DNA from: Pseudomonadota bacterium
GTDB taxonomy: Bacteria > Desulfobacterota > Desulfuromonadia > Geobacterales > Pseudopelobacteraceae
DNA: 35,466 nt
Assembly (NCBI GenBank): GCA_019352135.1
Contig: JABBNX010000017.1
Coordinates: forward strand, 1-35,466
Direction: 5' to 3'
A program made the translations under genes and the position numbers. Under the pieces are notes generated by a model that saw nothing but the letters and a program-made list of their open reading frames with translations, searched no databases and was not told the origin of the DNA. Within the stretch, counting starts at the first letter, position 1; each line of letters opens with the position of its first letter. Shown piece after piece: positions 1-35,466 of this stretch.

Positions 1-2
1 CG

Positions 3-1220
3 TTATATCAACTTACTCCGCCAGTTATACGCCTTTTTCTGGCACTCGATGACGCTGGCAAGTGTGATGTCAAGTTTACCAAGACATACTGCCGCCTCAT
101 CAAGGTCAAGCGACTCCATCATCTCCGCCAGACAGAGCAGGGTTCCCAGATCTCCACACCGGTTGACCAGAGCATCCTGAATCTCTTCCGACAAATTCAG
201 ATTAGTTACAATCGTTTTCATGTCCACATCATAGATGTCTTTCAGCATCGAAAGAGTCCCAACCATGAATGCCTGCTCTGGATGCGCATGGCGCAACAAC
301 CGAGGGCTTTGAGGCCTGAAACGAGCCAGCTCTTCCATGAAAGCCGCCCGGACTGCAGCCATGTCGAGAAGCGCGCTATTCAAACCCGAACCGCCATCAT
401 CGGCGAAAACGGCAAGCTGCACCCAGCGGTTAAGATGTCCCACGCCGACCTGGGTAATTGCATGACGGACGGTACGTATTTTCTCTCGCGCAGAAAACGA
501 GACTGAATTTACGAGCAGAAGAAGTTTGTACGTAAGGGCCGGGCTCTGCTTAAACGTTTCTTCGATTTCATCAATATCGGCATCATCGGTTAATTGCTGC
601 ATCAACCTGAAAAACGTGCCTGCCGAGTTTTCCATCCGGGATTTCTGCATCAGCGATGGCCGGGCAAAAAAGTACCCCTGAAAAAGTTCAAACCCCATCC
701 TGCGGCAGCGGAGATACACATGCCTGCTGTCGACCTTTTCCGCCAGGAGCTTGACCGGATACCGCCGTAATTGTTCAACCTCCTGGTACAGTTCATCCAG
801 TGGTGTCGCAAGCAGATCCATCTTGACGATATCCACCACCCCGGCATAGAGATCCTCGTATGCGGGAGAATAGCGATGGTCATCAAGAGCCAGAACAAAC
901 CCTTTGGCCTTAAGCTTCCGGCATCGATCGATGATTCCGGGAGTAATGATGATGCCTTCCAGCAATTCCAGCCCGATCATATCCGCCGGCAACAGTTCCA
1001 GAGCCTCGTTCATCAACATATCGGCATCCACATTGATAAATCCGCGATAACCACCGAGAATTTCATGGGCGCCGAAATTTGACAGCACATTAAGCATGAC
1101 ACTGGATGTAGCCTGGGAAGAGTTCAGTATGGCTGCTGAAGATGTGGATTGAGGCGAGCGGAACAGCAACTCATAGGCAACAACCTCTTCAAGGCCGTTC
1201 AGAATTGGCTGCCTGCCCAT
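3..1220 (-). CDS. EAL-HDOD signal transduction protein (YuxH-type)
   Basis: About 405 residues. The N-terminal half is an EAL-like domain: YELLFR near the start, then LELLEG, LDDHRYSP in place of DDFGTGYS, DIVKMD, LLAEKVD in place of EGVET, and FQGYFFARP. The C-terminal half is an HDOD domain, a non-catalytic HD relative, including the stretch around YKLLLLVNS. This order is that of the EAL/HDOD family, whose EAL domains are usually degenerate and are thought to sense or scaffold rather than cleave c-di-GMP. The altered DDFGTG and EGVET motifs fit that. I chose the ATG at 1220 because the conserved opening (GRQPIL...YELLFRS) begins there. A longer frame reaches 1382 but its extra residues look non-coding, and no strong Shine-Dalgarno decides between them. 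The gene is complete at its 3' end, with stop at 3-5. It follows draT by 240 bases on the same strand. A link to nitrogen control is unproven. Confidence 0.85.
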   Translation of the reverse strand: MGRQPILNGLEEVVAYELLFRSPQSTSSAAILNSSQATSSVMLNVLSNFGAHEILGGYRGFINVDADMLMNEALELLPADMIGLELLEGIIITPGIIDRCRKLKAKGFVLALDDHRYSPAYEDLYAGVVDIVKMDLLATPLDELYQEVEQLRRYPVKLLAEKVDSRHVYLRCRRMGFELFQGYFFARPSLMQKSRMENSAGTFFRLMQQLTDDADIDEIEETFKQSPALTYKLLLLVNSVSFSAREKIRTVRHAITQVGVGHLNRWVQLAVFADDGGSGLNSALLDMAAVRAAFMEELARFRPQSPRLLRHAHPEQAFMVGTLSMLKDIYDVDMKTIVTNLNLSEEIQDALVNRCGDLGTLLCLAEMMESLDLDEAAVCLGKLDITLASVIECQKKAYNWRSKLI

Positions 1221-1459
1221 GAGATGGTTTGAATGATTCAAAAGGTACTCCGTAACGCGTAACAGGTCAGGCTGACAAAAGGTTAATCGCGGTGTATGAG
1301 GGACGGCAATTTCCTCCGTACCCACGTGACGTTGACCACGCAAAAATGTCCTCGTGTGAGGACAATACCATTTATACAGCAAACCGGTTGATTAGCAAGG
1401 GCAAACTTGTGCCGGAGCGCGTTCAGGAGGGAGCTTGATCACTGAATCGAGACATTTTT

Positions 1460-2260
1460 TTACGAACCGATGGTACACATTACCCTCCGCACCCGGTATT
1501 CCCCGCCAATAACAAGATACTCCCCTTCACCTTTCATGATACTGCCGGGCAGCAGATCATTGTAGAAGAATAGTTTACAGAGCGGCACCTGCACTTCCCA
1601 GACTGTTGAGCCGAATTCCCAGGCTCGTTCCTCATCGGACGTAAACGATACCAGGTTGTTCAGGCGAACTATCTGTGAGCGTCTGTCGATCTGTTCAATG
1701 ACGTCATGCTCGCTGGCATCATAGGTACCGCGATACAGGGGAATTATTGAGGATGCCGGAAATTTCCGGGACAGTTCAAACTGGCAATATTCGTAGAGGA
1801 TATCGAGTTGTGATTGGATTGCATTGGTACGGGCGCTCCCCTTCATGACATCCACGGAATAATCAAAGTAAGCCTCACTGTGAATGCCTGTAATGCGGGC
1901 CCGGTGAAAGCTGGGCACAATGCCCATACGGCTCTCGACCCAACGCTTGAGAACGGCGCCTTCGATGGAATTTGAATCCATCATCCAGCCCCGCAGATAG
2001 CGCAGGTAACTGTTCTTGATACTTTTCCGGGCTGCATCGGTCTGATCCTGCCACTGATGCAGCTGAAATTTTACCGACATATAGTCGTTGAAGATGAGGG
2101 CTCTCTCTTCCTGACTATTCAATGTCCGCAGTTTGTCAAAAAGGAAGCGGTTTCCCTCCTTGACTCCCTGAATCTCCAGCTTTTGGGGATTGTCATTGAA
2201 ATGACGTGAAGCGATGACCCAGGGCGGCAGGTTACAATTATTGAAAGAGCCGTTGTGCAT
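1460..2260 (-). CDS. draT: NAD(+)--dinitrogen-reductase ADP-D-ribosyltransferase DraT
   Basis: DraT moves ADP-ribose from NAD+ onto one arginine of nitrogenase reductase (NifH), stopping nitrogen fixation when ammonium appears or energy falls. The 266-residue product opens with the family signature NNCNLPPWVIASRHFNDNP. It also has the LYRGTYD segment, typical of an ADP-ribosyltransferase NAD-binding site, and SFTSDEERAWEFG further on. The length is normal for DraT. The ATG at 2260 is preceded by GAGGTGAT at about 7 bases. The upstream GTG and ATG at 2272 and 2269 lie on top of that ribosome site, so they are unlikely starts. It is the fourth gene of the nifX-fdxB-nifX-like-draT run, about 50 bases behind its neighbour, so it is probably co-transcribed with nif genes. 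The target arginine is present in the NifH of this window (residue 99). The reversing hydrolase, DraG, was not found here. Confidence 0.9.
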   Translation of the reverse strand: MHNGSFNNCNLPPWVIASRHFNDNPQKLEIQGVKEGNRFLFDKLRTLNSQEERALIFNDYMSVKFQLHQWQDQTDAARKSIKNSYLRYLRGWMMDSNSIEGAVLKRWVESRMGIVPSFHRARITGIHSEAYFDYSVDVMKGSARTNAIQSQLDILYEYCQFELSRKFPASSIIPLYRGTYDASEHDVIEQIDRRSQIVRLNNLVSFTSDEERAWEFGSTVWEVQVPLCKLFFYNDLLPGSIMKGEGEYLVIGGEYRVRRVMCTIGS

Positions 2261-2306
2261 AATGGTCATCACCTCTTTGTGACGCAGCGATTCGCACTGT
2301 GCGTCG

Positions 2307-2636
2307 CTACAGAATTTTTGCCAGTTCCACCAGAGTGAGCTTGATAGGCCCGCTGATCACGAACGATTCAACACCAAGCTTTTCAAGTTCTCCCTTCGGG
2401 TGTTCGCCCATCTGAGCGGTCACTACGGCCCTGCACCCGGAAAGAGCATCGGAAATACCTTTCAGCAAATGCCCCCGCAACGGATGTTCAGGATCAAAGC
2501 TGCAGTAACGCTCCACTTTTCGTTCGTCAACCAGTTTTGCATCACCGTTCTCGATATCAAATATCAAGAAACGCTCAGCATGGCCGAAGTGCTGGTTAAT
2601 CTCCTTACCATCTTTTGATGCGACTGCGATCAACAT
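2307..2636 (-). CDS. NifX/NifB-C-terminal-domain protein (dinitrogenase FeMo-cofactor biosynthesis family)
   Basis: This is a 109-residue single-domain protein of the family that includes NifX, NafY and the C-terminal domain of NifB, which bind FeMo-cofactor or its NifB-co precursor. It opens MLIAVASKDG and contains NQHFGHAERFLIFDI, the conserved QHFG-H motif. The middle has an alpha/beta fold pattern with CRAVVTAQMG. A longer frame reaches 2714, but the start at 2636 is decided by a strong GAGGAGGT about 5 bases upstream and by conservation. It lies between fdxB and draT, so it is probably a cofactor or precursor carrier. It is not the canonical NifX, which is the separate gene at 3046-3432. 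No specific gene name can be given. Confidence 0.85.
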   Translation of the reverse strand: MLIAVASKDGKEINQHFGHAERFLIFDIENGDAKLVDERKVERYCSFDPEHPLRGHLLKGISDALSGCRAVVTAQMGEHPKGELEKLGVESFVISGPIKLTLVELAKIL

Positions 2637-2663
2637 ACGATACCTCCTCAACAATAGAACCAC

Positions 2664-2705
2664 CGGGGAGACTGTCCCGCCCTTAAGAGCGGCACAATCT
2701 CCCCG
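2664..2705 (-). other. Intercistronic hairpin between fdxB and the NifX-like gene
   Basis: An 8-base inverted repeat (CGGGGAGA / TCTCCCCG) encloses a second one (CCGCTC-TTAA-GGGCGG on the minus strand), giving a long two-part stem. It lies just after the fdxB stop and before the ribosome site of the next gene. There is no U-tract, so it is more likely an mRNA processing or stability element, or a partial attenuator, than a terminator. Confidence 0.5.
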
Positions 2706-2717
2706 AAGACCCAAAAA

Positions 2718-2981
2718 CTACAGCATGACCGGTTCAAAACTGAAGCACTTCTTCGAGCAGGTTCGCTCGCAGGCCTGACAGCCGATGCAGTTCCCCGGGT
2801 TTTCCACCTTCATGAACATCTTGGCGGAATCATCCTCATCAAGCTCCTCGAACGTCAGGACATCGTGAGCACAAACCTTGTAGCAGCGTCCGCACCCAAT
2901 GCAGGTTTCCTTGTCAATGGAAGTAACAAACAGCGGAGTCCATTCTTTTTTGTCGCGGGTTAATCCGGTAATGTAAGCCAT
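2718..2981 (-). CDS. fdxB: Ferredoxin III, nif-specific, 2[4Fe-4S]
   Basis: This 87-residue ferredoxin opens with the family signature YITGLTRDKKEWTPLFVTSID. It has two cluster motifs: C27-C30-C33-C37 (CIGCGRCYKVC) and C65-C68-C71-C75 with an extra C79 (CIGCQACERTCSKKC). The extra cysteine and the acidic insert between motifs (EELDEDD) are typical of the nif-specific ferredoxin III group, which supplies electrons for nitrogenase or cofactor assembly. It is slightly shorter than many relatives. The ATG at 2981 has AAAGGAG about 6 bases upstream. It lies between nifX and the second NifX-domain gene on the same strand, consistent with one nif operon starting at the promoter near 3680. Confidence 0.9.
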   Translation of the reverse strand: MAYITGLTRDKKEWTPLFVTSIDKETCIGCGRCYKVCAHDVLTFEELDEDDSAKMFMKVENPGNCIGCQACERTCSKKCFSFEPVML

Positions 2982-3010
2982 CTTTTGTCTCCTTTGTGAT
3001 TGTGGATTTT

Positions 3011-3061
3011 GAATTATGAATTTTGCATGCAGCGATTATATGAATTCACAATTCATAATTC
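3011..3061. repeat. AT-rich inverted repeat overlapping the nifX 3' end
   Basis: Perfect 12-base arms GAATTATGAATT (3011-3022) and AATTCATAATTC (3050-3061) are separated by 27 bases. It lies in the nifX-fdxB gap, and its outer arm encodes the last residues of NifX (NYEL) and covers its stop codon. It resembles the short mobile palindromic repeats scattered in many genomes. I cannot count copies genome-wide from this window. Confidence 0.6.
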
Positions 3062-3432
3062 GGATTATCTGTCTTGCCGTTCATAGCCTTCCTGAGCCAG
3101 GGTGGCGGGTTGCCGCGCAACACTTCCTGGAAGCGCTCTACGGTCTCTTTCAGGTTGGCCTCGCTGTTGGTTTTCATCGGATGAATCTTTTGAGCCACCA
3201 GTTTGGCTGCTGCCGGTCCGCCGATCTGCATGGTATAGACAATGGCACAATCGGCAAGGAGCTGCGTGCGAGCAGAGATACGATCCTCTTCATCACCGCC
3301 ATGTTCTTCCACGCTGACCGCCTCAAGAAAAACGGCCTCATCCGGACCGACCTCCCAGATATGGAAGTTCTGACACTGACCGAAGTGCTGATCGATGATT
3401 TCACCAGTTGATGTCGTAAATGCTATTTTCAT
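3046..3432 (-). CDS. nifX: Nitrogen fixation protein NifX
   Basis: NifX carries NifB-co and FeMo-cofactor intermediates between NifB and NifEN during cofactor assembly. The product is 128 residues. It has the QHFG motif (DQHFGQCQNFHIWEV), then a conserved core and the NifX-specific tail around IGGPAAAKLVAQKIHPMKT followed by the LRGNPPPWLRK segment. That tail separates it from the simpler NifX-domain protein at 2307-2636. Start at 3432 is supported by AAGGAAGGTGAGC directly upstream. The last few codons are formed by an inserted palindromic repeat, so the C-terminus probably differs from close relatives. It is the first gene after a sigma-54 promoter and a roughly 230-base leader with an intrinsic terminator, so its expression, and that of fdxB and draT behind it, probably needs antitermination. 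Confidence 0.9.
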   Translation of the reverse strand: MKIAFTTSTGEIIDQHFGQCQNFHIWEVGPDEAVFLEAVSVEEHGGDEEDRISARTQLLADCAIVYTMQIGGPAAAKLVAQKIHPMKTNSEANLKETVERFQEVLRGNPPPWLRKAMNGKTDNPNYEL

Positions 3433-3453
3433 TGCTCACCTTCCTTTTTAAAT

Positions 3454-3494
3454 GGAAAAAGGCGCACCATCTCTCTGATGGCGGCGCCTTTGCC
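3454..3494 (-). terminator. Leader terminator upstream of nifX, with conserved GGCAAAGGCGCC box
   Basis: In the transcript, AAGGCGC plus GCCATC pair with GATGGT plus GCGCCTT (one bulged base, loop AGAGA). The stem is followed at once by a U-run, which is the form of a Rho-independent terminator. It lies only about 25 bases before the nifX start codon and after the promoter, so it must be read through for expression. The 12-base box (3483-3494) forming its ascending arm recurs in the nifH and nifK leaders. Confidence 0.8.
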
Positions 3495-3672
3495 GTTGTG
3501 CCTGTAAAAAACTATGTCAATAGCTATTAAGCACGGGACGTGCCAAAACGTATCATGCTGAATTTTAAAGCTTTTAATACTACAGCAGCATTGCGGAAGC
3601 TGCCGGGGTATAATTCACTGCTTAATAAGTAACCATAACTGATTGCTTGTGCATGCGGGGCAATCTTTTACT

Positions 3673-3688
3673 GGCATGCATACAGCCA
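3673..3688 (-). promoter_or_regulatory. Sigma-54 (-24/-12) promoter for nifX operon
   Basis: On the minus strand TGGCTGTATGCATGCC fits the GG-N10-GC rule of RpoN promoters. It is weaker than the nifH and nifEN versions in the -24 box. The predicted start is near 3662, giving a long leader of about 230 bases. It lies about 70 bases past the nifEN stop, so nifX can be transcribed independently of nifEN. Confidence 0.6.
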
Positions 3689-3755
3689 AATATTGAAACG
3701 CGTGGTGGAGAATGTGCGTCAGAATCAAGTCTGAAGCCACACTCTTGCGCGGCCG

Positions 3756-6515
3756 TCAATTATGCGCCAGCTTCTGCGCCTCCTTGGCGTTCGCCTGGAA
3801 CAGGTTTGCCGTTTCGAACACCAGGTTCAGCGTGCCGCGATACCCTACCCAAACTTTCTGGTGAGCACCCAGACGATCAAAGGACGGCAGCCCGGCCCGC
3901 AGATGAGCGCCGATTTTGAGCTTGGCCGCCGCCTGGCGGCCGTTGGAGTTAGCCACAATCAGGTCGGCACCGACGGCGGCGCTTTCCAGATCCTCCAGAT
4001 CCCCGACAAAAACGTTGGCGCTCGGTAGCGCATCCAGTCCGCGCGTTCTGGTGGCAGACAGCGCCGCCTGAATCTCGCACCCCATCCCTGCCAGGAAGCC
4101 GGTCAGTGTCTTGAGATTGTCAGCTTCCACAGCGATGGCAACCTTCTTGGTGCCGAACTGGTAATGGCTGTCCACCATCGCATCCATCAGGCGACTCCGC
4201 CAGCGACGGTTTTTTTCCGGGATCGGTCGGCCGCTGATGGCGGACAGCACCTCCATGAAGCGGTCCGTCTCGGCAAGACCGGTGAGTGACGTGAAGCCGT
4301 ACGCGGGGATAGCGAACTTTTCCTTCAGCTTGAGAGCGGCCTTTGCCAGCGAATCACCGACATATAACGTCGCAATACTGCGCCCACCTTTCTTGATATC
4401 TTCAACAGGTATACCGCCGGTTGACAGCGGTGATACGACCTCGTCGATATGCCCGTCCATGGCGTTGGAAATATCAGGAATGCAGAGCACCGTCAGCCCG
4501 AATGACTCAATCAGCTCCTTCAGCTCTTCCACATCGGCAGGGGTCAGATGAGCCCCCGGCAACAGGTTGACCTGGTCGGCTACGACCGTGCCACCTTCAG
4601 CCAGACTCCCGACGATCGCCTCCACCGCGGTAGCGTACCCTTCCTGCATGGAGCCGCAGTAATCCGGTGTGGACGCCCATATAATCGGGACGGCATCATG
4701 TTCCGGATGTTCCGTACGGAACTCCTTTATGATCTTGTGAATATCGTCCCCCATGGTCTCCGTCAAGCCGGTTGTCATCACCCCTACCACCTCGGGATTG
4801 AACTTCTCGATAACCCGTCCGATCCCCTTTTTCAGGTTCTCCCAGCCGCCAAAGATCGCGCTGTCCTCGCTCATGGCGGTGGCATTCAGGGCGATGGACT
4901 CCTTGTAGTGCCGCGACAGCTGCAGTCTGATAAAAGTCGAACATCCCTGGGCGCCGTGCAGCAACCCCAGCATGTTGTTAATCCCCAGATAGGCCATGGT
5001 GGCGCCCAGCGCGGGCGAGTTCTTCTGCGGGTTGACGGTGGCTGCCTTGCTGGAAACCTTGACCCGTGACGCCGAAATATCCTCGGCCATAAATGTCTCG
5101 CCATGCCCTGCCGCCGCGGCAACGTCAGCCTGCAGCGCTGAAGCGCTCTTCTCCCACGGTGCCGGAGCATTCAGCGCCGGCCAGATCGGATTATTGACCG
5201 TCATATCCAGCTGTTTTGAAAAGGTTACCATCCCGTCATAGCCGGCATAGGGATGCGAACGACCATGATTGATATCCATAAAAGGGGTCTTGGTCTTCAG
5301 CGCCAGGAACTTGGTCTTGCCGCCGGCGACTATCAGGTCGGGCATCTTCTCGCGCATGACCGCCAGCAGCCCCGCGGTGGAGGTGTCCTCGATGATCTGC
5401 GCGTCCTTGTGCATCAACCCCTTCATGCGGTAGAAGTCCTCGAGGGTTGAATTCTGCGTGCCGGCCGCCAGCACCTCTACCCCCAGCTCGCGCAGGGAGT
5501 TAACCATCGACCAGGTTTTGACACCACCGGTGAATAAAACCGCGGTCTTGCCTTCCAGTCTCGCACGGTAGGGTGCAATCGCATCGCGGCATTTTGCCTC
5601 CTCCTCTTCGATCAGCCGTTCCACCCGATCCTGCATGGTGCGCTTCTCCAAACCGTTGACAATATTGTCCAGTTCACGGGCGATATCGCGCAGCGCCTTG
5701 GCGGTATCGGTCATGCCATAGAAAGATTCCTCAATATACGGCATGCCATAGGTTTTCTGCATCTTCTTGGCAAGATTGGTCAGTGATTTGGAGCAGATGA
5801 TGATATTGAGCTTGGCCCGGTGGGCATAGCGCAGCTCCTCGAACTTCGAGTCGCCGCTGAAGCAGGAGAGTATCTGGATTCCGAGCCTGTCAAAAAGAGG
5901 CAGCATCCCCCACAGGTCACCGGCGATGTTGTACTCGCCGATCAGGTTGATAGGATATTCGCCCAGAAGCGGCGGCTCGGTCGTGCCGATTACATACTTG
6001 AAGAGGATCTCTCCGGCCAGGCGGTTGCCGATATTCTTGTCGCCGATGAATCCGGGGGTGTTGACCGGGATGACCGGAATGGCGACTTTTGCCGCCGCCG
6101 CCGTGCAGACCGCCTCCACATCATCACCGGTCATGGCGGTAACACAGGTGGCATAGACAAAGATGGCCCTGGCCTGATCCTTATAGCGCTCGGCAAGATC
6201 GAGGATCGCCCGGTAGAGTTTCTTCTCGCCGCCGAAGATAACGTCATTTTCCAGCATTTCGGTGGTGAAGCCGCGCCGGTAGAGTTGAGAATCCGATGAT
6301 CTGGCGCCCCGGTTGTCCCAGGAGTTGCCGGCGCAGCCGATCGGCCCGTGCACCAGATGAATGGCATCGGTAATCGGCATCAGGACGACCCGGGCCCCGT
6401 CATAAGCACAGGAACGCTCGGTTCCCTCACCCGGTTCCGATTTTTTGCAGAACTTGGGAGCACCCTTGTCGTTGGTTTCGCAATCAGTTACATCGTAATA
6501 ATCGGGTTTTGCCAT
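3756..6515 (-). CDS. nifEN: Fused FeMo-cofactor scaffold protein NifE-NifN
   Basis: NifEN is the scaffold on which NifB-co matures to FeMo-cofactor before transfer to NifDK. Here both subunits are one chain of 919 residues. The NifE half (about 1-450) has cysteines at 36, 61 and 124, matching the cluster ligands in the NifE subunit, and Cys241 in KLNIIICSKS, matching the cofactor-side cysteine. The NifN half starts around the segment PALGATMAYLGINNM and has the HGAQGCSTF cysteine and the MSEDSAIFGGW motif. Fusion of nifE and nifN is known in Geobacter relatives, so it is not new. A longer frame reaches 6617, but the ATG at 6515 starts the conserved MAKPDYYDVTD region and has GGTGAGGTG upstream. 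It has its own sigma-54 promoter and a short leader of about 57 bases with no terminator hairpin, unlike nifX, nifK and nifH. Confidence 0.95.
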   Translation of the reverse strand: MAKPDYYDVTDCETNDKGAPKFCKKSEPGEGTERSCAYDGARVVLMPITDAIHLVHGPIGCAGNSWDNRGARSSDSQLYRRGFTTEMLENDVIFGGEKKLYRAILDLAERYKDQARAIFVYATCVTAMTGDDVEAVCTAAAAKVAIPVIPVNTPGFIGDKNIGNRLAGEILFKYVIGTTEPPLLGEYPINLIGEYNIAGDLWGMLPLFDRLGIQILSCFSGDSKFEELRYAHRAKLNIIICSKSLTNLAKKMQKTYGMPYIEESFYGMTDTAKALRDIARELDNIVNGLEKRTMQDRVERLIEEEEAKCRDAIAPYRARLEGKTAVLFTGGVKTWSMVNSLRELGVEVLAAGTQNSTLEDFYRMKGLMHKDAQIIEDTSTAGLLAVMREKMPDLIVAGGKTKFLALKTKTPFMDINHGRSHPYAGYDGMVTFSKQLDMTVNNPIWPALNAPAPWEKSASALQADVAAAAGHGETFMAEDISASRVKVSSKAATVNPQKNSPALGATMAYLGINNMLGLLHGAQGCSTFIRLQLSRHYKESIALNATAMSEDSAIFGGWENLKKGIGRVIEKFNPEVVGVMTTGLTETMGDDIHKIIKEFRTEHPEHDAVPIIWASTPDYCGSMQEGYATAVEAIVGSLAEGGTVVADQVNLLPGAHLTPADVEELKELIESFGLTVLCIPDISNAMDGHIDEVVSPLSTGGIPVEDIKKGGRSIATLYVGDSLAKAALKLKEKFAIPAYGFTSLTGLAETDRFMEVLSAISGRPIPEKNRRWRSRLMDAMVDSHYQFGTKKVAIAVEADNLKTLTGFLAGMGCEIQAALSATRTRGLDALPSANVFVGDLEDLESAAVGADLIVANSNGRQAAAKLKIGAHLRAGLPSFDRLGAHQKVWVGYRGTLNLVFETANLFQANAKEAQKLAHN

Positions 6516-6582
6516 TGTATGCACCTCACCTGACCCTGATAAACAGGATAGTTCGCAAAACTGTCGTCCTGCCATCAGGTAG

Positions 6583-6598
6583 AGCATGGGGCATGCCA
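6583..6598 (-). promoter_or_regulatory. Sigma-54 (-24/-12) promoter for nifEN
   Basis: TGGCATGCCCCATGCT on the minus strand has GG-N10-GC spacing and matches the nifH promoter at 15 of 16 positions. The predicted start is near 6572, about 57 bases before the ATG. Confidence 0.75.
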
Positions 6599-6674
6599 AT
6601 GCGCGAGACATCTGCAATATACTGAATATACTACTTTTTTAAATACACACTGGGTCAGGAGCATCCGCTTGTGC

Positions 6675-7628
6675 TTATTTATTAAGCAATGCCGCCCCCC
6701 ATGCTGCCACCACCACAGCAATACTCGACATCGCCAGCAGAGCATTCAGGAAGCGCCCGGGGCGGCCATGCCTCCCGATAAGGTATTCCGTCATCATTCC
6801 GAGACAGCAGCCGGAGATAAAACCGAACAGATGCGCACCCAGATCCGTATTCTTACCCTCCGTACCAAGCAGCGCCAGTAACGCCAGGGCCGCAGAGACA
6901 GGAAGCATCCAGCGGGTGCGGAGATTGCGCCGGTACCGCACCAGACTGAGCGCCGCCAGGATGCCGACCGCGCCGAACACGGCGGTGGACGCACCGATCG
7001 AGCTATGGGTGGGAGGTTGCAGGCAGGCATTGATCAGATTACCGCACGCGCCGGCACCGAGCAGCAGGCTCCAGGCCAGCCCCGAACCGAGCTCCCGACA
7101 GAGAAAGACAATAAATATCCCGCCTATGGCCAGGTTACTGGAGAGATGAACCCAATCGGCGTGAAGGGTAAGAGCCGTCACGATTCGCCACCACTCCCCG
7201 CCGAGTATTTTTGCCGCCTGGGCATTCCCGAGGGAGACCCAATCGGGCATGGGGATGCCGGTCGCAGAGACATCAAGCTGGGTGATATTGTGAAAGGTCG
7301 CAAGGAGGAGCAGAATCGAGAGCGTTGCCAGGGTGTTCTCCGCCAGATACTGGGACGGCGGATCAGGAGGTGGCCAGTTGCGGTTCAGTTTTTCAAAACA
7401 AGACAGCTCGCGTACGGCTGTCGCATGATGCTCCGGCGGCACCAGCAGATGCCAGCCGTGCTCGTCCCTGACAATCTGGCACGGCACCAGGCGGGAGTCC
7501 AGCGCCAACGCCCAGAGCTGAATACGCTGGTGATCATGGGCGGCATCGGACCGGGCCGCCACGTCTGCCGGCAGAATTTCCAGCCAGGCAGTCTCAACCT
7601 CTTCGCTCAAAGGACGATCCAAATCCAT
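6675..7628 (-). CDS. Rhomboid-family intramembrane serine protease
   Basis: This 317-residue protein starts with a soluble region of about 110 residues (LDRPLSEEVETAWLEILPADV...) and then has roughly six to seven membrane segments. Rhomboid landmarks are visible: WWRIVTALTLHADWVHLSSN, the serine motif GASTAVFG for the catalytic Ser, and the partner histidine in GAHLFGFISG. Such enzymes cleave membrane proteins within the bilayer; the substrate here is unknown. The ATG at 7628 has an AAGG site about 5-6 bases upstream; a longer frame to 7664 exists with no better site. It starts about 60 bases after the sensor kinase on the same strand and ends about 75 bases before the nifEN promoter. A role in nitrogen fixation is not indicated. 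Confidence 0.85.
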   Translation of the reverse strand: MDLDRPLSEEVETAWLEILPADVAARSDAAHDHQRIQLWALALDSRLVPCQIVRDEHGWHLLVPPEHHATAVRELSCFEKLNRNWPPPDPPSQYLAENTLATLSILLLLATFHNITQLDVSATGIPMPDWVSLGNAQAAKILGGEWWRIVTALTLHADWVHLSSNLAIGGIFIVFLCRELGSGLAWSLLLGAGACGNLINACLQPPTHSSIGASTAVFGAVGILAALSLVRYRRNLRTRWMLPVSAALALLALLGTEGKNTDLGAHLFGFISGCCLGMMTEYLIGRHGRPGRFLNALLAMSSIAVVVAAWGAALLNK

Positions 7629-7688
7629 AGTAACCTTGTTGTACGTGCACCAGCACGACATCACACCCTGGAGCCCGAAGATGAACGA

Positions 7689-10307
7689 TTACAGACTTCT
7701 GATCACTTCTTTCAATGTTGAAAGCCGGTACGGCTTCTGGACGAAACCCGCCAACCCCTTGCCGGCAAACTTCTGGGTGACCTCCTGCTGGTTGTAGCCG
7801 CTCGACATGATCACCTTGACATCCGCCTGCAGTTGCCGCAGTTCGCGGAAGCACTGTTCTCCGTCCATGTGCGGCATGGTCAGGTCGAGGATCACAAAGC
7901 CTACCTCAGGCATGGACTTAAAGACTTCGAGCGCCTCCCGGCCGTCATCGGCGGTGACCACGGTGAAACCAAGCTCTTTCAGCATTTCAGCGCCGATGCC
8001 GCGCACCGTTTCTTCATCGTCCACCAAGAGGACCGTGCCGCTTCCCTGCCAGTGGTCTGTATGGTTATCGCTGTTGAACAGAATGGCAGGGCGCCCGCTG
8101 GCGGGAAGCAGGATCTTGAACGAGGTCCCCTTCTCTTTTTCGCTGTAAATTTTAATCGCCCCTTTGTGCCCCCGCACAATCCCCAGGACAGCCGACATGC
8201 CGAGCCCCCTGCCGGTGAACTTGGTAGTGAAAAAGGGGTCAAACAGCTTTGCCATGGTACCCTTGTCCATACCGCACCCACTGTCGGCAATTTCAAGATA
8301 CACGTAGAGACCGTCAGTCAGGTTTTCATCGAGCCAGACATCTTTCAGATAGTTCCGGTCACACTCCATGCAGCCGGTGGTGATGGCAATGACCCCGCTT
8401 TTATCAGCGATCGCTTCGGAAGCGTTGATCACCAGATTCATGATGATCTGGCGCACCTGGGTGGCATCGGCTTCCACGGGCGGAAGTTGCTGATGCAGAT
8501 TGAGACGCAGCACCGCTTTCTTGGAGATGGACACCTCCAGCATATGGAGCATTTCCTCCAGCAGGATATTCAGATCCAGACTCTCAACCACAAATTTCCC
8601 CTTGCCGGAGTAGGCGAGCATCTGCTTGGCCAGATCAGCGGCCCGGGCTGCGGCCTGCTCAATGCGGTGCAGGTTCTCTACGGCGGGTGATTCCTTGTTG
8701 ATCCGCATCAAGGCCAGATCGGCGTTGCCGATGATTGCCATCAGGATGTTATTGAAGTCGTGGGCGATGCCTCCCGCCAACACTCCAAGGCTCTCCAGCT
8801 TCTGGGCGTGCAGAAGCTGCTGTTCCAGCTTCTGGCGTTCATCCTCGGCCCGCTTGCGTTCGGTGATGTCCGTTGACGAGCCAAACAGTACCAGTTCACC
8901 TTCATCCTGCCCGGCTTCGCATCGTGATGTTTCCCAGATCCAGCGGGTTTCTCCCTGCTTTGTAACCAGCCTGAACTCTGCCTGCTTCGTCTCTCCCGGA
9001 GTCATGCTAAAGAGAAGAGAGGTAACTGTCGGCCTGTCGTCAGGATGAACAAGCGGGAGCCAACAACCCTGTGCAAAAATCTCCTCTGCACTGTACCCGG
9101 TAATAACGTCAACTGAACCTCCAATCCATTGAACCCGGAACGGAGCGCTCCCCGTGCGGGAGCATTTATACACATAATCCGACGTGAGCCCCGTAAAGCA
9201 GCGATAATTTTCTTCGCTTATTTTAAGCTGCTCTTCAGATTTTATCCGCTCGGCAATCTCCTTTTGGAGATCCGCAGTCCGCTCTTTGACCCGTTCCTCC
9301 AACTGGCCGGTTGCGGCTTTGAGGGCAATTTCCGCTTTTTGCCGTTCATCAAGCTCCTGCTGCAGCAAGGCTGTGCGACCCTTGACCACCCTCCGCAATG
9401 AATAGTTCCAGTAGGTGACGAGCAGCAACAGGGCTCCCAGTGCAGAGGCCACTGCCCCGGCAATAAATGTCTTGGTGGGATGCCACCGCTGCCCTTCGAT
9501 ATAGATCCACCGCTGGAGAGCCTGATCCCTCTCTTCCGGGCTGATCGCCGCCAGCCCCTTGTTCAGGATCCCCTGCAGCTCCGGCCAGTCCTTGCGGATG
9601 CCGATTCCCCAGCGATAGTCGAATTCGGTCTTACCAGCCAGCTGCAGGTTGGTGATACCGGCCTCCTGTGAGTAGAACGTGGCATTGGCCATATTCTCCA
9701 CATAGGCATCCACCATTCCCAGTGACGCCTTGGCCAACCCGGTAGAGACGTCCTGTACCTCCTCCCGGATAATCTCCGGGTACTTGTTTCTGATGATATC
9801 ATCAGCGGCATAATTTGAAACAACCGCTACTTTTTTCCCCTTGAGCTTTGCCAGCGTCAGATTGGTTGGCGAACCGCTACGGGCAAAGATCCCCCCCGGC
9901 ACGGCTACCAGGGTCTCGGAAAAGAGGGCGAACTTCTCCCGGTTAGGGGTCTTGACCATTGCCCCCAACAGGTCCACTTCATGGTTTTTGAACTTGGCCA
10001 GCGCTTCGTCCCAATTTTTCAGATGGACAATAGTGATGGTGATGCCGAGCTTCTTTTCCAGAAGCCGGATGATATCGGCGGCAGCACCCCGATAAATGCC
10101 GGCCTTATCAAAGTACTCGATGGGTTTGAAGTCAGGATCGGGGGCAAGAGTAATGACGGGGTGCGCTTTGAGCCATTGGCGCTCCACATCGGTGAGCGGC
10201 ACAGTGCCCGCAGAGGGTTCGGCAGTTGCAGCAGAAGCAGGAGATACGGCGAGAAGAAGCAGGATCAACAGGCCGGGCAGGAACTGCATGAATCTGGCTG
10301 GATGCAT
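7689..10307 (-). CDS. Hybrid sensor histidine kinase with periplasmic solute-binding domain, PAS and receiver
   Basis: 872 residues. A signal peptide (about 1-26, ending SPASA) precedes a bacterial extracellular solute-binding domain of the amino-acid type (about 37-270). Next come a membrane segment (about 278-298), a coiled coil (about 310-365) and a PAS domain (about 370-475). The HisKA domain has its phosphorylated His near 515 in GGIAHDFNNIL, and the ATPase domain has an N box in IIMNLVINASEA and a G box in DSGCGMD and GRGLGMSAVLGI. A C-terminal receiver domain follows, with the phospho-acceptor Asp near 808 in ILDLTMPHMDG. It thus senses a periplasmic small ligand and transfers phosphate internally. 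The start at 10307 has GTGAGGTGAT just upstream. No response-regulator gene is adjacent, so the output is unknown. It should not be assumed to be the nif sensor. Confidence 0.9.
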   Translation of the reverse strand: MHPARFMQFLPGLLILLLLAVSPASAATAEPSAGTVPLTDVERQWLKAHPVITLAPDPDFKPIEYFDKAGIYRGAAADIIRLLEKKLGITITIVHLKNWDEALAKFKNHEVDLLGAMVKTPNREKFALFSETLVAVPGGIFARSGSPTNLTLAKLKGKKVAVVSNYAADDIIRNKYPEIIREEVQDVSTGLAKASLGMVDAYVENMANATFYSQEAGITNLQLAGKTEFDYRWGIGIRKDWPELQGILNKGLAAISPEERDQALQRWIYIEGQRWHPTKTFIAGAVASALGALLLLVTYWNYSLRRVVKGRTALLQQELDERQKAEIALKAATGQLEERVKERTADLQKEIAERIKSEEQLKISEENYRCFTGLTSDYVYKCSRTGSAPFRVQWIGGSVDVITGYSAEEIFAQGCWLPLVHPDDRPTVTSLLFSMTPGETKQAEFRLVTKQGETRWIWETSRCEAGQDEGELVLFGSSTDITERKRAEDERQKLEQQLLHAQKLESLGVLAGGIAHDFNNILMAIIGNADLALMRINKESPAVENLHRIEQAAARAADLAKQMLAYSGKGKFVVESLDLNILLEEMLHMLEVSISKKAVLRLNLHQQLPPVEADATQVRQIIMNLVINASEAIADKSGVIAITTGCMECDRNYLKDVWLDENLTDGLYVYLEIADSGCGMDKGTMAKLFDPFFTTKFTGRGLGMSAVLGIVRGHKGAIKIYSEKEKGTSFKILLPASGRPAILFNSDNHTDHWQGSGTVLLVDDEETVRGIGAEMLKELGFTVVTADDGREALEVFKSMPEVGFVILDLTMPHMDGEQCFRELRQLQADVKVIMSSGYNQQEVTQKFAGKGLAGFVQKPYRLSTLKEVIRSL

Positions 10308-10428
10308 ATCACCTCACACTTTCTGATTGCCTCTTTCAGCAGATGGAGCTTGTTTAGATATACCCGATTCCTGCGTCAACGCAAGTGATTACTGCGCGTT
10401 ACATCATTTTTAAAGCACTTCCATCGAA

Positions 10429-11703
10429 CTAGCCGAAACGATAGATCTGCGCGCCATTCTCGTAGAGCTCGATCGGGCCATCCTGAGAAACCTTGATAAC
10501 TTTGCCGAAATGTGACGCGGCGCAGGCGGCCGTGGTCCTTCCGCCACCGGCCACCATTTCCCGGGCGTGGGACGTATCGATGATAAACCCGGTATCAACC
10601 AGTTTCCCCTTCGAATTGAATACGGTCAAACCATCCGATGAAAGAATTCTGAGGAGTGTCCCGGCCTCCTTCAGTTCGCCAATGCTTCTTTTTTGCACCC
10701 GCTCTATCAGCAGCCGCCCGATGGGGTCAGAGCCGCCGACGGCCCCTTTTTTCAACCCGGCAAGCTTACGCCCGCTGCCTCCGTACACCATGACAACAGT
10801 GCCATAGCGAATCTTTGAGAGCGCATAGAGCGTCCAGATAAGATCTTCAGCCGACTCCGCGTCAATACAGTCCGCCAGGAACGCCCGGAAGATGGCCGGA
10901 TCAAACAAACTCCACACCCCTTTTCTCCGGACCATGATCCGGGCGGGACTGGAGAGTACCTCGATATCCGAAGCCTCGTTCACCGTGACGGCAAATGCAC
11001 CCGCCCCGCTTCTCCTGATAATCGAAAAAAGTTCCCGCTGGGTCAGCCGCTCCACCTCATTCTGGAGGGCGGTGCCGGACATGGTGACAATACCGTTTAC
11101 CTGCATCTGGATACCGGCCAGAAAGAACAGGTTCGTACCATCGATAAACCGGTACGTCAGCGGATTATCGAAAAAACCGGGACCGATGCTTTGTGACCTT
11201 TTCAGCGGAACCAGAGTGTGTTTGCGCTGCTTCATCACGGCACGGAGTTCTGCCGCTGTCGTGCGATGGATGATCACGCCGGTGGTGGCCGGTTTTCCTT
11301 CGTACTTCTGATAGGAAAGGCTCTTTAACAGCTGGATGAGCTGCTGGATGGGCCAGAACCCCTTGTTATGATCGCCGCGCAGGGAGCGGGCAACCGTGAT
11401 GTCCATGATGGAGGCGACAAGAGCCGTCCTGAACTGCGCCGCATACCCCTCCTGCCGGAAACCGCCGTAGAGCATGGCAAATGCGGTCAGCAGTTCGGCA
11501 CAAAACGACTCCTCCAGGCGGGTGAAAGGAATGTGTTTTCGCGTGGCACTGAATATAAGCTCCCGCCCGTCCGTCACGACCGGCAGGAATATAGCGTACC
11601 CCTCATGCTGCGCACGTTCGGCAACAGGGGAAAGAACGACCTCGGCGCCACCAAGAAAGGAGCTGATATTACCGCTCATCGCCTCAAAGATTGTCATCGG
11701 CAT
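10429..11703 (-). CDS. Protein with degenerate diadenylate-cyclase-like (DisA_N/DAC) C-terminal domain
   Basis: 424 residues. The C-terminal 75 or so residues follow the pattern of DAC domains, which join two ATP into c-di-AMP. SSDGLTVF stands where active enzymes have DGA, and GGGRTTAAC stands where they have G-T-R-H-R-A-A; the sheet-forming IKVSQDGPIELYENG end also matches. Both catalytic motifs are therefore altered (DGA to DGL, RHR to RTT). The N-terminal 340 residues resemble the variant sensor domains attached to divergent DAC proteins, but I cannot assign them firmly. It could be a c-di-AMP or nucleotide binder, a divergent cyclase, or a pseudoenzyme. The start at 11703 has GAGGAGG about 10 bases upstream. 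It is preceded by the decayed restriction locus and followed after about 120 bases by the sensor kinase. Confidence 0.6.
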   Translation of the reverse strand: MPMTIFEAMSGNISSFLGGAEVVLSPVAERAQHEGYAIFLPVVTDGRELIFSATRKHIPFTRLEESFCAELLTAFAMLYGGFRQEGYAAQFRTALVASIMDITVARSLRGDHNKGFWPIQQLIQLLKSLSYQKYEGKPATTGVIIHRTTAAELRAVMKQRKHTLVPLKRSQSIGPGFFDNPLTYRFIDGTNLFFLAGIQMQVNGIVTMSGTALQNEVERLTQRELFSIIRRSGAGAFAVTVNEASDIEVLSSPARIMVRRKGVWSLFDPAIFRAFLADCIDAESAEDLIWTLYALSKIRYGTVVMVYGGSGRKLAGLKKGAVGGSDPIGRLLIERVQKRSIGELKEAGTLLRILSSDGLTVFNSKGKLVDTGFIIDTSHAREMVAGGGRTTAACAASHFGKVIKVSQDGPIELYENGAQIYRFG

Positions 11704-11742
11704 CGGGTTCGGGCCTCCTCAAGAATTTTAATCATGACGGTT

Positions 11743-12056
11743 CTACACCAGTGCCAGCTCCAACTTGTGCTTCCGCTTCTCCCAATCCGGCATCACCTTT
11801 TCCAACAGTCGATAAAACTCTGAACTGTGATCATGACATTGCAGATGGCAGAATGACATAGTCAATACACTCTTTTGAGACTCGAATCAGGTCTCTGTTG
11901 AGGGTAAGTGTACCTCTTTTTGACAAGCTCCCCCACCTTTTTTGCATGCGTTTGATCTGCAGGCGCGGCTTTAGCAAGTTGAGCTTATCAAAATATGGCT
12001 AGCAGTGACCCAGGCTTTCTTCAAACTTGGCGGCAGCCTTTGCAGGATACCACCCA
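11743..12056 (-). pseudogene. Remnant of YgjP/DUF45-type metallopeptidase (M48-like)
   Basis: Reading the minus strand from 12056 gives WYPAKAAAKFEESL, an in-frame stop (11999-12001), then KRMQKRWGSLSKRGTLTLN and DLIRVSKECIDYVIL. After a frame change comes CHLQCHDHSSEFYRLLEKVM plus PDWEKRK, ending at the stop at 11743-11745. This is the family pattern RWGSCS...IDYVIxHELxHL...HSxxFW...MPDW. The frame change falls exactly at the HELCH zinc motif: about 11 bases are missing near 11850, so HE is gone. With a stop codon, a deletion in the active site and no 5' end, it cannot make enzyme. Genes of this type often sit beside type I restriction genes, which fits the neighbouring remnants. Confidence 0.8.
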
Positions 12057-12127
12057 GCCGCGAGAACCGCTAGTTATCAAGGATGATATTTTTTCCAACG
12101 TAGTCTGAATTTGGCTTTTTGATCTAC

Positions 12128-13143
12128 TCATTCCCTACCCTCCAGCTTCTTCACCATCTTGTCAAAATCAGACTCAAACAACCGATCCTGCACTATCCGG
12201 TATTTCTCGAACTCGCTTTCGGCAAAAGTCTTGGCAATCGCCTGACTAACCGTTCCCGGATGGCCTAGAATCTCCCGCTCATTGAACTGCAAAAAAGCAT
12301 TCAGCTTGTTGGCCCAATCTTCCATGGTCATGGGGATGTTGCGTTCTGCCTGATCTTCGGCGTAATCCAGATACATGGTTACGAAGCGATCAAGCGACTT
12401 CAACTCCTTTGCCGTCAGGTAATTCTTGGCTACCGAAACATCCGGTTTGAGAATTTTGCCATCGGGCGCGTTCTTCCAAGTGGTTAACCCCATGCGCTCT
12501 TTGTTGCTGTCTGCCCGTTTCATGATCAATTCGGCAGCGGTGTGTCCGTGGTGGCAAAGTGAAGCTTGTTTTGGACAGCGGCAAAGAAATTTTGGGTAAT
12601 CTCGGCATCGGCCCGATAATCCATGGCTGTGGCGTAAATGTCGGTAATCTTCTGATAGAACTTCCGCTCACTCGCCCTGATCTCGCGGATTTCGGCCAGA
12701 AGGTTTTCGTAGTACTCCTTGCTGAGAAACGAACCGTTTTTCAATCGCTCCTTATCGAGCACATAACCACGAATTGAAAAATCCCGCAGAATGCCGGTCG
12801 CCCATTGGCGGAACTGGGTAGCACGCAATGAGTTGATGCGATAACCGACCGAGATTATGGCATCGAGGTTGTAGAAATTTGTCAGGTATTGTTTGCCATC
12901 CGTGGCAGTATTCCGGAATTTCCGGATAACTGAATCTTTTTCAAGCTCATTGCTGTTGATAATATTATTGAGGTGTTCACTGATAGTCCTGACATCGACA
13001 TCAAACAGCTCAGCGATCAGCTTTTGCGTCAGCCAGACTGTTTCATCCTCAATGCGAACTTCAATGCTATTTTCACCGGAATGTGAGGTAAAAATCAGGA
13101 ACTCAGCCGTGCTGTTGCGGATCATAACTTTCTTTGCTGTCAT
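12128..13143 (-). pseudogene. rhuM: Frameshifted RhuM family gene
   Basis: Two overlapping frames together make one RhuM protein of about 338 residues, the normal family length. The first part (13143 down to about 12550) begins MTAKKVMIRN and contains EVRIEDETVWLTQKLIAELF and the QFRQWATGILRDF segment typical of the family. It runs out after NKLHFA into a short nonsense tail. The second part resumes in another frame as HGHTAAELIMKRADSN and continues through GLTTWKNAPDGKI and YLDYAEDQAER to the stop at 12128. A single lost base in the CCACCAC stretch near 12550 explains it, so this is either a young pseudogene or a sequencing error. RhuM function is not understood; such genes are common inside type I restriction-modification loci. 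Start 13143 has GGAGA upstream. Confidence 0.85.
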
Positions 13144-13297
13144 CGGCTTTCTCCATATCTTCAGATTATGCAGAGATAAAACGTTCTATTATTCCACGCC
13201 AATTTGGTGAGTACCATCTCGTGCCTCCCCACGAAATGGTCATCCACCCTTTATCAGACCATTTTGCTGAGATCAGCAATATGGTTCATGTCCGTCA

Positions 13298-13470
13298 ATA
13301 CCAGCGGATACGCCCCTCGGCAGAACCACGGAACAGCACGCCGTGCGGGACGACAACCGAAACCCGCCCTTCCTTTTCCAGAGCCGATTCAACCATGTGG
13401 CTGATGAAGGCCCAGTCAGCCTTTGACTTGGGTGGCACGCCGCGCCAGAAGCGGTTAAAACGGTCACTTC
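13298..13470 (-). pseudogene. hsdM: Fragment of type I restriction-modification DNA methyltransferase HsdM
   Basis: About 57 codons remain, reading DRFNRFWRGVPPKSKADWAF, ISHMVESALEKEGRVSVVVP and HGVLFRGSAEGRIR. This matches the HsdM segment just after the NPPY motif (F-R-G-PPKSK-DWAFI-HM...VVPHGVLFRG-EG-IR). Both ends are abrupt: the upstream edge abuts the SNF2 gene stop at 13503 and the downstream edge falls into about 155 bases with no recognisable coding sequence (13144-13297). The NPPY motif and the SAM-binding region are missing, so it has no enzymatic function. It marks the site of a former type I locus whose hsdS and hsdR genes are absent. Confidence 0.8.
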
Positions 13471-13502
13471 CAGAACTATAGTGATATAGAGTCTTGAGGC
13501 CG

Positions 13503-16500
13503 CTATTCCCCCGCATCCCGCAACAGCGCCATCAAATCCTCCGCTGAGACCCGCGCCGATGTCTCGGTCCCCTCCAGCAATGAATCAGCCAGGTCGCGCT
13601 TCTGGTGGTGCAGGGCGACGATCTTCTCTTCGATGGTGTTGGCCGCCACCAGGCGGTAGACCGTGACCGGACGGCTCTGGCCGATGCGGTGGGCGCGGTC
13701 AGAGGCCTGATCCTCCACCGCCGGATTCCACCACGGGTCCATATGGATGACGTAATCGGCGGCGGTCAGATTGAGGCCGACTCCCCCCGCCTTGAGGCTG
13801 ATGAGGAACAGCTCCCCCTCGCCGGACTGGAAGGCGGCGACCCGACCCTGCCGCTCTTTCTGCGGGGTCGAACCGTCGAGGTACTGATAGCTGATTCCTT
13901 CGGCATCAAGGTCGCGGCGCAGAATCGAGAGGTGATCGACGAACTGGCTGAAGACCAGCGCCCGGTGCCCACCCTCGCGCAACTCCGCGACAATGTCATG
14001 AAACGCCGCCAGCTTGGCGCTCGGTATCTCGCTCCCCGACATCACCAGCTGCGGGTTGCAGCAGGCGCGGCGCAGACGCATGATCTCGGCCAGGATGCGG
14101 ATCTGCTTCTCTCCGGGGGGTGAGTTTTCAGCACCGGAGAGATTCTCGACCGCCGTGCGCCGGAGCGCCTCGTAAAAAACTGCTTCCTCACGGGATAGTT
14201 CGACCAGGTGCAGGATATCGGTGCGTGGCGGCAACTCCTCCAGCACCTGGTTCTTGGTGCGGCGCAGGATGAAGGGGCGGATCAGCCGTTTCAGCAGGGT
14301 GCGGGCAGGTTTGCTGCCATGTTTTTCGATCTGGATGGCGAAGCGTGTGCTGAAACTGGTGTGGGAGCCGAGCAGGCCGGGGTTGAGGAAACGGAACAGG
14401 TTCCAGAGTTCATCCAGCCGGTTTTCCACCGGGGTGCCGCTGGTGGCGAGGCGGAACCCGGCTTTTATTTGCATGGCGGCCTGGGAGCGTTTGGTGGTCA
14501 TGTTCTTGATCGCCTGGGCTTCGTCCAGCACGGCGGTTTCCCACTGCACGCCGGTAAGCAGGTCGGCTTCCTGCTGAAACAGGGTATAGCTACAGATCAC
14601 CAGGTCGAACGGCGCCAACGAGGCGATGAACTCCGCACGGTTGCCGCCACCGAAGATACGCGGATTGAGCGTTGGCGCAAAGCGGCGCGCTTCACTCTCC
14701 CAGTTAAAACAGACCGAAGTAGGAGCCAGCACCAGCGCCGGACCGGCGGCGGCCCGCGTCAGCAGCAGCGCCAACGCTTGCAGCGTTTTCCCCAGGCCCA
14801 TGTCATCTGCGAGGCAGGCTCCCACTCCCCACTCTGCCAGACGGCAGAGCCAGTCGAAGCCTTCCCGCTGATACTCACGCAGCTCGGCCTGCAGCGTCGG
14901 CGGAAGCACGGGGACAAGCTCCTGAGATGTTTTGAAGCGGTCCATATCGGCCTTCCACTGTTTGTCCCCCTTCACTCCGGCGGCCCCCTGCAAGGTCTCT
15001 TCCACCAGCGGCGCGATCAGCGGGGTGAAACGGCCGTTCTTCTCCACCAGTCGCCGCAGATCCTGCAGCTTGCGGCGGAACTCTTCCGTCAGGGCCAAGA
15101 AATCACCGTCGGCCAGGCGGATGAAGCGCCCCGTTTCGCCATCCACCAGCTCCATCAAACGTTGCAGCGACATGACTTCATCATCGGAAACGGCAACTTC
15201 GCCGCTCAGAGTAAACCACTCCTTGCCGGAGTTGACCGACAGCTTCATCTTCGGCCATTCGGCTTTTCCCCGCAGCTTGAAGCTCTCCCCTTCCGGCCAG
15301 TTGATGCAGTAGCGCTCTGTTTGGCCGGCGACAACTGCCCTCAGCTCTTCAAGCAGTTCCAGGGATGCTTCCGGATCTTCAAATCGCCAGATCCCGTCCC
15401 GTATTTCAGACAGTTCCAACGCCGGACAGGCGTCCACCAGCCGGGTAAAATGCTCTTTCTCACTCGCCAACTGCCTGCTCGTCTGCAGTTTTTTACCCTT
15501 CACATCGGCGATCACCGTCGCACCGCCGCGACCGGGGATGAAACGGGGGCCTCCCTCACCGAGCGGCAGCAGGACGATCTCCATCACCAGGCCGCCGCTG
15601 TTGGGACGGAGCAGGATCTGCAGGCGGCTGTCCGGTTCAACAACAGCGGCTGCGCCATTCTCGCCGGCCACGTCGGAATGGATGATAACGTGCGGCGAAA
15701 CCGCCGTGATTGCCGCCATCACCTGCGCTTCACCGACCTGTGGCACGGTCAGTTTAGCGCCGATGATGCGGGCGATGCGCCGCTGATCCGCCGTCGGCTC
15801 GAACAACAGCAGACGGCTCGTCCCTTCCCAACGGAAAAATGCATAATTCTCGACGTTGATCGAAGGTTTCAACGTGATGCAGAGATTGCCCTTAACCCGC
15901 TTGACCTCCAGGGCGAATTCACCTTTCGCCACGCTGATCTGTTCAGCATCATGCACGGCGTTAAAGACCAGCGGATGCCCGGCCATGGCCCTGATCGCCC
16001 GCACCGTGTCGAATTCGTACACCTCCTTGCCGTAATATCCATAGCCGCTGCGGTTCTTTTTTATGCACGCCACGATCTCCCGGTCCTGGGGCGACAGGAA
16101 GTCCAGCTTGACGCCATCCTCTTTCAGGCGCTTCAGCGCCGCGTTACGGCCGGTACTCCACCCCTTGCCGCTCTGCTTCTGCTCGATCGGCTGAATATCG
16201 ACGTACGTTTCGTTACCGGAGAGCATCCAGATGATGCGGGTCGCCTTTACCACACCTTCTTTTGCCGCCATCGGAGCGGCGCCCCCCAACGACATGAGCG
16301 CCTTGAGCGAACGTTCCCAGTTGTCGGCGCTATCGGCTTTTTCGCTGATACTGACCAGCCCTCCGATTTGAAACAGCTGCACGCCCACGGCGGTCATGTC
16401 CCGGCCGTCCGGATTGATCCTTTTGCCCAGGAACGCCGCTTCTGCGCCAAGCCAGAAGTAGCCGCTTTTTGTCGACTCGGTACGGATGCGCTCCAACGCC

Positions 16501-17687
16501 TTCAGATGTGGTGTCGCAACGGTTTCCGGCATCCAGTGACCGATCAGCGAATGAAACAGCTGCGACATCGGCCCCAGTTTTTGTTCGCGGTTGCAGAGTT
16601 GGATAAGGTCTTGTTTCGCACTGTTTTTCCCCAGTTTCACCTCAGCGTACTGGTGCAACATCCAGATCACAAACTGCTGCGGGTGGTTTCGCTGTTTGAT
16701 CACCCATTCACCCAGTTCGACCGCCGCCTGCAGCTGCTGCGGCAGGCCGCTGCGAATAAGCGCCAGCAGGTAAAACAGGCCGGGTAGGTCCCGGAAAAAG
16801 ACCTTGCGCTTGCCGCTCTCTTTTTTCAGCGCTGCCATGCCACTCTCAAAATGGGCGATAGCCAGATCATCATCTCCCTGCAGCACCGCCAGCCAGCCGC
16901 GCAGGTCATCCACAGGCAGCGTTTCACTGCTCTTCAGGATCTGCGTTACCTTGTTGATCTGCCCGCGCAACAGCAGCTGTGTCAGGTAGAACTTCAAGGT
17001 TTTGAGAGACGGTTCCCTGCCAGAGGTTATGAGTTCTTCGAGCAATCCGAAAGCGGCGTCAGACGGATGGAGCTTCAGCAGTGATTGTTCGAGATGAAAC
17101 GAAAGAATATCGGCCTGGAGAGGTCCCGGCATCTCCTTGATCCATTCACTGTCCAGCGGTTCAGGGCATACCAGCGAAAAAGGATGATTATTGCTGACTT
17201 CCCACGAATAGTTATTCCAACAGATGGAAAGCCGCCGAGTGACGTCGGCATAATTGCCGCGATACAGGGCGATTCGAAGATCCTGCACAGCGAGTGCAAA
17301 CGAGCGGTAGTACGTAGAACCGTACGATATTGTGGGCTTAAGATTCTCCTGCACCGCTTGTGCATAGCGTTCAAAATGCCCAGCCTTTTGAGTCTGACGC
17401 GTAAGAAAATGCGATAGCAGCGGATTGCAGCGATAGGCGCCGCTGATTTCAACCACAAGATTGCTGCCGACAAGTTTTTCCATGAGCGGGATTACAAGAG
17501 CTGGGTTCATGGTCTTGCCCTGTGTACTCTGTATTTCAGCGCTTTGAAGGCACAGGGCAAATGGGCTGCGGGCAACCGGTGCATACATAACGGCCAGCAT
17601 GGCAAGTGCGGCACGTTCTGCCGGGTGCAGAGCGGTGATCGTGTCAAGGAATGATAGAATTTGCTCTTCTGATTGATTGGTTGACAT
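13503..17687 (-). CDS. SNF2-family DNA-dependent ATPase/helicase with large N-terminal region
   Basis: 1394 residues. The C-terminal third is a complete SNF2 motor: LREYQREGFDWL, Walker A ADDMGLGKT near residue 960, DEAQAIKN near 1053, SGTPVENRLDELW, LRRTKNQVLEELPP. The second lobe has LVFSQFVDHL, YLDGSTP, LISLKAGGVGLNLTAADYVI and DRAHRIGQ. Such proteins move along or remodel DNA-protein complexes. The first 900 residues start with a winged-helix-like segment (LHPAERAALAMLAVMY) and look helical and repeat-like, and I cannot assign them further; no SWIM zinc finger was seen. ATG 17687 has AAAGG about 8 bases upstream. Its 3' end lies 33 bases from the hsdM fragment. It could be housekeeping or part of an island. 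It is only distantly similar to the second SNF2 gene in this window. Confidence 0.88.
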   Translation of the reverse strand: MSTNQSEEQILSFLDTITALHPAERAALAMLAVMYAPVARSPFALCLQSAEIQSTQGKTMNPALVIPLMEKLVGSNLVVEISGAYRCNPLLSHFLTRQTQKAGHFERYAQAVQENLKPTISYGSTYYRSFALAVQDLRIALYRGNYADVTRRLSICWNNYSWEVSNNHPFSLVCPEPLDSEWIKEMPGPLQADILSFHLEQSLLKLHPSDAAFGLLEELITSGREPSLKTLKFYLTQLLLRGQINKVTQILKSSETLPVDDLRGWLAVLQGDDDLAIAHFESGMAALKKESGKRKVFFRDLPGLFYLLALIRSGLPQQLQAAVELGEWVIKQRNHPQQFVIWMLHQYAEVKLGKNSAKQDLIQLCNREQKLGPMSQLFHSLIGHWMPETVATPHLKALERIRTESTKSGYFWLGAEAAFLGKRINPDGRDMTAVGVQLFQIGGLVSISEKADSADNWERSLKALMSLGGAAPMAAKEGVVKATRIIWMLSGNETYVDIQPIEQKQSGKGWSTGRNAALKRLKEDGVKLDFLSPQDREIVACIKKNRSGYGYYGKEVYEFDTVRAIRAMAGHPLVFNAVHDAEQISVAKGEFALEVKRVKGNLCITLKPSINVENYAFFRWEGTSRLLLFEPTADQRRIARIIGAKLTVPQVGEAQVMAAITAVSPHVIIHSDVAGENGAAAVVEPDSRLQILLRPNSGGLVMEIVLLPLGEGGPRFIPGRGGATVIADVKGKKLQTSRQLASEKEHFTRLVDACPALELSEIRDGIWRFEDPEASLELLEELRAVVAGQTERYCINWPEGESFKLRGKAEWPKMKLSVNSGKEWFTLSGEVAVSDDEVMSLQRLMELVDGETGRFIRLADGDFLALTEEFRRKLQDLRRLVEKNGRFTPLIAPLVEETLQGAAGVKGDKQWKADMDRFKTSQELVPVLPPTLQAELREYQREGFDWLCRLAEWGVGACLADDMGLGKTLQALALLLTRAAAGPALVLAPTSVCFNWESEARRFAPTLNPRIFGGGNRAEFIASLAPFDLVICSYTLFQQEADLLTGVQWETAVLDEAQAIKNMTTKRSQAAMQIKAGFRLATSGTPVENRLDELWNLFRFLNPGLLGSHTSFSTRFAIQIEKHGSKPARTLLKRLIRPFILRRTKNQVLEELPPRTDILHLVELSREEAVFYEALRRTAVENLSGAENSPPGEKQIRILAEIMRLRRACCNPQLVMSGSEIPSAKLAAFHDIVAELREGGHRALVFSQFVDHLSILRRDLDAEGISYQYLDGSTPQKERQGRVAAFQSGEGELFLISLKAGGVGLNLTAADYVIHMDPWWNPAVEDQASDRAHRIGQSRPVTVYRLVAANTIEEKIVALHHQKRDLADSLLEGTETSARVSAEDLMALLRDAGE

Positions 17688-17897
17688 ACTATACCTTTAA
17701 ATCGGGTATTGGCGGGGGACGAGGTATTTGTTTAACAGTAAGTTGAGACTATTTCAATACCGTAAGAGGGAATGTTGGGATTGAAGCCGTTATCCCTGAT
17801 CTCCTCAAGCGGTACAATGAAACACGGCATCCAGTCCCTTTCTGCACCAGCAGGTGAAAGCGGAGTCTTTTCATCGGATAAAGTCCGCAGTGTCTCC

Positions 17898-17927
17898 TTT
17901 ACAACCAACACTCCGCTCGGGTATAAC
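17898..17927 (+). promoter_or_regulatory. Sigma-70-type promoter for rubrerythrin
   Basis: TTTACA, an 18-base gap and TATAAC lie about 36 bases before the start codon. Each hexamer differs from consensus at one position. Confidence 0.55.
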
Positions 17928-17963
17928 TTTACCTATCGAAATCATCTACGGGAGGAATACCGC

Positions 17964-18488
17964 ATGGCTGAAATCAAAGGATCAAAAACGGAGCAGAACC
18001 TGAAGGACGCATTTGCCGGGGAATCCCAGGCGCGCAACAAGTACACCTACTTTGCATCGGTGGCAAAAAAGGAAGGGTACGAAAAAATCGCCGCTATTTT
18101 CCTGGAAACCGCCGAAAATGAAAAGGAGCATGCCAAGCTTCATTTCAAGCACCTCTCCGGCATCGGTTCAACCGCCGACAACCTGAGAGCGGCCGCAGCC
18201 GGTGAAGCCGAGGAATTTACCGACATGTACCCGCGCATGGCAAAAGAGGCAAAAGAAGAGGGCTTTGCTGAAATCGCCTTCCTCTTTGAATCCATCGGCA
18301 AGATAGAAAAACATCACCAGGAGCGATACCAGAGATTGCTGGAAGAGCTGGAAGCAGGGGCCATCTTCTCCAAGAGTGAAAAGGTCAGCTGGAAATGCAT
18401 GAACTGCGGCCATATCCATGAAGGCAAGGAAGCCCCCAAGATGTGTCCGGTTTGCAAACATCCCCAGGCATATTTCGAACAGATCTGA
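17964..18488 (+). CDS. Rubrerythrin
   Basis: Rubrerythrin is a cytoplasmic peroxidase that uses a diiron site and a rubredoxin-type iron to remove hydrogen peroxide in anaerobes. The product is 174 residues. The ferritin-like domain has metal-ligand patterns FAGESQARNKY (Glu20), LETAENEKEHA (Glu50/53, His56) and AGEAEEFTDMY (Glu81/84), plus the IEKHHQERY helix. The C-terminal rubredoxin domain has Cys145, Cys148, Cys161 and Cys164 (CMNC...CPVC). An open frame extends upstream to 17772, but the ATG at 17964 with GGGAGGA 8 bases before it begins the conserved protein. It is the only plus-strand gene between the first SNF2 gene and nifK, and it ends convergently with nifK at a shared terminator. 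Oxygen-sensitive nitrogenase may benefit from it, but co-regulation is not shown. Confidence 0.95.
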   Translation: MAEIKGSKTEQNLKDAFAGESQARNKYTYFASVAKKEGYEKIAAIFLETAENEKEHAKLHFKHLSGIGSTADNLRAAAAGEAEEFTDMYPRMAKEAKEEGFAEIAFLFESIGKIEKHHQERYQRLLEELEAGAIFSKSEKVSWKCMNCGHIHEGKEAPKMCPVCKHPQAYFEQI

Positions 18489-18522
18489 CAAAACTGTCCA
18501 TACCATAGTTGAGGCCGACGCA

Positions 18523-18560
18523 AACAGGCCGGGAGGAACTTCCTCCCGGCCTGTTTTTAT
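18523..18560. terminator. Bidirectional intrinsic terminator between rubrerythrin and nifK
   Basis: Fifteen-base perfect arms (AACAGGCCGGGAGGA and its complement) with the loop ACT are followed by a T-run on the plus strand. It ends rubrerythrin transcription. Read from the other side, the A residues preceding the stem give a shorter U-run for nifK. Confidence 0.9.
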
Positions 18561-18584
18561 TGCCTGACCTGAAATGGGTTGTAA

Positions 18585-20054
18585 TTAGCGCATCATCTCG
18601 AAATGCTCGTTGTCACAGGTATCATCCGTAATGTCGATAAACTTGTTGCAGATCGTGGAGAGCATATTGATAACGCCCTGATAGCCGATGAGCGGAACAC
18701 GATGCAGGTTGACCCGATCGAAGACCGGGAAGCCGAAACGGAACAGTGGAATCTTAGCGGTTCTCGCCTGAAATTTTCCGTGGGTGTCGCCTATCATGGC
18801 ATCGACCGGGTCAGTCATCAGCAGGCTGTGCATGTGCCAGAGATCCTTGTTGATGTATATTTTCCCTTCTTTGCCGTACAGGGAAGCGTCAAGCAGCGCC
18901 TGAATCTCCTTTTCCAGCTTCTTGGTCCCCTTGGAGCAGAGAATGTGGTAGGGAATAGCTCCCATCTCCAGCAGAAAGGAGACGTATCCGAGGAGATAAT
19001 CCGGATCGCCGTAGACGGCAAACTTTTTGCCGTGGATATACTGATGGGCATCGGTCATGAGGTCAACAGCCCGGCCGCGCTCGGCCTTAAGGGAGTCAGG
19101 GATCGGCTTGCCAAAAAGTTCCGATATCTTCATCAGGAAGGCATCTGTCTTGGCGATCCCGAACGGCACCGGCATTGAAACATGTTTGCCCGAATAGGTA
19201 TCCTTGATCCAGCCGTAAGTCTTGGCGGTTGAATATGACCCCAAAGCAATGGTCGCCTTGCCGTTGATTGAATCAGCCGCATCATCCAACTTGGTGCCGC
19301 CGGGATAGATGCGATAGTTTCCGTCAAGTGGCGAATCGAATGTCTCGGAGATATCGGCCAGCAAGGTGTAGGGTATACCGAATTCCTTCAGTATCCGCTT
19401 GTACTCACGATAGTTGCCGGTGTTGAAATCGCAGCCGGCCAGCAGGTTGAGTTTGCCGGTGCAGCGTCCCTCTATCTGTTTCCCTTCGGTCAAGGTCTGA
19501 AGTATCGATACCAGCATGGAGTCGTAGCCATGGATATGACACCCGTTGAAACTTGGAGTGTTGGCATAGGGGGTCGGCAGCTCGTTGGGTACGCACCCCT
19601 TCTGTTTGGCATTCCTGATAAAGGCGGTCAGGTCGTCACCGATTACCTCCGGCATGCAGGAGGTGAATACCGCAATCATTTTCGGTTTATACAGGGCAAC
19701 AGCATTTTCAAGCCCCTCATGCAGATTGTTCTGACCACCGAACACGGCGCCGTCCTCACTCATGGCCGAAGAAGCTGCCGGAGCAGGTTCACGGTAATGG
19801 CGGTTGAATGTGGAGCGGAAGTAGGAAGTACACCCCTGCGAGCCATGCACAAAGGGAAGAGTCCCCTCAAAACCGTGGGCGGCCAACTCGGCGCCCAGAG
19901 GCTGGCAGGCGTGGGCCGGTGTTATTACCAGCGCCTGACGGGCGAAGTTCTTTTCTTTGTACTCTTCAGTGTTGATCCAGTTCTTGACCCGTTCCACCTC
20001 TTCCGGCGGGGTCTCAACAATCTTCTTGACTTCGAGTCCCAGTAAGTTTGACAT
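18585..20054 (-). CDS. nifK: Nitrogenase molybdenum-iron protein beta chain NifK
   Basis: NifK pairs with NifD to form dinitrogenase and holds half of the P-cluster. The product is 489 residues, of the shorter NifK type that lacks part of the N-terminal extension of the Azotobacter protein. P-cluster cysteines are seen at 50 (TPAHACQPLG), 75 (HGSQGCTSYF) and 133 (FTSCMPEVIGDD), together with the MSEDGAVFGGQNN motif. ATG 20054 has AAAGGAG about 7 bases upstream. Unlike the usual nifHDK order, nifK is not next to nifD: a plus-strand SNF2 gene of 3.1 kb lies between them. In compensation nifK has its own sigma-54 promoter (20170-20185) and a leader hairpin with the same box found at nifH and nifX. 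Equal supply of NifD and NifK must therefore be arranged by matching promoters rather than a common message. Confidence 0.97.
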   Translation of the reverse strand: MSNLLGLEVKKIVETPPEEVERVKNWINTEEYKEKNFARQALVITPAHACQPLGAELAAHGFEGTLPFVHGSQGCTSYFRSTFNRHYREPAPAASSAMSEDGAVFGGQNNLHEGLENAVALYKPKMIAVFTSCMPEVIGDDLTAFIRNAKQKGCVPNELPTPYANTPSFNGCHIHGYDSMLVSILQTLTEGKQIEGRCTGKLNLLAGCDFNTGNYREYKRILKEFGIPYTLLADISETFDSPLDGNYRIYPGGTKLDDAADSINGKATIALGSYSTAKTYGWIKDTYSGKHVSMPVPFGIAKTDAFLMKISELFGKPIPDSLKAERGRAVDLMTDAHQYIHGKKFAVYGDPDYLLGYVSFLLEMGAIPYHILCSKGTKKLEKEIQALLDASLYGKEGKIYINKDLWHMHSLLMTDPVDAMIGDTHGKFQARTAKIPLFRFGFPVFDRVNLHRVPLIGYQGVINMLSTICNKFIDITDDTCDNEHFEMMR

Positions 20055-20078
20055 GCTATTCTCCTTTGCAGAAATGCT

Positions 20079-20126
20079 AACGGCGCCCGTACCTCTTACT
20101 ATGAAGAGTATATGGGCGCCGTTGCC
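20079..20126 (-). promoter_or_regulatory. Leader stem-loop of nifK with conserved GGCAACGGCGCC box
   Basis: Ten-base arms (AACGGCGCCC / GGGCGCCGTT) extend through an inner helix (TACTCTT with AAGAGGTA) to the loop CATAGT. It lies within the roughly 105-base leader between the predicted start (about 20159) and the ATG. It shares the 12-base box (20115-20126) with nifH and nifX. It has only a weak U-rich tail (UUAGCAUUU), so it is less clearly a terminator than the other two. Confidence 0.65.
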
Positions 20127-20169
20127 GTGCTGATTTATTGGAATATAAAACTGCTTGTGTCAGCGTATT

Positions 20170-20185
20170 TGCATGAGGTGTGCCT
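20170..20185 (-). promoter_or_regulatory. Sigma-54 (-24/-12) promoter for nifK
   Basis: AGGCACACCTCATGCA on the minus strand keeps GG-N10-GC with the RpoN-like GGCAC at -24 and TGCA at -12. The predicted transcript start is about 20159. Confidence 0.7.
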
Positions 20186-20505
20186 AAAACCGCTATTAAT
20201 ATATTTATATGCAATATAAGCCAGTTACGTTTTTATTGCGTACACTGCATTGCATAAAACAGAATTTATGCCGTTTTTTTATGCACCGCTTATGGCATGA
20301 TTTTCCGTGTAGCGGGTGGATTCATAGGCGTCATCATCCCCGCACCCCCTGCAGCACACCGGCAAAATGGCACTTTTGGTGTCGCGGGTACCTATCTTTT
20401 CTTCGCGGGTGTTAGCGGTTGTCAAATGCGCCGTGCATTATTATCATGTAAAGAATGACCACCACCGCGTGCGGGAGACGGAAACAACTTGAACAGGAAG
20501 AGACC
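20186..20505. promoter_or_regulatory. Divergent control region between nifK and the second SNF2 gene
   Basis: No gene is seen in these 320 bases. An inverted repeat GCATAAA-N6-TTTATGC lies at 20252-20271, and a GCACCGCTTATGGC element lies at 20283-20296. Both are 65-115 bases upstream of the nifK -24 box, the usual distance for an enhancer-binding activator site. Which of them is used, if either, cannot be told from the sequence. No clear promoter for the SNF2 gene was found. Confidence 0.4.
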
Positions 20506-23500
20506 ATGACTCAATCCCCGGCACCTCCTCTGAAAAAAAGCACGAAATATCGGCTGCTGCTCGAGCAGAGCGGCCATGGCAACAGCATCCGCGGCGCTAT
20601 CAAGCGGGGCGACGAAACGGTATATGGCTGGGCCTCGCATGGCCTGCCGCCCGACCTGTCCCGTTTTCTCGTGTCGCATTATTTTTATGAATCCACCCAG
20701 CGATATTTCAAGATGTTTCACCAGATGACCGGCGGCGCCTTTCCGATCATTTTTCGCGATGGAGATGGCCACGAAACGACACTTGCCTATCATGGCGACC
20801 ACCCCTGCACCGCCGGGATTACGTTCGATATCCGGGGCAATGAAGTCCACATCTCCCGCTCCTATGCGAACGGCGCACCACTCCCGGCAAACGCATTTGT
20901 GCATGGGCAGATGTTGTTCGATAATACTGCCGGTGTTATCGTCCCGGTTACCGATACTGATGCCTGGCAAAAATGGGAGGCCATCTTCGAGCAACTGGAT
21001 GGAGCGCAGGATGACCTTGATGACGAAAAATGGAATGGTGAAGAATGGGACGATACGTGGGATGATGACGAGGTTCTGGAGACATTGCCTGCCACACCGG
21101 GACTCCGCAACCTGCGCCATACTGTCATCGCGCCTCTGGAGCTCTTTAACAGCGCCGCCATCCGACTGCCGCCGGAAACAATCAATAATCCGGACACGCA
21201 TTGCTACTTTTACCTGAATGGCGTTCTCTGTCATGAATATCCAGCCAGCACCCAGACATACCTGCTGGATATTCCGCAGGGACTGACCGGTACCACAACC
21301 TCCATGGAGCCGGTCAGTCAGTACAAAAACGAGACGTTCCCCTTCTCCCCTTCGTCCTTCTGGCTGTTCAACCCCGCTCTCCGCTCACGGCTCTCGCAGC
21401 CGATGAAGACCAGAAAGCGCGTACGGGCGGTGGTCGAGGCCGCATTTGCGCTGCTGGACGAGACCAAGACCGCCGCACGGAACACGATATTCCGCTCCGT
21501 GACCGGCTCCTCCGATTTTCTAAAAAGGGACGTACGGCGGGAGGCCAAACTGCTGATCACCCAGCTGGCCGCATCATGGGAAAAACAACTGATTATCGCT
21601 ACGGCATCTCCCTCCGGCTGGCACTTTTTAGAGGATGACCTCCGCAGCCAGGTAAGACTGATACAGATTCTGTACGAAATTTTCGGGCTTGAATCCTTTG
21701 TCGACGCCTTTGTACCGGTGAAAATAGAGATTGCCACTGCCAAACTGCTGAAGGAGTTGCCGCGGCTGACGGCACGCCTGCAGGCAGAGGGATTTGCCCT
21801 GCGGATCGGCAGCGAACCTCTTGCAGCGGCAGCATGGGAATTTTCTCTCGATGCCACCCACAGCAGCCAGGACTGGTTTGAATTGAAACCGGAAATCCGC
21901 TGCAATGGCGAGATGGTGACCGGGGAAGAGCTGCGTGGCCTGCTGGACGGCAATGCCATTTTGCAGCGCGGCGGCAGGTTGCTTCTGCTGGATGACATCA
22001 ACGCCCAGGTACTGGCAATGTTTGCCGGCACTCTGCCGTCAGGCAAAAAAAAGAAAAAGGGCGAACTGGATCTGGTGCGCGTACCGCGCCTGCAGATTCT
22101 TGATTGGCTGCAGCTGCGCAGCCACGGGGTCGAGGTCAGGCTGGCGCCGGATGATGCCCGGATAGTGGAAAGCCTGCTTAATTTTTCATCAATACCGGCG
22201 CGGATGGTGCCGGAAAATCTCAACGCAACCCTGCGCCATTATCAGGTCGATGCCTGGCACTGGCTCGCCTTTCTGTACGAACACCGATTCGGCGCCTGCC
22301 TGGCTGACGACATGGGCCTGGGTAAAACAGTGCAGGGGATCACGCTGCTGGCCGGGATCCTTTCCGGCGAGCTTGCTTCAACCGCCGCACCAGGGGCGCC
22401 GCACCTGGTGGTTGCCCCCCCGTCGCTGCTCTTTAACTGGGAAGCGGAACTGACCCGTTTTCTCCCGGACGCCTGGGTCATGATATACAGCGGCGCGGGA
22501 CGGAGCAGCGCTGAATTTGTCAATTACGACATCATCATCACCAGCTACGGCATAGTCCAGCGCGACTGCGATCTGCTGGCCGAGCACCGTTTCAATGTCC
22601 TTATTTTCGACGAAACCCAGGTGGTAAAAAATCTGCACGCCGCCACAACAAATGCCGTCCGCAAGCTGCGGGGCGCTTTTACGCTGGCGTTGACCGGAAC
22701 GCCGGTGGAAAACCATCTGGGAGAATACTTCGCCATCATGGATCTCTGCCTGCCGGGATTGCTCGGGACACGCGAAGAGTTCAGCCGCAAACTCAATAAG
22801 GATGGCCCCGCTGGCACGGCGCGACTGATCGGCCGCACCCGCCCCTTTGTGCTGCGGCGGACAAAACAACTGATTGCCAATGAACTGCCGCCAAAGATCG
22901 AGATGGATATCCCGCTGGAGCTGACGACGAAACAGAGAATCTTTTACCAGCGAACCGTTGAGGAAGTACGCGGCCAGGTCAAGGAAGCCTACGAAAACCA
23001 TGCTCCCGGTCAGGCCAGAATCATTGCCTTGACCGCTATTCTGCGCCTGCGGCAGATCTGCCTCGCCCCCGCTCTCGCCTCACCCGGAGCCAGCGATTCC
23101 TCGCCAAAGCTGGAATTTTTGACGGAACAACTGGCCGAACTGCGTGATGAAGGACACAGTGCCCTCGTATTTTCCCAATTCACCGGCTACCTTGACATCA
23201 TTGAAAAGGGGCTGCTGGAGCAGGGGTTCACCTGTCTGCGTCTGGACGGCTCGACGCCGGTTCCCCAACGCAAAAAACTTGTGCAGACCTTTCAGAATTC
23301 AGCGGCGCCATCCGTGTTTCTGATCAGCCTCAAGGCAGGCGGCAAGGGGCTGAACCTGACCCGCGCCACCTATGTGTATCATATGGACCCCTGGTGGAAC
23401 CCGGCGGTTGAAAACCAGGCGTCCGACCGTGCCCACCGTATCGGCCAGACGGGACAGGTCACCATCACGCGCTTGATTATGCGTCATACGATTGAGGAAA

Positions 23501-23616
23501 AGATGATGGCTTTGAAAGCGCAGAAAACCACGTTGTATAAAACTATTCTGGATGATGGAGCGGACGGTGGCGGTGCAGGGCTGACGCGGGATGATCTGGA
23601 GTTTTTGCTGGGGTGA
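20506..23616 (+). CDS. SNF2-family DNA-dependent ATPase/helicase inserted between nifK and nifD
   Basis: 1036 residues. The SNF2 motor is complete: LRHYQVDAWHWLAFL, Walker A ADDMGLGKT near residue 604, FDETQVVKN near 700 (DETQ rather than the DEAQ of the other SNF2 protein here), TGTPVENHLGEYF, LRRTKQLIANELPP. The second lobe has LVFSQFTGYL, RLDGSTP, LISLKAGGKGLNLTRATYVY and DRAHRIGQ. The first 580 residues include an acidic stretch (EEWDDTWDDDE) and match no domain I know. An upstream ATG at 20455 exists, but the one at 20506 has AGGAAGAG before it. The gene runs opposite to all nif genes and converges on nifD at a hairpin (23631-23677). Function is unknown; chromatin-like remodelling, repair or defence are all possible for this family. 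Confidence 0.88.
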   Translation: MTQSPAPPLKKSTKYRLLLEQSGHGNSIRGAIKRGDETVYGWASHGLPPDLSRFLVSHYFYESTQRYFKMFHQMTGGAFPIIFRDGDGHETTLAYHGDHPCTAGITFDIRGNEVHISRSYANGAPLPANAFVHGQMLFDNTAGVIVPVTDTDAWQKWEAIFEQLDGAQDDLDDEKWNGEEWDDTWDDDEVLETLPATPGLRNLRHTVIAPLELFNSAAIRLPPETINNPDTHCYFYLNGVLCHEYPASTQTYLLDIPQGLTGTTTSMEPVSQYKNETFPFSPSSFWLFNPALRSRLSQPMKTRKRVRAVVEAAFALLDETKTAARNTIFRSVTGSSDFLKRDVRREAKLLITQLAASWEKQLIIATASPSGWHFLEDDLRSQVRLIQILYEIFGLESFVDAFVPVKIEIATAKLLKELPRLTARLQAEGFALRIGSEPLAAAAWEFSLDATHSSQDWFELKPEIRCNGEMVTGEELRGLLDGNAILQRGGRLLLLDDINAQVLAMFAGTLPSGKKKKKGELDLVRVPRLQILDWLQLRSHGVEVRLAPDDARIVESLLNFSSIPARMVPENLNATLRHYQVDAWHWLAFLYEHRFGACLADDMGLGKTVQGITLLAGILSGELASTAAPGAPHLVVAPPSLLFNWEAELTRFLPDAWVMIYSGAGRSSAEFVNYDIIITSYGIVQRDCDLLAEHRFNVLIFDETQVVKNLHAATTNAVRKLRGAFTLALTGTPVENHLGEYFAIMDLCLPGLLGTREEFSRKLNKDGPAGTARLIGRTRPFVLRRTKQLIANELPPKIEMDIPLELTTKQRIFYQRTVEEVRGQVKEAYENHAPGQARIIALTAILRLRQICLAPALASPGASDSSPKLEFLTEQLAELRDEGHSALVFSQFTGYLDIIEKGLLEQGFTCLRLDGSTPVPQRKKLVQTFQNSAAPSVFLISLKAGGKGLNLTRATYVYHMDPWWNPAVENQASDRAHRIGQTGQVTITRLIMRHTIEEKMMALKAQKTTLYKTILDDGADGGGAGLTRDDLEFLLG

Positions 23617-23630
23617 TGCGGTAAAAGAGG

Positions 23631-23677
23631 TCAGGGCCACGGACCGGGGCTTTCCTGCCCCTTGACCGTGGCCCTGA
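23631..23677. terminator. Hairpin between convergent SNF2 gene and nifD
   Basis: Twelve-base perfect arms (TCAGGGCCACGG / CCGTGGCCCTGA) enclose a second stem (GGGGC / GCCCC). It lies 14 bases after the SNF2 stop and about 40 bases from the nifD stop. No long T-run follows on either strand, so termination strength is uncertain. Confidence 0.6.
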
Positions 23678-23717
23678 TTACTTACTCACCCTCATACACG
23701 AAACAACTTCTACCTTG

Positions 23718-25163
23718 CTAAAACGGCGCCTTTACCAGTTCCCATGTCGGGCTGTTGATCGCCATGTCGATATCGCGGGCAAAGATCGGGAATCCCTTGT
23801 AGCCGTGGTAAGGACCGGAATAATCCCAGCTGTGCATCTGCCTGAACGGTATTCCCATCTTCTGGAACAGGTACTTCTCCTTGATTCCGCTGCCGACAAG
23901 GTCCGGCTTCAGGGCATCAGCAAACTCTTCAAACTCCAGCTCGGTGACGTCATCGTACACCACCGTGGCATCGGGCATTTCCGGGGCGGTGCGGTCATAG
24001 TCATCGCCGTGGGCGAATTCGTAGCCGGAACCAACACAGGTCATTCCCAGGTCTTCGTAAGCGTTGATGGTATGGCGGGGACGCAGACCTCCGACATAAA
24101 GCATCACCGTTTTCCCTTCCAGGCGCGGCCGGTACTGTTCGACCACGGCCTGCATCTGTGGGTCGTACTTGGCGATAACCGCCTCAACCTTCTCCTTGAT
24201 GGAGTCGTCGAATAGTTCGGCAAGCTTGCGCAGACTCTCCCTGATCTTGGTAGGGCCGAAGAAGTTGAGTTCGATCCAGGGGATGCCGTACTTCTCTTCC
24301 ATGACTTTGCACATATAGTTCATGGAACGGTAGCAGTGTATAACGTTGAGCTTAACCGTATGAGTGGCGGCGATCTTCTCTATCTCGCCGTCGCCGGTCC
24401 AGACAGCCTTGACGTTCAGGCCGCATTCTTCAAGAAGCGGCTTGGTCGACCAGGCATCGCCGCCGATATTGTATTCGCCGATAAGGGCGATGTCATAGGG
24501 GCTGGAAGGTTCGGCAAACTCGCGGGTCCCAATGATGTAATCGCGGATGGTGTCATTGGAGATATGATGGCCGAGCGACTGGGACACGCCGCGGAAACCT
24601 TCGCAGTTACAGGGAATGATCGGAATGTCCAGTTCCTTGGCAGAGGCCTTGGCCACGGAGTTGATGTCGTCACCGATCAGACCGACAGGGCATTCGGAAA
24701 GAACCGAGATACCCTTGGCCAGCGGGAAGAGATCTTTTGCCTCTCTGAGCAGAACGGCCAGTTTTTTGTCGCCTCCGTAGACGATGTCCTTTTCCTGAAA
24801 ATCGGAGGTGAACTGCATGTCGAATTTATCAACGCCGGTGGTGCCGGTGACCAGATTACGGCGCGTACCCCAGGAGTACCAGCCGCAGCCGACCGGGCCA
24901 TGGGAAACGTGGACCATATCGCGGATCGGACCCCAGACAACCCCTTTGGCTCCCGCATAGGCACAGCCACGGGCGCTCATGACACCTGGAACTGTTTTCT
25001 TGTTCGACTTGACACAGGCGCTTTCTGAACTCTGGTCGTTGGGAGCCAGATGCGGTGCACGCTTCTTTCTCCCCTTTTCGGGATACACCGCCAGGGACTT
25101 GTCGATCATGGCCTGGGTTGATTCCTTAGTAATGCCTTCAACTTTTTTTATTTTATCTGACAT
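23718..25163 (-). CDS. nifD: Nitrogenase molybdenum-iron protein alpha chain NifD
   Basis: NifD holds FeMo-cofactor, the site of N2 reduction, and half of the P-cluster. The product is 481 residues. P-cluster cysteines are at 67 ([13 protein letters not shown]), 93 ([11 protein letters not shown]) and 158 ([11 protein letters not shown]). The two cofactor ligands are Cys277 ([14 protein letters not shown]) and His444 ([17 protein letters not shown]). All are intact, so this is a molybdenum-type enzyme expected to be active. The ATG at 25163 begins the conserved protein with GCGAGG about 8 bases upstream; a longer frame to 25184 runs into the repeat. It follows nifH by about 106 bases filled by a long inverted repeat, and the two are probably transcribed from the nifH promoter. 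It is not followed by nifK. Confidence 0.97.
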
Positions 25164-25177
25164 GGGAAACCTCGCTT

Positions 25178-25263
25178 TTAACACAGAGGCACTGAGGCAG
25201 AGAGAAGATCAAACTCTTTTTTCTTTATGCTTTCTCTGTGAACTCTGTGCCTCCGTGTTTAAT
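25178..25263. repeat. Long imperfect inverted repeat in the nifH-nifD gap
   Basis: The arms (about 25178-25206 and 25232-25263) pair over 13 contiguous positions at the base (AACACGGAGGCAC against GTGCCTCTGTGTT on the minus strand, one G-U) and again near the tip (AGAGAA / TTCTCT). It resembles the dispersed ACACAGAGGCAC-type palindromes found in many bacterial genomes. In the message it would form a large hairpin between nifH and nifD. Confidence 0.75.
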
Positions 25264-25269
25264 AGTTTT

Positions 25270-26295
<1,026 letters not shown>

Positions 26296-26463
26296 TTAAA
26301 TAAATTAATAATTGAATTATTCAGGTCGGTTATATCATCTCACTCCGTATGATGCCGCTCGTAAACCAGGAAGGAATTGCGTGGTGGCACATCGCAGCTG
26401 ATTAAAAAAAAGGCAGGCGAGTGATTCTATGAAAGCAAAACAGAGACGTAAATGTCAGCAGTG

Positions 26464-26740
26464 TCATTTTTTCAGCGCTCCCTCCAACGCCACCGCCACA
26501 GCAACCGACGCACCCACCATCGGGTTGTTACCCATACCGATGAAGCCCATCATCTCCACATGTGCCGGGACAGATGACGAACCAGCAAATTGGGCGTCTG
26601 AGTGCATCCGACCCATGGTGTCAGTCATTCCGTATGAAGCTGGTCCTGCTCCCATGTTGTCCGGGTGCAGGGTACGTCCGGTTCCGCCACCTGAAGCGAC
26701 GGAGAAGTATTTTTCCTGATAAGATAGGCTGGATGCCCTT
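26464..26740 (-). pseudogene. Remnant of GGGtGRT family gene
   Basis: The C-terminal part is well preserved: KYFSVASGGGTGRTLHPDN, then GAGPASYGMTDTMGRMHSDA, QFAGSSSVPAHVEMMG and NNPMVGASVAVAVALEG to a stop at 26464. The name-giving GGGTGRT motif is intact. Upstream of about 26725 only a short piece of the N-terminal region (DVYAIVKGIQPI) remains, in another frame; roughly 200 or more central residues are missing. It therefore cannot make the normal protein of about 330 residues. The function of GGGtGRT proteins is unknown; the gene is typically adjacent to a NifU-like scaffold gene, as was once the case here. Confidence 0.8.
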
Positions 26741-27129
26741 GACGATAGCGTAGACGTCGGTCCCCTTGTGAATCATCTCCATCATCCTGCCCAGATGGAC
26801 GAACTCGTAGCCGATCACCTCATCGTTGTCATCCAGGGCCAGGCGCGTGACGTACCCCTCAGCCATTTCGAGATAGCGGACGCCTTTAGCTGACGTGCCA
26901 TACATGGTTCCCACCTGACTGCATAACCCCTTGCCCAAGTTTTCAAGACCAGCGCCGATGGGCAGGCCCCCTGCTGTGGTGCGCACCACCCCACGCCGTG
27001 GGTAAGACCGGCAATGTCCTTGATCTCCTTGGCCTGAACCCAGCGCCCTTCCTGCGGGATCGGCGCGTGGCCATGGTTCGGTCCCTTGGCCACGCAGGTC
27101 ATACTTTCCACTTCTGACGAATAGATCAT
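26741..27129 (-). pseudogene. Remnant of NifU-like iron-sulfur scaffold gene
   Basis: The start is intact (ATG at 27129, GGGAGG 6 bases upstream): MIYSSEVESMTCVAKGPNHG, then the segment up to GVGWCAPQQGAC. At 26963-26972 the reading jumps, in a different frame, to GGLPIGAGLENLGKG, SQVGTMYGTSAKGVRYLEMA and EVIGYEFVHLGRMMEMIHKG. The family normally has about 80 residues between these two blocks, including cluster-binding cysteines. After MIHKG the sequence passes directly into the N-terminal part of the GGGtGRT gene. Iron-sulfur scaffolds of this kind are probably for cluster assembly. This copy is inactive. Confidence 0.8.
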
Positions 27130-27172
27130 TCGCAACCTCCCATACTTATTTTACGGCTATTTCCGTCTGAAA

Positions 27173-27862
27173 TTATAGCGCCCTTTCCGGCGATGTCACC
27201 CGTGGCTCGGCATCCAGTCGCAGTAATGAAGCCAACACCATGGCGGTCAGGTAGACGAAGCCGGCACTCCAGATCACGTCCGTCACAAAGTGCCCGCCCT
27301 GGATGACACGTGCCACCCCCATGACACAGCCGTACAAGATGCCGCCCCATAGCCAGAGCAGGGCCTGACGGTGACGTTTCTTTCCACGCAGGATGAAATA
27401 TGGTGCGGACAGGTAAAAGGCAACCGTCGGATGTCCGGCAGGAAATGACGCGTTTCTTGGCGCAGGCCCCGGTTGCCAGGGCTGGTGAAAGGCCATGCTT
27501 CCTCCGAACATATCTACATCCCGTGGACGAGGCCTGCCCCAGTGGTCCTTGAATACGGCATTGGCGAGAATGCCGGGGGCAATGATGAGGAGCAGGGCCA
27601 CAAAAAGGGCCTGGCGCCGGAATTGGGCGAGGGATTGTTTGAAAAACCCTGCTATAACGAGCAAAAGAGCTACTGCCCCCATGGCAAACGCCGGGTATTC
27701 ACCGAAGCGATACAGAAACCACCATGGTTGCAATTTCCCAATGGGGAAGCCCACACCGGGTTGGTAAAAGAGGCTTGTTGCCCTGATGTCTGCATCGGTT
27801 AGTACACAAAGTGCTGTTGCTGCTATCAGGGTGAACAACAGGATAAAAAAAGACTTTCTCAT
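27173..27862 (-). CDS. PAP2-superfamily membrane phosphatase
   Basis: 229 residues, with about five to six membrane segments beginning at FFILLFTLIAATALCVL. The three PAP2 (phosphatidic acid phosphatase type 2) motifs are visible: KDHWGRPRP, FPAGHP (Ala where many have Ser) and GVARVIQGGHFVTDV with its catalytic His. Such enzymes remove phosphate from lipid phosphates, undecaprenyl diphosphate or lipid A; the substrate here cannot be told. The ATG at 27862 has AAGGAG 10 bases upstream; a TTG at 27871 is too close to that site. It lies 28 bases after the HAD gene on the same strand and is the last intact gene of the run before the pseudogenes near nifH. Confidence 0.88.
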   Translation of the reverse strand: MRKSFFILLFTLIAATALCVLTDADIRATSLFYQPGVGFPIGKLQPWWFLYRFGEYPAFAMGAVALLLVIAGFFKQSLAQFRRQALFVALLLIIAPGILANAVFKDHWGRPRPRDVDMFGGSMAFHQPWQPGPAPRNASFPAGHPTVAFYLSAPYFILRGKKRHRQALLWLWGGILYGCVMGVARVIQGGHFVTDVIWSAGFVYLTAMVLASLLRLDAEPRVTSPERAL

Positions 27863-27890
27863 CTCAGACAATCTCCTTGTAAGCCGGAAC

Positions 27891-28361
27891 CTATGCCTTC
27901 AGGGTCGCGACGATTCGTTGCGGATTTAACAACAGTGACAAGCCATCATGGATACTGTGTACAAGGATATCGGCGTTAAGCACGGCATCCATCGCGCATC
28001 CTTCTCCTTCAATTACGGTGATTCCCAGTCGCGCCACCTTGAGCATACGTCGGTCATTGACACCGTTACCTATGGCAACAACCCGGTCAGCATTTAAGGC
28101 CAGAACGTACTGTTCCTTCTGCACATCAAGATTTTCTCCCGTCAAAACGGTCACCGTGCAGGAACACCCGGCCAGTTCCTCGCATACCCGACCAAAAGTA
28201 TCCGCCGTGACAACATGGATTGTCAGCGAAGCGGCAAGCTGGTCGATAAGCTCGACTACACCAGGCAACAGGCGACCATCCACAGAAAGGGTGCCGGTGA
28301 AGTCACAGGCGAGATGTTCAAATTTCAGTTTGCCGAAGCTGGAAATATTAATTTCGAGCAT
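27891..28361 (-). CDS. HAD-superfamily protein, soluble P-type-ATPase-like
   Basis: 156 residues with the haloacid-dehalogenase motifs in order: LACDFTGTLSVDG (motif I; the second Asp of DxD is Thr, as in P-type ATPases), VVTADTFG (motif II), and VVAIGNGVNDRRML (motif IV, resembling the GDGxND hinge). It looks like the stand-alone phosphorylation domain of a P-type ATPase, with no membrane part. Such small proteins occur in Geobacter-type bacteria; substrate and role are unknown. The start at 28361 has AAGGAG 6 bases upstream. It overlaps the MFS gene by 14 bases, so the two are translationally coupled. Confidence 0.8.
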   Translation of the reverse strand: MLEINISSFGKLKFEHLACDFTGTLSVDGRLLPGVVELIDQLAASLTIHVVTADTFGRVCEELAGCSCTVTVLTGENLDVQKEQYVLALNADRVVAIGNGVNDRRMLKVARLGITVIEGEGCAMDAVLNADILVHSIHDGLSLLLNPQRIVATLKA

Positions 28362-29619
28362 GTCGATCTCCTTCGTGTAGTTTCGTCAGTTTAGCTTTTA
28401 TACCTCTAACCTGGGAGGAATCGGCAATATTTGCTTTACCATTTCTGATTAACATAATCAGTACAATGAAGAGAAAGGCCGAGAGTGTCGCCGTCGTAGC
28501 GCCGAAATAGAAAGTTGCCGCCGGTGCAACGCGGTCCCACAGCATCCCGCCGATCAGGCTGGCGGGGAGCGCGGCAACCCCAACAGCAGTAGCGTATACG
28601 CCGAAGGCGGTCGCCTTGAAATCAGGTGGAATGATGGTGGCTAAAAAGGCCTTTTGTATTCCCTCGGTCAGTCCCATAAACACTCCATACAGACTGAACA
28701 GCACCCAGATGGCAGCGCTGCTTTTGGCAACCGCAAAGCCGTAGTAGAGACAAGCAAACAGCACAAATCCCAACAGGATGAGCCGCTTCTTGCCGTATTT
28801 ATCCGCTGCTATTCCTGCCGGAATTGATGACAGCGTGTAGACAAAATTGAACAGCAGGTAGACAGCCGGAATCATGACCGTCGGGATGCCGACCTGTTCA
28901 GCTCGCAGAATGAGGAAGGCGTCGCTGGAGTTGCCGAGGGCGAATAGTGTTGCTATCACGATGAAGAATTTAACCTTCCAGTCGAAGTGCTTGAGAGTGA
29001 GGCGGGGTCGTTCAGCAGTGGCAATAGCAGCCCTTTTCTTTTCCTTGATGAACCGAGCAATGATGAAAACGGCAATGGCCCCCGGTATCATGGAAAGCCA
29101 AAAAACCAGCTTGTAGTTGTTGTTGTAAAGCTGCAGCAAAATGAGGGCAATTGCAGGGCCGATTACCGCCCCCATGGTATCCATGGAACGGTGAAAACTG
29201 AAGGCACGGGCCAGATGAGTCGTTTCCGTGGATTCGGCAATGATGGCGTCTCTGGGCGCGGTGCGAATACCTTTGCCCAGACGGTCCACGAAGCGTGAAG
29301 CCAAGACTTGTTGCCATGCCCCGGCCAGAGCGATGATCGGACGGCTCAAGGTCGATATGGCATAACCGGCGATCATCAGGTTTTTGCGCTGCCCGATCCG
29401 GTCGGATAACCAGCCGGAAAAGACCTTGAGCAGGCTGGCTGTCGATTCGGCAATCCCCTCGATAAGGCCGATCATGGACTTGTTGACCCCCAGCACGTTG
29501 GCCAGGAAGAGCGGCACCAGCGGATAGATCATCTCGGTACTCACGTCCATGAAGAAGCTGACCAGTCCAGTGAAGAAAACGTTTTTGCTGAAGCCGAAAT
29601 ATTTCTTTTCCTGTTCCAT
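28348..29619 (-). CDS. MFS transporter
   Basis: 423 residues, with about 12 membrane helices. It shows the conserved MFS cytoplasmic loop as GWLSDRIGQRKN, and the family motif RFVDRLGKGIRTAPRDAII. A charged loop (KEKKRA) divides the two halves. The substrate is unknown; the sequence has no clear marker of sugar, drug or metal transport. The start at 29619 has AAAGG 8 bases upstream. The 3' end overlaps the HAD gene by 14 bases, so it is the first gene of an MFS-HAD-PAP2 run. A second MFS transporter with the related RVGKAIRNPPRDAM motif lies at 32648-33832, so the two are probably members of one subfamily. Confidence 0.88.
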   Translation of the reverse strand: MEQEKKYFGFSKNVFFTGLVSFFMDVSTEMIYPLVPLFLANVLGVNKSMIGLIEGIAESTASLLKVFSGWLSDRIGQRKNLMIAGYAISTLSRPIIALAGAWQQVLASRFVDRLGKGIRTAPRDAIIAESTETTHLARAFSFHRSMDTMGAVIGPAIALILLQLYNNNYKLVFWLSMIPGAIAVFIIARFIKEKKRAAIATAERPRLTLKHFDWKVKFFIVIATLFALGNSSDAFLILRAEQVGIPTVMIPAVYLLFNFVYTLSSIPAGIAADKYGKKRLILLGFVLFACLYYGFAVAKSSAAIWVLFSLYGVFMGLTEGIQKAFLATIIPPDFKATAFGVYATAVGVAALPASLIGGMLWDRVAPAATFYFGATTATLSAFLFIVLIMLIRNGKANIADSSQVRGIKAKLTKLHEGDRHARN

Positions 29620-29671
29620 CTTTGAACCTTTCGTTCAGGGCTTACGTCGTTATCGACTAAAACTGATCTTC

Positions 29672-30958
29672 CTACCTTCCAATGCTGCAATACGCTCCCT
29701 TTCCTGCATAACGGGCCGCCTTGCCAAGTTCCCGCTCTATCTGAAGCAAACGATTGTACTTGGCCAGCCGTTCTGAGCGGCAGGGAGCACCGGTCTTGAT
29801 CATGCCGGTCAGCCTCCCTACGCAAAGGTCGGCGATGGTGGTATCCTCTGTCTCTCCACTCCGGTGGGAGATCATAGCGGTAAATCCCGCCTTTTGAGTC
29901 ATCTCGATGGCGGCCAGGGTTTCTGTGACACTGCCGATTTGGTTCAGTTTGATGAGCACCGAGTTGAAACAGTGTTCGTTGATGCCCCGGTTGATGAGTT
30001 CGGTATTAGTAACCGTCAGGTCGTCGGCGGTGATTTGAATTTTTCCGCCGAGCCGGGAATGGAGAGCCGGCCAGGCGGCCCAGTCATTCTCATCCAGGCC
30101 GTCCTCTATGCAGATGATCGGATAGGCGGCGACAAGATGTTCCAGGTAGCCGATCAGGTCGTATGGTGTGAGTGACTCTCCGAGAGACGTCAGGAAGTAT
30201 TGCCCTTCTTTGCAAAAATTGCTCGCAGCCAGATCGATAGCGATAAAAACATCCTCACCAGGCCGGTAACCGGCCATCTCCACCGCCTCAATGATCAGTT
30301 TGAGCGGTTCCTCATTATCCGCAAGGTTGGGGGCAAAACCACCCTCATCCCCAATTGCAGTGGAGTGACCTCTTTTGTGCAAGAGAACCTTCAGGGTCTG
30401 GTAAACCTCGGCTGCACAGCGCATCGCCTCGGCAAACGTAGGAAGTCCGGCAGGTACAAGCATGTACTCCTGAAAGTCTACGTTGTTGTCGGCATGCGCG
30501 CCGCCATTGAGGATATTCAGCATCGGAACCGGCAGGAGATCGGCACCTGCTCCACCCAGATAGCGATAAAGGGGCAGGCCGGAACAACGGGCACCGGCGT
30601 CCAGAGCTGCAAGCGAAACCCCAAGTATCGCGTTGGCGCCGAGTTGCTCCTTGTTCTTGGTTCCGTCCAGCTCCAGCATCGTCTTATCAATAGTCCCCTG
30701 ATCGCGACAATCCATTCCCCGCACCGCGTCTTGAATTTCGCCTCCCACATTGCCACACGCCTTTAGGACTCCCTTGCCCATGAAGCGCTTCGGATCTCCA
30801 TCGCGCAGTTCGCATGCCTCGCGCTCACCGGTGGACGCACCAGAAGGAACCGCGGCGATCCCAACGATACCGCTTTCTGTCGTGACTGATACCCTCAGGG
30901 TCGGGTTGCCTCGTGAATCGAGAATCTCCATGGCCTCAATTTTTTCTATTCTTGACAT
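29672..30958 (-). CDS. eno: Enolase (phosphopyruvate hydratase)
   Basis: Enolase interconverts 2-phosphoglycerate and phosphoenolpyruvate in glycolysis and gluconeogenesis. The product is 428 residues, normal length. Visible landmarks are [10 protein letters not shown] at the N-terminus, PSGASTG with the mobile-loop Ser, [26 protein letters not shown], and the C-terminal signature [11 protein letters not shown] followed by [11 protein letters not shown]. The catalytic Glu, Lys (LIKLNQIG) and metal ligands appear present. Several usually fixed segments vary: AIDLAASNF for ALDCAASEF, ITADDL for [13 protein letters not shown] for GSLSRSER. The divergence suggests a second, accessory enolase, though a main copy elsewhere cannot be seen. 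The start has AAAGGAG just before it. It sits between fetB and an MFS gene. Confidence 0.93.
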
Positions 30959-31010
30959 ACATTTCTCCTTTTTATTGTGGTCTTACGTTTGTTAAACCTC
31001 TTCCGCCCTC

Positions 31011-31802
31011 TCAATCTTGCCGTTCCCGCAGTTGATGCGCCGAGGTAAAATAGCTTCGATACCCTTGAAGAAGTATAAGATATGCCGTTATGGCAACCGC
31101 ACCGGTGATGGCGCACATGATGGCGATCTGGTAGCGTACTGCGACCGCCGGTGCGGTCCCGGAAAGGATCTGTCCGGTCATCATGCCGGGAAGGGCGACG
31201 ATTCCCATGGCCGCCATGGTATTAATGGTCGGAATGAGCGCGGCACGGAAGGCGTTGCGTACTGCGGTTTCAGATGACTGCCGGGCTGTGGCGCCCAGAC
31301 ATATGGCTGTCTCAATCTCTTCCCGCCTTTCCCTGATTTCCGCAGCCAACCTCTCCGCTGCGAGGCTTGCTCCATTCATTGAATTGCCGATGATCATCCC
31401 CGCAAGTGGAATAAGGTAACGGGGATCGTACCAAGGGGCATACCCGACCACAAGAGAGCAGAACAGGAAGGTCACCGCGCTGCAACCGATAAAAATGGAA
31501 CTCCCCATTATGCGGTAAAATCCAGGCATCTTGAGGCGAATGCGCGAACCCATTACCTGCAACGAAAAGCCGGCCATGATGACAAGTATCATGACCACCG
31601 GCAGTGGGGTGTTGATGGTGAAGACAGCATCGAGAAGGTAACCGACCGCAAGAAGCTGTAGACCCATTCGAACTGATGCCCACAACATCTGCCGCGCCTC
31701 TCCGGCCCGTAACAGGTATGCAAGACCCGTGGCCAGAAGAATCAGCCCATAGGCCAGCGCCAGATTCATAAGAGTCAGGTGTATCACACCCTGGTCATGC
31801 AT
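31011..31802 (-). CDS. fetB: FetB-type ABC exporter permease (UPF0014 family)
   Basis: 263 residues with about six to seven membrane helices. Family landmarks: LRMGLQL-like segment (VRMGLQLLAVGYLLD), the GMIIGNSMNGASLAAERL motif, ETAICLGATARQSS, and IVALPGMMTGQILSGT. In E. coli FetAB exports iron and increases resistance to oxidative stress; other members may move different ions. A longer frame reaches 31835, but the ATG at 31802 has AAGGAG upstream and starts within the end of the fetA gene (8-base overlap), so the two are translationally coupled as in known fetAB operons. Iron handling would suit a cell loaded with nitrogenase, but no specific link is seen. Confidence 0.88.
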   Translation of the reverse strand: MHDQGVIHLTLMNLALAYGLILLATGLAYLLRAGEARQMLWASVRMGLQLLAVGYLLDAVFTINTPLPVVMILVIMAGFSLQVMGSRIRLKMPGFYRIMGSSIFIGCSAVTFLFCSLVVGYAPWYDPRYLIPLAGMIIGNSMNGASLAAERLAAEIRERREEIETAICLGATARQSSETAVRNAFRAALIPTINTMAAMGIVALPGMMTGQILSGTAPAVAVRYQIAIMCAITGAVAITAYLILLQGYRSYFTSAHQLRERQD

Positions 31803-32589
31803 GGCTCTCTCCTTCCCTGTCCTCGGGCTCGGCAAGAAATCGCCTGAGTTCAGAGCTTGCGGGACTGGTCAGGAGATCGTTCGGACGCCCCGTTTCATGG
31901 ATGCGAGCTCCTTCGAGGTAGATGAGGTGATCGGCAATCTTGCCTGCCAACCTGAGATCGTGGGTAACGAGGATTACGCTCAGATGCTGCAACGAGCAGA
32001 TTTCGCGGAAAGTAGCGGCAAGCCGGTCGCCGGTTGGCCGGTCAAGAGCACTGGTAGGCTCGTCGAGAAGGAGAACAGAGGGCTCGGTGATCAGGGCGCG
32101 GGCGAGATTAACCCGTTGTTGTTCGCCAACAGAGAGGGTCCGGGCGTCCCGGCCCAGGAGGTCGGACGACAGGCGAACCAGTTCCATGACGCGACGCACC
32201 TCTTGGCCCTCGACAGCCGGCAGCGGCTCGTTGCGGAAGAGAAAAGGCCGCTGCAGGTTTTCGAGGACCGTTCCCTCGAACATGAACGGTTTCTGCAATA
32301 CCATGGCGACTCGCTGGCGCAGCTTGAGTGGGTCGAGGCGCATTATATCCTCTTGCTCCAGGAGAATCTTGCCGGTAGTCGGGTCTTCAAGGCGGTTGAT
32401 GAGCCTGATGAGAGAACTCTTTCCTCCTCCCGAAGGGCCGACGATGGCGGTAATCTCGCCTTGACGAGCAAAGAAAGAGATATCCGTCAGGATCGTCGAT
32501 TCCTTCCGCTGCCGGTCATAACGGAGCAAGTCAACGTGCTCGACACTCACCATAATGGGGTTTTCCCCTATTGTCTTTTCAACCATCAT
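31795..32589 (-). CDS. fetA: FetA-type ABC transporter ATP-binding protein
   Basis: 264 residues. It has Walker A GPSGGGKSS (51-59), a Q loop in VLQKPFMFEG, signature LSVGEQQRVNLARAL, Walker B LLLDEPTSALD and the switch His in VTHDLR. The gene lies directly upstream of, and overlaps, the fetB-type permease gene, so the two form one transporter. By the family, it powers iron (or other metal) export across the inner membrane. The start is uncertain between ATG codons at 32589 and 32586; only a weak GGTGGTGA ribosome site is present. A third ATG (32553), before VSVEHVDLL, would also leave an intact ATPase. Confidence 0.87.
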   Translation of the reverse strand: MMVEKTIGENPIMVSVEHVDLLRYDRQRKESTILTDISFFARQGEITAIVGPSGGGKSSLIRLINRLEDPTTGKILLEQEDIMRLDPLKLRQRVAMVLQKPFMFEGTVLENLQRPFLFRNEPLPAVEGQEVRRVMELVRLSSDLLGRDARTLSVGEQQRVNLARALITEPSVLLLDEPTSALDRPTGDRLAATFREICSLQHLSVILVTHDLRLAGKIADHLIYLEGARIHETGRPNDLLTSPASSELRRFLAEPEDREGESHA

Positions 32590-32647
32590 ACGTTCACCAC
32601 CACTGCTGGCTCACCTCAATCTATTCAATAATCATTGCGTAACGCCC

Positions 32648-33832
32648 TCAGGATGCTCTTCTGAACACGCCGTACTGCCGCCGCACCACGAAAAAAACCG
32701 GAATGGCCGCGAGTTGCAGGACTACGCAAAAACCAATCACGGCCGGAATTGACCGGTCATAAAGGAACCCGATGGCGGCACTCCCCAGAAACCAGAACAG
32801 ACCGTAGCCTGCGGTGAAAAGTCCATAAGCCGAAGCTCGCCGTTGCGGCGGAACCATCGGCGCAACGGCAGCAGGAATGATCGATTCATGAACTCCCATA
32901 CCGAGCCCCCATACTGCGGCACCGGCCAGGGCGGCCCAAAAGCCGCCGAGAAACACCAGCGGCGCAAACAGCGCGGAGATCAATGTTAACGGAATGAGCA
33001 TAGCTATTCCAAACCGGTCGAACAGCCGCCCAAACACCAGCGAACCGGTGCCGCTCACGGCCATGGCAATGGCGTAGGCAATGGGAATCCAGTGCGGCGA
33101 CACGGTCGAGGTCTTTTGAAAATGATAGGCTATGAGCGGGAAATCCGCGAATCCCGCCGCCACCAGGCCCGCCCCCACCAGGTAAACCCAAAAAATACGC
33201 GGCAATCCTTTTGTCTGCACGTTCGGCGGCTCAGTTTCCATCTCCTCCGGATGCGGGTAGAGACGGCGGGCAATAAGGAGCAGACTGAGACAGATGATAC
33301 CAGGCACAAGCAATGCGGCAAAAGCGAAACGATACTCGCCTCGCAGGGCCAAAATTGCGGCCACGGCCAGCGGACCGAACAGAGCGCCGAATTGATCCAG
33401 CGATTCGTGCACGCCGAAGGCCCAGCCGTAGCCGATCTCCTTGGCGGCGTGGGAGAGCATCGCGTCACGCGGGGGGTTGCGGATCGCCTTGCCGACCCGT
33501 TCGAGGATGATCAGCGCCGCGACCGCCGGCCAGCTGTCCACCAATGCAAGCGCTGGCACAGAAAACATCTGAATGACATAACCAAAAATCGTGATCGGCC
33601 AAAACTTGCCGGTAAAATCGGCCAAGCGGCCCGAAACAAGGCGCAGGCTGTAGCCGGCCAGTTCGCCAAAACCGGTGACAATCCCTACCGCCGTGGCGCT
33701 GGCCGACATGAGAGCGAGGTACGGGCCGAGGATGCTCCGCGAGCCTTCATAGGTGAAATCCGCAAAGAAACTGAGCACGCCAATCATCAAGACAAACTTC
33801 ATCGGAGAGGATTGTTTTGGTGCCGTTTGCAT
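32648..33832 (-). CDS. MFS transporter
   Basis: 394 residues, with about 12 membrane helices, beginning FVLMIGVLSFFADFTYEGSRS. The family segment LERVGKAIRNPPRDAMLS and the downstream GVHESLDQFGALFGPL are visible, placing it near the other MFS transporter of this window (28348-29619), with clear divergence elsewhere. The substrate is unknown. A longer frame reaches 33895, but the ATG at 33832 has AAAGGA 6 bases upstream and fits the family start. It begins 31 bases after the MutS-like gene on the same strand and ends about 60 bases before fetA. Confidence 0.88.
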   Translation of the reverse strand: MQTAPKQSSPMKFVLMIGVLSFFADFTYEGSRSILGPYLALMSASATAVGIVTGFGELAGYSLRLVSGRLADFTGKFWPITIFGYVIQMFSVPALALVDSWPAVAALIILERVGKAIRNPPRDAMLSHAAKEIGYGWAFGVHESLDQFGALFGPLAVAAILALRGEYRFAFAALLVPGIICLSLLLIARRLYPHPEEMETEPPNVQTKGLPRIFWVYLVGAGLVAAGFADFPLIAYHFQKTSTVSPHWIPIAYAIAMAVSGTGSLVFGRLFDRFGIAMLIPLTLISALFAPLVFLGGFWAALAGAAVWGLGMGVHESIIPAAVAPMVPPQRRASAYGLFTAGYGLFWFLGSAAIGFLYDRSIPAVIGFCVVLQLAAIPVFFVVRRQYGVFRRAS

Positions 33833-33863
33833 AGTTTTTCCTTTCAGTTCAACTCGTCTCAGG

Positions 33864-35402
33864 TCACGCGGCAAGGTCGCCGCCAGCAAAAACACTATTG
33901 TACAAGTCTTTGCCGAAACTCGTTTGCAACGGTTCTCCTTCGATCAATTTGAATGTCCGACTGCCGTCTGCCTGTCGTCCGGCCCGCAAAAACAAAAAGT
34001 TCTCCTTATTCCCGTCATAGAACCCCCTCGCCAATTCATACAGATGGGTCACGCAAATTACCTTGATCCGTTCACTTACCAAAGCTGATATGATCTGTCT
34101 CGCGATTTCCGAGCCCTCTCGCTCGTTTGTCGCCGCAAACGATTCATTCAACAAGATCATGGAATATGGTGTGATATGATCGACAATATCACTCATCCGA
34201 CCGAGTTCCTCGTCGAGCTTCCCGCTTTTCAAGGCGGTATCTTCTTCTCGTTTGAAATGTGTAAAAAGGGCGTCACAGATACTTGAACAGTACGAATCAG
34301 ACGGTACGAACATCCCGCACTGCATCATCAATTGAGCCAAACCGATACTTCGCAGAAGAGTAGATTTCCCCCCCTGGTTGGCACCCGTTATAATCACGAG
34401 ATCTTTCCTGTCAGCGTGCACTTCATTGCCTACCACACGTTGGGTCATATTCAACGCCAGACAGACATCGTATAAACCGCGAAACGACAGCCGGTACCCA
34501 TCGCTAGCCACCGGCGATGGAAAGCATATGGGCACCCCCTTCCCTGCAAGCTGGTCGTTCAAGTTCATACAACCAATATAGAAAACCAGTTCCGTCAGTA
34601 GTGAGCTGAAAAAACTGCGCACGTGATCCGTTGATTGGGCGAGAGCATTGGCTGCCAGGGAAATACCTTGATTGCGCAGTTCTCCAAGCGCTCTGGCCCC
34701 ACCTTCATCTCTTGGATGGACCGAAAAGCTGCAGGCTGGCGGTTGCCGTTCGAAGAGTTGCGTCCACTGCTCAAAGAATGGTGTTATCGGGTCAAAGAGT
34801 GAATCCAGCCATGCGCAAAGCCGCATCAACCAAGTCTCACCGTTTTGATCGGGCGAGCGATGGAGGCGATATCGGCTACCCTTGTTACCCCTGCCCAATT
34901 CGGCGCTGAGCAGCACCCCGTTGCGGAATTTCAGCTGTTTAAGGTGAAATTCAACATTTACGAAGTACTCGTCGTTAAGCTCCAGTCGTAATCTCGTAAA
35001 AAACTCCGTCCATCCCTCCGAAACGAAGCTGGCGGCATGGGAATCGGCAAGCTTCCTCAGCCTCTTGAACATACCCAGAAATGTTTCCATGTGTTCGATC
35101 GATTGCCGCAGGGCCCAGTCAGGGTAACGATAAAGAGAGCTGACGTATTGCCTTTTTGCGTGCTCAACCGCCTCGACAGCCAGTGAGTAAAACTCTCTGA
35201 TGATAGCTGGCTGATTCAGGCAATCCTGTAAAATATCCTGACGATACCGGATGGTTGCGAGATCTTTTTCGAAGCCTGCAAGGATCACTTTTTTTGCCAC
35301 TTCGAAGACAAATCCGTCGTCTTGTGCCATCGCGTTGATCAGCGTGGTTAGTTCCAGATCCCTCGTGAGAGCATCAGCCTGCCAGGGGAGTGGCGACTGC
35401 AC
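33864..35402 (-). CDS. MutS-related ATPase (domain V only family), start uncertain
   Basis: About 512 residues are readable. The C-terminal half is the MutS ATPase domain: Walker A TGANQGGKSTLLRS near residue 338, GMFVPSD, FKREEDTALKSGKLDEELGRM, MILLNESFAATNEREG (Walker B, with Asn where classical MutS has Asp), and the ICVTHLYEL His switch. The N-terminal half resembles the lever-like helices of MutS; the mismatch-binding domain is absent. Members of this family are not classical mismatch-repair proteins and their role is not established. The frame runs upstream to a stop at about 35447 without an ATG; a GTG at 35402 is possible but conserved relatives seem to begin a little earlier, so the start may be non-standard or damaged. 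Confidence 0.8.
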   Translation of the reverse strand: MQSPLPWQADALTRDLELTTLINAMAQDDGFVFEVAKKVILAGFEKDLATIRYRQDILQDCLNQPAIIREFYSLAVEAVEHAKRQYVSSLYRYPDWALRQSIEHMETFLGMFKRLRKLADSHAASFVSEGWTEFFTRLRLELNDEYFVNVEFHLKQLKFRNGVLLSAELGRGNKGSRYRLHRSPDQNGETWLMRLCAWLDSLFDPITPFFEQWTQLFERQPPACSFSVHPRDEGGARALGELRNQGISLAANALAQSTDHVRSFFSSLLTELVFYIGCMNLNDQLAGKGVPICFPSPVASDGYRLSFRGLYDVCLALNMTQRVVGNEVHADRKDLVIITGANQGGKSTLLRSIGLAQLMMQCGMFVPSDSYCSSICDALFTHFKREEDTALKSGKLDEELGRMSDIVDHITPYSMILLNESFAATNEREGSEIARQIISALVSERIKVICVTHLYELARGFYDGNKENFLFLRAGRQADGSRTFKLIEGEPLQTSFGKDLYNSVFAGGDLAA

Positions 35403-35466
35403 GTCAAAATCCAGGGCGATTGCTTCAATGTTCGCTTTTACCAGTAATTAATCATCAGGTCAGGGC

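Follow-up and report, generated by a model that had tools for sequence, protein, structure and literature searches.

A lineage-restricted protein family with a divergent diadenylate cyclase-like domain and altered DGA and RHR motifs

Introduction

The usual assumption is that c-di-AMP is the product of diadenylate cyclase (DAC) domains. A gene from a bacterium of the Geobacterales (assembly GCA_019352135.1) raises the question of what such a domain does when its active-site motifs have changed. The gene lies at positions 10,429–11,703 (minus strand) of contig JABBNX010000017.1, of which the whole analysed stretch of 35,466 nucleotides is called the window here. It encodes a DAC-like variant of 424 residues. 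If the family is kept under selection for its altered site, the DAC fold would also serve as a receptor or make something else. Degenerate GGDEF domains are a parallel case, in which an enzyme fold has turned into a receptor or been put to another use. The protein is small and well suited to assays of nucleotide binding and synthesis, and its sister families tie DAC-like variants to restriction and CBASS loci. A literature search at the level of abstracts, covering DACNV/DACNG-type names and c-di-AMP in Geobacter, with Galperin's catalogue of DAC architectures outside its scope, found no paper on the family.

Results and Discussion

Reading frame and selection

The open reading frame is a real gene under purifying selection. 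It starts with ATG, a GGAGG-like sequence precedes the start codon, and many genomes carry homologues that agree with it in length and frame and are free of internal stops. The differences from the nearest relatives are mostly silent; compared with the gene at locus L031, 62 differences were found at the 424 third positions and 10 at the 848 first and second positions.

Distant kinship of the C-terminal part to DACs

The C-terminal domain (about residues 288–424; 10,432–10,842, minus strand) is approximately 135 residues long and begins near residue 288. An earlier note on this DNA, made from the sequence alone, had considered the DAC fold pattern clear and proposed a profile search against DAC families as a check. 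On its own, the window protein had no match in Pfam or NCBIfam at E≤0.1, in PADLOC or PHROGs at E≤1, or to PF02457 (Pfam cut-off, 27 bits) at E≤1. A sequence search of the PDB returned chance-level chains only (best E 0.14). However, PF02457 was matched at E≤1 by 27 of the 32 aligned homologues in alignment A3 (best E 8.7e-6) and by 14 of the 19 members in alignment A2. The match of L109 spans model positions 4–118 of 119 (E 1.1e-4) but, at 22.2 bits, stays below the cut-off, as does that of L093 (15 bits). The DAC signal thus emerges only through the family profile or other members.

For profile-profile comparisons with hhalign, 38 DAC fragments were drawn from the phylum by the DG[AC] pattern; 30 of them have RHR-like motifs and eight are variants. 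Alignment A3 matched this set with a probability of 95.3% and a score of 59.9 (maximum of 100 column shuffles, 20.9), and the C-terminal part alone matched it with 96.2%, an E value of 2.6e-9, and a score of 56.1 (shuffle maximum, 19.4). Scores of 37.2 and 24.8 came from comparisons with alignments A4 and A6. The 30 canonical-type fragments alone gave 33.5 (shuffle maximum, 23.9), and the score was 31.4 with a DACNV set of five sequences (shuffle maximum, 26.6), whereas the score of 14.2 with a five-sequence canonical set fell inside the shuffle range (60 shuffles, maximum 30.4). Because the score is strong with the 38 fragments and weaker or null with the smaller sets, homology of the C-terminal domain to DACs is supported but distant.

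Structure prediction with AlphaFold2 gave low-confidence models that speak neither for nor against a DAC fold. The whole protein, modeled from 14 sequences, had a mean pLDDT of 40.6, with values of 67–84 reached only at about residues 1–80, and residues 222–424 modeled separately had a mean of 36.5. Foldseek gave no match at E≤0.001 with a low-confidence model whose pLDDT is too low for this result to carry weight.

Altered active-site motifs

The proposal that both catalytic motifs are altered was borne out. In the profile-profile alignment with canonical DACs, DGL (residues 357–359; 10,627–10,635, minus strand) falls on DGA, and GGRTTAA falls on GTRHRAA, placing RTT (residues 389–391; 10,531–10,539, minus strand) on RHR. 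Neither DGA nor RHR occurs in any of the 58 distinct family sequences. All 58 carry DG[MLI]T (DGMT in 29, DGLT in 23, DGIT in six) and GGRT[TA]A (GGRTTAA in 54, GGRTAAA in three, GGRTTAS in one), and the S[QE]DG stretch reads SQDG in 41 and SEDG in 17. The most conserved 15-residue windows of the protein lie at the GGGRTTAA loop and at residues 120–143 (the SYQRYEG region). As the motifs are fixed throughout and the GGGRTTAA loop is highly conserved, the site is kept, and the alteration is a family-wide property rather than decay.

Compared with canonical DACs (CdaA and DisA; PF02457), the family retains the D-G pair, the first arginine of RHR, the A-A pair, and the S-x-x-G region. It differs in having DG[MLI] for DGA and RT[TA] for RHR, with no basic residues in place of the lost histidine and arginine, in its N-terminal part, and in scoring below the Pfam cut-off.

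N-terminal region and sister families

The N-terminal region (about residues 1–284; 10,852–11,703, minus strand) has no Pfam match in the window protein or in 32 members. The earlier description of an arrangement unlike DisA or CdaA therefore agrees with the Pfam result, while its length is about 285 residues instead of 340. A DACNV-like sensor at residues 118–208 was considered and rejected, since no signal rose above shuffles. The hhalign scores of the N-terminal part against DACNV and DACNH (17.3 and 14.4) lie within those of 60 shuffles, and neither domain was among the Pfam matches of the 32 members at E≤1.

The region is instead common to a sister family, brB (L084, L118–L120); the N-terminal parts of the two families alone align by hhalign with a probability of 97.4 and an E value of 1.4e-11. 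The whole protein is matched by the profiles of brB (E 4e-23 over 382 columns) and of a second family, brA (L083 and L085; E 4e-14 over 404 columns). Despite this nearly full-length kinship, both brA and brB keep DGA. Where canonical DACs have GTRHRAA, brA has GARSTAA and brB has GGGR[RTL]AAA.

DACNV-DAC and DACNH-DAC proteins (PF21751 and PF21750) also have a long N-terminal stretch preceding the DAC domain, but this stretch has no detectable kinship to that of the family. RHR is kept in the DACNV examples, and so is DGA except in L124, which has DGC; among the DAC-like classes sampled, with a fragment set picked by the DG[AC] pattern, this is the only departure from DGA besides the family. 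A further DAC-like class in the phylum has GAR[YF]NSA. It includes L086, the sole PF21750 match, which keeps DGA and has RYN for RHR, and L126, which matches the antiphage protein model NF053872 (DS2_3) with 75.9 bits, far below the cut-off, and has RFN. The family and DS2_3 have a DAC-type domain in common, and L126, a phylum relative of DS2_3, likewise lacks an intact RHR. NF053872 was not matched by L109 or L101 at E≤1 or by the window protein at E≤0.1. In the genome of the window, no DACNV or DS2_3 protein was matched, and the positive controls of that search gave no match either.

It is doubtful, although conceivable, that the family, brA, and brB form one unnamed clade of signalling proteins that arose from DACs and have their N-terminal module in common. 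Such a clade would have lost RHR and then DGA stepwise, would read or make a non-canonical nucleotide signal, and would have been recruited repeatedly to phage defence.

Distribution and c-di-AMP signalling

Homologues were found in 33 of 58 relatives and, in a patchy pattern, in 79 of 195 genomes of one bacterial class; in each count, a few of the matches are partial or weak. A draw of 297 genomes from across the phylum gave matches in 12, of which seven are full-length and in genomes of the same order and five are remote and confined to the C-terminal part. In a tree of 57 rows, the copies from the genus of the window stand in three places, and a single clade for the 18 genus rows was rejected (p-AU 7.5e-6, quick tree). 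The patchy presence and the scattered genus copies together suggest exchange or repeated loss of the gene. Scans of viral sequences with alignments A2, A3, A4, and A5 gave no relative, and no plasmid match was found for the family gene, so spread by viruses and by plasmids was rejected. Overall, the family is both lineage-restricted and conserved.

Canonical DACs are present independently of the family. The genome of the window has two, on other contigs than the family gene (G000:C239 and G000:C58), and the latter shows CdaA_N, DAC, and YbbR domains by Pfam. PF02457 DACs above the cut-off were found in all 58 relatives searched, with or without the family gene; therefore, the family gene is not needed for c-di-AMP synthesis. 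The genome also contains a c-di-AMP riboswitch (G000:C122:39380-39520, 83.2 bits) about 90 bases upstream of an open reading frame that reads, by eye, as a KUP-type K+ transporter. With ordinary DACs and this riboswitch, c-di-AMP signalling exists without the family gene. A riboswitch upstream of the family gene itself was rejected, as the window gave no Rfam match; at nine other family loci, the single riboswitch was a SAM riboswitch about 2.5 kb from the gene.

Function of the altered domain

We lean, with limited confidence, towards the protein being a regulatory pseudoenzyme or a sensor that binds nucleotides, derived in either case from a DAC. The C-terminal domain descends from DACs. Of RHR, which canonical enzymes require for holding ATP, only the first R is left, and the small residue at the third position of DGA is gone, while the D, the G, and the S-x-D-G stretch are retained. 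The remaining pocket may bind an adenine nucleotide; the likeliest candidates are ATP and the c-di-AMP that the two ordinary DACs of the cell produce. The bound state may be passed on to the conserved N-terminal module or to a partner protein. The DAC homology, the fixed motifs, the ordinary DACs in all 58 relatives searched, the c-di-AMP riboswitch of the genome, and the accessory spread (79/195, with genus copies outside a single clade) speak for this reading. The retained catalytic aspartate and the modest or null scores against canonical DACs only speak against it, and with a mean pLDDT below 41 neither model lends it support.

A rather unlikely alternative is that the protein still acts as a nucleotide cyclase or nucleotidyltransferase but by a different chemistry, in which the D and G would hold the metal and ribose side and GGGRTT would accept another substrate or product. 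The Asp, the Gly, the first Arg, and the flanking loops are invariant, and several DAC-like classes of the phylum lack the H and the second R and yet retain DG. One such protein, L126, matches a model that, by its name alone, would describe the DAC of DS-2. According to the report on this DefensePredictor system, DS-2 joins CBASS with a DAC, and its antiphage defence was lost when two predicted catalytic residues of the DAC were mutated (PMC13092281). Since DS-2 needs these residues and L126 has RFN, loss of RHR need not mean inactivity. However, M. tuberculosis DacA with AAA in place of RHR no longer bound ATP or made c-di-AMP, and the G73A variant of that enzyme retained activity (PMC3328451). 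The absence of basic residues in place of the lost H and R also argues against an altered cyclase. So does the DG followed by a bulky residue, a change of DGA that is consistent only in this family among the DAC-like classes sampled, with a fragment set picked by the DG[AC] pattern.

Quite unlikely, in our estimate, is a pseudo-subunit that would pair with the canonical CdaA-type DACs of the cell and tune their activity by head-to-head contact, with no ligand sensing of its own. DAC catalysis requires two domains face to face (PMC8573169), and canonical DACs occur in all 58 genomes searched. However, the family is patchy while DACs are universal in the genome set, the canonical DACs of this genome lie on other contigs, and no neighbour gene is common to the 37 neighbourhoods described below. 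A sensor or regulatory pseudoenzyme remains the preferred reading in what follows.

Neighbourhood and the link to defence

The earlier note had placed the gene next to a former restriction island. Directly upstream lies a remnant of a YgjP-like metallopeptidase (11,746–11,850, minus strand; PF01863, E 7.7e-9), 35 codons that are left at the end of a type I restriction operon now lost, and L035 retains hsdR-ygjP upstream of the same family gene. The remnant is thus genuine but a trait of this locus; it is no general feature, and the neighbours vary. Among the 37 loci compared, only the target gene was common to all, and the next cluster, that of the histidine kinase of the window, reached 16; a conserved operon partner was thus rejected. 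At 36 family loci, 125 neighbours were scanned of 128 selected. Within the best 25 of 70 PADLOC families, none matched more than two of these neighbours at E≤1e-15. The commonest Pfam families (best 25 of 101) were Response_reg (14), HATPase_c (9), Oxidored_nitro (8), and Rhomboid (8), so that signalling genes, nitrogenase, and rhomboid genes are the commonest neighbours.

Two brB loci do have a defence context. In L171 (G071:C17, 5369-15246), brB lies in a type I restriction operon of the order hsdM-hsdS-[brB]-AlbA_2-hsdR. In L175 (NZ_AP023285.1, 8956-14756), on an Agrobacterium vitis plasmid, a brB protein that is 36.8% identical and annotated as hypothetical adjoins patatin (phospholipase), DncV-like, ThiF, and Mov34 (JAB) genes, a complete-looking CBASS set. 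Five other brB contexts (Paracoccus, Vescimonas, and L166–L168) showed no restriction or CBASS system by annotation or by eye. These two brB loci, hsdR-ygjP at L035, and the patchy, exchanged distribution would suit a role in phage-defence signalling, with kinship to the DACs that accompany CBASS, but DS-2 is a CBASS-like operon, whereas the family loci have no recurrent defence neighbour (best 25 of 70 PADLOC families), their common neighbours are of other kinds, and the family has no plasmid match, all of which makes such a role improbable.

Some further features of the neighbourhood were observed. Members of one gene cluster stand no more than two genes away from the DAC-like gene at nine of the 37 loci, on varying strands; the member in the window, at 6675–7664 (minus strand), encodes a rhomboid-domain protein (PF01694). 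A RhuM-family gene (12,128–13,143, minus strand) is broken into two frames that overlap; each half matches PF13310, and the gene's counterpart in L031 is a single open reading frame of 338 residues. An SNF2 helicase of 1394 residues is encoded at 13,503–17,687 (minus strand); it matches PADLOC DpdE models strongly, with an E value of 2.6e-179, but is far below the NCBIfam cut-offs.
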